60,256 nucleotides of DNA. It comes from an uncultured Gammaproteobacteria bacterium. Its GTDB lineage: Bacteria; Pseudomonadota; Gammaproteobacteria; Ga0077536. The notes under the pieces were generated by a model that saw only the letters and a program-made list of their open reading frames with translations, made no database searches and was not told the DNA's origin. The position numbers and the translations under genes are program-made. Of the stretch, positions 1 through 60,256 are shown in pieces; the first letter of the stretch is position 1; the number at the start of each line of letters is the position of its first letter. Location of the stretch: assembly GCA_938075585.1 (NCBI GenBank), contig CALJHG010000006.1:1-60256 (forward strand), given 5' to 3'.

Positions 1-1
1 T

Positions 2-385
2 TTAGGCATAAAGGGTGGATATGGAAACACCATAGAACTTCAACATGGTGGAAAATACACTACTCTATACGCGCATCTTTCAAGCTATGCTAGAGAGTTA
101 AAAATTAGATCTAAGGTCACGCAAGGTCAGGTTATAGGCTATGTAGGCAAGTCTGGTTTGGCGACCGGCCCGCATCTGCACTATGAATTTAGAGTTAACG
201 GTGAGCATAGAGACCCCTTAACTGTTAAGCTTCCAGCTGAACGGCCCATAAATATTAAGTATAAGAAGGCTTTTGAAGAACGAAAGGGTATGCTGGTCTC
301 GTTACTCAACTATAGTAAAGTCCACGATACTCGAGAGACTAGAAAAATTACTGAGACTATAATCCGGCTATATTCAAAAAGGTAA
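2..385 (+). CDS. M23 (LytM-type) metallopeptidase, C-terminal part
   Basis: Partial gene; its 5' end lies left of the window and the frame is open from base 2 to the TAA at 383-385. The visible residues match the end of a LytM/peptidase M23 domain: a glycine-rich stretch with YGN, a YAHLS motif, a hydrophobic GQVIGYVGKSG turn and the metal-binding HLHYE (H-x-H) followed by FRVNG. Such proteins are Zn-dependent endopeptidases acting on peptidoglycan cross-bridges, or inactive activators of amidases; the H-x-H is intact here. The last 55 or so residues are a basic tail of no known domain. The stop is five bases from anmK, suggesting co-transcription with a cell-wall recycling gene, an arrangement I recall from Pseudomonas. 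Confidence 0.85.
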   Translation, partial: LGIKGGYGNTIELQHGGKYTTLYAHLSSYARELKIRSKVTQGQVIGYVGKSGLATGPHLHYEFRVNGEHRDPLTVKLPAERPINIKYKKAFEERKGMLVSLLNYSKVHDTRETRKITETIIRLYSKR

Positions 386-389
386 AAAA

Positions 390-1532
390 GTGGAAGGAAG
401 CACTCCAAACGATAGGGACGATATCTTTATAGGCCTAATGTCTGGAACTAGTATGGATGGGGTCGATGCAGTTGCAGTAAATTTTGTAGACAACAAATTG
501 TGCTTGATAGCTAGCCTAAAACTGCCTTACCCATCTTCTATAAAAGAAGATCTATTGGAAATAACAGACGTAAGAAATCGATTCCCACTTAAATACATCG
601 CTTGCCTCGATATAACTATAGGCAATTTTTTCGCAACAACAGTGCAACAACTTATAGACGAATCCCAGATAGCTACCGCAAATATCGTTGCAATCGGCTC
701 ACACGGTCAAACTATAAGCCATCATATCGACAAAAAAACTCCATATAGCTGGCAGATAGGAAATCCATCAAACATAGCAATGAAAACTGGTATAACTACT
801 GTTGCAAGTTTCAGAAGCGCGGATGTCGCCTCAGGCGGACAGGGCGCGCCTCTGGTCCCGGCATTTCATGAATATCAATTCGGGTCCGACAACTGTCACC
901 GAGTGATAGTTAATATCGGAGGAATTGCAAATATCTCAATCTTAAAAAAAAATGCTAGCGGCCTTATCGGCTATGATACTGGACCAGGAAACTGCCTAAT
1001 GGACGACTGGTGTCGACTTAATGGCCAGGGAGAATTTGATGAAGCTGGGCGATGGGCGCAGTCAGGAAATACTATTGTGACTCTTTTGGATGAGTTGTTA
1101 AGTGACGCCTACTTCAATCAAAAACTGACGAAAAGCACTGGGAGAGAACTATTTAATCTCCATTATTTAGACAACATTCTTAACACCCGAAAAGAATGGA
1201 GAAATGCCAACCCTCGTGATGTTCAAGCTACTTTGGTTGAGCTTACCTCGCGGTCAATCACCGAGGAAATTAAAAAACATCAATTAGAGCTAACATCAGA
1301 AATTTATATTTGTGGAGGCGGGGCATCAAATAGATTTTTAGTCAAAAAAATCGGTAGAGAATTTCCGTCACAAGAAGTGAAGACCACAGACACCTTAGGC
1401 ATTCATCCTGACTTCGTTGAAGCTGCAGCTTTTGCGTGGCTAGCTAAACAGCGACTTTTAGGGGCACCAATTAAGCTTGTAACTGGTGGCAAACACAATC
1501 AATTAGTGCTTGGAGGCATATATTCAGCGTAA
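390..1532 (+). CDS. anmK: Anhydro-N-acetylmuramic acid kinase
   Basis: The 380-residue product begins with the family signature GLMSGTSMDGVDAV (about residues 15-28) and carries the ASKHA-fold glycine-rich blocks GSHGQT, NIGGIAN, GYDTGPGNCLMD and CGGGASN. AnmK phosphorylates and opens 1,6-anhydro-MurNAc released from peptidoglycan turnover, giving MurNAc-6-phosphate in the cytoplasm. Length fits the usual 365-390 residues. The start is a GTG four bases after the stop of the upstream M23 peptidase gene, with AAAAAGG just before it, so the two are probably translated from one message. Nothing in the sequence suggests loss of function. Confidence 0.96.
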   Translation: MEGSTPNDRDDIFIGLMSGTSMDGVDAVAVNFVDNKLCLIASLKLPYPSSIKEDLLEITDVRNRFPLKYIACLDITIGNFFATTVQQLIDESQIATANIVAIGSHGQTISHHIDKKTPYSWQIGNPSNIAMKTGITTVASFRSADVASGGQGAPLVPAFHEYQFGSDNCHRVIVNIGGIANISILKKNASGLIGYDTGPGNCLMDDWCRLNGQGEFDEAGRWAQSGNTIVTLLDELLSDAYFNQKLTKSTGRELFNLHYLDNILNTRKEWRNANPRDVQATLVELTSRSITEEIKKHQLELTSEIYICGGGASNRFLVKKIGREFPSQEVKTTDTLGIHPDFVEAAAFAWLAKQRLLGAPIKLVTGGKHNQLVLGGIYSA

Positions 1533-1573
1533 TTTTTTAACAGGTCTAGAGAAAAGATTCTGTCAAAATTCTG

Positions 1574-1915
1574 TTAAACAGAAAATGAAGAGCCGCATCC
1601 ACATGTAGTGGTAGCATTCGGATTTCGTATTACGAACTGCGAACCTTCTAAGCCCTCACTGTAATCAATTTCTGCACCTGACAGGTACTGCACGCTCATC
1701 GGGTCGACAAGCAATTTAACACCGCCATTGGAAACTATGGTGTCGCCTTCGCCTTCCTCTTGGTCAAACGTAAACCCATATTGGAAACCTGAGCACCCTC
1801 CCCCAGATATAAACACCCTCAGCATGAGGCTATCATCTCCCTCCTCATTTATGAGTTCTTTTACCTTATGAGCCGCCGAATCGGTAAATACTAGTGTTTC
1901 TACAGCAATGTCCAT
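1574..1915 (-). CDS. erpA: A-type iron-sulfur carrier ErpA
   Basis: The 113-residue protein has the A-type carrier fold signature: [11 protein letters not shown] with Cys41 and the C-terminal CGCG with Cys105 and Cys107, the three cysteines that bind the cluster. It delivers [4Fe-4S] or [2Fe-2S] clusters to apo-enzymes; ErpA is the paralogue required for isoprenoid enzymes in E. coli. I choose ErpA over IscA or SufA from the length, the acidic EGEGD insertion and the anmK/M23 neighbourhood, which in Pseudomonas also carries erpA. It converges on anmK, and the end of the gene contributes one arm of an inverted repeat (TTTAACAG at 1537, CTGTTAAA at 1571). Confidence 0.93.
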
Positions 1916-1977
1916 TGTTATTCTCTATCAGTAGTTTCTGTTTAATGTGTCTATTGTTGTCTCAAATTCTATTAAAA

Positions 1978-2400
1978 TCAATCACTTTCTTGAGGAACGC
2001 CTCCGTAATCTAAAGAAAGCGCAGGCCTTTCTTCGTCAGTGATCCGAACTAATTTCCCATTGACCTCGGCACCAATAGCCATTTCCATCAACCCATAATA
2101 CACGTCTCCCTCAACTCGGGCGCTAGATGCAAGCGCTATTTGTTCTGACGCACGAACGTCTCCTTTAACTAATCCGCTAAGTAAAACGCACTCGACTTGT
2201 ACTTCACCTTCGATAGTTCCACGCTCGCTTACAGTCAAGCATGAATACCCGCCATCGTCAGAACAAACTGTACCTTTAATAGTACCATCGACATGCATTC
2301 CACCACTAAATTTCACATCACCAGTCAGGACACTGTTCCCTCCAACTAGGGAATCTATTTTACCCGGCTTTCGCTTTTTATTTTTGCGCCACATTTTCAT
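1978..2400 (-). CDS. Bactofilin family cytoskeletal protein
   Basis: The 140-residue product has a basic N-terminus (RKNKKRKPGK) followed by the bactofilin (DUF583) core: short repeats such as GDVKFSGGMHVDGTIKG, GTIEGEV and GLVKGDV, then ARVEGDVYYG, which form a right-handed beta-helix. Bactofilins polymerise without nucleotide into filaments on the inner face of the membrane and often recruit peptidoglycan enzymes. Pairing with an M23 peptidase gene one or two genes away fits the widely seen bactofilin/LytM association, although here the two are on opposite strands. It lies 62 bases upstream of erpA on the same strand and is divergent from hemJ. Confidence 0.9.
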   Translation of the reverse strand: MKMWRKNKKRKPGKIDSLVGGNSVLTGDVKFSGGMHVDGTIKGTVCSDDGGYSCLTVSERGTIEGEVQVECVLLSGLVKGDVRASEQIALASSARVEGDVYYGLMEMAIGAEVNGKLVRITDEERPALSLDYGGVPQESD

Positions 2401-2566
2401 TCCTTATACACTAGCAACCATGGATAGCTAAAGAATTTAAAGTTTACCTTCTTTTCGGTTAGTGTTCATCTTTATCCTATAAATTATTTGGGCGAAGTAA
2501 GGTATTATCTTTTACAGCAATACACATCTTGCCATACAAATGAAAATATTAATGAAGCGTTAAGCT

Positions 2567-3007
2567 ATGTACCTATTGTTAAAGTCCTTACATTTAATCT
2601 TTGTAGTTACATGGTTCGCAGGCTTATTTTACCTTCCGCGCTTATATGTGTATCACTCTGCCTCACTAGACAAGACTGGCATCCAACGATTCGAGTTGAT
2701 GGAAAAAAAATTATACTACGGCATCATGTGGCCCAGTATGCTCCTAACGTTATGCACCGGAACTGGTCTTATCGTTATTAACGGCATGCCTTGGGCTTCG
2801 CAATCGTCTTGGCTGCAAATAAAAATACTTATAGTCATTTCTTTGTGCATCTATCAGTTATATTTAGGGTGGCTCCGAAAGGTTTTTGTTCTAAAAGCAA
2901 ACAAGCATGGACATATTTTCTACCGGTGGCTAAATGAGGCGCCGGTCATCGCCCTAATTGCGATAATATTTCTAGCAGTATTTAAGCCGTCATTGTGGGG
3001 TACGTGA
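2567..3007 (+). CDS. hemJ: Protoporphyrinogen IX oxidase HemJ
   Basis: A 146-residue membrane protein with four or five hydrophobic helices. The N-terminal LHLIFVVTWFAGLFYLPRL with its conserved His9, and the VYH following, is the signature of the HemJ (UPF0093) family, which oxidises protoporphyrinogen IX to protoporphyrin IX in the penultimate step of heme synthesis. The window also encodes hemL, hemB and hemH of the same pathway, which supports the call; neither hemG nor hemY is seen here. The last bases overlap or abut thiD. A competing frame at 2488-2781 has no recognisable product. No TPP riboswitch or other leader is visible in the 166-base gap upstream. Confidence 0.88.
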   Translation: MYLLLKSLHLIFVVTWFAGLFYLPRLYVYHSASLDKTGIQRFELMEKKLYYGIMWPSMLLTLCTGTGLIVINGMPWASQSSWLQIKILIVISLCIYQLYLGWLRKVFVLKANKHGHIFYRWLNEAPVIALIAIIFLAVFKPSLWGT

Positions 3008-3018
3008 GAGACGCGCAT

Positions 3019-3801
3019 ATGGTTCACAACGAATCAAAACTCGGAAACGTACTAATTGTATCAGCACACGATCCTAGCGGCGCTGGCCTGCAAGCAGATA
3101 TAGAAACATGTCAGGCGCTCAACTGTTACCCCGCTACTATTGTGACTGGATTAACGACCCAAAATACAAGAAAATTATCTAGTATTAAAAATGTCAGTGC
3201 CCATGACTTCAAGGCACAACTGGAAATGTTGCTCGAAGAATTCGAGCCCGGAGTTTGCAAAGTTGGGCTAATAAATTCAACCGACTTGATGGCCACTTTG
3301 GGTAACGTAATTAGAGAAAAACTGCCAGGTATCCCTTTAGTGATAGACCCTATACTTGGCAGTGGGTCTGGGGCGAAACTGTTTACCGAAGAAATAGTTG
3401 AAGGGTATCTCCAGCATCTAACCCCTCTAACCGAAATCATGACGCCTAATCTGGCCGAATTGCGTCTTTTAAGTAACAGTAAAGATGTCGTGTCTGGCGT
3501 CGATTATTTACTAGGTAAGGGATGTAAAAATGTATTAGTGACTGACACAAATCCAGAGAAAGAAATTATCACTAACCACTTATTCTCAAAAGTTTACGAA
3601 CAGGAGACTTATGAAATGGAGCGCTACCGAGGAGAGTATCATGGTACCGGATGTACGCTAAGCTCCGCGGTTGCCTGCCGCTTAGCAACCGGAATGGACA
3701 TCGGAAGCGCTGTACGATCTGCACAAAAATACGCTCATTCAGCAGTACAATTTGCTCATAACTTTGGATGGTGTCAAAAAATCCCCAATCGATTCTTCTA
3801 A
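3019..3801 (+). CDS. thiD: Hydroxymethylpyrimidine/phosphomethylpyrimidine kinase
   Basis: The product has the ribokinase-like ThiD layout: SAHDPSGAGLQADI near the N-terminus, VIDPILGSGSG in the middle, TPNLAE, and the C-terminal anion-hole motif GEYHGTGCTLSSAVAC containing the catalytic region. ThiD phosphorylates HMP and HMP-P for thiamine synthesis. I chose the ATG at 3019, which has GAGAG about nine bases upstream; an ATG at 2995 would overlap hemJ and has no Shine-Dalgarno sequence. The next gene is thiE, whose enzyme uses the ThiD product directly, so the pair forms a short thiamine operon running into hemL. Confidence 0.93.
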   Translation: MVHNESKLGNVLIVSAHDPSGAGLQADIETCQALNCYPATIVTGLTTQNTRKLSSIKNVSAHDFKAQLEMLLEEFEPGVCKVGLINSTDLMATLGNVIREKLPGIPLVIDPILGSGSGAKLFTEEIVEGYLQHLTPLTEIMTPNLAELRLLSNSKDVVSGVDYLLGKGCKNVLVTDTNPEKEIITNHLFSKVYEQETYEMERYRGEYHGTGCTLSSAVACRLATGMDIGSAVRSAQKYAHSAVQFAHNFGWCQKIPNRFF

Positions 3802-3814
3802 AAAGTACCTACCT

Positions 3815-4447
3815 ATGAAATTCAGAAAAAATGGGGTTTATTGGCTGACACCTAGCGGTATTCAAGATACTAAAAAGCTCGTTTCACTTGCAAGGCAAGT
3901 AATGAGCGGTGGAGCATCTATGGTTCAGTACCGTCAAAAGAATTTAAACACTTCACAAAAACGTCATCAAGCGTTGCAATTAAAAAAAGTCTGTGTCGCT
4001 TATAGAGTCCCGTTTATTATCAATGATTCTGTTGATCTTGCGTTAGCTGTGGATGCCGATGGTGTTCATATAGGTAAATCAGACTCCTCCTTGAAGATGG
4101 CCCGCGACAATCTTGGAGACCACAAAATAATCGGTGTATCCTGCTATAATGACATTGATAGAGCGCAGGATATGTTAGATAACGGTGCCGACTATGTTGC
4201 GTTTGGTCGCTTTTATCCATCTTTAACGAAACCGGAAGCACCTATGTGTTCGCCCGAAGTCTTAAAAGTTGCGGGGGAACAATTCTCATCATCAATTGTC
4301 GCGATAGGAGGCATAAACTTGGATAATGCCTCCTATCTTATTAATAATGGGGCAACGCATATAGCGATCGTCGATGCGATATCACAAGCTAAATGCCCTT
4401 ATTTGGCTACAAAACGTTTATCAGGATTATTTAAAAAAAATTTATGA
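3815..4447 (+). CDS. thiE: Thiamine-phosphate synthase
   Basis: A TIM-barrel ThiE of 210 residues from the chosen start. Motifs seen are YWLTP at strand 1, QYRQKN (pyrophosphate/Mg site), PFIINDSVDLALAVDADGVHIG, GVSCYN, a YVAFGRFYPSLTKP loop and AIGGINLDNA. It joins HMP-PP with thiazole phosphate to give thiamine phosphate. The open frame begins at 3752 inside thiD, but homology begins at the Met encoded at 3815, fourteen bases after the thiD stop, so I take that start. The TGA stop overlaps the hemL ATG (ATGA), implying translational coupling. Confidence 0.92.
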   Translation: MKFRKNGVYWLTPSGIQDTKKLVSLARQVMSGGASMVQYRQKNLNTSQKRHQALQLKKVCVAYRVPFIINDSVDLALAVDADGVHIGKSDSSLKMARDNLGDHKIIGVSCYNDIDRAQDMLDNGADYVAFGRFYPSLTKPEAPMCSPEVLKVAGEQFSSSIVAIGGINLDNASYLINNGATHIAIVDAISQAKCPYLATKRLSGLFKKNL

Positions 4448-5727
4448 GTAACAGATCTAAAAGCCTCTTTGAAGCGGCGCTCGCGGTAATGCCTGGGGGA
4501 GTGAATTCACCAGTGCGAGCGTTCAATAACCTGCGAGATAACCCTATCTACTTCACAGAAGGTAATGGGCCTTATTTATTTGATGTTGATGGCAAACGAT
4601 ATGTCGACTATGTTGGGAGTTGGGGACCTGCGATAGCAGGGCATTCGCATCCTGAAGTTGTTTCAGCTGTGAGAACTCAACTTGAATCTGGTCTTAGCTT
4701 TGGGGCTCCTACGGAGATTGAAACCGTTTTAGCCGAAAAAATTATCAAATTAGTCCCATCTGCGGAAAAACTACGCATGACAAGTTCCGGTACCGAAGCG
4801 GCCATGAGTGCTATTCGTCTTGCACGAGGATACACAAATCGTGAGTTGATAATTAAATTTGAAGGATGTTACCACGGACATGGGGACTCATTGCTAGTAA
4901 AAGCGGGTTCAGGTGCCATGACTACCGGAGTCCCAGACTCGGCAGGCGTCCCGAAGGATTTAGCTAGCAAAACCATAACTTTAACTTATAATGATATTTC
5001 TGGCACAATTAACGCGTTTAAAAAACTTGGTGGAAATATAGCTGCAGTAATAGTAGAACCTATAGCGGGTAATATGGGTTGCATACCACCGGTGCCCGGA
5101 TTTTTAGAAACATTACGCGAACTAACCTCAACTAACGAAGCTCTGCTTATCTTCGATGAAGTTATGACGGGTTTTCGCGTGGGACTAGGCGGTGCTCAAA
5201 AGTTATTTAAAATAACGCCAGATCTCACAGTTTTAGGGAAGATTATCGGGGGAGGACTTCCGGTAGGGGCGATTACTGGCAAAGCCCAAATCATCGATTT
5301 TTTCGCTCCGATTGGCCCCGTCTATCAAGCTGGCACTCTATCTGGAAATCCTCTGGCAATGGCAAGTGGTCTAGCAACAATTGAATTAGTCAGTAGGAAA
5401 GATTTCCATAAAAAGCTTGAATTGAGCACCGCCAAATTATCCCAAGGGCTAGAATCCCTGGCCAAAAAAAAAGGCGTGGACTTATGTGTCAACCACGTAT
5501 GCGGAATGTTTGGAATTTTTTTCTCTGATCAAAAAATGATTAGTAACCTAGAAGATGTCAAAAACTGTGATGAAAAAAAGTTTAAATCTTTCTTTAATAT
5601 TATGCTCGAAAATGGCATAAATCTGGCTCCTTCAAGGTTTGAAGCTGGATTTATTTCATCTGCACACGGAGAAGAGGAAATAGCGGAGACACTGCGCGCG
5701 GCAGAGTTGGCGTTTAGCATGCTATAA
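4444..5727 (+). CDS. hemL: Glutamate-1-semialdehyde 2,1-aminomutase
   Basis: A 427-residue class-III PLP aminotransferase, the usual length for HemL. Seen are the N-terminal MPGGVNSPVRAF, SSGTEA (PLP phosphate), GCYHGHGD, IFDEVMTGFRV, and LGKIIGGGLPVGA with the Schiff-base lysine at about residue 266. It converts glutamate-1-semialdehyde to 5-aminolevulinate, the second step of the C5 heme pathway. The gene starts on an ATG overlapping the thiE stop. The thiD-thiE-hemL order is one I recall from Pseudomonas. It converges on fabA with only five bases between the two ends. Confidence 0.97.
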   Translation: MSNRSKSLFEAALAVMPGGVNSPVRAFNNLRDNPIYFTEGNGPYLFDVDGKRYVDYVGSWGPAIAGHSHPEVVSAVRTQLESGLSFGAPTEIETVLAEKIIKLVPSAEKLRMTSSGTEAAMSAIRLARGYTNRELIIKFEGCYHGHGDSLLVKAGSGAMTTGVPDSAGVPKDLASKTITLTYNDISGTINAFKKLGGNIAAVIVEPIAGNMGCIPPVPGFLETLRELTSTNEALLIFDEVMTGFRVGLGGAQKLFKITPDLTVLGKIIGGGLPVGAITGKAQIIDFFAPIGPVYQAGTLSGNPLAMASGLATIELVSRKDFHKKLELSTAKLSQGLESLAKKKGVDLCVNHVCGMFGIFFSDQKMISNLEDVKNCDEKKFKSFFNIMLENGINLAPSRFEAGFISSAHGEEEIAETLRAAELAFSML

Positions 5728-5732
5728 ACGCC

Positions 5733-6299
5733 CTAAAGTTGTCCTTCTGTAAATAGTCCGACTCTTAGATTCTTTCCTTCGTATATTTTTTCTCCGTCAA
5801 CTTCCATTGTCGCGTCAGCAATTCCCATTACTAGGGCTCTAGAAATGACTCGCCTTACATCTACCGTATAGCGTACAACCTTCTGATCTGGTGTAACTTG
5901 ACCGGTGAACTGAATATCGCTGCCGCCTAATGCCCTGCCTCTCCCCAGACCACCTCTCCACGCTAAATAAAATCCTACAAGCTGCCACATAGCGTCTAAA
6001 CCTAGGCAACCAGGCATAACTGGATCACCTTCAAAATGACAACCAAAAAACCACAGTTCAGGTTTAATATCCAGTTCTGCAGTTACTATTCCTCGCCCAT
6101 ATTTCCCAGAAACACTGTCGATATGTGTAATTCTATCGAACATAAGCATAGGCGGCGCCGGTAGCTGAGCGTTACCGGGACCGAAAATATCTCCCTGACC
6201 ACATCGAATCAACTCCTCGTAGTTAAATTCCTCCTGATAACCTTGGTCTCTTACGATGGGTGCTTCAGGATTGAGCGGCTCATATTTTTTTGATGACAT
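5733..6299 (-). CDS. fabA: 3-hydroxydecanoyl-ACP dehydratase/isomerase FabA
   Basis: A hot-dog fold dehydratase with the FabA-specific motif [21 protein letters not shown]; His88 and Asp102 are the catalytic pair. FabA dehydrates 3-hydroxydecanoyl-ACP and isomerises the trans-2 product to cis-3, starting unsaturated fatty acid synthesis. At 188 residues it is about 17 longer than the E. coli enzyme, the extra being a hydrophilic N-terminal extension. No fabB lies beside it, although the two are often adjacent. The 117-base leader holds the short palindrome CGGAAAAATTTCCG at 6326-6339, which could be an operator or a weak terminator for the upstream gene. Confidence 0.96.
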
Positions 6300-6416
6300 A
6301 TAGAATCTTCTTTGGTGAAAAATAGCGGAAAAATTTCCGATAAAAAAGATGATTATCCCATAGATCGATTGTCTTGTAACATAGGACGAACTAGAGCTAC
6401 CGATACGGCATCATAC

Positions 6417-7244
6417 TCAATCTTTCGACACTCTAAATGAAACGTCATTCTGCAAAGACGGTATCATAGACCTCGCAACTGAAGACTTTTCAGGGTAAAT
6501 CTCCGCAGTTATGTAGCCTTCATCTACGCCACCATCTGCCAAAACAACCCCCCAAGGATCGACAATCAATGAGTGGCCGTAAGTTTTTCTACCCCATGGC
6601 CGCACGCCAGTTTGGCCGGGGGCAAAAACATAAGACCCTGTTTCTATCGCCCTACTCCGCACTAACGTATGCCAATGTGCGGCCCCTGTCTTTTCAGTGA
6701 AAGCGGCAGGAATGGAAATAAAACAAGCGCCCGCCTGAGCAAGTGACCGGTAAAGCTCAGGAAACCGAACGTCGTAGCATATAGTCAGACCTAAGCCACC
6801 CCATGGCGTTGTTAATAATCTCGCGTGCTCACCTGGAATTACGTTCTGTGATTCTTTATATTCCTGCCCATCTTTAATAGCCACATCGAATAAATGTATT
6901 TTATCGTAAAAACCAATCTCATGTCCCTTAGCATCAAGCAAAATAGAGCGATTATAAACTTTGCGATTAGACGCCTTCACCGGAATAGAACCTAAAAGCA
7001 ACCAACAGGATAATTCACACGCTAAAGCCTTCGCTTGTACCAATGCAGGATGATATTCCATTTCCCAGCCGCGCGCCCAGTAATCCGAGTCATTGGGCTC
7101 TAACACAGAATAAAATTCTGGCAAGCATATTAACTCAGCGCCAGCGTCAGACGCTCCTCTAACCAAGGTTTCAACTTTCGATATGTTTTCAGCCTGATTG
7201 CTACCAGCAGAATTTTGAATACAAGCAACTTTGAAAGAACTCAA
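6417..7244 (-). CDS. Nitrilase-superfamily amidohydrolase (Nit1/YbeM-like)
   Basis: A 275-residue carbon-nitrogen hydrolase with the full catalytic triad: Glu43 in LPEFY, Lys115 in YDKIHLFDV and Cys156 in LTICYDVRFPELYR. The sequence around these residues resembles the Nit1/YbeM branch that removes deaminated glutathione as a metabolite-repair enzyme; omega-amidase is the alternative. The start is a TTG preceded by GAGGAG five bases upstream, a good ribosome site that outweighs the poor start codon. It lies 39 bases from rraA on the same strand and may be co-transcribed with it. Confidence 0.88.
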   Translation of the reverse strand: MSSFKVACIQNSAGSNQAENISKVETLVRGASDAGAELICLPEFYSVLEPNDSDYWARGWEMEYHPALVQAKALACELSCWLLLGSIPVKASNRKVYNRSILLDAKGHEIGFYDKIHLFDVAIKDGQEYKESQNVIPGEHARLLTTPWGGLGLTICYDVRFPELYRSLAQAGACFISIPAAFTEKTGAAHWHTLVRSRAIETGSYVFAPGQTGVRPWGRKTYGHSLIVDPWGVVLADGGVDEGYITAEIYPEKSSVARSMIPSLQNDVSFRVSKD

Positions 7245-7283
7245 AATATCTCCTCATGTCCCCAATGCCAATAATTCTGTGAC

Positions 7284-7763
7284 TTACAGTAGCGCGCTCT
7301 TGGAAATGACTATACCGTCTCTATCAGCATACAAATATTTCCCCGGCTCTATTGTCGCATCAGCGAATCTCAGAGCTACGTCTCTCACTCCTTCGCCGCG
7401 TTTCACACTCTTCCTTGGATTGACCCCTATAGCCTTTACCCCCAAAGCAATATCATTGATTTGAGCAGAATCCCGAATACACCCAAAAACTATTATTCCT
7501 GACCAGCCATTTTCTTTTGCTAGAACGGCTAAGTTATCGCCCACAAGTGCGCACCTAAGCGAACCGCCACCATCTATTACTAAAACCTTATTCTCACCGG
7601 ATCTTTCCAATTCAGCTCTCACTAAAGTGTTGTCTTCAAATACCTTAAGCGTTGCTATCTCTCCCTCAAAAACGGATTGACCACCGTAGTCAGAAAAAAT
7701 CGGTGCTAATACAGTTAGCTCCTCGCCAAAGTCGTCGTATAAATCTGCAGTTGCCATTGTCAT
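7284..7763 (-). CDS. rraA: Ribonuclease E activity regulator RraA
   Basis: A 159-residue RraA-family protein; motifs seen are DLYDDFGEEL, FSDYGGQSVFEGEI, VIDGGGSLRCALVGD, WSGIIVFGCIRDS and GVNPRKSVKRGEG. RraA trimers bind RNase E and RhlB in E. coli and dampen mRNA decay; other members of the fold are HMG aldolases, but the gammaproteobacterial length and motifs favour RraA. Two in-frame ATGs (7763 and 7757) are possible; the second sits at a better distance from AAGAG. An RhlB-like helicase is encoded elsewhere in the window. Confidence 0.92.
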   Translation of the reverse strand: MTMATADLYDDFGEELTVLAPIFSDYGGQSVFEGEIATLKVFEDNTLVRAELERSGENKVLVIDGGGSLRCALVGDNLAVLAKENGWSGIIVFGCIRDSAQINDIALGVKAIGVNPRKSVKRGEGVRDVALRFADATIEPGKYLYADRDGIVISKSALL

Positions 7764-7808
7764 CTCTTAGCCCTCAACTTAGGGTGTACCTGATTTGGGG
7801 ATTCATTA

Positions 7809-9179
7809 TCATTTATTTTTGACCGATTTTTTCCGTTTCATCCAGTCCGAAATCGATTTTTGAGGGACCCTCGAAACCGCGAGACTATTTGCATTTACAT
7901 TATCTGTAATAGTACTCCCGGCACCTACAGTGGAACCAGTACCTATGGTCACGGGGGCGACTAATTGTGACCCCGAGCCAATAAAGACCCCATCTTGTAT
8001 GACAGTTTTATGTTTATTTTCACCGTCATAATTACACGTTATCGTACCTGCGCCGATATTGACTCGTTCACCAACTTCGGTATCGCCAACATAGCTAAGA
8101 TGATTAACTTTACTCATCATACCTATATCGGACTTTTTGATTTCCACGAAATTTCCGATTTTCCCTCTGTCTCCTATGAAAGATTCGGGTCTTAAGTGTG
8201 AGAATGGTCCAACCTGAGCGCCTTTTCCTACAAATGAATTTTGGACGACACAGTTAGGTAGTATTGTTGCTGAAGACGAAATCTCGGAGTCTGAGATGAT
8301 ATTATTAGAACCTATAGTAACGCGGTCACCCAAAACTACCCGGCCCGAAAAAACCGTGTTTACATCAATAAAAACATCTTTCCCGCAAATGAGTTCACCT
8401 CGAACATCAATCCTACTCGGATCTGCGACGGTCACACCGTCTCTCATAAGGTTCTTCACCACCCGTGCCTGAAGGGCTCGCTCGGTTGCCGCAAGTTGGT
8501 TGCGATCATTTACTCCCAAACCCAATAACGCGTCACTTAAAACTACCGACCCGACCTTCTTATTTAATTCGAAGGCAATCTTGATACAATCTGTCAAATA
8601 GTACTCATTCTGACCGTTTCTAGCTCCGATTTTCGGAATAACTTCTTGCAGGAACTCGGCGCTTGCGACCATGATGCCAGTATTTATTTCTTTAATTGAT
8701 CTCTGAGAGTCATCAGCATCGACATCTTCGACAATCGAAGTGATTTTGCCTTCTTTATCTCTGATAATTCGGCCATAGCCATCAGGGTTATCCGAATTAC
8801 TTGTTAGGACCGCAACATCGGAGCGAGATCCGCAATCTATCAATTGAGAAACTATTTCATCTGTTAAAAGTGGAACGTCACCGCTAAGAATCAATACCGC
8901 GCCCTTCTCAGAGAGATGAGGTAAAGCTTGTGCCACGGCATGACCCGTGCCGAATTGTTGCCGTTGCTCCACAAACTCAAGTTGCTCTCCCGCCAGATGT
9001 TCGCGCAACATCTCCTGTTGAGATCCGACTATCACGATTACATTCCCCGTGAGTTTCTTCGCGGTAGTTAGCACATGGTCTATCATCGGCCTACCAGCCA
9101 ATTTTTGCAAAACCTTCGGAAACGCAGAATTCATCCGTCTGCCTTTACCAGCTGCTAAAATTAAAACACTCAAACTCAT
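7809..9179 (-). CDS. glmU: Bifunctional GlmU: GlcN-1-P acetyltransferase / UDP-GlcNAc pyrophosphorylase
   Basis: A 456-residue bifunctional enzyme of standard length. The N-terminal pyrophosphorylase domain shows LILAAGKGRRMNSAFPKVLQ, GTGHAV, LSGDVPLL and NTGIM. From about residue 250 the C-terminal domain is a left-handed beta-helix of hexapeptide repeats, with NFVEIKKS, NHLSYVGD and NIGAGTITCNYDG at the acetyltransferase site. It makes UDP-GlcNAc for peptidoglycan and LPS. It follows the ATP synthase operon by 92 bases on the same strand, the usual position in gammaproteobacteria. The C-terminal residues are lysine-rich. Confidence 0.97.
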   Translation of the reverse strand: MSLSVLILAAGKGRRMNSAFPKVLQKLAGRPMIDHVLTTAKKLTGNVIVIVGSQQEMLREHLAGEQLEFVEQRQQFGTGHAVAQALPHLSEKGAVLILSGDVPLLTDEIVSQLIDCGSRSDVAVLTSNSDNPDGYGRIIRDKEGKITSIVEDVDADDSQRSIKEINTGIMVASAEFLQEVIPKIGARNGQNEYYLTDCIKIAFELNKKVGSVVLSDALLGLGVNDRNQLAATERALQARVVKNLMRDGVTVADPSRIDVRGELICGKDVFIDVNTVFSGRVVLGDRVTIGSNNIISDSEISSSATILPNCVVQNSFVGKGAQVGPFSHLRPESFIGDRGKIGNFVEIKKSDIGMMSKVNHLSYVGDTEVGERVNIGAGTITCNYDGENKHKTVIQDGVFIGSGSQLVAPVTIGTGSTVGAGSTITDNVNANSLAVSRVPQKSISDWMKRKKSVKNK

Positions 9180-9271
9180 AGCTGTCCTATTCCCCTTAAG
9201 TCAACACACTTATCATAGTGCGCATAGCAAACGGGGACAATTACCATATGAAAATGAGTATACTAAACTAA

Positions 9272-9691
9272 TTAACGTCCAGTACGACCGCGAAGTCTTT
9301 GAATAGTCTGCAGTTGAGCTATCGTTTCTGCTAACTCTACTCTAGCCTTGGCATAATCTATAGTGGCATCAGTATCTGCTAACGCAATTTCCGCCGCTTC
9401 TTTAGCTTTCAATACCAATGATTCATCCAAGTCTTCCGCCCGCTCAGCAGTATCCGACAATATCGTTACCACTTTAGGTTGAACTTCCAACAAACCTCCA
9501 GACACGTAAAATGAAGATTCTTCACTATTAGCTAATCTCAGCCGAACTTCGCCGGGCCCAAGACGCGATAACATGGGCGCATGCCCAGGGGCTATTCCAA
9601 CTTCACCCAAAATAGCTGGCGCGAATACCATCTCAGCCTCTCCCGAGAAAATTTCTCTCTCAGCACTCACAATGTCGACTTGAACTGTCAT
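9272..9691 (-). CDS. atpC: ATP synthase epsilon subunit
   Basis: A 139-residue F1 epsilon subunit: an N-terminal beta-sandwich (VDIVSAEREIFSGEAEMV, GEVGIAPGHAPML, YVSGGLLEVQP) followed by a two-helix C-terminus from about residue 88. It belongs to the rotor stalk and can inhibit ATP hydrolysis when its C-terminal helices extend. It is the last gene of the atp operon, 18 bases after atpD. The C-terminus ends in RLRGRTGR. Confidence 0.97.
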   Translation of the reverse strand: MTVQVDIVSAEREIFSGEAEMVFAPAILGEVGIAPGHAPMLSRLGPGEVRLRLANSEESSFYVSGGLLEVQPKVVTILSDTAERAEDLDESLVLKAKEAAEIALADTDATIDYAKARVELAETIAQLQTIQRLRGRTGR

Positions 9692-9709
9692 ATTTTTGCC
9701 CCTAGAGCA

Positions 9710-11107
<1,398 letters not shown>

Positions 11108-11143
11108 TTATAAAAGTTTATGTTGAATAAATACCGCATGAAG

Positions 11144-12001
11144 CTATACCGCCGCCGCGCCACTTACAATTTCAGATAATTCTTGCGTAATTGCCGCCTG
11201 TCTAGCCTTATTATATATAAGTTCTAGCTCATCTATTGCTTTGCCCGCATTATCAGAAGCAGACTTCATCGCCACCATGCGCGCAGCCTGTTCACACGCA
11301 ATATTTTCTACCACTCCTTGGTAGACAAGCGACTCAATATACCGCGTTAAAAGTTGATCCATCACCTCTGGTGCCTCCGGTTCATATATGTAATCCCAAT
11401 GATGCGACAAATCACTGGCCTCCTCGGGAACTAATGGCAATAATTGCTCAAACTTTGGCGATTGGGTCATGCGATTTACAAATTCGTTAGAAACTAAATA
11501 CAATTTATCTAACTTGTTACCGTTATATAATTCCAACATAACGTTTACTGGACCTATTAAGTCTTGTAACTTGGGCGCATCACCCAATTGGGACGCTTGC
11601 GCAGAGATGTTTCCGCCTATTCGAGAAAAGAAACTGGTCCCTTTATTACCAATGAGGCAAAGGTGAAGTTCTTTCCCTTCATCCTCCCATTTCTGGAAAT
11701 TACGCAGAGCCTGCCTAAAAAGATTGCCATTTAAGCCACCGCAAAGACCACGATCAGACGAAACTATTATTAGTCCTATACGCTTCTCATCACGATTCTC
11801 TAAAAAAGGGTGTCGGTACTCTGATTTCGCATGAGCTATATGTGAAACTACCTGCCGCATTTTATCAGCATAAGGTCTAGCACTGGTCATACGATCCTGT
11901 GCTTTTCGCATTTTACTAGCTGCAACCATCTCCATAGCTTTGGTTATTTTTTGAGTGTTTTTAACACTGCCTATCTTAGTGCGGATTTCTTTCGCTGACA
12001 T
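11144..12001 (-). CDS. atpG: ATP synthase gamma subunit
   Basis: A 285-residue gamma subunit, the central rotor shaft. It starts [33 protein letters not shown], the near-invariant N-terminal helix, has [10 protein letters not shown] in the middle and ends with the C-terminal coiled-coil helix ([28 protein letters not shown]). It is separated from atpA by a leader containing one copy of a 20-base tandem repeat (see 12016-12055); TTTAGG lies upstream of its ATG. Confidence 0.97.
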
Positions 12002-12015
12002 ATCGTTTACCTAAA

Positions 12016-12055
12016 AACAACCAATTACCAAGAGTAACAACCAATTACCAAGAGT
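12016..12055. repeat. Perfect 20-base tandem duplication at the atpA-atpG junction
   Basis: The unit aacaaccaattaccaagagt occurs at 12016-12035 and again at 12036-12055 without a mismatch. Read on the minus strand, each copy contains TCTTGGTAA, so the atpA stop codon and its last codons are repeated after the true stop. The coding sequence of AtpA is unaffected and the effect is to lengthen the atpA-atpG spacer by 20 bases. It looks like a recent slippage or strand-switch duplication. Confidence 0.95.
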
Positions 12056-13586
12056 GACTTTCAGAAAAAGAGTCTAGCGCCGCCTTCAAGTTGGCCTTGA
12101 TAGAGTCATCAAACACACCCGATTCATTGATCTGTTGCATCAATCCTCCGTGTCCTTCATTCATGTAGTCAACTAACGCCCCTTCGTATTCGCCAATTTT
12201 CTCCAAAGGCACCTCGTCGATATAACTATTCTCGACCGCGAATAAGCTGACAGCCATTTCTGCTACTGATAGAGGGGAGTATTGCTTTTGCTTCATCAAC
12301 TCCATTACCCTTTGTCCTCTTTCAAGTTGCTTCCTAGTCGCCTCATCAAGATCCGACGCAAATTGAGAGAATGCCGCTAACTCACGATATTGCGCAAGCG
12401 CTAATCTAACGCCCCCGCCCAACTTTTTAATAATTGATGTCTGGGCAGCACCACCAACTCGTGATACAGACAAACCAGCGTTTATAGCAGGTCTAAATCC
12501 CGAGTTAAATAAATCGGTCTCAAGATAGATTTGACCATCAGTGATGGAAATCACATTCGTAGGAACAAAGGCGGAAACGTCACCTGCCTGTGTCTCGATT
12601 ATGGGAAGCGCAGTTAGTGACCCTGTTTTCCCCTTCACTTCACCATTAGTGATTTTTTCCACGTGCTCAGCACTGACACGAGAAGCGCGTTCCAAAAGTC
12701 TTGAGTGCAAATAGAAAACATCACCAGGGTAAGCCTCTCTACCTGGGGGGCGCCTGAGTAAAAGCGACACCTGTCTATACGCCCACGCCTGTTTTGTAAG
12801 ATCGTCATAAATAATGAGAGCGTCTTCGCCTCTATCTCGAAAATACTCGCCCATAGCACAGCCAGCATATGGAGCAATATACTGCATGGCCGCAGAATCC
12901 GACGCTGTCGCAGCGACTATGATTGTATGTTCTAGCGCACCGTGTTCCTCAAGCTTACGTATTACTGCACTGATCGAGGATGCTTTCTGTCCGATAGCAA
13001 CATACACACATTTTATCCCCGTGCCTTTCTGATTGATGATCGCATCTACCGCAACTGCTGTCTTACCTGTTTGGCGATCACCAATAATTAGCTCTCTTTG
13101 TCCCCGACCTACAGGAACCATCGCATCGATAGACTTCAACCCGGTCTGCACTGGCTCGTCAACCGACTGACGTTCGATTACTCCCGGGGCGATTTTTTCT
13201 ATCGGCTCTGTTCGTTCGGTGACAATTTCGCCTTTACCATCTATGGGGGCGCCCAGTGAATCAACAACTCTTCCTAGCAAGGGTTCACCGACGGGTACTT
13301 CCAAAATACGCCCCGTACACCGGCAAGTATCGCCCTCCGACAGGTGCTCATAAGAGCCGAGCACTACCGCGCCCACTGAGTCTTGCTCCAGGTTCAACGC
13401 TAGACCAAACACTCCTCCGGGAAATTCTATCATTTCACCTTGCATGACATCACTAAGCCCGTGTATTCGTGCTATTCCGTCAGACAAGCTGACAATAGTA
13501 CCTTCCGTACGGGCCTCAGTGTTAAGTTCAAGACCTTCAATTCTTTTTTTGATCAGTTCGCTGATCTCTGTTGCGCTGACACTCAT
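12045..13586 (-). CDS. atpA: ATP synthase alpha subunit
   Basis: A 513-residue non-catalytic alpha subunit of F1. The P-loop GDRQTGKT is at 169-176; [12 protein letters not shown] is the Walker B region and [21 protein letters not shown] the conserved downstream block containing the arginine finger neighbourhood ([10 protein letters not shown] near 370). Length equals that of E. coli. Its last codons and stop lie in the second copy of a 20-base tandem repeat. The order and spacing are those of a standard atp operon. Confidence 0.98.
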
Positions 13587-13642
13587 TGCAGTCCTCTGGG
13601 GCTATTATTTAAGTTGATTAAAGTTTTCATTCACTAATTTAA

Positions 13643-14176
13643 CTAAATTATTTTTTGCTTCATGTGGACTAAACGCCCACGAAGAGACAAATCTATGACA
13701 GAGTCACCTATCTTTATGACAGCTCCTCCAATTAACCCAAGATCCACTTGAGTTTCCAAATTGCAGCTTTTATTGTAGCGAGCTCCAATCGAAGTTTTCA
13801 GTTTCTCTCGCTCGGAAACACTAAGTTCATAAGCGGAGGTAATCGTCGCAGTGACTACGCCTTCAGACTCGGCATTAAGCGCACTAAATAGTTGCAGAAT
13901 TTGCGGTACGACTCCTAACCTCTTAGCTTCAACCAGCAAACTTAAAAAATTTATTTGTTGTTTCGAAAGGTCTTTGCCTAGCACCTCAACAAGAATCGAG
14001 AGCAAAGTATCGTCAGCGACCTTCGGATTACCAACTAAATTACTCAAACTAGGCTCTTTAAGCGCATCACACAAGCATGAAAGCATATGCATCCAATCGC
14101 CAGAATGTTTTTCTGGATGAGAATAGTTAAAGGCCGCTTCGGCATAGGGTCTAGCGACTGTTAAACTTTCTTGCAC
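13643..14176 (-). CDS. atpH: ATP synthase delta subunit
   Basis: A 177-residue delta subunit (OSCP family) joining the peripheral stalk to the top of F1. It begins with the typical TVARPYAEAAFNY helix and ends with the conserved DLGLIGGAVIKIGDSVIDLSLRGRL block. It is encoded between atpF (12 bases upstream) and atpA, and the tight spacing implies coupled translation with atpF. Confidence 0.96.
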   Translation of the reverse strand: MQESLTVARPYAEAAFNYSHPEKHSGDWMHMLSCLCDALKEPSLSNLVGNPKVADDTLLSILVEVLGKDLSKQQINFLSLLVEAKRLGVVPQILQLFSALNAESEGVVTATITSAYELSVSEREKLKTSIGARYNKSCNLETQVDLGLIGGAVIKIGDSVIDLSLRGRLVHMKQKII

Positions 14177-14188
14177 GCTTAAATCTCC

Positions 14189-14659
14189 CTAGAGACTCGA
14201 GGACAGTTTGTCGAGCACATCTCGGTGAGATTGCTCATCAACTTCTCGCATTAATATTTGTTCCGCCCCTTGCAAGGCAAGCCCGCCAACTTGTTTCCTC
14301 AACATTTCCAGCATTTGATTGCGCTCTTGCTCGGCTTCTACAGCAGCGGACGCCAAAATTTTAGCTTTTTCTTCCATAGCCTCCATCTTAGCCTTTTCCA
14401 AGATTTCGTCTCTTCTCTTCTGTCCCTGCAATACAAAGTCCTGTGCTTTATTTTTCCCCTCCGATAAAATATCAGCTACGTGCTTTTCTGCATTGGCTAA
14501 CTCGTGCCTACCCTTTTCAGCTGACGCGAGTCCGTCCGCTATTTCAGCCTCACGTGCTTCCAAGGCCGCGATAATCGGAGGCCAAACATATTTCATGCAA
14601 AACCAAACAAATATCGCAAAAGATATTGCTTGGCCCAGTAGCGTTAAGTTCATATTCAT
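14189..14659 (-). CDS. atpF: ATP synthase b subunit
   Basis: A 156-residue b subunit identical in length to that of E. coli. It has an N-terminal membrane helix ([22 protein letters not shown]) followed by a long charged helix that dimerises as the stator stalk ([26 protein letters not shown]). It holds the F1 head against rotation. It sits between atpE and atpH. Confidence 0.97.
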
Positions 14660-14689
14660 CGCTAATATTCCAACTGTTCTTTAGTTAAT

Positions 14690-14947
<258 letters not shown>

Positions 14948-14978
14948 TTAATCTCCTATAAGTAATTCACACTCAAGC

Positions 14979-15800
<822 letters not shown>

Positions 15801-15861
15801 TCAAAAGTTCCTACTAGTACAATTCAACGATTAATTCCCAAATAACTTGTTCACTCAAATG

Positions 15862-16356
15862 TCAGCCCTGCTCGGACAAATCCAATAATCTCAGACCAAA
15901 CCAGTTCGTCATTGTGACTACAAAATATGACGAAATCATTATCACAAACTGAACGTCTAAATAATTTATCGCTAAGCCGAACAATGCGAGCGTATATAAA
16001 ATTTTTACAAACGCGCCCATATAAATTCTTTGCAAACTTGCAACCGGCTTCTCTGGATAACTAACAGACATCCTCGAAGCCAAATAGTAGCTAGGCAATA
16101 CCGCGATAACACCACCGATGCACGCTGATTTTCCCACCGCAACCGACCCAAGCCAAATTCCCACCAAACTAAGCAGAACTGTCAAAACGCCTTGCAGAAA
16201 AACGATACGGAACATTTTTCTGCGCCAACTGTAGCCTGCTGGATTTTCTAGCACGGTAAATTTAAACTCTTCGGTCGCTATGAAACCTAATCGGCGAAAG
16301 TATAACGGATTTTCGTGTCTCGTGGCAAGGGACTGCTTTAGCGGGCTACCGTTCAA
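15862..16356 (-). CDS. atpI: ATP synthase protein I (AtpI)
   Basis: A small membrane protein with four helices (GVLTVLLSLVGIWLGSV; ACIGGVIAVLPSYYLASRM; MGAFVKILYTLALFGLAI; FVIMISSYFVVTMTNWFGL), in the position and with the shape of AtpI, an assembly or Mg/Ca-related accessory of the F-type synthase. From the TTG at 16356 it is 164 residues, some 35-40 longer than usual; a GTG at 16254 or the ATG at 16215 would give a more typical N-terminus. None of the starts has a strong Shine-Dalgarno sequence, so the true start is unsettled. Confidence 0.82.
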   Translation of the reverse strand: MNGSPLKQSLATRHENPLYFRRLGFIATEEFKFTVLENPAGYSWRRKMFRIVFLQGVLTVLLSLVGIWLGSVAVGKSACIGGVIAVLPSYYLASRMSVSYPEKPVASLQRIYMGAFVKILYTLALFGLAINYLDVQFVIMISSYFVVTMTNWFGLRLLDLSEQG

Positions 16357-16370
16357 AGACAGCCAGACAG

Positions 16371-17243
16371 TTAGCGTTTTATGTGTTCCAGTATTCCCTC
16401 AAGTTCGTCCAAAGAATTATAACTTATAACTACCTTACCTGCTCCTGAGTTTCTGTGCCGAATTTGAACTTGAGCCGCGATACGTTCACTAATCGAACTT
16501 TCTAGGCCGGCTATATTTGGATCGCGAGGACTCCCCTCTTTAGGATTTTCTTCGGATTTGGCGCGACTTTTTTTGATCAACCCCTCAACCGCGCGAACAC
16601 TCAACTTTTCTTCAGCAGCACGCGCGGCTATCTTCCCCTGCGATGGACCGGAAACCCCTAGTAAGGCTCGCGCATGGCCCATTTCCAATAATCCATCCTC
16701 AAGTAATTGTCTCGATCGTTCCTCTAAATCAAGCAATCTGATTAGATTACTCACAGTCGCACGGGACTTACCGATGGAAGTCGCAACCTGTGCGTGTGTC
16801 ATACTAAATTCATTAACTAATCGCGCTAAGGCGAGCGCTTCTTCAATTGGGTTTAGCTGCTCACGTTGAATATTTTCAATAAGAGCCACGCTGTGAGCGT
16901 CGCTGTCGTCTATCTCTTTAATAATAGCTGGTAATTCTGGCAATCCAGCCAGCTGACTCGCTCTCCAGCGCCTCTCTCCAGCTATCAATTCATAGCCGCT
17001 GCTATCTTCTAACTTTCGGACAACCACCGGTTGTAGGACACCATGTTCTTTAATTGACTCAGCTAATTCACTTAACGCATTTTCCTCGATCTTTATTCTA
17101 GGCTGATATCGCCCGCGCTTGATCAAATCTATATCAAGCATCTTCAGTTCACTGCTGTCGTCTTTCGACAACACGCCTGTATTCGTATCCACACTCAGCA
17201 GAGCATCTAGTCCTCGACCAAGCCCTCTTTTTTTTATACCCAT
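16371..17243 (-). CDS. parB: Chromosome partitioning protein ParB
   Basis: A 290-residue ParB/Spo0J. The N-terminus KKRGLGRGLDALLS is the ParA-interaction tail; the CTPase/ParB domain contains RGRYQPR, GVLQPVVVR and the GERRWRASQLAG box; then follows a helix-turn-helix (THAQVATSIGKSRATVSNLIRLL) and a C-terminal dimerisation domain. ParB loads on parS and spreads to organise the origin region. I chose the ATG at 17243 because AGGTGG ends seven bases before it; the frame opens at a GTG at 17255 which lies inside that Shine-Dalgarno sequence. It lies upstream of atpI and downstream of parA. Confidence 0.96.
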   Translation of the reverse strand: MGIKKRGLGRGLDALLSVDTNTGVLSKDDSSELKMLDIDLIKRGRYQPRIKIEENALSELAESIKEHGVLQPVVVRKLEDSSGYELIAGERRWRASQLAGLPELPAIIKEIDDSDAHSVALIENIQREQLNPIEEALALARLVNEFSMTHAQVATSIGKSRATVSNLIRLLDLEERSRQLLEDGLLEMGHARALLGVSGPSQGKIAARAAEEKLSVRAVEGLIKKSRAKSEENPKEGSPRDPNIAGLESSISERIAAQVQIRHRNSGAGKVVISYNSLDELEGILEHIKR

Positions 17244-17278
17244 AAATTTAACCACCTATAACAGTACTGTTGTACGAA

Positions 17279-18052
17279 TTATGCTTTATTTTTGCTCCGT
17301 AACATTTCACCCGCCAGCGATAGGTATGCTAATGAACCCGCGGATGAGCTATCATATACGAGCACTGGAATACCATGACTAGGAGCCTCAGCTAGGCGAA
17401 CATTTCTAGGAATAATCGTTCGATATACCTTTTCGCCAAAATGAGCGATCAGTTGTCCAGACACTTCTCTGGCAAGATTGTTTCGGGAGTCAAACATGGT
17501 CCTTAAAACACCATCTATCTCTAGCTCGGGGTTCAATAATCGCTTAATTTTTTTCATCGTCTCCAGTAGAGCCGACAAGCCTTCCAAAGCATAATATTCG
17601 CATTGGGTTGGAATCATTAACCCATCAGCTGCTACAAGTGCATTTACTGTGAGCATATTCAGCGAGGGAGGACAATCAATAAAGACATACTCGTAATCTT
17701 CTAAGATCGGTTTAAATGCGCACTTTAAACGAGTTTCGCGATGAGCTTGCTCTAACAGGCCGATTTCCGCTCCGGTTAGATCGCTATTTCCGGCTATCAA
17801 ATCATAACCGCCCGCCACATCCCTTAAAATAGCATCGCGAATATTTGATGATTCATCCATCAACACGTCAAAAGCTGAAAATGATAAGGCGTTCTTATCG
17901 ATACCACTTCCAACGGTCGCGTTTCCTTGAGGGTCGAGGTCTACCAGTAGCGTCTTTCGACGAGTAGCGTGCATGGAAGCTGCTATATTAACGCTAGTAG
18001 TGGTCTTTCCCACGCCTCCTTTTTGATTTGCTATGGCAACAATTCGCGACAC
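17279..18052 (-). CDS. parA: Chromosome partitioning ATPase ParA (Soj)
   Basis: A 257-residue ParA/MinD-family ATPase with the deviant Walker A KGGVGKTT at residues 11-18, VDLDPQGNAT, and the Walker B FIDCPPSLNMLTVNAL. The lack of an N-terminal DNA-binding extension marks it as the chromosomal (Soj) rather than plasmid type Ia form. It starts on GTG and lies 35 bases upstream of parB. Together they segregate the replication origin; the adjacency to rsmG and mnmG is typical of origin-proximal gammaproteobacterial loci. Confidence 0.97.
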   Translation of the reverse strand: MSRIVAIANQKGGVGKTTTSVNIAASMHATRRKTLLVDLDPQGNATVGSGIDKNALSFSAFDVLMDESSNIRDAILRDVAGGYDLIAGNSDLTGAEIGLLEQAHRETRLKCAFKPILEDYEYVFIDCPPSLNMLTVNALVAADGLMIPTQCEYYALEGLSALLETMKKIKRLLNPELEIDGVLRTMFDSRNNLAREVSGQLIAHFGEKVYRTIIPRNVRLAEAPSHGIPVLVYDSSSAGSLAYLSLAGEMLRSKNKA

Positions 18053-18125
18053 TTTTATCTACTCGCATGACTTCGATTATGCAAGAGATTATGGCATAAA
18101 TACATCACAGTCGTACTATGTTTCA

Positions 18126-18767
18126 TTAAGTCTTTTTCATAAACACAAGAGTGCGACTATCATACGACGGCACCGACACTTCCACACACCGTGCTGGCCC
18201 CAGTAAAGCCTCAGCCTCCGATAATTCACTCAATTTAATCCGTGATTTCATCGCAACCACCTCCGTTTGTGAACCGACCAGATGTATACTTTTTTCTACA
18301 AATTTATTAAGAGGCCCAAATGCCCTCGAAATAACGTATCGAAACGATCGGCTCGGGTTATATTGCTCCACCGGCTGAGAATTGATATCAATCATACGCA
18401 AACCTAATTGCATCTTAATATGCTGTAGAAATCTTGAACGCTTACCACGAGGCTCCACTAGAGCGATATATCTTTCGGGATCAGCTATTGCCAATACTAT
18501 GCCGGGTAAACCCGCACCACTCCCGATATCGACAAGAGGTCCTTGGCTCAGAAAAGGAACTACCGCAAGACAATCAATAACGTGACCGGTAATGTAGCTT
18601 TCAACAGAATTAGCACCGGTTAAATTAGCTATTTTGTTCCACTCAATAGCTAATTGAGAATATTTAACAAGCGATTCGGCCTGCCTTTCATTTAGGTCAA
18701 CATTAACGCGTTCACCGAGCCTTAAAACTAATCCCAGGTTATCTTGAGAATACTTAATATGATTCAA
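18126..18767 (-). CDS. rsmG: 16S rRNA (guanine527-N7)-methyltransferase RsmG
   Basis: A 213-residue SAM-dependent methyltransferase with [26 protein letters not shown] (motif I), [12 protein letters not shown] and the VISRAFGPL motif of RsmG/GidB. It makes m7G527 in 16S rRNA, a modification linked to low-level streptomycin resistance when lost. Its ATG overlaps the mnmG stop by four bases (ATGA), the usual coupled pair. Confidence 0.96.
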
Positions 18768-20656
18768 GCCGACCGCGCTACCGTGATGCCAGCCCTTTTT
18801 AAAAAAACCGCCAACAGAGAAATAGCAACTGGTGTCACGCCTGAAATCCGTGACGCCTGGCCTAACGTACTGGGGCGAATCTCTGTCAGCTTTTGTACGA
18901 CCTCATTCGAGAGGCCACGTACCTCCGCGTAGGAAAAATCTGAGGGCATCGCAATATTTTCTAATGACTTAAGGCGCTCAATTTCTCCTAACTGCCTATT
19001 AATGTAGCCACTATAAAGAGCCACGTTTTCAATTTGCTCGATAACCCTTTCATCATCTATAGCTGGCCCAGTGTCAGGCAAAGCCATAAGCAATTTATAA
19101 TCAATATTTGGTCTTTTTAACAAGTCAGACAGCCGCTGCTTCTTTCGAAGCGGTTGGCCCATCAAAAGCTTAAATTTTTCGCCTTTATCATCATCCGGAG
19201 AAATCCAGATATCCTCTAAACGGTGCTGCTCCCTTGCAATTAATTCTTGTTTTTTCTGGAAATCAGCCCATTGTACATCACCTACTAGCCCAAGCTCCCG
19301 ACCAACTGGAGTCAATCGAATATCCGCATTATCTTCCCTCAGCAAAAGGCGATGCTCCGCTCGGCTAGTGAACATTCTATAAGGTTCGTCAGTACCCCGC
19401 GTCACTAGGTCGTCTACTAAGACCCCCAAATATCCTTCGTCTCTCTTGGGATACCACTCTGCCTTATTTTGTACGCGCAGAGCGGCATTGACGCCCGCTA
19501 ACAACCCTTGCGCCGCAGCCTCCTCATAACCGGTTGTACCATTAATTTGACCCGCAAAAAATAGGCTATCTATATCGCGAGTCTCTAGCCAAGGATTAAG
19601 ACCTTTTGGATCGAAATAATCGTATTCAATCGCATAACCCGGCCTAGTTATGACCGCTTTTTGAAAACCACTGATCGACTGAACTAATTCAACTTGAACA
19701 TCGTAAGGTAAGCTAGTAGAAATTCCGTTAGGGTATATTTCCCTGACATTAAGCCCCTCTGGCTCCACAAAAATTTGGTGCTTGGCTCTATCCTCAAATC
19801 GAACAACCTTGTCTTCAATTGAGGGGCAATATCTCGGCCCTGTACTTTCTATATTGCCATTAAACATCGGCGATCTAGTTAAACTATTTCTAATTATCTC
19901 GTGTGTGCGGTCATTCGTGTAGGTAATATGACATTCTGTTTGCGCAGGATGTTCTTTTCTGTCTCCCGAAAATGAGAATATTGGCCTAGGTGAATCGCCC
20001 TGCTGGATCTCCATTAAACTGAAATCAACCGTCCGTCCGTCAATCCTAGGGGGCGTACCGGTTTTTAATCTCCCAACTTTCAAATCAAGTGCTCTCAACC
20101 TCCTAGAAAGAGGGTTCGAGGGTGGATCGCCGGCCCTGCCACCAGAGAAATTAGATTCTCCAACATGAATAATACCACCTAAAAAAGTGCCTACGGTTAG
20201 AACAACTACTCCGGCCCGAAATTGCAAACCCATTTCAGTTGTCACTCCGCACAAAACGCCCTGTTCCAAGATCAAGTCGTCCACAGACTGCTGAAAAATA
20301 GTAAGCTTATTTTGATTCTCCAGAACCCTACGTGTTTCAGCTCGATAGAGCTGACGATCAATCTGAGCCCGCGTTGCTCTCACAGCCGGGCCTTTACTCG
20401 CATTTAACGTCCTAAAATGAATACCACATGCATCTGCTCCTCGCGCCATATACCCGCCTAAAGCATCAATCTCCTTCACTAAATGGCCTTTGCCAATACC
20501 GCCAATCGCAGGATTGCAGGACATCTGTCCAAGCGTTTCAATATTTTGAGTTAGTAACAAAGTCTCCGAACCCATCCTGGCAGCCGCAAGTGCAGCCTCT
20601 GTACCGGCATGCCCACCACCAATCACAATTACATCGAATTCATTTTTTACGCTCAT
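18764..20656 (-). CDS. mnmG: tRNA uridine-5-carboxymethylaminomethyl modification enzyme MnmG
   Basis: An FAD-binding protein of 630 residues from the chosen start, the usual size. It starts with [23 protein letters not shown], and contains [14 protein letters not shown], the CGVT/GTFLGG blocks and a C-terminal helical domain that binds MnmE and tRNA. With MnmE and GTP it installs the cmnm5 group at U34. The frame continues upstream to 20725, but homology begins at the Met at 20656, so the extra 23 residues were excluded. No mnmE is adjacent here, unlike in Pseudomonas. Confidence 0.96.
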
Positions 20657-20887
20657 AGCAAAACTATTATACACAAAGTGTTGATTACTAAAGCACGATC
20701 TTGAGCGCTGACGAATCAATTTCATGGGTAAATCCTAAATGCTAATTAACAATTTTTAATTGTGTGACCCTTGATCCTAAAAAGGATGTGGCTTTAAAGT
20801 ACGTCTCAATCTGGATAATATTTTTGAATAACTAAAAAAATAGTCTCCAAAGGTATAATATGCTCGCAAACTTAATTTAGAGAGAGG
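20657..20887. other. A+T-rich divergent gap with a consensus DnaA box (weak oriC candidate)
   Basis: This 231-base gap separates the leftward mnmG-rsmG-par-atp block from the rightward ABC cluster. It holds one exact DnaA box, TTATACACA at 20667-20675, two GATC sites, a short AT palindrome (CAATTTTTAATTG) and the hairpin ATCCTAAAAAGGAT. Position next to mnmG and outward transcription on both sides resemble the E. coli oriC setting. A single box is too little for a confident origin, and dnaA, rpmH and mioC are absent from the window. Confidence 0.25.
20854..20859 (+). promoter_or_regulatory. Probable -10 element for the Gld-like ABC operon
   Basis: An exact TATAAT 28 bases before the first possible start codon of the ABC ATPase gene. 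No convincing TTGACA-like -35 lies 16-18 bases upstream, so strength is uncertain; expected transcription start is near 20866, giving a leader of about 20-30 bases. Confidence 0.45.
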
Positions 20888-21865
20888 ATGACATTGGCTG
20901 AGACACTTGTAGAGGTAATCGGGCTGACAAAATCGTTTGGTTCAATAAAAGCCGTCGACAATATTTCACTTTCTGTAAATAGAGGAGAAGTTTTAGGCTT
21001 TCTAGGGCCGAATGGAGCGGGTAAATCGACCTCTATGAAAATGATTACTGGTTTTTTGACTCCGACCAGCGGAACAATAAAAATATCTGGTAATGATATC
21101 AGCGTCAATCCTATAGAGGCTAAAGCAAGCATCGGATATTTACCCGAGGGTGCTCCTGCTTACGGGGAAATGACACCCTTGAACTTTCTGTCCTTTGTTG
21201 CGGAGGTACGAGGAATTGATAAATCTGCAAGAGCCTCCAAAGTAGACGAAATCATCAATAAGATCCATCTAGAACGTGTAGCACATCAGCCTATAGAAAC
21301 TCTTTCAAAAGGCTTTAAAAGACGAGTAGGAATCGCGCAAGCTATACTACATGACCCTGAAATATTAATATTAGACGAACCAACCGACGGTTTAGACCCT
21401 AATCAAAAACATGAGATCAGAGCTCTCATAAAAGAGATGGCAGCCGACAAAGCGATCCTGATATCCACCCATATCCTCGAGGAAGTGGAGTCCGTTTGCA
21501 CCAAAGCCATAATAATTAGTAATGGGGGAGTTATATTCAGTGGTTCACCAATCGAACTATCTTCTAAGTCTCGCTACCACAATGCAATAACACTTGTGGT
21601 AATCAATAAAGATATTGAAAAGACAACCAAAATACTAAAGGAGCTTGAGGAGGTAATGACCATCGAACATGTCGCTGAGGCAGAACTTACTCGCGTGACT
21701 TTAATCCCACACTCATCCGAAGTAGAGATCAGCTCCTTAGTAAAAGCCAGAATGGCTGACTACGAATGTGAGATACTGCAACTATACATCGAACCAGGAC
21801 GTCTGGACGAAGTATTTCGTTCTTTGACTAACCAGCAGGAGAGCGGTGAGGTAATTCGATCATGA
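20888..21865 (+). CDS. ABC transporter ATP-binding protein, Gld-type exporter
   Basis: A 325-residue ABC ATPase: Walker A GPNGAGKST, a Q-loop replaced by GYLPEGAP, the signature LSKGFKRRVGIAQA, Walker B ILILDEPTDGLDP and the switch STHILEE. After about residue 225 comes an extra domain typical of GldA/CcmA-like exporters. Next to a six-helix permease, a GldG-like protein and a DUF4340 protein it forms a complete Gld-like system. The annotated ATG at 20888 abuts its AGAGAGG; a TTG at 20894 would sit six bases from the same Shine-Dalgarno and may be the real start. The 3' end overlaps the permease ATG by four bases. Confidence 0.88.
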   Translation: MTLAETLVEVIGLTKSFGSIKAVDNISLSVNRGEVLGFLGPNGAGKSTSMKMITGFLTPTSGTIKISGNDISVNPIEAKASIGYLPEGAPAYGEMTPLNFLSFVAEVRGIDKSARASKVDEIINKIHLERVAHQPIETLSKGFKRRVGIAQAILHDPEILILDEPTDGLDPNQKHEIRALIKEMAADKAILISTHILEEVESVCTKAIIISNGGVIFSGSPIELSSKSRYHNAITLVVINKDIEKTTKILKELEEVMTIEHVAEAELTRVTLIPHSSEVEISSLVKARMADYECEILQLYIEPGRLDEVFRSLTNQQESGEVIRS

Positions 21866-22596
21866 AAGGTTTTTTCCCAATTTTTAAGCGGGAGTTCAGA
21901 TCTTACTTCGACACTCCCGTCGCCTATGTATTTATCGTGATTTTCTTGGTGTTAAACGGGGTTTTCACATTTTATGTTGGCGGCTTTTATGACCGCGGTC
22001 TGGCTGATTTAAGCCCTTTTTTTGAGTTCCATCCTTGGTTATACATGTTCTTAATACCGGCCATCTCTATGAGACTCTGGTCTGAGGAAAGAAAAGCTGG
22101 AACGATAGAACTTATGTTGACGCTTCCAATCTCTTTAAGCGCTAGTGTTTTTGGCAAATTTTTTGCAGCGTGGTGTTTCACAATAGTAGCCCTATTAGGC
22201 ACCGTCCCTATTTGGCTCACGGTCAACTATCTTGGTCAGCCTGATAATACTGTGATTGCGGCAAGCTACCTAGGCAGTATCTTGATGGCCGGAGGATTTC
22301 TATCAATAGGTTCATGCGTCTCCGCGCTAACAAAAAATCAAGTGATCGCTTTCGTTACCAGTTTTATGATCTGTCTGGTGTTTAACCTAAGTGGTTTTCC
22401 AATGGTTCTAGATGTTTTCGCTTCTTGGGCCCCGCAAAGTATTGTAGATGTAATAGCATCTTTTAGCTTTCTTACCCATTTTGACTCAATTCAAAAAGGG
22501 GTAATTGACCTCCGAGATATAATTTTTTTCGCGAGCTTAATCATCTTCTGGTTGTACCTTAATGTGATCGCGATTGAAGTCAATAAAAGTAATTAA
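21862..22596 (+). CDS. ABC transporter permease, GldF-like
   Basis: A 244-residue permease of the ABC-2 class with six hydrophobic segments (VAYVFIVIFLVLNGVFTFYVG; FLIPAISMRLWSEERKAGTIELMLTLP, the conserved cytoplasmic motif; FFAAWCFTIVALLGTVPIW and others). The SEERKAGTIELMLTLP block is characteristic of the GldF/NosY-like group. It overlaps the ATPase gene by four bases and is followed by the GldG-like gene after 48 bases. The substrate of such transporters in non-gliding proteobacteria is not known. Confidence 0.87.
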   Translation: MKGFFPIFKREFRSYFDTPVAYVFIVIFLVLNGVFTFYVGGFYDRGLADLSPFFEFHPWLYMFLIPAISMRLWSEERKAGTIELMLTLPISLSASVFGKFFAAWCFTIVALLGTVPIWLTVNYLGQPDNTVIAASYLGSILMAGGFLSIGSCVSALTKNQVIAFVTSFMICLVFNLSGFPMVLDVFASWAPQSIVDVIASFSFLTHFDSIQKGVIDLRDIIFFASLIIFWLYLNVIAIEVNKSN

Positions 22597-22644
22597 TAAA
22601 AACCACAGTCAAATAATTAAAAAAACCATTTACGAAAAAATATC

Positions 22645-24537
22645 ATGAATCGAAAATTAGTTTCCGTCACCGGTTTAATATTAGCCACAACTATGTTCCT
22701 CGGAATAAATATCATAAGTAACGAGACACTAACCTCAGCGCGACTCGATCTGACAGAAAACCGACTCTATACTCTGGCGCCTGGGACTTACAATATACTC
22801 TCGGATATCAGTGAACCACTTTCAATTCGATTATATTTCTCATCTGAACAATTGGCTGGGCTCCCTCAATTGGCTAATTATGGGAAACGGGTCAAGGATC
22901 TACTCAATGAATATGTCGCTAATAGTAATGGCAAAATAAAACTTTACGTGATCGATCCCGCGCCGTTCTCCGAAGCTGAAGATGAAGCGGTAGGCGCGGG
23001 AATAAGACAGCTGAGTCTCGGGAGCAACGGCGAGGTAGGATATCTGGGACTAGTAGCAACTAATACAACAGACGATCGGGAAGTGATTGAAGTACTTAGC
23101 CCAGATCAAGAAAACGCGCTTGAATATGATTTAACGAAAATAATCTACAAGCTAAACGATCCTAAGAAACGAATTATCGGACTGATTACTGATCTACCGA
23201 TACTTTCGGAAACCGACCCACAAACTGGCCAAGTCATAAAACCAGGCCTTACAGCGATTACGTTCTTGAAAGAATTTCATGAAATAAAACGACTCCCTAT
23301 AGATAGCTCCTTAATAGATGATGAGATAGATACGCTAATATTAGTTCATCCGAAAGATTTATCTATCAAAACTCAATATGCAATAGACCAATTTTTAGTG
23401 AAAGGAGGCAAAGCATTAGTTTTCGTAGACCCTCTAGCCGAGCAGGATCCTACCCAACCCAACCCTGAGACTCCCGGAGTGATGCCGCAGCTGGGCTCCA
23501 GACTTGATACTATTTTTGAGGCGGTGGGAATCAAACTAAATGGTAGCCATGTCATTGGAGATCCGTCATCAGCTGTCCGCGTAAATTTTAATACGGCTCG
23601 AGGTCAGAGAGAAGTGGACTACCTACCGTGGATCCAGCTACAAGGAAAGTCTTTAAACAAGGAGGACTTCACAACAAACCAGCTTAATACAGTAAATGTA
23701 GGTACTGCAGGTAGCCTAGAGATCGACCCCAAACCGAATTTAACATATACGCCACTTTTAACCGCTAGTACCTCGTCTGGATTGATCGATAAAGACTCTA
23801 TTATAACTGCAGATGACCCATCGTCTCTCATTGACGATTTTAATAGCGATGAAAAAAATCATTTAATTGCGGTCCGAGTTACTGGTAACTACACTTCTAA
23901 TTTCTCCGCTCCCCCTTCAAGTGAACTAGAAGTCGAAGAAAGCAAATATGATTTAGATAAAAGTCATTTATTGACATCCGAATATCCGACAAACCTTATT
24001 CTGGTGTCAGATACAGATATTCTAGCGGACCGGTTTTGGGTCCGATTCTCAGGGTTTGCGGGAATGAGAATACCTGAGGCCTTCGCAAATAACGCAGACT
24101 TTCTAGTAAATGCGGTGGATAACTTAGGTGGCAATGACGACCTAATAAGTCTAAGAAGTAGAGGGCAGTATACCCGCCCCTTCGAGGTCGTACTTGACAT
24201 ACAAAGAAAAGCGGAAGAACAGTTTAGAGACAAAGAGCAAGCTCTCCAAGAAAAGCTTAAACTGGCTGAGGAAAACCTTTCTAGAATTCAAGGACAACAA
24301 ATAGAAGGAGAGTTGATACTTAGTGCAGAACAGCAAATTGAAGTAGAAAAATTTAGATCCGAACAAGTAAGCACTAGAAAAGAATTGAGAGCTGTGCAGC
24401 ACGAGCTACAAGATAATATCGATCGACTAGGTAGCATGCTCACATTTGCTAACACTGCTTTAGTACCCTTATTAATATTTTTATCCTTGATGGTAGCTAA
24501 TGGGCTAAAACGATTCCGACCAAATAATAAAACGTAA
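22645..24537 (+). CDS. GldG-like ABC-associated periplasmic protein
   Basis: A 630-residue protein with an N-terminal membrane anchor (LILATTMFLGINIISN) and a C-terminal one (LGSMLTFANTALVPLLIFLSLMVANGL). Between them lies the GldG/IFT52-like domain: LTENRLYTLAPGTYNIL, PLSIRLYFSS, LIVLPHPKD-like LILVHPKDLS, and GKALVFVDPLAE. A charged, probably coiled-coil segment runs about residues 510-590. Topology suggests a large periplasmic domain fixed at both ends beside the permease. It occurs together with the ATPase, permease and a DUF4340 gene, the usual quartet; the role outside gliding bacteria is unproven. Confidence 0.85.
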   Translation: MNRKLVSVTGLILATTMFLGINIISNETLTSARLDLTENRLYTLAPGTYNILSDISEPLSIRLYFSSEQLAGLPQLANYGKRVKDLLNEYVANSNGKIKLYVIDPAPFSEAEDEAVGAGIRQLSLGSNGEVGYLGLVATNTTDDREVIEVLSPDQENALEYDLTKIIYKLNDPKKRIIGLITDLPILSETDPQTGQVIKPGLTAITFLKEFHEIKRLPIDSSLIDDEIDTLILVHPKDLSIKTQYAIDQFLVKGGKALVFVDPLAEQDPTQPNPETPGVMPQLGSRLDTIFEAVGIKLNGSHVIGDPSSAVRVNFNTARGQREVDYLPWIQLQGKSLNKEDFTTNQLNTVNVGTAGSLEIDPKPNLTYTPLLTASTSSGLIDKDSIITADDPSSLIDDFNSDEKNHLIAVRVTGNYTSNFSAPPSSELEVEESKYDLDKSHLLTSEYPTNLILVSDTDILADRFWVRFSGFAGMRIPEAFANNADFLVNAVDNLGGNDDLISLRSRGQYTRPFEVVLDIQRKAEEQFRDKEQALQEKLKLAEENLSRIQGQQIEGELILSAEQQIEVEKFRSEQVSTRKELRAVQHELQDNIDRLGSMLTFANTALVPLLIFLSLMVANGLKRFRPNNKT

Positions 24538-24544
24538 AAGCAAA

Positions 24545-25570
24545 ATGTTTAAATCAAAAATCATCGTTATTTTTTTTATCGCGCTAATAATAACCGCAAC
24601 TGCCTGGAAGGTTTCAGTAGACAACAAGCCTCAGTCAGAAATTGTGAAAACCAGCCTCTTCCCTACGCTAATTGATAACATCAATGAAATAACCGAGGTG
24701 ACGATTGCAGATAGAAGATTCAAATCGATCCTTAAAAAAATTGATGGTGTCTGGTACCTACATAATAAAGACAACTACCCAGCCTCTACTAGCGGTATAA
24801 AACAATTGGCACTTGAGCTCAGCAACTTAAAAATACTCGAGGCTAAAACTAGTTCAGTCGAAAAATACGCCAAACTAGGAGTAAGTGATCTATCAATTGA
24901 AGGCTCTCGAGCAAGTCAGATAACCGTAAGTGCTAGCAAAAAAGAACTCGTCTCTTTACTAATTGGGCTAAGCCCAAAGGGAGCTAAAAAAGCCCAGCGT
25001 TATGTAAGACTTGCCAATCAAGCTACAGCACAACTGGTGGCTGGACAGATTTCCGCGCCGACGAACCCTATAGAATGGCTCGATCCTCAAATCATTGACC
25101 TGGATAGCAAAAGTATCAAACTACTGACGATAGATGTTCCGGACGAAAAGAAAATCGTTATCTCTAAAAATACCGAATCGGAAGATTTCTTCACTCTTCA
25201 AGAAATTCCCGAATCATTCGAGATGAAATCTAAAACAATTGTATCAAGTATTCCGGCTATTTTAATGGACCTGAGACTAAATGATGTCATCTCAGCAAAT
25301 ATAGTCTCAGATTTAGAACCATCGCAACAAACTACGATCACAACTTTTAGTGGTCTCGAAATACTTCTCACAGATTACATTTGGAAGGATAAACGCTATA
25401 CCGTGTTTGCGGCTAATCGCGGCAATGATAACAAAGAACTAACAGACGCTACGATAGAAAAAATAAATAATAAAGTAAATGGCTGGGCCTATGAAATTCC
25501 CTCTTACAAGCGACGGATGATAAATAGAAAGTTTGAAGACCTGATTCAAGCAATAGAGGAACCAGACTAA
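24545..25570 (+). CDS. DUF4340 domain protein, membrane anchored
   Basis: A 341-residue protein with an N-terminal signal anchor (IIVIFFIALIITATAWKVSV) and an extracytoplasmic region of repeated beta-rich units (ITEVTIADRRFKSILKKIDGVWYLHNKDNYPA; LTIDVPDEKKIVISKN). This matches the DUF4340 family that accompanies GldG-like genes. It starts seven bases after the GldG-like stop and ends the operon. Function is unknown; association suggests a periplasmic partner of the exporter. Confidence 0.8.
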   Translation: MFKSKIIVIFFIALIITATAWKVSVDNKPQSEIVKTSLFPTLIDNINEITEVTIADRRFKSILKKIDGVWYLHNKDNYPASTSGIKQLALELSNLKILEAKTSSVEKYAKLGVSDLSIEGSRASQITVSASKKELVSLLIGLSPKGAKKAQRYVRLANQATAQLVAGQISAPTNPIEWLDPQIIDLDSKSIKLLTIDVPDEKKIVISKNTESEDFFTLQEIPESFEMKSKTIVSSIPAILMDLRLNDVISANIVSDLEPSQQTTITTFSGLEILLTDYIWKDKRYTVFAANRGNDNKELTDATIEKINNKVNGWAYEIPSYKRRMINRKFEDLIQAIEEPD

Positions 25571-25726
25571 AACTAGCGACTTTTTCTACCGCCGCATAAT
25601 TTGTTTGCATCTGGAACAACCCGATGAAGCTCAAGCAAGCCCCACAATCTCAGATTTTTCAGTTTTAATGCCTAATTCACGCGCTTACGCTTATAATAAA
25701 GTTAACCAAACAGTATTTGCGTAGAA

Positions 25727-26647
25727 ATGACTAAAAACATAATGGTACCGAGGACATTCCAGGATCTGATCTTCAGACTTCAAAACTTCTGGGGAGAACA
25801 GGGGTGTGTGATCTTACAACCCTATGACATGGAAATGGGTGCCGGGACTTTCCACCCCTCCACCTTCCTAAAAGCTATTGGCCCAGAACCTTGGAAGGCT
25901 GCGTATGTGCAACCATCTCGGAGGCCAACGGATGGACGCTATGGTGAAAATCCGAATCGACTCCAGCACTATTATCAATTTCAAGTATTGCTTAAACCCT
26001 CTCCAAGTAATATCCAAGAACAATATCTCGAGTCCTTAAAAAACCTCGGGCTTGATTTGGAGACACATGATGTGCGCTTTGTTGAAGATAACTGGGAATC
26101 TCCTACATTAGGTGCTTGGGGCTTGGGCTGGGAGGTCTGGCTAAATGGAATGGAAATTACCCAGTTTACTTACTTCCAACAGGTAGGAGGGTTAGACTGT
26201 GCACCGGTGCCAGGCGAAATAACATACGGTTTGGAGAGGATCGCGATGTATCTTCAGGGTGTGGATTCAGTCTATGACTTAATTTGGAACAAGTCAGACG
26301 ATGGAGTCGTATCTTATGGTGACATTTATCACCAAAATGAAGTTCAAATGTCCAAATATAATTTTGATTTAGCCGATACTGAAGCTTTAACAAATTGGTT
26401 CGACACGTGCGAAAGAGAAACCGCGCGGCTTATAGAAGCGGATCTCCCATTGCCAGCATATGAACAAATGATAAAAGCATCTCACACTTTCAATTTACTA
26501 GACGCAAGGAAAGCGATCTCAGTCACAGAAAGACAGCGCTACATTCTGAGGGTTAGAACTCTCGCCAAAGAAATCGCTGAGTCGTACTATGAAGCTAGAA
26601 AAGCACTTGGGTTCCCAATCGGTAAAAGTAACAGGGAACTCAAATAA
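25727..26647 (+). CDS. glyQ: Glycyl-tRNA synthetase alpha subunit
   Basis: A 306-residue class-II catalytic subunit with [35 protein letters not shown], the motif-2 block [28 protein letters not shown] and the motif-3 like [10 protein letters not shown]. It activates glycine in the alpha2beta2 enzyme typical of Proteobacteria. A TATAAT at 25692-25697 lies 30 bases before the start. The TAA stop shares its last A with the glyS ATG, so both chains are made in step. Confidence 0.97.
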
Positions 26648-28713
26648 TGGAATCACTACTAATCGAAGTTGGAACCGAAGAATTACCCCCTAAATCACTA
26701 AAAAAATTATGTCTCGCGTTCTCTGACAATATTGTAAAACTTCTGACCAAAAATGGAGTGCAAATTGGAGAGAGTACCGCCTACGCGACTCCTAGGCGAC
26801 TCTCTATATGTATAAAAAACGTAGCTGAAAAACAAAATGATCGAATAGATGAAAGAAAAGGCCCATCAACTGCACATGCGTATGATCAAAAAGGAGAGCC
26901 AACACAAGCAGCAACAGGATTTGCTCGCTCTTGTGGTGTCGACCTCAGCGAGTTATCAACAACGAAGAGTTCTGAGGGGGAGTGGTTGTATCACTCCCAG
27001 AAAATTGAAGGCATCGTCTTAAACAAAATTTTGCCTGATCTCATTCTAGAGGCGTTGAAAACACTCCCCGCAGCAAAAAAGATGAGATGGGGCAACAAGA
27101 AAGATGAGTTTGTAAGACCTATCCAGTGGTTAGTCATTTTGCATGGCAAGCGACTTGTTCCTGCAACCTTAATGGGAGTGAATAGTGGTAATATTACCAG
27201 AGGACACAGGTTTCACGGCCAAAAAAAAATCGTGATTCCAAACGCAGAATCATACGAAGAAGAACTGCGCGTTAAAGGACGTGTGATTCCTTCATTTGAA
27301 AAAAGAAAAGGACGCATACTTGACCAAATTGAGCAAGTGAATGAACAACTAAATGGAAAAATCGAATTAGATGATGACCTTTTGGATGAAGTTGTTGGGC
27401 TAGTGGAATGGCCAACATTAGTAATGGGTAGTTTTGACAAACATTTCTTGTCTCTGCCCGATGAAGTCTTGATCAGCTCTATGCAAAAGCACCAAAAATA
27501 TTTCCCTGTCAGATCTAATGACGACATACTCACCAATGACTTCGTGACCATCTGTAATATTGAGAGCATAGATCCGGATATTGTGCGGCAAGGGAATGAG
27601 AGGGTAATCCGGCCGAGACTAGCCGACGCGCAGTTCTTCTTCCAAACCGACACGTCAAAGTCCTTGGAGAGCCATCAAGAACATCTTGGTCGTATGACTT
27701 TTCAAAAAAAACTCGGAACACTGTTAGATAAAACTAAGCGTATAACGGTTATCGCAAGTGAGATCAGTGAAGTTTGTAACGCTAAGCAAATTGATACTAA
27801 TAGAGCCGCACAGTTGGCCAGGTGTGATTTACTTTCAGAAATGGTCGGAGAGTTTCCTGATCTACAAGGTGTTATGGGAGGCTACTACGCCGAAAAAGAT
27901 GGTGAAAATCCAGAAGTCTGTCTTGCCATTAAAGAGTTTTATCATCCTAGGTTTTCGGGTGATACTATCCCGTCAACTGCTACCGGAAGATGTATAACTC
28001 TGGCCGATAAAATTGACTCGATAGTCGGTTTATTTGGAGTAGGCCTGGCACCAACAGGTGATAAAGATTTTTATGCCCTGCGCAGAGCCGCAGTCGGAGT
28101 TTTCCGGATAATTGTAGAATCCAATATCGAAATTGATCTGCAAAACTTAATATCAATTGCCACGAACCAGTTCAATAAGATTTCATTTCCAGACAAAATC
28201 ACTGTTGATATTTTGACTTTTATAGACGATAGGATGCGTGCCTACTATCTCGATACTGGCTTACCAATCGACACTTTTAATTCCATACCGAGCCTAAAAA
28301 TAATAAGTCCATTGGAGAAAGACCGCCGGATAAAAGCCGTAACCGAGTATCGTGAGCTGCCGGAGGCTCGCAGCCTGTCTGCTGCAAATAAACGCATAAC
28401 CAATATTCTGAAAAAATCGGTAGAAAAAAATCGTGGTGCGTGGAATCAAAAACTACTTATAGATGATAGTGAAAAGAAGCTTGCTGAGAAAATTAGTTCA
28501 CTCAGACCCCAGCTTGACACTCTTTTCAACGAACTAAAATATGTCGGATACATGAAAAAGCTTGCGGAACTAAATGATACTGTTAATAATTTTTTCGAAG
28601 ACGTTATGATTATCTGTAATGAAAAAGACATACAACATAATCGAGTTGCCCTTTTATACGATCTTCAAGACCTATTCGGTAAAATCGCTGACATTGGTAA
28701 AATCCAACTTTAA
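26647..28713 (+). CDS. glyS: Glycyl-tRNA synthetase beta subunit
   Basis: A 688-residue beta subunit of normal size. It begins LLIEVGTEELPPKSL, and contains GPSTAHAYDQKGEPTQAATGFARS, MRWGNKKDEFVRPIQW and the HD-like region RAAQLARCDLLSEMVGEFPDLQGVMGGYYA; the C-terminal tRNA-binding (DALR) region is VRALYDLQ-like (RVALLYDLQDLF). It binds the anticodon and CCA end of tRNA-Gly. Coupled to glyQ by one shared base. Confidence 0.97.
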   Translation: MESLLIEVGTEELPPKSLKKLCLAFSDNIVKLLTKNGVQIGESTAYATPRRLSICIKNVAEKQNDRIDERKGPSTAHAYDQKGEPTQAATGFARSCGVDLSELSTTKSSEGEWLYHSQKIEGIVLNKILPDLILEALKTLPAAKKMRWGNKKDEFVRPIQWLVILHGKRLVPATLMGVNSGNITRGHRFHGQKKIVIPNAESYEEELRVKGRVIPSFEKRKGRILDQIEQVNEQLNGKIELDDDLLDEVVGLVEWPTLVMGSFDKHFLSLPDEVLISSMQKHQKYFPVRSNDDILTNDFVTICNIESIDPDIVRQGNERVIRPRLADAQFFFQTDTSKSLESHQEHLGRMTFQKKLGTLLDKTKRITVIASEISEVCNAKQIDTNRAAQLARCDLLSEMVGEFPDLQGVMGGYYAEKDGENPEVCLAIKEFYHPRFSGDTIPSTATGRCITLADKIDSIVGLFGVGLAPTGDKDFYALRRAAVGVFRIIVESNIEIDLQNLISIATNQFNKISFPDKITVDILTFIDDRMRAYYLDTGLPIDTFNSIPSLKIISPLEKDRRIKAVTEYRELPEARSLSAANKRITNILKKSVEKNRGAWNQKLLIDDSEKKLAEKISSLRPQLDTLFNELKYVGYMKKLAELNDTVNNFFEDVMIICNEKDIQHNRVALLYDLQDLFGKIADIGKIQL

Positions 28714-28749
28714 ATATATATTCTTTGCAGATCAAGAAGTCACTGAGAA

Positions 28750-29475
28750 ATGCTTACAACAATAAGATCTTGGATGTTTTATGCGGGGCTAATCCCTCTG
28801 ACTATTTTCTTCTCGATTATCAGTGTGTGTGTGCTCATCTTGCCATCCACTCCAAGATACAAAACAATCATAACATGGTCTAAGTTGGCGTTATGGTGGT
28901 TAAAAATAACGTGTAATTTACATTGGGCGGCAAAGGGTATAGAAAATATAACCGATCGGCCGGGAGTTATTTTATGCAAGCATCAATCCGCTTGGGAAAC
29001 GATTGCGATGCAAATGATCTTTCCGAAACAGACTCAAGTCCTAAAAAAAGAGCTGCTGAACATACCTTTTTTCGGCTGGGGTCTCGCGTGCCTTAACCCA
29101 ATCGCTATAAATAGGAAACAGGGTGCTAAATCTGTAAAAAAAATCCTAGATATAGGTCAAAAAAAAATCAAAGACGGATGGTGGGTACTTTTTTTTCCAG
29201 AAGGTACACGTATTGCGGTAGGGAAAAATGGGCGATTCACGCAGACTGGTGCTGCTCTTGCCCTGGAAGCTAACTGTCCAATTATACCGGTAGCCCATAA
29301 TGCTGGAGTTTTCTGGAAGAAAAATACTGTGAAAAAATATCCTGGGACTATTGAAGTCATTATTGGGGCACCAATCTCAACCACAGGACGCAGTAGAAAA
29401 AACATCATCAAAGACGCAGAGAACTGGATCGACACAACGTGCGCAAAATTGCCTAGCGAAATAGGTACCAACTAA
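28750..29475 (+). CDS. plsC: 1-acyl-sn-glycerol-3-phosphate acyltransferase family (PlsC-like)
   Basis: A 241-residue acyltransferase with an N-terminal membrane helix (AGLIPLTIFFSIISVCVLIL), the catalytic block KHQSAWET with His78 and an acid at the fifth position after it (HX4E), and FPEGTR near residue 155. It should esterify lysophosphatidate at sn-2 in phospholipid synthesis at the inner membrane. It follows glyS by 36 bases; in many gammaproteobacteria gmhB lies between the two, and it is missing here. Its last four bases overlap the end of the convergent sterol desaturase-like gene. Confidence 0.9.
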   Translation: MLTTIRSWMFYAGLIPLTIFFSIISVCVLILPSTPRYKTIITWSKLALWWLKITCNLHWAAKGIENITDRPGVILCKHQSAWETIAMQMIFPKQTQVLKKELLNIPFFGWGLACLNPIAINRKQGAKSVKKILDIGQKKIKDGWWVLFFPEGTRIAVGKNGRFTQTGAALALEANCPIIPVAHNAGVFWKKNTVKKYPGTIEVIIGAPISTTGRSRKNIIKDAENWIDTTCAKLPSEIGTN

Positions 29476-30296
29476 TCCCTTCTCGACCTGCGTAATAAAT
29501 AATTCGAGCAATGTATCTTTCGAAATGGGTACAATAGCATATCCTGGAAATTGTTCCCTTGCGCGTTAATATCTGCCACACCAAACTTAAGTCGTGTCAC
29601 CTCGGGTAATGTATAACAGGTATAGGTTTTGAATAATCTATCCCACAAACACAAGCAGAAACCAAAATTCTTTTGGCTTTCGACTACTCCAACCGAATGA
29701 TGAATCCAATGAGTCTGAGGAGTAATAAACACACGCTCTAATATTACTTGGTACCGAGATAGTAGCTTCGAATTACTATGTGAGAAAAGCGAAAAACTGC
29801 TCAACACGATTTCAAAAACCACCACCGCCAAGATACTAGGCCCTATAAGAAATACAATCAACCACTTGTACGCTAGTGAAAAAAAAATCTCTCCCGGATG
29901 GAATCTAAATCCAGTAGTCGCATCTAAGCGCTCATCAGCATGATGTATTTGATGAAAGCGCCACAGAAACGGCACCGCGTGCATGGTGATGTGCTGTAAA
30001 TAGATGAGAAAATCCAAAAGAATCAATGTAATAATAAATGATACCCCTACATGCATTGGAAAAACGTTAAAAATTCCAAAGTCGTTCGATTGAGCAAATG
30101 CCGCAGCGCTGACAGCTGACATCGAAATCAGTAAGCGAGAAGTCCCTACAGTGCCCAATAAAAAAAGCATGTTTGTGAATCGATTTATTGTCCATACTTC
30201 GCGATAGCGGACTAAAGGGCTTCTCCACTCTAGTAACAGCAGCATCAAAAAACATACAGAAAATAAACCTACACGAATTAACGTTTGATTTTCCAC
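29472..30296 (-). CDS. Sterol desaturase / fatty acid hydroxylase family membrane protein
   Basis: A 274-residue integral membrane protein with the histidine clusters of the fatty acid hydroxylase superfamily: LQHITMH (HX3-4H), RFHQIHHAD (HXXHH) and HWIHH near the C-terminus, which hold a di-iron centre. Bacterial members act on lipids, carotenoids or hopanoid-like substrates; nothing here fixes the substrate. It lies between an acyltransferase gene and hemB, converging with the former and divergent from the latter, and seems to be its own transcription unit. Confidence 0.85.
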   Translation of the reverse strand: MENQTLIRVGLFSVCFLMLLLLEWRSPLVRYREVWTINRFTNMLFLLGTVGTSRLLISMSAVSAAAFAQSNDFGIFNVFPMHVGVSFIITLILLDFLIYLQHITMHAVPFLWRFHQIHHADERLDATTGFRFHPGEIFFSLAYKWLIVFLIGPSILAVVVFEIVLSSFSLFSHSNSKLLSRYQVILERVFITPQTHWIHHSVGVVESQKNFGFCLCLWDRLFKTYTCYTLPEVTRLKFGVADINAQGNNFQDMLLYPFRKIHCSNYLLRRSRRD

Positions 30297-30381
30297 GATA
30301 ATTACCTTTAAAAAGATAGATAGTAATATTTACGCTACCACAGTACCTTATTACTATCCTAGTGTAATAAAATTATACTAG

Positions 30382-32830
<2,449 letters not shown>

Positions 32831-32834
<4 letters not shown>

Positions 32835-33928
32835 TTCAACTCTCCTAGCGGTAACCAAACAGAAAATACTGTTTTACCCACTTCACTTTCAAAACCTACT
32901 AATCCGCCCTGTCTCTGTATGAGGGACTGTGCTGTAGGAAGACCTAAACCAGTTCCCTCCGGTCTTCCCGTGACTAACGGGTAAAATATAGAAGTGCCTA
33001 ATTCTGGATCGATACCAGGTCCATTATCGATAATCTGTATCACCAAAACTAATCTGTGGAGCTTCGCACCAATTGTGAATTTTCGCTGTACACGAGTCTT
33101 TAAGGTTATATTTCCTCTCGCAGAAACGACTGCTTGGGCAGCATTGCGCACAATATTTAAAAGAGCCTGGATCAGTTTGTCTCTATCAGCCTTTATAGGA
33201 GGTAAACTGGGATCATAGTCATCTAATATTGAAATCTGTGTCCCGTGTTCCGAATCTACTATCAGCCGAACATGCTCTAAAACTTCGTGTATATTAATTT
33301 CTTCTATGTCTAGTTGACCCGCAGGTTCCAACATCCTATCAACCAGTAACCGCAATCTATCGGTTTCACCTATAATTACTTGGGTATATTCGGCTAGCGA
33401 CTTGCTCGTTAGCTCCCTCTCTAAAAGTTGGGCCGCACCGCGAATACCTCCGAGAGGATTTTTGATCTCGTGCGCTAGTCCTTGGATAAATGCGCTTGCT
33501 GCATAATTTTGAGTAAGCATTTGGCCGTCACGCTGTATATTGCGGTGACGAGCTACGTTGGTCATTTCAATCAAAACGATAGCCGGTGATCCTTCCTCAA
33601 GCCACAAAGGCATAACATTGCAGTCTACAAACACTTTTTCTGACAAATGCATCCCCAGATAGATACCCCTCTCCATGAATGATCGCTCTTCACTTAAAGC
33701 TCGCCGAGCGGCTTTTTCTAGAGCTAACCCCTGTGGGAACAAGTCTCTTAAACAACGACCCTTGAGTTTGGACTCACTTAAAGCAAAAAGAGTTTGCGCA
33801 GAGGCGTTCAAAGTCACTACTCGCAAGGCCGAATTGACCACTAAAACTGAAGTGGCCATAACACTCAGTAAATCTATATCACCTAATTCAATACTTTGAT
33901 CGCGCTTCATTGCACTATTTTGGTGCAT
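32831..33928 (-). CDS. ntrB: Nitrogen regulation sensor kinase NtrB
   Basis: A 365-residue soluble histidine kinase: a PAS domain (about 20-90), an H-box LAHEIKNPLGGIRGAAQLL with His153, an N-box LLNIVRNAAQA and G-boxes DNGPGID and GTGLGLPTAQSLI. It phosphorylates or dephosphorylates NtrC under control of PII. The open frame starts at 33928, but its first six codons coincide with a perfect NtrC box at 33911-33927; the ATG at 33910 just downstream of the box may be the true start. It is translationally coupled to ntrC. Confidence 0.94.
33911..33927. promoter_or_regulatory. NtrC-binding palindrome at the ntrB start
   Basis: TGCACTATTTTGGTGCA matches the NtrC consensus (TGCAC, a seven-base spacer that here includes TG, then GTGCA) on both arms. 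It lies at the very start of ntrB, where NtrC of E. coli represses or autoregulates the glnLG promoter. The position over the first codons of the longest frame supports a start at 33910. Confidence 0.7.
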
Positions 33929-34056
33929 TTAATCACCTGCCGTCCAGAACTTTTAAAAATATTCATACCTTTCGATAAGTTACTATTTGTTTAGGTATCA
34001 AAATTGTTTCTTTATTAATAATAGAAGCAAGAATTGGACCATGACGAAAAATAACT

Positions 34057-34083
34057 AAAAAAAAGCCCCCTAGGAGGGGGCTT
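34057..34083 (-). terminator. Rho-independent terminator of glnA
   Basis: Read on the minus strand: an 8-base-pair stem AAGCCCCC/GGGGGCTT with a five-base loop, followed by eight consecutive T. It lies 20 bases after the glnA stop and separates glnA from ntrBC, so ntrBC needs its own promoter. Confidence 0.92.
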
Positions 34084-34102
34084 AATCAACTTTCACAAAA
34101 GT

Positions 34103-35530
34103 TTAGACGCTGTAATACATCTCGAACTCTTTCGGATGCGTAGACATTCTCAGTGCAGTTACTTCCTCCATTTTTAGGGAGATATAAGCATCTATTGCAT
34201 CATCGGAGAATACATTTCCAGCCTTTAAAAAGTCCCGATCAGCATCTAAAGCGGTCAACGCCTCATGCAAAGAAAAACAAACCGTAGGGATCGCTTCGCC
34301 GATAGGAAGCCCGGTTAATTCGTCACTCTCAAGGACGTACAAATCTCTGTCCTGTGGATCGCCTGGATGTATTTTATTCTTTATGCCATCAAGGCCCGCC
34401 ATCAACAAGGCGGCAAACGTGAAATAAGGGTTGCCCGCAGAATCAGGAAATCTGACCTCAATTCTTCGAGCTTTTTCACTATCAACCCAAGGTATCCTAA
34501 CCGACGCTGACCTGTTACGCGCAGAATAAGCTAAAAAAGTAGGCGCCTCGAAACCGGGTACCAATCTCTTATAGCTATTTGTGCTAGCGTTAGAGAAAGC
34601 ATTGATCGCGCGAGCATGTTTTATTATGCCCCCGATATAATAAAGAGCCGTTTCAGACAGGTTCCCGTAGCCATCTCCAGCAAACAAGTTTTTACCGTCT
34701 TTGCTTATGGATTGATGTACATGCATTCCATTACCATTGTCACCAACCAGCGGTTTCGGCATAAAAGTAGCTGTTTTCCCATAACCATGCGCTACATTAT
34801 GAACACAATACTTAAGGATTTGATTCGCATCGGCTCTTTTTACTAGCGTATCAAATTTAGTTCCTATCTCACATTGTCCGGCGGTCGCCACCTCATGATG
34901 ATGAACTTCAGTCTCTATACCCATTTCTTCCATCACTAAACACATCGTGGATCTGATGTCCTGAAGTGAATCCACAGGAGGGACTGGGAAATAGCCGCCT
35001 TTTACACCAGGACGGTGTCCTGTATTTCCATCCTCATAAGATTTACTAGAATTCCAGCCGGCTTCATCAGAATCAATGCTAAATCCTGCGCCTTTCATCT
35101 CGTTGTTATATTTTACATCGTCGAAAACGAAAAACTCTGGTTCAGGGCCAAAATAAGCTGTATCCCCAATACCAGAGTCATTTAGATACGCCTCAGCTCT
35201 TTTTGCCGCTGATCTCGGACAGCGCTCATAACCTTCTCCGGTCGACGGTTCGACCACGTCGCATCGAATATTATAAGTTTTTTCCTCAAAGAATGGATCC
35301 ATCACTCCAGTCGAAGCATCGGGCATCAAAATCATGTCTGACTCGTTAATATCCTTCCAACCGGAGATGGAGGAGCCATCAAACATTTTTCCAGATTTAA
35401 AAAAATCCTCGTTAACTTCTCGTGCGGGAATAGTTACGTGCTGCTCTTTACCCTTGGTATCTGTGAAGCGCACATCGACAAACACCACATCTTCATCTTT
35501 TATAGTCTTTAAAATATTTTCCACGGACAT
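34103..35530 (-). CDS. glnA: Glutamine synthetase type I
   Basis: A GSI-beta subunit of 475 residues from the chosen ATG. Seen are [25 protein letters not shown], the catalytic [33 protein letters not shown]-like [21 protein letters not shown] and a DLY tyrosine segment (DRDLYVL) at the adenylylation loop position. It assimilates ammonia into glutamine. The frame opens at a TTG 15 bases upstream, but that codon lies within the Shine-Dalgarno GGAG, so the ATG at 35530 is preferred. A sigma-54 promoter and twin NtrC half-sites precede it and a strong terminator follows. Confidence 0.97.
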
Positions 35531-35582
35531 TTTAATTTTCTCCAACTTGAGTCATGTAACTTAATCTTTTTATAAAACTACA

Positions 35583-35598
35583 TGCACAAGGCGTGCCA
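35583..35598 (-). promoter_or_regulatory. Sigma-54 (-24/-12) promoter of glnA
   Basis: On the minus strand TGGCACGCCTTGTGCA matches the sigma-54 consensus TGGCAC-N5-TTGCA except for one base in the -12 element; the GG and GC dinucleotides have the required 12-base register. Transcription should start near 35572, about 42 bases before the glnA ATG. Confidence 0.75.
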
Positions 35599-35648
35599 TT
35601 GCAAAACACCACAATTAATCCATCTAAAAGGGATCAATGGAGCATATA

Positions 35649-35696
35649 TGATTTAAAATGGTGCAATGTCGGTAATTTATGACTTTTTTTGGTGCA
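35649..35696. promoter_or_regulatory. Twin NtrC enhancer half-sites upstream of glnA
   Basis: TGGTGCA occurs at 35659-35665 and at 35690-35696, 31 bases apart (three helical turns), each forming the intact arm of an imperfect NtrC palindrome (TG at the other arm). The spacing and the 60-110 base distance from the sigma-54 promoter match the enhancer arrangement known at enterobacterial glnA. The distal site reaches the lysA stop codon. Confidence 0.6.
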
Positions 35697-35697
35697 T

Positions 35698-36957
35698 TCA
35701 ATCGATTAGCACGTCTCTCTCGTCGCTAATTAAACTATCAAAGGTCTGCCGACGACGTACAATGCTGTAAGACGATCCATTTATAAGGATCTCGGCGCAC
35801 CGCAAACGAGCATTATAATTCGAGCCCATAACAGAGCCGTATGCTCCGCAATCAGCGACAGCCACAAGGTCTCCTTCAAACACATGTAATCGGCGATCTT
35901 TGGCTAGCGTATCTCCAGTCTCGCAAATCGGACCTACCACATCACAAATATCACCTTCAACACCTGTCAAACTCTCACAATAAGTCAATACGTCGTGCCA
36001 GCCATCATACAAAGCAGGCCGTAATAGGTCATTCATACCCGCATCTACGATCACAAAATTTCTATCTTTTGTCTTCTTAATAAATTCTACCCGTGTAAGC
36101 ATTAGTCCCGCCGGACCAACAATCGAACGACCTGGCTCTAAAACTAATTTAAACTCCTTCGGAACAACTCGACATAACCCGTCTACAAGCTCGTTGATAG
36201 TGGGCGGCGTCTCACCACGGTAATCAATACCCAATCCCCCACCAACATCGATGGTCTCAATTTGTATCCCAATAGTTTTGAGGTCCAAGGCTAAATCAAC
36301 CACATGCCCCACCGCTTCAAGTATCGGATCGACAATAGTTATCTGAGAGCCTATATGGCATGCAATACCTGATGGGTTTAGCCATTTAGAAGAAGAAATT
36401 CTCTGATAGAGTTCTCGTGCGTCATCAATGGGTACTCCAAACTTACTGTCTTTTAGACCAGTTGAAATATAAGGATGAGTTTTAGGATCAACGTCAGGAT
36501 TGACCCTTACAGCAACATTCACGAATACGCCCATATTTGCTGCTACACTTTCTAGTCTTTCGAATTCTTCGCAGGATTCTAAATTAATGGAACCTACTCC
36601 AGCTTTTAGCGCTTCTTCAATTTCGTCTCTAGTTTTCCCAACGCCCGAAAAAACCACACCCGCTGGCTTACCTCCGGCAGCTATCACCTTATTCAGTTCC
36701 CCGATAGACACCACGTCGAAGTCCGACCCAATGAGGGTCAAAGCCTTCAAAATAGATAAATTGTCATTTGCTTTTACCGCATAGCAAATGCGATGTGCCC
36801 TCTCTTTAAAAGCGCTATTGTACTGGCACCATGCTTGCTCAAACGATCGTCGAGAATATACGTAGCACGGGGTTCCTACTTCGTCCGCTATTTGCCCCAA
36901 ATCAACATCTTCGAGATGTAACCGATTATTATGATATTTCAGAAATTTCGATTTCAT
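35698..36957 (-). CDS. lysA: Diaminopimelate decarboxylase
   Basis: A 419-residue fold-III PLP enzyme. The PLP lysine is Lys62 in CYAVKANDNLSIL; others are GVGSINLESCEEFERL, ACHIGSQI, DVGGGLGIDYRG, LEPGRSIVGPAG and CDVVGPICETGD containing the second-subunit active-site cysteine. It makes lysine from meso-DAP. The gene follows a small LptM-like lipoprotein gene by 24 bases, as in Pseudomonas, but dapF, which usually comes next, is not present. Confidence 0.96.
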   Translation of the reverse strand: MKSKFLKYHNNRLHLEDVDLGQIADEVGTPCYVYSRRSFEQAWCQYNSAFKERAHRICYAVKANDNLSILKALTLIGSDFDVVSIGELNKVIAAGGKPAGVVFSGVGKTRDEIEEALKAGVGSINLESCEEFERLESVAANMGVFVNVAVRVNPDVDPKTHPYISTGLKDSKFGVPIDDARELYQRISSSKWLNPSGIACHIGSQITIVDPILEAVGHVVDLALDLKTIGIQIETIDVGGGLGIDYRGETPPTINELVDGLCRVVPKEFKLVLEPGRSIVGPAGLMLTRVEFIKKTKDRNFVIVDAGMNDLLRPALYDGWHDVLTYCESLTGVEGDICDVVGPICETGDTLAKDRRLHVFEGDLVAVADCGAYGSVMGSNYNARLRCAEILINGSSYSIVRRRQTFDSLISDERDVLID

Positions 36958-36981
36958 TTACATCCGCTAGCAATATTTAAT

Positions 36982-37131
36982 TCAATCGGAAGACTGTGAT
37001 CGAGCATCAAGCAGTTGGTTGTTGCCATTACTTTTTGGGATATACAGCTCCCCTTTTTGACCGCAGGACAGATTTGCGACTAATAAAAACATTACCGCAA
37101 AAAACAGCTTAAATTTTTTCATCGTGTTCAT
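36982..37131 (-). CDS. lptM: Small LptM (YifL)-like lipoprotein
   Basis: A 49-residue gene read directly from the minus strand. The protein has a lysine-rich start (MNTMKKFK), a hydrophobic signal sequence, the lipobox LSCG with the acylated Cys23, and then GQKGELYIPK, matching the CGQKGPLYLP signature of LptM. LptM stabilises the LptDE translocon and helps its disulfide maturation in E. coli. The position just upstream of lysA is the family's usual genomic place. An ATG at 37122 is an alternative start. Confidence 0.85.
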   Translation of the reverse strand: MNTMKKFKLFFAVMFLLVANLSCGQKGELYIPKSNGNNQLLDARSQSSD

Positions 37132-37198
37132 AGCCTAATTCATGAGTACTGTATTGTAACTAAGAAACTTAGCGTGTAATACGGTTTTCACAATATCC

Positions 37199-38638
37199 TC
37201 ATGCATGGTTTTTTCTACGTTTAGAGAATTTCCTATCTTTTAAAGCAGGTTTTATTAAATCCGGAAGTAAACGCTCGTTAACTTGCTCAACCATAATCTT
37301 GTGACCGATATACTCCTCAATACTTTGCAGTGAGAACACATATTCCTCACAGGCTAAACTAATAGCATCGCCCCGAGCTCCTGCTCTAGCAGTCCTCCCA
37401 ATTCTATGCACATAGTCTTCACAATTATTAGGCAGATCATAATTAACTACATGGGTGACGTCTGGGATATGCAAACCGCGAGCCGCCACATCGGTAGCAA
37501 CAACTATGTCGATTTTACCCATCTTAAAATCGTCTATTAATCTTTCGCGTTTTGCCTGCTCCACATCGCCTGATAGAGCTCGCGCCTTATAGCCATTAGA
37601 ATTCAGATAGCCAACAAGTAAACTTACCACTCGTTTTGTATTCGCAAAAATTATCGTTCGAAATGGCTTTTGGGTATTTAGCAGACCCACTAACAAACTG
37701 ATTTTTTCGTCCGAGCTTACATGGTAAAGCACCTGAGAAATTTTACTCGCAGCTCGAGTTTCCGAAGCGATCTCGACTAACTTTGGCGTATTCATGTACT
37801 CATACGCCAACTCATTGACTCTATGCGAGAGTGTTGCCGAATAGAGCATATTTAGTCTCTTTGAGGGGTGAGGCATCCGCCGTAGGAGAAAACGCAGATC
37901 TTTGATAAACCCCAAATCAAACATACGGTCCGCTTCATCTAAAACCAATGCTTCAATGGAGTTCAGGGAAAAAACATTCTGTTTGAAATAATCTATTATA
38001 CGTCCCGGCGTACCTATGATGATATCAGCTCCCGTCTGGAGACTCTTCCGTTGCTTTTCATAATCCACCCCACCATAAATCAAGGCTAAGTTAAATCCTG
38101 TATAGGCTCCTAATATATCTGCGTCTTTCTTAATCTGTATAGCCAACTCCCGAGTCGGTGCCAAAATCAAAGCTCGCGGATTGGCCTGAGGTCCCGTAGT
38201 AGGAATTTTACTTCCGCCGGACTCTTTCAGTAAACGATTCATGGTAGCAAGTAAATAAGCCGCAGTTTTGCCTGTTCCAGTCTGAGCTTGCCCTGCGATG
38301 TCTTCATTTCTCAACAGAGATGGCAGCGATCTCGCCTGTATGGGTGTACAAAATTCAAAACCGGCATCTTCAACACCCTGTAAGAGTCTTGAGTCAACAC
38401 CTAACTCATCAAAACGGACAGTAGAAAGATCGTTGTCGTTCTTCTCTCTCGCTTCGACCATGATGGGCTCGGTTTTCGCTCCCGATGGGACCGGTGCACT
38501 AACTCGTGTCTTACGCCCTCTCCGCTTTCTGGTTTTTTTTGAGGTAATGTCGAACTTTCGTCGGTGACGAAAGAATTTCATTCCTAAAAACAAAAAAATA
38601 ACGACACAAAAGACTTGAATGATTGAGTATGAATTCAT
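37199..38638 (-). CDS. rhlB: DEAD-box RNA helicase, RhlB-like, with N-terminal membrane helix
   Basis: A 479-residue DEAD-box helicase: Q-motif FCTPIQARSLP, motif I AQTGTGKT (118-125), PTRELA, DEADRMFDLGF, SAT, and YVHRIGRTARAG. Gene order (divergent from trxA-rho) is that of rhlB in E. coli. The N-terminus is unusual: residues 4-23 are strongly hydrophobic (IIQVFCVVIFLFLGMKFF) and followed by a very basic RHRRKF...KKTRKRRGRK, predicting a membrane anchor with the helicase in the cytoplasm. A start at the ATG at 38581 would remove the helix, but AGGA there directly touches the codon. RhlE is the alternative family. Confidence 0.87.
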   Translation of the reverse strand: MNSYSIIQVFCVVIFLFLGMKFFRHRRKFDITSKKTRKRRGRKTRVSAPVPSGAKTEPIMVEAREKNDNDLSTVRFDELGVDSRLLQGVEDAGFEFCTPIQARSLPSLLRNEDIAGQAQTGTGKTAAYLLATMNRLLKESGGSKIPTTGPQANPRALILAPTRELAIQIKKDADILGAYTGFNLALIYGGVDYEKQRKSLQTGADIIIGTPGRIIDYFKQNVFSLNSIEALVLDEADRMFDLGFIKDLRFLLRRMPHPSKRLNMLYSATLSHRVNELAYEYMNTPKLVEIASETRAASKISQVLYHVSSDEKISLLVGLLNTQKPFRTIIFANTKRVVSLLVGYLNSNGYKARALSGDVEQAKRERLIDDFKMGKIDIVVATDVAARGLHIPDVTHVVNYDLPNNCEDYVHRIGRTARAGARGDAISLACEEYVFSLQSIEEYIGHKIMVEQVNERLLPDLIKPALKDRKFSKRRKNHA

Positions 38639-38738
38639 AGGATTATGTTTGCCTTTGGTTCTTTAAGCTTACCCTAGCTTTTACTTAAGTTCATTTGGCG
38701 ATGGCCTCTCAACAATTAAAAGGAATAATAGACCCATA

Positions 38739-39065
38739 ATGAGTGAACAATTAATTCAAGTTACCGATGATTCTTTCGAATCAGATGTCCTGCAATCCGA
38801 CGTACCCGTATTAGTAGACTACTGGGCCGAATGGTGCGGACCATGCAAAATGATCGCGCCTATTCTAGACGAGGTTGCGTCGGAATACGCTGGCAAATTG
38901 AAAATAGCGAAATTAGATGTCGATCAAAATGCTGAAACTGCGCAAAAGTACAGCATAAGAAGTATACCATGCTTAATGCTGTTCAAGGATGGAGATATTG
39001 TAGCGACTCAAGTAGGAGCGTTATCCAAGAGCCAGTTAAGCGAATTCATAGACGAAAATTTGTAG
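38739..39065 (+). CDS. trxA: Thioredoxin
   Basis: A 108-residue thioredoxin with the active site WCGPC (Cys33, Cys36), buried Asp26-like residue (VDYWAEW) and a cis-proline in SIPCLM. The residue after the cis-proline is cysteine rather than the usual threonine, giving a third cysteine near the active site. It is divergent from rhlB and precedes rho, the standard gammaproteobacterial order. Confidence 0.96.
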
Positions 39066-39151
39066 GTCGACTTGCCATGCAAATACCGTAGTAATTTATT
39101 GCCCTCGGGGCTAGACTAAGAATAATTGTCATGTTAAGGTGATAATTCAGC

Positions 39152-39182
39152 TTGGGTGCAAACCTGCGTTCAAGCACCCCAA
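39152..39182 (+). terminator. Hairpin in the trxA-rho intergenic leader
   Basis: TTGGGTGC at 39152-39159 pairs with GCACCCCAA at 39174-39182 (one bulged C), loop 14 bases. It is not followed by a T tract, so it is more likely a leader structure or protected 3' end than a simple terminator. In E. coli the rho leader mediates autoregulation by Rho; the 200-base leader here could do the same. Confidence 0.4.
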
Positions 39183-39265
39183 AATAACTCTTAATGCGCA
39201 CTCCAACTCTTAGGCATTTTGAAATTTCTAATATCTAAATAATTTAAGTAATCCACAAAAACCTC

Positions 39266-40525
39266 ATGATGAATCTCACCGAATTAAAACAAAAAACTGC
39301 GTCAGAATTATTGGTCCTCACTGAAGAAATGGGCATCGATGGTATCGGACGTTCAAGAAAGCAAGACCTTATCTTTAGTATACTAAAATCTCAGGCCAAA
39401 AAAGGGGAAGATATTTCTGGCGATGGTGTTTTAGAAATCTTACAAGACGGGTTTGGCTTCCTTCGAACCGCTGATTCATCTTACCTAGCGGGAGCAGACG
39501 ATATTTACGTTTCTCCCAGTCAAATTAGACGTTTCAGCCTACGTACCGGTGATACTATCTCGGGAAAGATACGACCTCCAAAAGATGGGGAACGCTATTT
39601 CGCCCTGTTAAAAGTGGGCGAAATTAACTTTGAGCCACCTGAAAACGCTAAAAATAAAGTGCTATTCGAAAATCTGACACCTTTGTTCCCGCAAGAACGA
39701 CTTCAGCTGGAGCTAGGTAACGGAAGCACCGAAGATTTAACTCCTAGAATAATAGATCTAGCATCACCCATAGGAAAAGGTCAGAGGGGACTCGTCATTT
39801 CACCTCCAAAGGCGGGGAAAACAATGATGCTGCAAAGTATCGCTCATTCTCTAGGGGTGAATCATCCTGATTGCTATCTTATTGTGTTGTTAATAGATGA
39901 AAGACCAGAGGAAGTTACTGAAATGCAGCGTTCTGTGCGCGGAGAGGTGATTTCTAGTACCTTCGATGAACCTGCAAGTAGGCATGTTCAGGTAGCTGAA
40001 ATGGTTATAGAAAAAGCTAAACGTCTTGTAGAGCATAAGAGAGATGTAATTATCCTGCTCGACTCTATAACGCGTTTAGCGAGGGCATATAACACTGTTG
40101 TTCCTTCATCAGGAAAAGTTCTAACCGGGGGCGTTGATGCAAATGCTCTCCAACGACCCAAACGCTTTTTTGGCGCAGCAAGGAATATCGAAGAGGGAGG
40201 AAGCCTCACAATTATGGCAACTGCTCTGGTGGATACCGGGTCGCGGATGGATGATGTTATATATGAAGAGTTTAAGGGAACAGGAAACATGGAGGTCCAT
40301 TTGGATCGTAAGATAGCCGAAAAACGTATCTTTCCTAGTGTAAATATCAATCGATCCGGCACTCGACGAGAAGAGATACTGACTAAGCCTGACGAACTTC
40401 AAAAAATGTGGATTCTCCGAAAACTTTTACACCCTATGGAAGAAGTCGCAGCGATGGAATTTTTACTCGAGAGATTTAAGGCGACAAAAAATAATGCAGA
40501 CTTTTTCGACGCGATGAAGCGATAA
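39266..40525 (+). CDS. rho: Transcription termination factor Rho
   Basis: A 419-residue Rho, matching the E. coli length. The RNA-binding N-terminal domain has [16 protein letters not shown] and [11 protein letters not shown]; the ATPase domain has PPKAGKT (P-loop), [15 protein letters not shown], the Q-loop [11 protein letters not shown] and the R-loop [24 protein letters not shown]. Two consecutive ATGs open the frame; the second (39269) corresponds to the usual MNLTELK start. A 200-base leader separates it from trxA. Confidence 0.98.
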
Positions 40526-40543
40526 AATTATTTGAAATAATCA

Positions 40544-40888
40544 TTAACCTGGAGGCCAATCGAAGGTTCTGCCTGCCAGTATGTGCAAATGTAGATGAAA
40601 AACGGTTTGTCCCGCAGCAGACCCATTATTGACTACCACTCGAAAACCTTCGGTATAGCCTAATAACCGCGCCACACGAGGGGCCGTTAGTAAGAGATGC
40701 GCCAACAACTTGCCGTCTCCATCGACGGCTTCAGATAACATCTTAAGTGGCACTTTCGGACAAAGCAAAACATGCAAGGGCGCTTGAGGAGCAATATCTC
40801 TGAATGCAATGCACAACTTATCTTCAAACACGATGTCCGCGGGAATTTCTCTCGCAATAATCTTCTCAAACAAAGTAGGTTCGGTCAT
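40544..40888 (-). CDS. HIT family purine nucleoside phosphoramidase (HinT-like)
   Basis: A 114-residue histidine triad protein with the catalytic FHLHLHILAGR (His98, His100, His102) and FEDKLCIAFRDIAPQAPLHVLLCPK. HinT-type enzymes hydrolyse adenosine phosphoramidates and lysyl-AMP. It converges on rho across 18 bases that include the palindrome ATTATTTGAAATAAT, and is seven bases downstream of the NUDIX gene. Confidence 0.93.
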   Translation of the reverse strand: MTEPTLFEKIIAREIPADIVFEDKLCIAFRDIAPQAPLHVLLCPKVPLKMLSEAVDGDGKLLAHLLLTAPRVARLLGYTEGFRVVVNNGSAAGQTVFHLHLHILAGRTFDWPPG

Positions 40889-40895
40889 ATACTGC

Positions 40896-41495
40896 TCACC
40901 AATGCGTTGTTATTTCAGTTCCATCGCTTTTAAGCTGCGGTTGCATTACAAGCTTACCATCTCGACGAAGAAAATCTCCTACGTGCTGCGAAAACGATCC
41001 AACTTTCACGTCTTGAAAATAAAAACGAAGAGTCTGCGTAATAGTAGGAAACGCTATCTCTGACCAAGGAATTTGCTCCTCGCTGTATAATTGACATTCT
41101 AAGCTTTCTAGCCCCGGCGCAAAATCTGGCTCACTAAGGTCTGCGAGAAACATTACATAGATTTGATTAATTTCAGGAAGACTGAATATGGTAAATAGGT
41201 GAGATATCTCTACCCGCGCACAAGCTTCCTCACGCGTTTCCCTAACCGCTGCCTCAATAAGCGTTTCTCCATTTTCCATATAGCCTGCAGGTAAAGTCCA
41301 CCATCCCAGCCTAGGCTCGATAGCGCGCTTACACAGCAGGATCTGACCTTCCCAAACAGGAAGACAACCGGCGACCACTTTTGGGTTCTGATAAAATACT
41401 GACTCACAATTGCCACAAACATAACGCGCTCGATCGTCACCCTCAGGCACGGACTTACCAACCTCGTTTGATCCACATTTACTGCAGTAATCCAA
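40896..41495 (-). CDS. NUDIX hydrolase with N-terminal zinc ribbon
   Basis: A 199-residue protein. Cys4, Cys7, Cys27 and Cys30 form a zinc ribbon (CSKCG, CGNC) and the NUDIX box GYMENGETLIEAAVRETREEA is intact, with WWTLPAGY before it. It resembles the family of zinc-ribbon ADP-ribose/FAD-type pyrophosphatases; NudC has a similar ribbon but a different C-terminus. Substrate cannot be fixed from sequence. It is probably co-transcribed with the HIT gene; both deal with nucleotide adducts. Confidence 0.88.
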   Translation of the reverse strand: MDYCSKCGSNEVGKSVPEGDDRARYVCGNCESVFYQNPKVVAGCLPVWEGQILLCKRAIEPRLGWWTLPAGYMENGETLIEAAVRETREEACARVEISHLFTIFSLPEINQIYVMFLADLSEPDFAPGLESLECQLYSEEQIPWSEIAFPTITQTLRFYFQDVKVGSFSQHVGDFLRRDGKLVMQPQLKSDGTEITTHW

Positions 41496-41715
41496 TTAAA
41501 ACCCCTTTTGTGCAAACTAGATTAGTTAAGCGGGCCCAACCAGCCGTACCACGAAAAGCTTACATTTATTTAAAAGATTAATTACATTACTTTAGCGTAA
41601 CATAGGCATTATAAAAAGAAGAAAGTGATAGTAGGCACAACCATGCAGCAAAACAATCAAAATACTAAGAGTACGCAGGTATATCTGAATACAACTAATA
41701 GTCTGGTCAGTTAAC

Positions 41716-42807
41716 ATGGCAACTCTGCAAGGAACTGAAAAATTTGAGCACGGGCGAGCACCCAAAGTAGGTGTGTTGCTCTGCAATTTAGGCACTCCCA
41801 AAGCACCTACCGCCCCAGCAGTGAAAAAATACTTAGCAGAATTTTTATCTGATAACAGAGTAGTCGAGTTATCGAAATTACTTTGGCTCCCTATTTTACA
41901 TGCCATCATTCTGAACACGCGTCCTAAAAAATCTGCAAAAGCGTATAAAAGTATATGGACTGACAGCGGCTCTCCTTTACTTGTCTTCTCAGAAGGGATT
42001 CTAAATAAGCTGCAAAAGAAGTTTGAGGCGTTCGATGATAGTAATCTGATTTTCGGATTAGGGATGCGTTACGGCGAACCGTCTATACAAACGGCTATAA
42101 ATGATTTGCAGAAAAAAAATATCAGAAAAATTTTAATATTACCCTTATACCCGCAATATGCGTCGGCCACGACTGCATCAGTTTACGATGCGGTCTTCGA
42201 CTATTTCAAAACTCAGCGCTGGATACCAGAGTTACGCTTTGCATCAGATTATCATGACAATCCTCTATATATTTCGGCAATCGTCGAATCAATCAGACGA
42301 GAGTGGAGAGTCGGTAATAGGGGACAACATCTTCTATTTTCTTTTCATGGCATTCCTAAAGACACTTTCCTTGCAGGTGATCCCTATCACTGCCAATGCC
42401 ATGCGACAACTAGAATGGTCGCGGAAGAACTTGGCTTAACGGACAAAGAATGGACATTAACATTCCAATCTCGATTTGGTCCAAAACAATGGCTCGAGCC
42501 CTATACCGACAAAACGTTAGAAAAGCTGGGGGCAGGAGGAGTCAAAAATGTCGATATAGTTTGCCCCGGATTCGCAGTCGATTGTCTTGAAACGTTAGAA
42601 GAAATCTCCATACTAAATCAAAACCTTTTTCGTGAGCATGGCGGAGAAAAAATCAACTATATTGGTGCATTAAATGACTCTGCCGAACAAATAAACTTGC
42701 TGTCCAATATTTTGGAGAGACATCTTTCAAATTGGGATAAACCTACAGACAAAACACTACTGGAACAATCGGCCTCTAGAGCCTTAGACGCCGGAGCCCC
42801 TAAATAG
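41716..42807 (+). CDS. hemH: Ferrochelatase
   Basis: A 363-residue ferrochelatase: GVLLCNLGTPKAPT at the N-terminus, FLSDNRVVELSK, ILPLYPQYASATTASV and the metal-inserting histidine in LLFSFHGIPK; later FQSRFGPKQWLEPYT and CPGFAVDCLETLEEI. It inserts Fe(II) into protoporphyrin IX as the last step of heme synthesis. No C-terminal [2Fe-2S] cysteine cluster is seen. A 23-codon frame at 41643-41714 ends one base before the start and could be a leader peptide. Confidence 0.96.
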   Translation: MATLQGTEKFEHGRAPKVGVLLCNLGTPKAPTAPAVKKYLAEFLSDNRVVELSKLLWLPILHAIILNTRPKKSAKAYKSIWTDSGSPLLVFSEGILNKLQKKFEAFDDSNLIFGLGMRYGEPSIQTAINDLQKKNIRKILILPLYPQYASATTASVYDAVFDYFKTQRWIPELRFASDYHDNPLYISAIVESIRREWRVGNRGQHLLFSFHGIPKDTFLAGDPYHCQCHATTRMVAEELGLTDKEWTLTFQSRFGPKQWLEPYTDKTLEKLGAGGVKNVDIVCPGFAVDCLETLEEISILNQNLFREHGGEKINYIGALNDSAEQINLLSNILERHLSNWDKPTDKTLLEQSASRALDAGAPK

Positions 42808-42811
42808 CAAT

Positions 42812-43372
42812 CTATACCTTGAGTAACACATTCTTTAGGGGTTGACGGAACTGCTTGCCAATACTCTCTGGGTATCCATACCAAAACATCCCTATCGGCT
42901 TCTCTGCACTCATTGTAAATCCTACGATGTTAGCGAAATCACTTGTCTCAATAATACTGCCAGTAGTCCACTTGACTCCAACGCCTTTCGTCCATAAAAA
43001 AAGCATTAAATTTTGTGCGGCACAACAGCATGCTGCATAGTTTTCCTGCTCTTCCTTTTCATTTGCAGACTTTTTGGAAGTAATAACTAACCACCCGGGA
43101 ACAGCCTGCCATCTATTCTTTTTTACCTCAGCAAATCTCGCTCCCTTATTAGTCAAGTTTTCCCTATAATTCATATCTATAATTTGAGCCTTTGGCTTGT
43201 CACTAAGTAGGTAGTACTTCCAAGGCTCTGTTAGAAAGTGATTTGGCGCCCAGCAAGCAACATCAATAGCCCGCTCAATTAAATCATCACTTACTTTTGC
43301 TGTCTCAAATGCATGTACTGTCCTCCTTCCCAAAATCACGCTTTCCAAACTTTGAGACCATTCCCTGCTCAT
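42812..43372 (-). CDS. Nitroreductase family FMN oxidoreductase
   Basis: A 186-residue nitroreductase-fold protein from the ATG at 43372, which has GGAGAG a few bases upstream (the frame opens at 43393). Motifs are ILGRRTVHAF, the WAPNHFLTEPWKYYLL flavin-binding block and GVGVKWTTGSI with IGMFWYGYP near the C-terminus. It resembles YdjA-type small nitroreductases that reduce nitro compounds or quinones with NAD(P)H. It converges on hemH with four bases between the ends. Confidence 0.88.
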   Translation of the reverse strand: MSREWSQSLESVILGRRTVHAFETAKVSDDLIERAIDVACWAPNHFLTEPWKYYLLSDKPKAQIIDMNYRENLTNKGARFAEVKKNRWQAVPGWLVITSKKSANEKEEQENYAACCCAAQNLMLFLWTKGVGVKWTTGSIIETSDFANIVGFTMSAEKPIGMFWYGYPESIGKQFRQPLKNVLLKV

Positions 43373-43463
43373 AAACTCTCTCCGAAATATCAATTCAACT
43401 TTATCTCACACAAATTTTGTTAAATATAATATGAAGTATCTGGTTAATATGCGATTATAAATA

Positions 43464-43488
43464 AGAGAATTAATCGGGCTAATTCTCT
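43464..43488. repeat. Perfect 9-bp inverted repeat in a divergent promoter region
   Basis: AGAGAATTA at 43464-43472 and TAATTCTCT at 43480-43488 are exact inverted copies with a seven-base centre ATCGGGC. A related ATTCTCT sequence (ATTCTCTCCGCATTAG, near 43520) follows, echoing ATTCTCTGCGTTAG. The site lies between the divergent nitroreductase and NDUFA9-like genes, so an operator for a dimeric regulator is plausible. Confidence 0.5.
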
Positions 43489-43551
43489 GCGTTAGAGTCT
43501 GCGTAGCGTTAAGGCATCATTCTCTCCGCATTAGCAACATATAATTAATCT

Positions 43552-44562
43552 ATGGAATATCAAGCAATGGTTAAACCAGTTATCGGTATCTTAGGCGGGA
43601 GCGGGTTCGTCGGTAGTTATCTCTCAAATGAACTAATAAAAAACGGTTATGCCGTGCGGATAATCACAAGAAAAAGAGAAAATGCTCGGCACCTCTGGCT
43701 TCTTCCGCAAAGTGAAATCAAGGTGACCAAAACTTTTACAAAAGAAGCATTGAGTCAAATACTCGATGGCTGTGTCGCGGTAGTAAATCTTATTGGGATC
43801 CTGAATGAAAAATGGGATAACGGGAAAGGATTTAAAGCGGTGCACACCGATATTACTGAAAATTTATTGGAGGCCTGCAAGCGCCTAGATATCCCGCAGT
43901 TATTACAAATAACCGCGCTAAACGCAAATAAATCTGACGCGAGCTATTATTTAAACTCAAAAAATGCGGCTGAGGCAATATTATTAGCGACTAAGGCCGA
44001 AGAAAGTGCCAAAGCTAATCAAAACGGAAAGGCTACCAGCCTACCTAAGGTGACTATAATCCGGCCATCAGTGATCTTTGGTCCAAGGGACAGCTTTACG
44101 AATCGTTTTCATACACTATTAAAATTCGCACCCCCAATATTTCCTCTAGCTATGGGGCACACCAGACTGCAGCCTATTTATGTAGGGGATGTTGTGAACA
44201 CCATACTTAAGATACTACAAAACCCACAAGTGCAGCGGGAAGCCTTTGACATAGCCGGGCCTGAAATACTAACCCTGAAAGAAATTGTTGAATACATAGC
44301 AAAACTGACTGGCTATAGAACAAAAATCCTTGCTCTAGGTGGAGGCCTATCCGCAATACAGGCTAATATTATGCAATACTGTCCAGGTAAGCCGTTCTCA
44401 AGAGATAATCTTCGCTCTCTTCAAGTTGAATCCATCTGCACTGATGAGAATGGACTTTCGCAACTAGATATCATTCCCACCAGTATGGATTCAATAGTGC
44501 CAGGATATTTGGCGAAAAAAAGCAGCCGGTTTGCGTACTACAAGTTTCGCGATAGAACCTGA
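43552..44562 (+). CDS. NAD(P)-binding NDUFA9-like atypical SDR
   Basis: A 336-residue Rossmann protein with GILGGSGFVGSYL (nucleotide-binding turn), NLIGILNE, an active-site-like YYLNSKNAAEA and IRPSVIFGPRDSFTNRF, followed by IYVGDVV and FDIAGPEILTLKEIV. This is the complex-I NDUFA9-like group of atypical short-chain dehydrogenases found next to cca or hemH-like genes in several proteobacteria. Its catalytic role in bacteria is not settled. It is 38 bases before cca on the same strand. Confidence 0.87.
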   Translation: MEYQAMVKPVIGILGGSGFVGSYLSNELIKNGYAVRIITRKRENARHLWLLPQSEIKVTKTFTKEALSQILDGCVAVVNLIGILNEKWDNGKGFKAVHTDITENLLEACKRLDIPQLLQITALNANKSDASYYLNSKNAAEAILLATKAEESAKANQNGKATSLPKVTIIRPSVIFGPRDSFTNRFHTLLKFAPPIFPLAMGHTRLQPIYVGDVVNTILKILQNPQVQREAFDIAGPEILTLKEIVEYIAKLTGYRTKILALGGGLSAIQANIMQYCPGKPFSRDNLRSLQVESICTDENGLSQLDIIPTSMDSIVPGYLAKKSSRFAYYKFRDRT

Positions 44563-44600
44563 TTATGATGCATATAAAGAGATAGCCAGTTACGACTTAC

Positions 44601-45791
44601 ATGAAGATTTACAAAGTAGGCGGTGCCGTTAGAGACTCGCTGTTAAAAAGAAGTCCAGAAGATACGGATTGGGTTGTAGTAGGAGCCAATGAAAACTACT
44701 TACTAAAAATGGGGTTTGATCGGGTAGGAAAAGACTTCCCTGTGTTCCTCCACCCTCATACCAAAGAAGAGTACGCGCTAGCACGACTGGAAAGAAAAAC
44801 TGGTGAAGGTTACCTTGGTTTTGAAACGACAACCCATGAGTCAGTCACTTTAGAAGAAGATTTATCGAGAAGAGACTTCACCATAAATGCTATGGCGTCG
44901 GATGAATTAGGTAATATAATCGATCCATACGGTGGACTTAATGACTTGAGGAAATGTATCCTCAGGCATGTAACCGAAGCGTTTTTAGAAGACCCCTTAA
45001 GGATTCTGCGTGGCGCAAGATTTGCAGCTAAACTTAATTTTTCCGTTGCGGATGAGACGATCGCCATAATGATGGAAATGGTGGCTAAAGACCAACTCTC
45101 AGAATTAAAAGCGGAGAGAATTTGGTCCGAATTTAAGAGAGCTATAGTCACAGATCATCCACTGGTATTTTTCAAGGTGCTAGCACAATGTCGAGCGTTA
45201 CCAAACCTATTACCAGAATTCAGCCCGCTTTTTGGGAAGTTTTTTAATGGAGAATCTCATTCACAGGATACAAAAATTCTGTCGCTGCTAGATAGAAAGG
45301 ATAGAATCGAACGCGACCCGGAGCTAGTTTTTGCCATTATCTGCCGAGCCTTATTTTTATATAACCAAGAAAATGGAGAGCTCACTTCCAGCCAAATAAG
45401 CTCTTTTTGCGATCGATTAAAGGTACCAAAAAAATTCAAAACTATCGCTAAAAGAGCCAGCGCCTTTAAGCTTATAAAAAAAGAATTTAGAACGCGGTTA
45501 GGCAATGAAATTATACGTTTACTCGATGCAGTTGGCGGCTTTAAAAATGACTACTTATTTTCGAAGCTATTGCTCCTATATGAACTTGAACTAGAAACCA
45601 AACGAGATACCCATAGCTATGTTTCTGCGAAAGAACTTCTGGCGGTAAAAAATGCCATAAAAAACATGGATAACAATGATTTGATCCAGAAAAATTTCAG
45701 TGGAGAGTCGTTCGCCGAGCAGCTCAAAACTAGGAGAATAGCACTCGCTAATGATATGCTTGCTCTGTCTGCCAGAGCTCACGGAGTCTAG
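44601..45791 (+). CDS. cca: tRNA nucleotidyltransferase (CCA-adding enzyme)
   Basis: A 396-residue class-II CCA enzyme. The nucleotidyltransferase domain shows KVGGAVRDSLL, the metal aspartates in EDTDWVVV, EYALARLERK and RRDFTINAMA; then the neck motif GGLNDLRKCILRHV, DPLRILRGARFAAKL and SELKAERIW. The C-terminal region lacks an obvious HD phosphatase motif, making it slightly shorter than the E. coli enzyme. Its last 44 bases overlap the end of the convergent uppP-msrA gene. Confidence 0.95.
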   Translation: MKIYKVGGAVRDSLLKRSPEDTDWVVVGANENYLLKMGFDRVGKDFPVFLHPHTKEEYALARLERKTGEGYLGFETTTHESVTLEEDLSRRDFTINAMASDELGNIIDPYGGLNDLRKCILRHVTEAFLEDPLRILRGARFAAKLNFSVADETIAIMMEMVAKDQLSELKAERIWSEFKRAIVTDHPLVFFKVLAQCRALPNLLPEFSPLFGKFFNGESHSQDTKILSLLDRKDRIERDPELVFAIICRALFLYNQENGELTSSQISSFCDRLKVPKKFKTIAKRASAFKLIKKEFRTRLGNEIIRLLDAVGGFKNDYLFSKLLLLYELELETKRDTHSYVSAKELLAVKNAIKNMDNNDLIQKNFSGESFAEQLKTRRIALANDMLALSARAHGV

Positions 45792-47124
45792 AGTCACGAC
45801 CGCATTGGTATCTGTATAATTTATATCTAACTGGATTATTTAGATAGTAGTTTTGATGGTAGGACTCTGCAGGATAAAACTGTACAGCAGGTCTTATGGC
45901 GGTAACAATCTTATTATTTGGGAATCGAAAGTTCTGTAATTCTTCTAATTGGCGGTTCGTCTCGCTCTTTTCTTCCTGGTTTGAAAAATACACCACACTC
46001 ACGTACTGCTGCCCCCGATCACAAAACTGTCCTCCTGGATCAAACGGATCAATATTTTTCCAATAAACCTCTAAAAGTTGAGCGAACGAAATTTCTGATG
46101 AGTCGTAAGTTACCCTAATAGCCTCTACGTGACGTGTGTAGCCTTTTGCTACTTCGTTATAAGTTGCATTTTCCTTAGACCCTCCAATATAGCCTACCGT
46201 AGTAGCATTTACGCCGATCACCGAATCAAAAGGTTCTTCTAGACACCAAAAACAACCCCCAGCAAAAATAGCTGATTTGGTATTTTGTATCTGATCTTCC
46301 ACACTCACAGCATGAATTGAGGTGGAATTCATTGAAAATACGATTATAAAAAGTCCTAGAATAAGTCGGTATAAGATAAAGGGTAACATTCCAACCCTAT
46401 CTAGTAGTCGAATAAAATAATAAATCCCCCCATAGGCAAAAATAGCTGATAACGCAGTCATAGTTCCTAACGTAAGCCATTGTCCAGGGCTGATAACAGA
46501 ACTGTTAGCTACAATTTCGTAAACGACAGCCGCCAGTATTGTCGGGATTCCTAGTAAAAATGAAAACCTAACCGCACTTTCACGAGAAAAACCGAGCAAA
46601 AGAGCTGCCGATATTGTGACTCCCGAGCGGGAAGTTCCAGGTATAAGAGCAAGGGTTTGGATCATCCCAATAGATATCGCATCTCTCCAATTCATACTAT
46701 CTAAAAGTCGACTTTTACTGCCAACAGCATCCGAGGCCCAAAGAACTCCCCCGAATACGATGGTCATTACCCCTATTACATAAACAGATCTAAGTTCGGC
46801 CGCTATAAAATCATGAAATACTAAGCCAGAAAGTACTATTGGCAATGTGGCAACGATTAAACAAATAGAAAGAAATTTATCGCCACATCGTATGTCTTTC
46901 CGTTTCTTTGGGAACCATGAGTAGCACAGCCTATTAATATCTTTTCGAAAATAAACACATACCGCAATCAGGGATCCTAAATGAGCAGCGATATCAAGAC
47001 TCAGTCCTTGGTCGGTCCACGTGGTAAATTTAGCTACTAAAATCAAATGGGCGCTACTTGATACGGGTAAGAACTCAGTAACACCCTGAACAAAAGCTAA
47101 CGTTACTAGTTGTAGAAAAGTCAT
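45748..47124 (-). CDS. uppP: Fusion of undecaprenyl-diphosphate phosphatase (UppP) and methionine sulfoxide reductase A
   Basis: One uninterrupted 458-residue frame. Residues 1 to about 265 are a complete UppP/BacA: QGVTEFLPVSSSAHL near residue 13-27, the catalytic IPGTSRSG (161-168, Arg166) and the last helix MLPFILYRLILGLFIIV. Residues about 283-458 are a complete MsrA: GCFWC with the catalytic Cys291, GYIGGS, FDPGGQFCDRGQQYVSVVYF and a C-terminal Cys441. UppP recycles C55-PP for peptidoglycan; MsrA repairs oxidised methionine. The joining segment also reads as a signal peptide (basic-hydrophobic, then SIHA), and an ATG at 46389 with AGGG five bases upstream could give MsrA alone. It is two bases from midA. 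Confidence 0.92.
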   Translation of the reverse strand: MTFLQLVTLAFVQGVTEFLPVSSSAHLILVAKFTTWTDQGLSLDIAAHLGSLIAVCVYFRKDINRLCYSWFPKKRKDIRCGDKFLSICLIVATLPIVLSGLVFHDFIAAELRSVYVIGVMTIVFGGVLWASDAVGSKSRLLDSMNWRDAISIGMIQTLALIPGTSRSGVTISAALLLGFSRESAVRFSFLLGIPTILAAVVYEIVANSSVISPGQWLTLGTMTALSAIFAYGGIYYFIRLLDRVGMLPFILYRLILGLFIIVFSMNSTSIHAVSVEDQIQNTKSAIFAGGCFWCLEEPFDSVIGVNATTVGYIGGSKENATYNEVAKGYTRHVEAIRVTYDSSEISFAQLLEVYWKNIDPFDPGGQFCDRGQQYVSVVYFSNQEEKSETNRQLEELQNFRFPNNKIVTAIRPAVQFYPAESYHQNYYLNNPVRYKLYRYQCGRDSRLRELWQTEQAYH

Positions 47125-47126
47125 TT

Positions 47127-48305
47127 TTACCCCAACCTAAAGCGTTCGTTGTCGGCAAATCCAGACATGTTCTTTTCGAGCCGATAAGAACATGCCATGA
47201 ACTTAAAACTCTCACCCATCTGGGAGGGTAAAATTAATCGCTTCGCCTCTTGTGCTACTCTGTAAGCATCAACGCTGTCGCCGACACTCAACGTCGCAAT
47301 GTGATCACCTAGCTTGTTACCTATTAAAAACTTTGCCTGAGAGGTAAAGCCATCGACGGCGAATCCTGCGGATAATGCGCATTCAGCTAAGTAAGAAAAA
47401 TTAACCGACGTGGTGATGTCCTGAAGACCTACGGCGAAGAAGGGGTTATCGTTCAAATGATGCTTAAAGTAGCATCGTAAAGTACCGTCACACCTATCTA
47501 GGTGAAAAAAATCCTGATTAACATATCCATAATCTGCGACTAAAAGTATCCCACGTTTCATAAATTTCTTGAATTGCTCGAACCATATACCTTGTGTCTC
47601 AACATGCTCCGTTGTGTAGCCTTCCGGATAGTTCGACATCTGATCACGTATCAATTCTGGTATGACGGAACATTCTATTATCTCCCAGATGAAATTTTCG
47701 CCATCATAAGCCACCCCCAGTTCCTTTATTTCGCCACGCTGAATAGTAAATCGCTTAGCGGGCATAGCGTCAAATACTTCATTTGCTATAGCAACACCAA
47801 AAAAACCTTCACTAGGACAAGTTGTGTACCACTTAATTTTATCAGCCAATCGGGAGTTGATTTTCGACAGCCTAATTTTTTGTCTCTGTGAAAGATGTGG
47901 ACTCGGCTCTATAATGGAATAATTAAAATTGTCCACTGAAATTTTCCCATCGAAATAACGTATAATCGTGTCCGCGAGGGCGCCTGTCCCAGCTCCAAAT
48001 TCCGTAATCGCCACATCATTTTCATCCAAAATTTCGGCGCATTGCTCGGCAATACAAAAGCCAAAAAGATCACCGCTCTCGGGTGCGGTCACAAAGTCAC
48101 CTTTGGCACCAAAAATCTCTTGTCCAGCGACATAATAACCTAGTGAATCGGCATATAGCGCTAGAGACATGAAACGATCAAAAGGAATTACTTGTTGTCT
48201 AGTAGCTCCAATTTCACTCGAAATTAAGTGCGTGAGTTTCCGAGAACGCTCTAGACCTTTTGGCGAGATATCTTGTAAGCTAAAAGTCTGATCTGAATTT
48301 TTCAT
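47127..48305 (-). CDS. MidA-like class I SAM-dependent methyltransferase (DUF185)
   Basis: A 392-residue protein of the MidA/NDUFAF7 family: IPFDRFMSLALYADSLGYYV, FGAKGDFVTAPESGDLFGFCIAEQ, the SAM site ITEFGAGTGALADTI, IANEVFDAMPAKRF and VADYGYVNQDFF. The human counterpart methylates an arginine of complex I; the bacterial substrate is not known. It is separated from the uppP-msrA start by only two bases, so both are likely in one transcript. Confidence 0.9.
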   Translation of the reverse strand: MKNSDQTFSLQDISPKGLERSRKLTHLISSEIGATRQQVIPFDRFMSLALYADSLGYYVAGQEIFGAKGDFVTAPESGDLFGFCIAEQCAEILDENDVAITEFGAGTGALADTIIRYFDGKISVDNFNYSIIEPSPHLSQRQKIRLSKINSRLADKIKWYTTCPSEGFFGVAIANEVFDAMPAKRFTIQRGEIKELGVAYDGENFIWEIIECSVIPELIRDQMSNYPEGYTTEHVETQGIWFEQFKKFMKRGILLVADYGYVNQDFFHLDRCDGTLRCYFKHHLNDNPFFAVGLQDITTSVNFSYLAECALSAGFAVDGFTSQAKFLIGNKLGDHIATLSVGDSVDAYRVAQEAKRLILPSQMGESFKFMACSYRLEKNMSGFADNERFRLG

Positions 48306-48352
48306 CTAATTCCAGCACACATCATGCATAATAATTTTGGGGGAGGAAAAAA

Positions 48353-49099
48353 ATTAATACTAAAATAGTTCAACCTGTGGCGCTAATCACTGGCGCTGCC
48401 AAAAGAGTCGGTGCCGCGATAGCGCAACAACTTCACGCGGACGGGTACCAAATCGCTATACACCATCATACATCGATCGACGAGGCGTATCAGCTCGAAG
48501 AAGATTTAAATAAAAAACGTCCAAACTCAGCCTTTATTATAAAACAAGATCTAGCGGAAAAAAATGCGGCAAATAAACTCATAAAAATGGTAGTCAATAA
48601 GACCGGCCAAATAAATCTGCTAGTCAATAATGCTTCTATCTTTTTGGAAACACCCTTGGAACAAAGTAAAAGCGTCGAGAATTTATGGGATCTTTTACAC
48701 GCCATTAACGCGCGAATACCATATTTTTTGTCATTAGAAGCAATACCTTTTTTGCGTGAATCGCAAGGCTCTATTGTAAATATTACAGATATTCACTCAG
48801 AGAAACCCAGAAAAAACTACTCTGCCTATTGCTCGTCTAAAGCAGCATTAGTAGCTGTATCTAACTCTCTCGCCCTTGATTTAGCGCCCGATATAAGGGT
48901 CAACTGCGTAGCTCCTGGTGCCATTCTTTGGGCTTCGACCGAGAACCGCGCGGTACAAGATGACGCAATAGGATCAACACCGTTAGCTAGAATTGGTAAT
49001 CCGTTCGATATTGCGCAAGCCGTCAGCTATCTAGCAAAAGCAGAATATGTTACTGGCCACGTACTTAATGTTGATGGGGGGCGAACTCTTAATACCTAA
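48353..49099 (+). CDS. folM: Short-chain dehydrogenase, pteridine reductase (FolM)-like
   Basis: A classical SDR: ALITGAAKRVGAAIA (cofactor loop with the basic residue of pteridine reductases), IAIHHHTS, LLVNNASIF, catalytic YSAYCSSKAA and VNCVAPGAILW, VTGHVLNVDGG at the end. Such enzymes reduce dihydrofolate or dihydromonapterin with NADPH, and folK and folB lie nearby. Start: no ATG precedes the first strand. GGGGGAGG at 48339-48346 points to an ATT at 48353, six bases downstream, giving eight more residues (INTKIVQP) than the GTG at 48377, which lies 30 bases from that site. I prefer ATT, but GTG remains possible. Confidence 0.85.
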   Translation: MNTKIVQPVALITGAAKRVGAAIAQQLHADGYQIAIHHHTSIDEAYQLEEDLNKKRPNSAFIIKQDLAEKNAANKLIKMVVNKTGQINLLVNNASIFLETPLEQSKSVENLWDLLHAINARIPYFLSLEAIPFLRESQGSIVNITDIHSEKPRKNYSAYCSSKAALVAVSNSLALDLAPDIRVNCVAPGAILWASTENRAVQDDAIGSTPLARIGNPFDIAQAVSYLAKAEYVTGHVLNVDGGRTLNT

Positions 49100-49109
49100 A
49101 TTAGCACTA

Positions 49110-49637
49110 CTATATCTTTGCCTCAATCGGAATAAAAGCTTCGACAAACCATGTATCCGCCACTTCTGCGAACCACCAAGTCTGCTCATCTATAATCTCA
49201 ACTAGTGCTCCGGTATCTATCTCATAGAAGGAAATTTTTGCCACAACCCGCGCTTCTCTGCCGCCGTCAGAAATAAAGCTACTCAGCACTGTATAGCTAT
49301 GGATACGATATAAAAAGACACTCTCACCCAGTGGAGCCACTTTTCTGCCATCGCGGTGCTTCACCCATCTATAGGCTTCTCGAAAGTATCCATATTTCAA
49401 ATTTTTTACATAACTTGAAACTGTTTTTTCAAATTCAGCTAATTTCTTATCGGTTTTATTTTGGCCCAAAAACTTAAAAGATGGTGAATGTGCCACGAAT
49501 TCTTCCTCGAGCAAGCCCCCGACATAATCCACACTAGTGCAACTTGCTGTCATCAGCGCTATCGCCACTAAAAGATAGTGCTTCTTGCAAAAATATAGAC
49601 AGCAGGTTAGCTGGCGCACCAAATCGCTAAAACACAT
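49110..49637 (-). CDS. Putative lipoprotein of unknown function
   Basis: A 175-residue product I do not recognise. It has a basic, hydrophobic signal (KKHYLLVAIALMTASC) with a plausible lipobox ending at Cys33, preceded by a long cysteine-rich start (LTCCLYFC) that suggests a later start, for example the GTG at codon 8. The rest is soluble, with FREAYRWVKHRDGRKVAPLG and a C-terminal beta-rich part (ARVVAKISFYEIDTGALVEII, DTWFVEAFIP) that could be an NTF2-like or similar small fold. It overlaps folK by 11 bases and is likely co-transcribed with folK and folB. Confidence 0.65.
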   Translation of the reverse strand: MCFSDLVRQLTCCLYFCKKHYLLVAIALMTASCTSVDYVGGLLEEEFVAHSPSFKFLGQNKTDKKLAEFEKTVSSYVKNLKYGYFREAYRWVKHRDGRKVAPLGESVFLYRIHSYTVLSSFISDGGREARVVAKISFYEIDTGALVEIIDEQTWWFAEVADTWFVEAFIPIEAKI

Positions 49638-50136
49638 CTGAAATTTCCTGCAATCGAGGTGATAATTTCTTTATTTTTTTTAATGTCATCGACAGGTCGA
49701 TCTGAGCATCAGGATGGATCCAAGAAGGGTACAGGTTAGCCAGCGGCCCAATGAAATAACTCGTTCTTAAGATGAAACTATAATCCAAACAGTATTCGAC
49801 TTTCGAATCTAACGAACTGTCCGCCAATAAAAAAACCAAATCTAAATCGATAGGGATCTCGTGCGATAGAGAACCTGATTGATGCCGGCCACAACACCTT
49901 TCGATATGTTTTAGCTTCGCTATTAAGTTTGAGTAAGATAGGAAACAGTGGAAACTAACCGCAAAATTCCAATACTTTAGCTCTTTACCGCCAGATAGAT
50001 CATGACTTTCATATAGAACTGATCGACTAATACAAGTAAATTCCCGATTCAACTTCTGCATGCAGGCCTTAATGTTTTCAGCATGCGAGACATTTGTCCC
50101 AATTAAAATACATGCTTTTTTCTCGGAATTATTCAG
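49627..50136 (-). CDS. folK: 2-amino-4-hydroxy-6-hydroxymethyldihydropteridine pyrophosphokinase (HPPK), CTG start
   Basis: HPPK of 169 residues. The first strand KKACILIGTNVSHAENI, equivalent to the usual LALGSNLGD-AN, is present in frame but lies upstream of the first ATG (50061). Conserved parts follow: IPIDLDLVFL (metal aspartates) and IGPLANLYPSW. Between the in-frame TGA upstream and that strand there is no ATG, GTG or TTG. A CTG at 50136-50134 overlaps the folB stop as CTGA, the same geometry as an ATGA coupled start, and is chosen here. The enzyme passes pyrophosphate from ATP to the pterin made by FolB. Confidence 0.85.
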   Translation of the reverse strand: MNNSEKKACILIGTNVSHAENIKACMQKLNREFTCISRSVLYESHDLSGGKELKYWNFAVSFHCFLSYSNLIAKLKHIERCCGRHQSGSLSHEIPIDLDLVFLLADSSLDSKVEYCLDYSFILRTSYFIGPLANLYPSWIHPDAQIDLSMTLKKIKKLSPRLQEISDVF

Positions 50137-50489
50137 AATTTTTCGCCACGCTCAATTACTATACCGACCTCAAAGACCTCTGATAAAACACCGCGTTTTC
50201 CGATAGTCAACTTCACCCACCTCACACTAAACTCACTTAATATGATCTCGGAAATCTTCTCGGCGAGACTTTCCACCAGCTGAAATTCGGTAGACTTAGC
50301 ATATTCAATCACGCGATCGCTGACCGCTTTGTAATCAACTGTGTCAGAAAGGTCATCAGATTTAGCAGCGTCGGTAATATCCGCACCTAGCTCTAAGTTC
50401 AGGATCAAGTTTTGCCTTATATGACGCTCCCATTCCCATACCCCAATGAGAACATCCACTTGTAAGTCACGAAGATATATTATGTCCAT
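50133..50489 (-). CDS. folB: Dihydroneopterin aldolase
   Basis: A 118-residue FolB/FolX fold protein: IIYLRDLQVDVLIGVWEWERHIRQNLILNLEL, then DYKAVSDRV and FQLVESLAEKISEIIL containing the conserved Glu, with Lys in TIGKRGV at the active site. It cleaves dihydroneopterin to the HPPK substrate. The stop TGA overlaps the CTG start proposed for folK. It is divergent from plsY. Confidence 0.94.
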   Translation of the reverse strand: MDIIYLRDLQVDVLIGVWEWERHIRQNLILNLELGADITDAAKSDDLSDTVDYKAVSDRVIEYAKSTEFQLVESLAEKISEIILSEFSVRWVKLTIGKRGVLSEVFEVGIVIERGEKF

Positions 50490-50577
50490 AAGTCTCTTGA
50501 AGTTCGCAAAAGTAAGATAGTATCAAACTTCAAAGTCTCTTGGGTGCAATTGTTTAAATTAGGTTAATATTTGCATT

Positions 50578-51177
50578 ATGATAATAATCCTTTCAGTCAA
50601 CATTTTCGCCTACCTACTGGGTTCAATTTCAAGCGCCATTGTCGTAAGCAAATTATTCAAAGTCGCTGATCCAAGGGAAATAGGGTCTGGCAATCCCGGA
50701 ACTACCAATATTCTGCGTTATGCTGGGAAAACAGCCGCTGCTCTGACCCTAATTGGCGATGTCTCAAAAGGAATAATCCCGATAGCTATAGGACATAAGC
50801 TAGGTTTTACGGCGGAGATACTTTCTGTAATTGGACTGTGCTCGCTTATAGGGCACATTTACCCGGTTTTCTATCATTACAAGGGCGGTAAAGGGATCGC
50901 TACGTTTATTGGTATTTTAGTCGCCTTGAATTGGTTGCTGGCATGTTGCTTTGTCCTTACATGGTTAGCAACTGCATTGTTTACCCGCTATTCCTCATTA
51001 TCTGCACTCCTAGCAATAACGGTAACGCCTATGGCCGCCTATATCATAGAAGTTCCTACTACAATGCTGATTGTGCTGACTTGCTGCTCAATAATTATAT
51101 GTGTCCATCACAAAAAAAATATATTAAATCTGGTGAAGGGTGATGAGAAAAAAATAGGCCAGAAGGCCGATCTATAA
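50578..51177 (+). CDS. plsY: Acyl-phosphate:glycerol-3-phosphate acyltransferase PlsY
   Basis: A 199-residue membrane protein with five or so helices and the three PlsY motifs: GSISSAIVVSKLF, SGNPGTTNILRYAG and GHIYPVFYHYKGGKGIAT. It transfers acyl groups from acyl-phosphate to glycerol-3-phosphate, the first step of phospholipid synthesis; PlsC encoded at 28.8 kb does the second. It converges on tsaD with ten bases between. Confidence 0.96.
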   Translation: MIIILSVNIFAYLLGSISSAIVVSKLFKVADPREIGSGNPGTTNILRYAGKTAAALTLIGDVSKGIIPIAIGHKLGFTAEILSVIGLCSLIGHIYPVFYHYKGGKGIATFIGILVALNWLLACCFVLTWLATALFTRYSSLSALLAITVTPMAAYIIEVPTTMLIVLTCCSIIICVHHKKNILNLVKGDEKKIGQKADL

Positions 51178-51187
51178 GCTGCCCTAA

Positions 51188-52210
51188 TCATGGCATGGGA
51201 GGACTCATCTCTGATAGTGGCCATCGAGCTTTAACCTGATCCTCGAGAGTGTCTGATTCCCCCGCTACCATCCGGCAATAACCAGCAAAAGCGATCATAG
51301 CTCCATTATCTGTCGTGAACTGCATGGAAGGAAAAAAAACTTCACTTGCCAGATCTTGGCATACACTCTCTAAGCGTCGTTTAATTGCCTTATTCGCACT
51401 CACGCCTCCAGCAACCACTAATTTACGCACCCCTGTTTGCTCTATTGCACGCCGACATTTTACGGAAAGGACATCAACTACAGAATCACTAAAAGCACGA
51501 CATATGTCAGCACGATTTAATTCTATATCTCGAAGATTAGTGATAGTAGTCATTACATGGGTTTTAAGACCACTAAAACTGAAGTCTAAGCCGGGCCGAT
51601 TAATCATCGGCCTAGGAAATGTAAATGCTGATGAGTCGCCCTCTTTCGCTAAAGCCTCAACAATAGGGCCTCCTGGGTAACCTAACCCAAGCATTTTCGA
51701 AACTTTATCAAAGGCCTCTCCCACCGCATCATCGAGAGACTCTCCTAAAATCTCATACTCACCCAGGCTGCGCGCATGTACTAATAGTGTGTGCCCGCCA
51801 GATACTAGTAGAGCTAAAAATGGCATTTCTAGACCTTCTCTACCATCTAGCATTGAAGCCAACAGGTGTCCTTCCATGTGATTGATCGCGAGAGACGGAA
51901 CATCTAACGCCCACGCTAGCGACCGCGCAAAGCCCGCACCAACCAAAAGCGCTCCAGCCAACCCCGGACCAGCCGTATAGGCAATACCGTCCAAAGCCTT
52001 TACATCTAAATCCGCTTTCTCTAAAGCATCCTCCATGAGTGAACCTACTTTGCGAATATGGTCCCTAGATGCTAACTCAGGAACCACTCCGCCGTACTTG
52101 GCATGAGTCTTCACCTGACTAAATAAAATATCAGCTAAAAGGCCGCGTTCGCTATCATAAATAGCCACCCCTGTCTCGTCACAGGAAGTTTCAATACCCA
52201 AAATTTTCAT
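51188..52210 (-). CDS. tsaD: tRNA threonylcarbamoyltransferase TsaD
   Basis: A 340-residue ASKHA protein: [19 protein letters not shown] at the start, the metal-binding HMEGH (His111, His115), [28 protein letters not shown] and [12 protein letters not shown]. With TsaB, TsaE and TsaC it makes t6A37 in ANN-decoding tRNAs. The frame opens at 52222 but the usual start is the Met at 52210. It is divergent from rpsU, the standard arrangement. Confidence 0.97.
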
Positions 52211-52316
52211 TATATTTAGCACCCAAAGTATCTAAAAGCGTGACTTACGAACGAATTATAGTTATATTTCGCCAGCTTTAGTAAAAATAATCAACGCAGT
52301 AGGAAACATAAAAAGC

Positions 52317-52532
52317 ATGCCAAACATCCGTGTGAGAGAAAATGAGCCGTTCGATATCGCGATGAGACGCTTTAAGCGCGCGTGCGAGAAAGAAGGTGTT
52401 CTCGCCGAAGTCCACAGAAGAGAGTTCTATGAAAAACCAACTCAGGTGAGAAAACGTAAAGCCGCCGCCGCAGTCAAGCGCTGGCAAAAAAAAGCATCCC
52501 GCCAAATAATTCACCGCAAACGTATGTACTAG
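52317..52532 (+). CDS. rpsU: 30S ribosomal protein S21
   Basis: A 71-residue S21: [48 protein letters not shown] and a basic C-terminus ending KRMY, identical in length to E. coli S21. It helps initiation on 30S subunits. It begins the rpsU-yqeY-dnaG-rpoD cluster and is divergent from tsaD. Confidence 0.98.
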
Positions 52533-52552
52533 CAGATCTTCTGCGTGTGAAA

Positions 52553-52576
52553 AAGTCCTCGAACGAGGTCGGACTT
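52553..52576 (+). promoter_or_regulatory. Stable hairpin between rpsU and the yqeY-like gene
   Basis: AAGTCC at 52553-52558 pairs with GGACTT at 52571-52576, with an alternative inner stem CCTCG/CGAGG (57-61/64-68). No T tract follows, and the structure ends nine bases before the next start codon. In E. coli a weak terminator lies after rpsU in the same operon; this hairpin may set the relative levels of S21 and the downstream genes. Confidence 0.35.
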
Positions 52577-52584
52577 AGTCAAAA

Positions 52585-53031
52585 GTGATAAAAGACAAAT
52601 TACTGGAAGATATAAAAACCGCGATGCGAGCCGGAGAAAAAAGTTCGTTAGCGGCACTTCGACTTGCCTCGGCCGCATTCAAACAATATGAGGTAGATAA
52701 TCGTACTGAAGTTTCTGATGAAACGGCAAATCAAATATTGACGAAAATGGTGAAACAACGACGGGAGTCTATCACGCAGTACGAGGCGGGAAATAGGCAG
52801 GATCTTGTTGATCAAGAGCAATTTGAGATCAACCTGCTAATGACATATCTGCCGAAGCAATTATCTACCGAAGAAATTAAGGTCCGAGTGATATCAGTGA
52901 TCAAAGATTGTGATGCATCGAGCATGCGCGATATGGGCAAAGTAATGGGCGCGCTTAATACCGAACTGCAGGGTAAAGCGGATATGAGTACAGTAAGTAG
53001 CTTAGTTAAGACCCTACTTTCTTCGAGCTAG
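52585..53031 (+). CDS. GatB/YqeY domain protein
   Basis: A 148-residue helical protein starting on GTG: IKDKLLEDIKTAMRAGEKSSLAALRL, IL-TKMVKQRRESITQYEAGNRQDLVDQE and LMTYLPKQLSTEEI are the YqeY signature, related to the tRNA-binding tail of GatB. The biochemical role is unproven. It occupies the usual place between rpsU and dnaG. Confidence 0.92.
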   Translation: MIKDKLLEDIKTAMRAGEKSSLAALRLASAAFKQYEVDNRTEVSDETANQILTKMVKQRRESITQYEAGNRQDLVDQEQFEINLLMTYLPKQLSTEEIKVRVISVIKDCDASSMRDMGKVMGALNTELQGKADMSTVSSLVKTLLSSS

Positions 53032-53075
53032 TAAGTTTGTCTTTCCGATTGTCACTATGCTGTCTACAATGAGCT

Positions 53076-54797
53076 ATGGCAGGACGTATACCCGAACAAT
53101 TTATTGATGATTTAGTCACCAGAATAGACATTGTAGAGTTGATAGAGAATTACCTACCTCTACGAAAGGCAGGCAAGGAATTTCAGGCACTATGCCCTTT
53201 TCACGGTGAAAAAACTCCGAGCTTTACAGTAAGCCGAGAAAAACAATTTTATCACTGCTTCGGCTGTGGCGTTCATGGAACCGCAATAGGGTTTTTGATG
53301 GCTTATCGAAATCTTGAATTCCTTGAAGCTGTCGAAGAACTTGCCGATCTAGCTGGCGTGCAGATCCCAAGAGATACAACTGATAAAAACTTAGTGGACT
53401 CCAAAGAAGTTTTTGAGGTCCTCGGAGAGGCTGAAACATTTTATAAATCGCAATTACGAACGGCCGCTTCCAAAGAGAAAGCTATAAACTATCTCAAAAA
53501 TAGAGGTATCTCGGGAGAGACTGCTAAAGTCTTTGGGATCGGCTATGCCCCAGAAGGTTGGCGGAATCTAATAGATAATCTTGCTAAAAACGGTATAACA
53601 GAAGAAAAACTCGCCAGGGGCGGCCTAGCTATTAAAAAGCAGACATCTGGCTACTATGATCGCTTTAGAGACCGAATCATATTCCCGATACAAGATAAAA
53701 GAGGGCGAGTTTTAGGCTTCGGTGGTCGGGTTCTAGATAAAAGCGAACCAAAGTATTTAAATTCTCCAGAAACTGAAGTGTTCCATAAAGGTACCGAGCT
53801 CTACGGACTAAAACAAGCAGTTGCCTCTGGTCAATTAGAAAGTCTCATAGTAGTGGAAGGCTATATGGACGTGATCTCTTTGTATCAATTTGGAATTAGG
53901 AATTCTGTGGCAACTTTGGGAACCGCTGTCACGGCCACACACTTAGACAAACTATTTCGGCATGTGTCAAAAGTAGTTTTCTGCTTTGATGGTGATAAGG
54001 CAGGGAAGCGGGCCGCGTGGAAAGGGCTAGAACTATCGCTTCCCAAAATACAAGGGAATCGACAAGTCGAATTTTGCTTTTTACCCGAAGGTCACGACCC
54101 CGACAGCGCGGTCAGAGAATTTGGAAGCGATCGCTTTTTCGCCGCGTCCAAAGTTTATAGCCTTATTGATTACCTCCTAGACTCTTTAAGGCAAAAATTG
54201 GACTTAAGCTCGGGTGAAGGAAAAGCCAATTTACTGGCGACTATCAAGCCCTTTATGGAAAAACTATCCGATACTACTCTGAAGGCTGTCGCGGCGCGTA
54301 AAATTTCAGACGCTACAAAATTCGACGAAAATTTAGTGCGACAGGAAATTGGGCTTATCCCGCGTGTCAATCAACGCAAATATATTAACGCAATTAAGAA
54401 CTATACCAGTCGTTCTCTTCAGGAACAGGCTATCGGTTTAATTCTAGCTTCACCTTCGTTAGCTAACCAAATATCTGAAGCAGAAATGGATTTCATCCGT
54501 GATAACTTATCCGACTGCAACATATTATTTGAAGTATGGGAAAAATGTACGAGTGAAGATCTGACCACAGGAAGTCTCATTGAACGATTTCGCGGTACCG
54601 CTACGGAGCAGATTCTATTAGAAATAGCTACCGTCAGTAACCATCTTGAAGAAGGACAATCAGCTGTAGAGCTAAAAGAAGTCTTTAAGAAACTGCATTC
54701 GAAAGGTGTCGAACAACAAATTTTATCAATTAAGAACCTGTCTTTAGCTGACCTTACAGAAGAGCAAAAGCAACTTCTGCGCGGCTATAAAAAATAA
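53076..54797 (+). CDS. dnaG: DNA primase DnaG
   Basis: A 573-residue primase. The CHC2 zinc motif uses Cys40, His43, Cys61 and Cys64 (CPFHGEKTPSFTVS...YHCFGCGVHG). The polymerase domain contains GFGGRVL, the TOPRIM glutamate in VVEGYMDV near residue 260 and FCFDGDKAGKRAA near 303. The C-terminal 150 or so residues are the DnaB-interacting helical domain. It primes both strands at the replication fork. It is 44 bases after the yqeY-like gene and 185 bases before the rpoD start. Confidence 0.97.
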   Translation: MAGRIPEQFIDDLVTRIDIVELIENYLPLRKAGKEFQALCPFHGEKTPSFTVSREKQFYHCFGCGVHGTAIGFLMAYRNLEFLEAVEELADLAGVQIPRDTTDKNLVDSKEVFEVLGEAETFYKSQLRTAASKEKAINYLKNRGISGETAKVFGIGYAPEGWRNLIDNLAKNGITEEKLARGGLAIKKQTSGYYDRFRDRIIFPIQDKRGRVLGFGGRVLDKSEPKYLNSPETEVFHKGTELYGLKQAVASGQLESLIVVEGYMDVISLYQFGIRNSVATLGTAVTATHLDKLFRHVSKVVFCFDGDKAGKRAAWKGLELSLPKIQGNRQVEFCFLPEGHDPDSAVREFGSDRFFAASKVYSLIDYLLDSLRQKLDLSSGEGKANLLATIKPFMEKLSDTTLKAVAARKISDATKFDENLVRQEIGLIPRVNQRKYINAIKNYTSRSLQEQAIGLILASPSLANQISEAEMDFIRDNLSDCNILFEVWEKCTSEDLTTGSLIERFRGTATEQILLEIATVSNHLEEGQSAVELKEVFKKLHSKGVEQQILSIKNLSLADLTEEQKQLLRGYKK

Positions 54798-54855
54798 AAC
54801 ACGAACAAATTTAGATCTTTAACTGTGGGGACTAGTCGCGCTCTAATTTGCGCGA

Positions 54856-54861
54856 TATAAT
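54856..54861 (+). promoter_or_regulatory. Possible -10 element upstream of rpoD
   Basis: An exact TATAAT 122 bases before the chosen rpoD start, within the 185-base dnaG-rpoD gap. It follows the imperfect palindrome CGCGCTCTAATTTGCGCG. No good -35 is seen at 16-18 bases. An rpoD-specific promoter in or after dnaG is known in E. coli, so a separate promoter here is reasonable. Confidence 0.35.
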
Positions 54862-54982
54862 AAAGGATCAGGTACAGTAGATTGTTAAGTGGTTAGTTTT
54901 GAACCTAAAATCTACGACAAGGCCTAACAGTAAGTCTTTCCTTAAACATATATTTTTTCATTTGAGAGACGCAAGAAAGCAT

Positions 54983-56806
54983 ATGGAATTACAAGAAAAA
55001 GCCAGTCCCCAGTCGCAATTAAAAACGCTTATAGCCAAAGGGAAGGAGCAGGGGTTCCTGACCTATCACGAGGTCAATGACCATTTACCTAGTGACATAG
55101 TTGATCCTGAGCAAATCGAAGACATAGTCAATATGATAAATGATATGGGTATTACTGTGCATGAAGTAGCACCCGACGCAGATGAGCTACTACTAAATGG
55201 CGGTACTACAGTAGACGAGGAAGCAGCAGAAGAAGCGGCTGCGGCGCTCGCATCAGTCGATAATGAATTCGGCCGAACAACTGATCCGGTGCGGATGTAC
55301 ATGCGAGAAATGGGCACAGTCGATCTACTCACCAGAGAAGGTGAAATAAAAATTGCCAAACGTATTGAAAATGGTCTAAAGCAGGCGCTATTTGCGCTGG
55401 CTGATTTTCCGGAGGTGAACGAAGTCTTCCTCGGGTACTACGAACAATATAAAATTGAAGAATGCAAAATAACCGACATAATGTCTGGTTTCATGGACTA
55501 TGACGCGGAAATTCAATCTCTTAACAAGCCCACTGAGACCGGCGAAACAGAAGAGAAAAATGATGGCGATGATGATGATGATGAAGGTAAAGCAACGCTA
55601 GACTTAGAAGATGTTGCAAATCGATTTTCTGCTTACGCGAAGTTATGCAAAAAAGCCGTGAAATCATCGAAAAATAAGGGACGAGAGCATGCCACTAGTG
55701 TAGCGTTACGAGAAGAAATGCAAGAAAAATTCGTAGAATTTAAATTAAATCCAAAACTTTTCGAGGTCTTGGCAGAAATCGTGGCGGGCGTGATTAAAGA
55801 TGTTCGAAAGGCCAAACAATCAATTTTTGATATTTGTGTAAAGCAAGCCAAAATGTCCCGAAAGGATTTCCTGACTAGTTTTAAAGACAATGAAACTAAT
55901 CTTAAATGGGTGGATGGTGTTAGTAAGCAGAAAAAACCTTTCGCTCCTATTATAAAAAAGAATAAATCTATAATTATTGATTACCAAAAAATCTTGGCCG
56001 AGTTAGAGGAGGAAAACGCCCTAACTGTAGCAGAGATGGAAGCTTTAAATCGTCAGATGTCCACTGGAGAAGCTAAAGCCCGCCGCGCAAAAAAAGAAAT
56101 GGTAGAGGCTAATCTTAGATTAGTCATCTCAATTGCCAAAAAATATACTAATAGAGGCTTGCTGTTCTTAGACCTCATTCAAGAGGGTAATATCGGGTTA
56201 ATGAAAGCAGTAGATAAATTTGAATATCGCCGTGGCTATAAATTTTCGACCTACGCAACTTGGTGGATCCGGCAAGCAATCACTCGTTCAATTGCGGATC
56301 AGGCTCGTACTATTCGAATACCGGTCCATATGATAGAAACTATCAATAAACTGAATAGAATTTCGCGACAAATATTGCAGGAACAAGGTAGGGAGCCTAC
56401 CCCTGAAGAGTTAGCCGAGAGGATGGAGATGCCGGAAGACAAAGTGCGCAAAGTGCTTAAAATTGCTAAAGAACCGATATCGATGGAAACCCCAATCGGG
56501 GACGACGAAGACTCGCACTTAGGTGACTTCATTGAAGACCAAAATATGGATGCGCCGGTCGATTCCGCTACCTTTCAAGGATTATGCAGAAACACAAGAG
56601 AGGTCCTAGAGGGTCTTACTCCGCGAGAAGCTAAAGTTTTGAGAATGCGGTTTGGTATAGATATGAATACCGACCATACGCTAGAAGAGGTCGGGAAACA
56701 GTTCGATGTTACGAGAGAGCGGATTAGACAAATCGAGGCTAAAGCACTTCGTAAGCTGAGACACCCTTCCCGCTCGGAGAGACTTCGGACATTCTTAGAT
56801 CAGTAA
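54983..56806 (+). CDS. rpoD: RNA polymerase primary sigma factor RpoD (sigma-70)
   Basis: A 607-residue sigma-70 from the chosen ATG. Region 1.1 is [26 protein letters not shown]; region 1.2 [21 protein letters not shown]; a non-conserved acidic insert (DGDDDDDEG, from a short GAT repeat) follows; region 2 [57 protein letters not shown]-type core; region 4 [15 protein letters not shown] and the helix-turn-helix [24 protein letters not shown]. The frame opens at 54899, but homology starts at 54983. It is the last gene of the cluster; the tRNA follows by 20 bases. Confidence 0.97.
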
Positions 56807-56826
56807 GTTAAAAGATAATTTCATTA

Positions 56827-56903
<77 letters not shown>

Positions 56904-56992
56904 TCTTTCTTCCAATCAATAACTTAGAAGCTCTACCAACGGGTTTCGTCCACTGCGTTAGGCCGAAATGAGCCACATGCCCTCACTTCTGA

Positions 56993-57010
56993 CCTACATA
57001 TGGCCTACAT
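56993..57010. repeat. CCTACAT direct repeats before the integrase gene
   Basis: CCTACAT occurs at 56993-56999 and 57004-57010, eleven bases apart, in the 152-base gap between the tRNA and the integrase start. Same-face repeats in this position could be arm-type binding sites for the integrase or its excisionase, or an autoregulatory operator. This rests on position only. Confidence 0.3.
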
Positions 57011-57055
57011 TTTTTCACCACGTATCGCGTTACTTAATCTTATGAGGAACGCGAG

Positions 57056-58255
57056 ATGCACAAACTGATTACCAAGAAAGTTATAGAAACTATTCACCTT
57101 TCAGAGGGTAGAGAATTACTGCTGAGAGATACCGAACTAAAAGGATTCGGTATACGGATTAGTCCTTCAGGAAACAAGACCTTCTTTGCAGAAGGGAACT
57201 TCAATAGAAGTCGTCAAACTAAAAGACGTTCTTTGGGACGCTACCCTATTGTCCCTCTGGACACGGCGAGAGGAAAAGCTAGAGAACTCCTGTACCAGTG
57301 GTACATCGGTATGGATATAGAGAAACAGCATATGAAGACTGCTCAAGAGGCAGTAAATACCTTCACTCTGGAAGAGACTATTAATCGTTATTTTTCCTCT
57401 CGCTCGTTAAAGAGCGAAGCAGATTACAGACAGGTAACAAGGAGAGTATTCGGAGATTGGTTCGATAGACCTGTCAGGTCTCTAACCAGAGAAGATATCG
57501 AGAAACGATACTGTGACAGAGTATTTAAAAAGGGCTGTAAAGCACAGACGAATAAGGCGATGAGATATCTCAATGCCATTCTTAATTTCGCCTCAGCGGA
57601 GACGATAAACGGTACTCATCTCTTGCTTTCAAACCCTGTTCAAGTCCTCTCAGATAAGCGTTATGACCGCTCTGTGAAGCCTAAAAAAACCTTTATAGAA
57701 GCTTCTCAATTATCTGGTTGGGTAAACGCTGTTAACTCTTTGTGCACTCCTCTGGCAAGGGATTTATTGCTCCTTCAGATACAGACAGGATTAAGAGACA
57801 GTGAGGCTAAAGGACTCCTTTGGGAAGATGTAGACTTCGAAAATAGACTGTTCACCGTCAGGAATACGAAGAACGGTAGTGACCTTACTATCCCTATGTC
57901 AGAGCAGCTATATGGTCTATTGTCAGAGAGAAAGAATACTGCTACTTCGGATATCTATGTTTTTCCGAATAAGACCCAGATAGGTCCTGTGACTTCTATT
58001 CGGAAACAGAAAGATAAGGTAATAGGAGCGACAGGAATACAGTTTACTCATCACTGTTTAAGGAGAACCTTTGCATCTTTGCTTAACAAGGAATTAAGTA
58101 TCGACATACCCACGATATCTGTTCTTCTTAATCACACTCCTCAAGGAGTAACCCAGAAACATTATTTGACTTCATCACCGAAAGATTTTAGAACGGTCTA
58201 TCAACAGTTCAGTAGTATTGTTCTTAAAAACGAGGAAGTAGTCAGTGGTACTTGA
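57056..58255 (+). CDS. Tyrosine recombinase / integrase of a tRNA-integrated element
   Basis: A 399-residue integrase. Residues 20-80 match the arm-DNA-binding domain common to tRNA-targeting P4-like integrases (LRDTELKGFGIRISPSGNKTFF, RSLGRYPIVPLDTARGKARELL); 100-190 form the core-binding domain; the catalytic domain has Arg247 (TGLRDSE), Lys272, His333 and Arg336 (HHCLRRTF), His360 and the nucleophile Tyr370 (QKHY). Arginine is coded mostly by AGA/AGG, unlike many neighbours, suggesting foreign origin. Its position directly after a tRNA implies integration at that tRNA. The next gene starts 20 bases later. Confidence 0.93.
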   Translation: MHKLITKKVIETIHLSEGRELLLRDTELKGFGIRISPSGNKTFFAEGNFNRSRQTKRRSLGRYPIVPLDTARGKARELLYQWYIGMDIEKQHMKTAQEAVNTFTLEETINRYFSSRSLKSEADYRQVTRRVFGDWFDRPVRSLTREDIEKRYCDRVFKKGCKAQTNKAMRYLNAILNFASAETINGTHLLLSNPVQVLSDKRYDRSVKPKKTFIEASQLSGWVNAVNSLCTPLARDLLLLQIQTGLRDSEAKGLLWEDVDFENRLFTVRNTKNGSDLTIPMSEQLYGLLSERKNTATSDIYVFPNKTQIGPVTSIRKQKDKVIGATGIQFTHHCLRRTFASLLNKELSIDIPTISVLLNHTPQGVTQKHYLTSSPKDFRTVYQQFSSIVLKNEEVVSGT

Positions 58256-58275
58256 TAGGCTCATAGCAAGCGAAG

Positions 58276-59670
58276 ATGTCAAACGACTCACATAGACTAC
58301 AAGACACGTCGGTTCACTTTAGCTACCCCGAGCAATTTGATGATTTCTGCGCAGACCTATGGTCTGAATTTCTAAGCGAAGCGTTTCCTCCCGCAAAAGG
58401 AGTAGGCAGACGACCTCGGGTTTCTCGCGAGGAGCAAATGCGAGTTATTTGGATGAATCTATATTGGCAATGGCATGTTGACCCTGGGCGGATTACCAGC
58501 GTCCCCATGGATGTTCGAATATATGCCAAAGATAAACACTACCAACAACTAGGATTAACCAGAATTCTACCTGACATGATTAGACATCTTATTGATACGG
58601 GCGTGCTCACACTTGTTAAGAAAGGCTCTGAAATCTCAGGCAAAATGACTCGAGTTAAGCCATCCAAAAAGCTCAGGAATCGGTTTAAGCGTTTTGCCCC
58701 TGAAATTAAGCCTGTGCAATTAAAAGATGAGAATAAAAAGCCGATTAACTACGAAGAAACAGCGGATACCTTACGATGGGGAGGCATACTAAGGCGCTAT
58801 AACGCGCTATTAGAACGAACACACATTGATGTCGGGCACTTTACGAATACAGACCATAAAAAGTACGGCTTAAACTTATCACGACGCAAACACGTCTACA
58901 GACAATTCAATAATAGTAGCTTTTCACAATATGGGCGTATTCACGGCGCTTGGTGGCAACTCCTTCCTAGCCAGTGGAGAAAAGATATTCTTATTGATGA
59001 CTTTGAAACTGTCGAGGTAGATTTCACCGCGATGTCGACATATATCACTTACGGAATAGAAGGCGTAAAGCCCCCAATGAAAGACCCTTACAAGCTGAAA
59101 ACGCCGAACGAGTTTATAGATGGTCCCACTCAGAGAAAGTTTCTAAAAAAACTTATTAGCATCGCTTATAACACTGCGAGCGATGCCGATGCACTGTGGA
59201 CGTTTTGCGAAGAGTACAAGAAAGTGGTCACGCCTGAGTTTCTGGCATTTTTTAGAAACCACGGGGAAAGCCTCCTGGAAGCCTTCAGAGATGCACACCC
59301 AGCGATAAGTAAGTACTTATGTACTAATAAAAAACATGGCTTAACGACCATGTTTGAGGATTCACAGCTTGCTATGGCACTAATTGACCACTTTACTGAC
59401 CGCGAAGTACCAATACTGACAGTACACGACTCTTTTGTAGTCCCTGAATACGAAGCTGGGAACTTAATCACCAAAATGACGTCCCTTTTCTTCGAAAGAT
59501 TTGGATTCAAACCAGACCTTAAACAAGAAAACATCAGTATGGTTCAAGCCCAAAGACTCCTAAGAGACGACCCGTTAATCAACGCTAGTCCTCTAGACTA
59601 CTTTCGCACATCTGAACGAAGTGAAGATTACTACTCAAGAAGAGAAGAATTTATAAGTAATATAGCTTAG
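58276..59670 (+). CDS. Mobile-element protein with putative family-A polymerase-like palm
   Basis: A 464-residue protein I cannot name. Residues 50-140 look like a winged-helix initiator domain (RILPDMIRHLIDTGVLTLV, then GKMTRVKPSKKLRN). Residues 210-420 carry three ordered motifs reminiscent of family-A DNA polymerases and T7-type RNA polymerases: TVEVDFTAMS (Asp249, motif A), TQRKFLKKLISIAYNT (Arg287, Lys291, Tyr298, motif B) and LTVHDSFVVP (His384, Asp385, motif C; T7 RNA polymerase has HDSFG). GRIHGAWWQLLP precedes motif A. A third region, residues 345-375, fits the helix before motif C. It follows the integrase by 20 bases and is followed by a structured non-coding tail. Replication initiator, polymerase or both are possible. 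Confidence 0.6.
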   Translation: MSNDSHRLQDTSVHFSYPEQFDDFCADLWSEFLSEAFPPAKGVGRRPRVSREEQMRVIWMNLYWQWHVDPGRITSVPMDVRIYAKDKHYQQLGLTRILPDMIRHLIDTGVLTLVKKGSEISGKMTRVKPSKKLRNRFKRFAPEIKPVQLKDENKKPINYEETADTLRWGGILRRYNALLERTHIDVGHFTNTDHKKYGLNLSRRKHVYRQFNNSSFSQYGRIHGAWWQLLPSQWRKDILIDDFETVEVDFTAMSTYITYGIEGVKPPMKDPYKLKTPNEFIDGPTQRKFLKKLISIAYNTASDADALWTFCEEYKKVVTPEFLAFFRNHGESLLEAFRDAHPAISKYLCTNKKHGLTTMFEDSQLAMALIDHFTDREVPILTVHDSFVVPEYEAGNLITKMTSLFFERFGFKPDLKQENISMVQAQRLLRDDPLINASPLDYFRTSERSEDYYSRREEFISNIA

Positions 59671-59675
59671 CTATC

Positions 59676-59694
59676 GACGCGTTTAAGACGCGTC
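59676..59694 (+). terminator. Hairpin directly after the polymerase-like gene
   Basis: GACGCGT (59676-59682) and ACGCGTC (59688-59694) form a perfect 7-bp stem with loop TTAAG, six bases after the stop codon. The following CTACCTTTAATTATT is only mildly T-rich, so terminator strength is moderate. Confidence 0.55.
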
Positions 59695-59741
59695 TACCTT
59701 TAATTATTAAATCTCTAAATAACGCTCTTACTAAATACTTA

Positions 59742-59780
59742 ACCTTATTCTTCCATGTTTTACATGGAATATCTTAAGGT
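59742..59780. repeat. Two-part stem-loop A
   Basis: ACCTTA (59742-59747) pairs with TAAGGT (59775-59780) and, inside an internal loop, TTCCATG (59751-59757) pairs with CATGGAA (59763-59769) around a TTTTA loop: 13 base pairs in all. Confidence 0.7.
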
Positions 59781-59842
59781 GATTAATTGGCTATAGGTCA
59801 GAAATCATAGAATGCTTTCTTCCCTTTTAAACTCATAAAGAT

Positions 59843-59877
59843 TACTCCCTGTGCTGCACCATATCGCACAGGAAGTA
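59843..59877. repeat. Stem-loop B
   Basis: TACT-C-CCTGTGC (59843-59854) pairs with GCACAGG-A-AGTA (59866-59877): 11 base pairs with one C/A mismatch and an 11-base loop. Confidence 0.7.
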
Positions 59878-59913
59878 TCCTCAATTCCTAACGTGTTTTA
59901 TGTACTCATAAAA

Positions 59914-59945
59914 AGGTAGAAAGCTACCTTGTAGCTTTACTACCT
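59914..59945. repeat. Stem-loop C
   Basis: AGGTAGAAAGCTAC (59914-59927) pairs with GTAGCTTT-A-CTACCT (59931-59945): 14 base pairs with a single bulged A and a tight CTT loop. It is the strongest hairpin of the region and has no T tract after it. Confidence 0.75.
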
Positions 59946-60057
59946 CCACCCAATATAATCTCTTAATCTTTCAACTTCCCTTCCCTCCAATATACCCATT
60001 CATTTATTAATCTAGAGTCCACAGTCGCGACCCTTTATCATAAATATATCAGAGGAA

Positions 60058-60075
60058 AGTACCGCCTCAGGTACT
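60058..60075. repeat. Stem-loop D
   Basis: AGTACC (60058-60063) and GGTACT (60070-60075) form a perfect 6-bp stem with loop GCCTCA. Confidence 0.6.
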
Positions 60076-60256
60076 ACGTCTCTCTCAATTAGGGGTATCA
60101 GCAGCACCCTTCAGAGCGATTCTAAGCCCCTCTGTGAGGTTTTGACTATTCTTGAATAAACATCTGTAAATATTGTATTTAAATCTATTAGAGAGCCTTA
60201 CAGAGCGTTTAAAATGCATACAGTAACAAAGTCTAAGATGGTAGAATAAATACTAA

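Follow-up and report, generated by a model that had tools for sequence, protein, structure and literature searches.

The TV-Pols were described in silico in 2008 by Iyer, Abhiman and Aravind and are recognised by a hairpin arginine, two palm aspartates and a fingers aspartate plus an RxxxK motif, with no nuclease (PMC2579912). A subset possesses an additional N-terminal domain, in some cases supplied by a neighbouring gene of its own, and this subset adjoins genes for gamma-delta resolvases, lambda-type integrases or transposases, the alternative context of the family being a link to the D5 helicase; primase as well as polymerase activity was predicted for these proteins (PMC2579912). One proposal sees in TV-Pols the minimal core of DNA polymerase I (Pol I) and T7 RNA polymerase (RNAP). 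Phage members of the family were re-described in 2024 as divPolA2 from barbaviruses and other phages, with no homologous thumb seen, and the available portion of that paper mentions TV-Pol once, without linking divPolA2 to it (PMC11348598).

The nearest tested precedent is the CcPol-MP pair of SCCmec, in which CcPol is a distant TV-Pol. Together with its partner MP, CcPol synthesises DNA de novo; priming requires this small partner protein, and the domain annotation of CcPol is PolA, close to Pol I (PMC7581432). Here we compare with these systems a polymerase-like gene found in the window, meaning the whole stretch of 60,256 nucleotides analysed, which is all of contig C6 in a draft genome of 1.95 Mb (Table 1).

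Element context of the polymerase gene

The 464-aa ORF starts 20 bp past the integrase stop, and the contig ends 586 bp beyond the ORF. Upstream of the integrase lie rpoD and tRNA-Met, the 3' part of which is the 62-bp sequence duplicated on contig C55, and a 25-bp arm-like repeat is found near both ends of the element (C6 and C55). In G005, a genome of the same genus, the site is empty and rpoD and tRNA-Met are followed by the genes that come after attR on C55 (79% over 4.4 kb), indicating that C55 1-1414 is the right end of the element. The initial annotation had placed the gene on a tRNA-integrated element, and the tRNA-Met, the duplication and the empty site in G005 bear this out; the presence of rpoD and dnaG together with the empty site points to a chromosomal island rather than a plasmid or phage. 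The middle of the element, between C6 and C55, is absent from the assembly. At the right end, C55 (L207) 280-1158 contains a 292-aa outer-membrane-like ORF, which we take to be TorF-porin-like and which is possible cargo.

Related islands at tRNA-Met, with this integrase and a TV-Pol, were also found in G004 and in two loci from single-cell genomes (L119 and L120), while in G002 a 96% identical integrase follows tRNA-Phe (L202 11698-13123). Integrase DNA is 94-96% identical among the window (56910-58290), G004 (L201) and G002 (L202), and such near-identical integrases at tRNA-Phe and tRNA-Met suggest target switching. Close to the TV-Pol start codon, within some 50 bp of it, DNA identity to G004 and G002 has fallen to around 40%, indicating either a reshuffling of integrase and polymerase or very different rates of evolution in the two. 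At L119 (13417-14189 and 3230-3304) the 3' end of tRNA-Met occurs twice, the copies being separated by about 700 bp that include a small ORF, and element-end sequences follow further along; islands appear to have accumulated one behind the other at this tRNA.

Table 1. Features of the window, with positions counted from its first nucleotide.
Feature	Position	Strand	Basis
tRNA-Met (CAT), integration target	56827..56903	+	ARAGORN; Rfam tRNA 74.5 bits
attL core, 62 bp exactly duplicated at C55 1415-1476 (attR)	56846..56907	+	blastn, pattern search
Arm-type-like repeat TGACCTACATATGGCCTACA, near-copy (92%) at C55 1332-1356, the other element end	56988..57012	+	sequence match; putative arm-site role
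Tyrosine integrase with Arm-DNA-bind_3 domain	57056..58255	+	Pfam PF00589 E 1.5e-19, PF13356 E 5.6e-9
Predicted TV-Pol-type family-A polymerase, 464 aa	58276..59670	+	phrog_4756 E 1.5e-31, model, Foldseek
Winged-helix-like N-terminal domain, residues 51-129	58426..58662	+	DSSP, separate domain model, Foldseek, weak SlyA profile match
Hairpin residues 220-227 (GRIHGAWW), conserved Arg221; family consensus GGRFYGGWWQ	58933..58956	+	alignment; aligns with PolA TGRLSS
Motif A, residues 246-254, putative catalytic Asp249, Ser254 at D+5 (His 84/90)	59011..59037	+	alignment
Residues 270-272 (DPY), conserved fingers Asp, invariant Tyr	59083..59091	+	alignment
Motif B, R287-x3-K291, invariant Asn299	59134..59172	+	alignment
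Motif C, V383-H-D-S-F387, putative catalytic Asp385	59422..59436	+	alignment; hhalign to T7-like RNAP motif C
Noncoding structured segment, to contig end	59671..60256	+	folding z -5.2; inverted repeats; no Rfam match
Recurring part of segment: G005 C46 87%, own C56 78%, G001 C37 77%; kept in deletion derivative	60037..60256	+	sequence matches

Conserved residues and predicted fold

Pfam and NCBIfam gave no match for the ORF, while in PHROGs it matched phrog_4756, a family listed without function. Sequence profiles searched against the PDB found no polymerase, so a comparison of folds was needed. The AlphaFold2 model built from a 90-row alignment (pLDDT 89.3, pTM 0.84) yielded 51 Foldseek matches in the PDB at E<=0.001 (best E 1.7e-5), and all 50 among the PDB matches listed were family-A polymerases, including Taq, Bst, Klenow, phage G20c and apicoplast polymerases and the mitochondrial RNA polymerase POLRMT. 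Superpositions on Pol I had TM-scores of ~0.3 with large full-length rmsd, as is to be expected of a protein that is much smaller and has a different N-terminus, and shorter alignments had an rmsd of 6-8 angstrom over about 265-280 columns. The model has a strand (219-223) at the hairpin and places D249 where a strand ends and D385 within a hairpin turn; a single long helix (163-180) lies ahead of the hairpin, the TV-Pol thumb being two antiparallel helices.

Conservation was counted over 90 aligned sequences of 18-32% identity to the query. D249, K291, H384 and D385 are invariant, as are G220, R235, E247, Y272 and N299, and near-invariant positions include R221 (89/90), R287 (89/90) and D270 (87/90). 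Such conservation exceeds chance, and the motifs had been positioned correctly from the start (D249 in VEVDFTAMS, R287-x3-K291 and V383-H-D-S-F387, with spacings of 38 and 94 residues), but the RxxxK...Y block proposed earlier stands only in its arginine and lysine, since residue 298, a tyrosine here, is I, L or F in 84/90 sequences. Y639 of T7 RNAP corresponds in register to the invariant N299. The motif-A glutamate of Pol I (Glu710), which had been reported as missing, is indeed absent, the corresponding residue five positions after the motif-A aspartate being His in most sequences and Ser in the window protein. Judging from the structures known for Pol I and T7 RNAP, the His/Ser at this position and Asn299 would bear on nucleotide choice without settling it.

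Comparison of profiles with hhalign gave a mixed outcome for the HMM-HMM search that the initial annotation had proposed: motif C matched T7-like RNAPs (E 3e-5, prob 72.5), whereas the PolA profile brought the hairpin and motifs A and B into register non-significantly (E 0.12). A control comparison of Pol I with T7 RNAP likewise failed with these shallow alignments, and weak profile scores are thus no evidence against a polymerase. In the structure prediction proposed at the same time, the confident model matches family-A palms; a fold lacking the palm or a variable aspartate pair, named beforehand as grounds for giving up the assignment, was not what emerged. The absence of Pfam and NCBIfam matches and the weak scores of profiles compared with Pol I alone are what could be expected of a protein with coincidental motifs and no polymerase function, an idea that is largely refuted and retains hardly any probability in view of the invariant catalytic set, the confident model and the family-A fold matches. 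Model and conservation together support a compact, element-borne enzyme with a family-A-type palm and a DNA-binding-like N-terminal domain, and we regard its assignment as a family-A palm protein of the TV-Pol type as very probable.

The likeness of motif C (HDS) to T7-like RNAPs rather than to the HDE of Pol I, the missing motif-A glutamate and the presence of POLRMT among the fold matches could also indicate a T7/N4-like single-subunit RNAP that transcribes element or cargo genes, an option that the 2024 authors raised for divPolA2 (PMC11348598). This is improbable in our estimation, as the O-helix Tyr639 of T7 RNAP is replaced by an invariant Asn, the T7-type N-terminal promoter-binding parts are absent and the bacterial members adjoin integrases or resolvases in the manner of replication modules.

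Two established families were considered for the protein and rejected. Classical PolA does not accommodate it, with no PF00476 match and with Ser at D+5, Asn299 and HDS in place of Glu, Tyr and HDE, and neither does the T7-type RNAP family, with Asn299 at the Tyr639 position and no PF00940 match. Palm fold and motif order are common to Pol I, T7 RNAP and the window protein, and motif C is HDS as in T7 RNAP, but the window protein is much shorter and lacks the motif-A Glu, the O-helix Tyr and the exonuclease.

The N-terminal domain was modelled separately (residues 17-160, 59 sequences, pLDDT 89.7). DSSP assigned helix-strand-helix-helix-strand-strand to residues 51-129 of the full model, and most of the Foldseek matches to the domain alone were winged helices of the MarR/PadR type or S10e-like folds (best E 0.014, prob 0.97), none of the matches reaching E<=0.001; a SlyA profile matched the N-terminal part weakly in sequence (E 0.47). 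The order of secondary structure and the Foldseek results lend moderate support to the winged-helix-like part described in the initial annotation, and according to the models the domain is likely to be a winged helix.

Relatives and family placement

Although no characterised family of this shape had been recognised at first, the protein fits TV-Pol as a further member of that known family, with divPolA2 as its phage relatives. It would be a minimal family-A polymerase, made up of the hairpin arginine, the palm and short fingers and fused to the N-terminal domain. The TV-Pol hallmarks are present at the near-invariant or invariant hairpin R221, palm D249 and D385 and fingers D270, R287 and K291, and the genomic context agrees in its integrase form, with an N-terminal globular domain and an adjacent integrase. 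Also shared are a length within 400-600 aa, the lack of an exonuclease, and the features of the described subset, namely an extra N-terminal domain (sometimes a separate upstream gene) and integrase or resolvase neighbours. Differences are that the N-terminal domain was predicted to be all-helical in 2008 (PMC2579912) but is winged-helix-like in our model, and that the known D5 helicase link was not seen here.

Proteins of Paracoccus denitrificans and Rhodobacteraceae HTCC2150 gave matches, the connection of the former to the 2008 alignment being by species name alone, and the Ma-LMM01 candidate MAP_030 gave a marginal match (E 0.038). By fold, Foldseek matched the Zamilon virophage replication protein (prob 1.00, E 2.7e-3) and, over its full length, the Barba31A divPolA2 protein (E 8.6e-21). 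Sequence and full-length fold are thus common to divPolA2/phrog_4756 and the window protein, as are a palm with no Pol I-type thumb and a globular N-terminal domain; divPolA2 is phage-encoded, whereas the window protein is on an integrase-bearing island. CcPol-MP (PMC7581432) and the PolA-SSB pairs (PMC10061031) likewise place a family-A polymerase on an integrating element, and CcPol-MP is biochemically a primase-polymerase, but CcPol lacks the N-terminal domain of the window protein and has an OB-fold partner and the helicase Cch2.

Of 399 genomes sampled from the phylum, 25 contained relatives, and further relatives came from 347 contig stretches of a GTDB search (the best 80 of which were analysed further) and from 39 loci on viral contigs. 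No search pattern of use could be derived from a broad alignment (A1); a narrower one (A2) worked. A scan of viral contigs with the single protein found no relative. Many phages of about 90-145 kb carry relatives, and a plasmid relative used as query matched about 115 Rheinheimera phages. The window protein groups in the tree with L119 (SH-aLRT 97) on a long branch inside a mainly genome-borne group, and phage-encoded relatives fall mostly in separate clades. Five well conserved positions deviate in the window protein (222, 223, 254, 309 and 358, including H254S and L358T), which together with the long branch suggests that it may be specialised or decaying.

Among the best 80 of the 347 genome loci, a tyrosine recombinase was present in the examined flanks of 53 and a serine resolvase near the TV-Pol in five. 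The N-terminal domain forms its own ORF directly upstream in five loci, including those of P. denitrificans (L192) and HTCC2150 (L197), and frameshifting may account for some of them. At L192, L173, L139, L123 and L172 the TV-Pol gene is divided between an N-terminal and a polymerase ORF, representing a natural two-gene form or frameshifts, and the TV-Pol copies of L027 and L042 are truncated at the C-terminus. One family relative, L073 (G010:C9), contains a second divergent PolA-like ORF of 624 aa (PF00476, 79 bits).

Clustering and Pfam searches of the neighbours of relatives found no conserved helicase or SSB partner, and no conserved D5 helicase was present among the neighbours analysed. 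The want of a helicase partner would suit a repair or gap-filling polymerase, or one copying the lagging strand after single-strand transfer of the element, with no part in initiating replication; divPolA2 phages also encode a regular replicative polymerase and have variable neighbourhoods around the divPolA2 gene (PMC11348598). We consider such a role unlikely, as the winged-helix-like domain suggests site recognition and the distant TV-Pol relative CcPol has primase activity (PMC7581432), neither point being decisive.

Varied cargo lies beside TV-Pol genes (L119-L198), with genes for caspase-domain, adenylate cyclase plus TPR, Sel1 and RTX proteins and DNA methylase. Some relatives have genes for AbiE toxin-antitoxin, methylase or caspase-domain proteins nearby, and lytic phages carry homologues, sometimes several per genome (PMC11348598). 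This could be interpreted as pointing to cargo with a defensive or toxic function, a polymerase that answers phage by synthesising DNA or RNA. PADLOC gave no family match for the polymerase ORF and neighbours of TV-Pol genes are not conserved among loci, which makes this interpretation very unlikely.

Downstream segment and a deletion derivative

The noncoding segment from the end of the ORF to the contig end folds better than shuffled sequences and has no family in Rfam. Its predicted stems showed little covariation, in 3 of 33 pairs among four sequences, so no RNA is claimed. The adjacent structured RNA of the initial annotation therefore stands as a structured sequence but not in its RNA role, and the suggestion of an effector acting with that RNA finds no support. 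A noncoding part of ~220 nt recurs in the genus (60037-60256; L246 6578-6824; L247 998-1170), and the G001 copy lies about 110 nt past the 3' end of a tRNA-Gln.

In G005 C46 (L245) 3420-3956, at a tRNA-Phe, sequences matching 56823-57136 are joined directly to those matching 60037-60256. The internal deletion has removed the integrase almost completely, together with the entire TV-Pol and the 366 nt beyond it, and MORN-repeat-like ORFs come after the retained segment. Retention of both the left end and the downstream segment suggests, from sequence, that the two act in cis, chance retention being possible as well.

Proposed role and significance

A self-contained initiator-polymerase, as first proposed, is a plausible reading. 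In its strictest form a single protein would be initiator, primase and polymerase, its winged helix recognising a hairpin-rich cis site from 60037 onward, which the non-autonomous deletion derivative retains, and an unusual family-A palm starting synthesis with no helper, a possibility that we consider less likely than not. Of the same low probability is the part given to the palm in this reading, with unusual sugar-selecting positions comprising the His/Ser gate of motif A and the invariant Asn in place of the O-helix Tyr.

We favour, as somewhat more probable than not, the role of a primase-polymerase that copies the excised element. After excision, the winged-helix-like domain would place the enzyme on element DNA, perhaps at the structured segment just 3' of the gene, and the palm would start and extend a DNA strand with no separate primase, so that the excised element could be copied before reintegration or transfer. 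A host helicase would be required, since none is conserved beside this TV-Pol subset. Against a role in element replication are the need of CcPol for a priming partner, the lack of a conserved partner among the neighbours analysed and the missing middle of the element.

In summary, the integrase-linked bacterial TV-Pols are now tied to the phage divPolA2 family, and the N-terminal domain of the TV-Pol subset is given a likely fold. The polymerase-bearing element and its deletion derivative form a natural pair that provides a candidate cis-acting site. CcPol, a distant relative, is the only assayed TV-Pol that we found in the literature, and with this locus the old prim-pol prediction for TV-Pols becomes directly testable.
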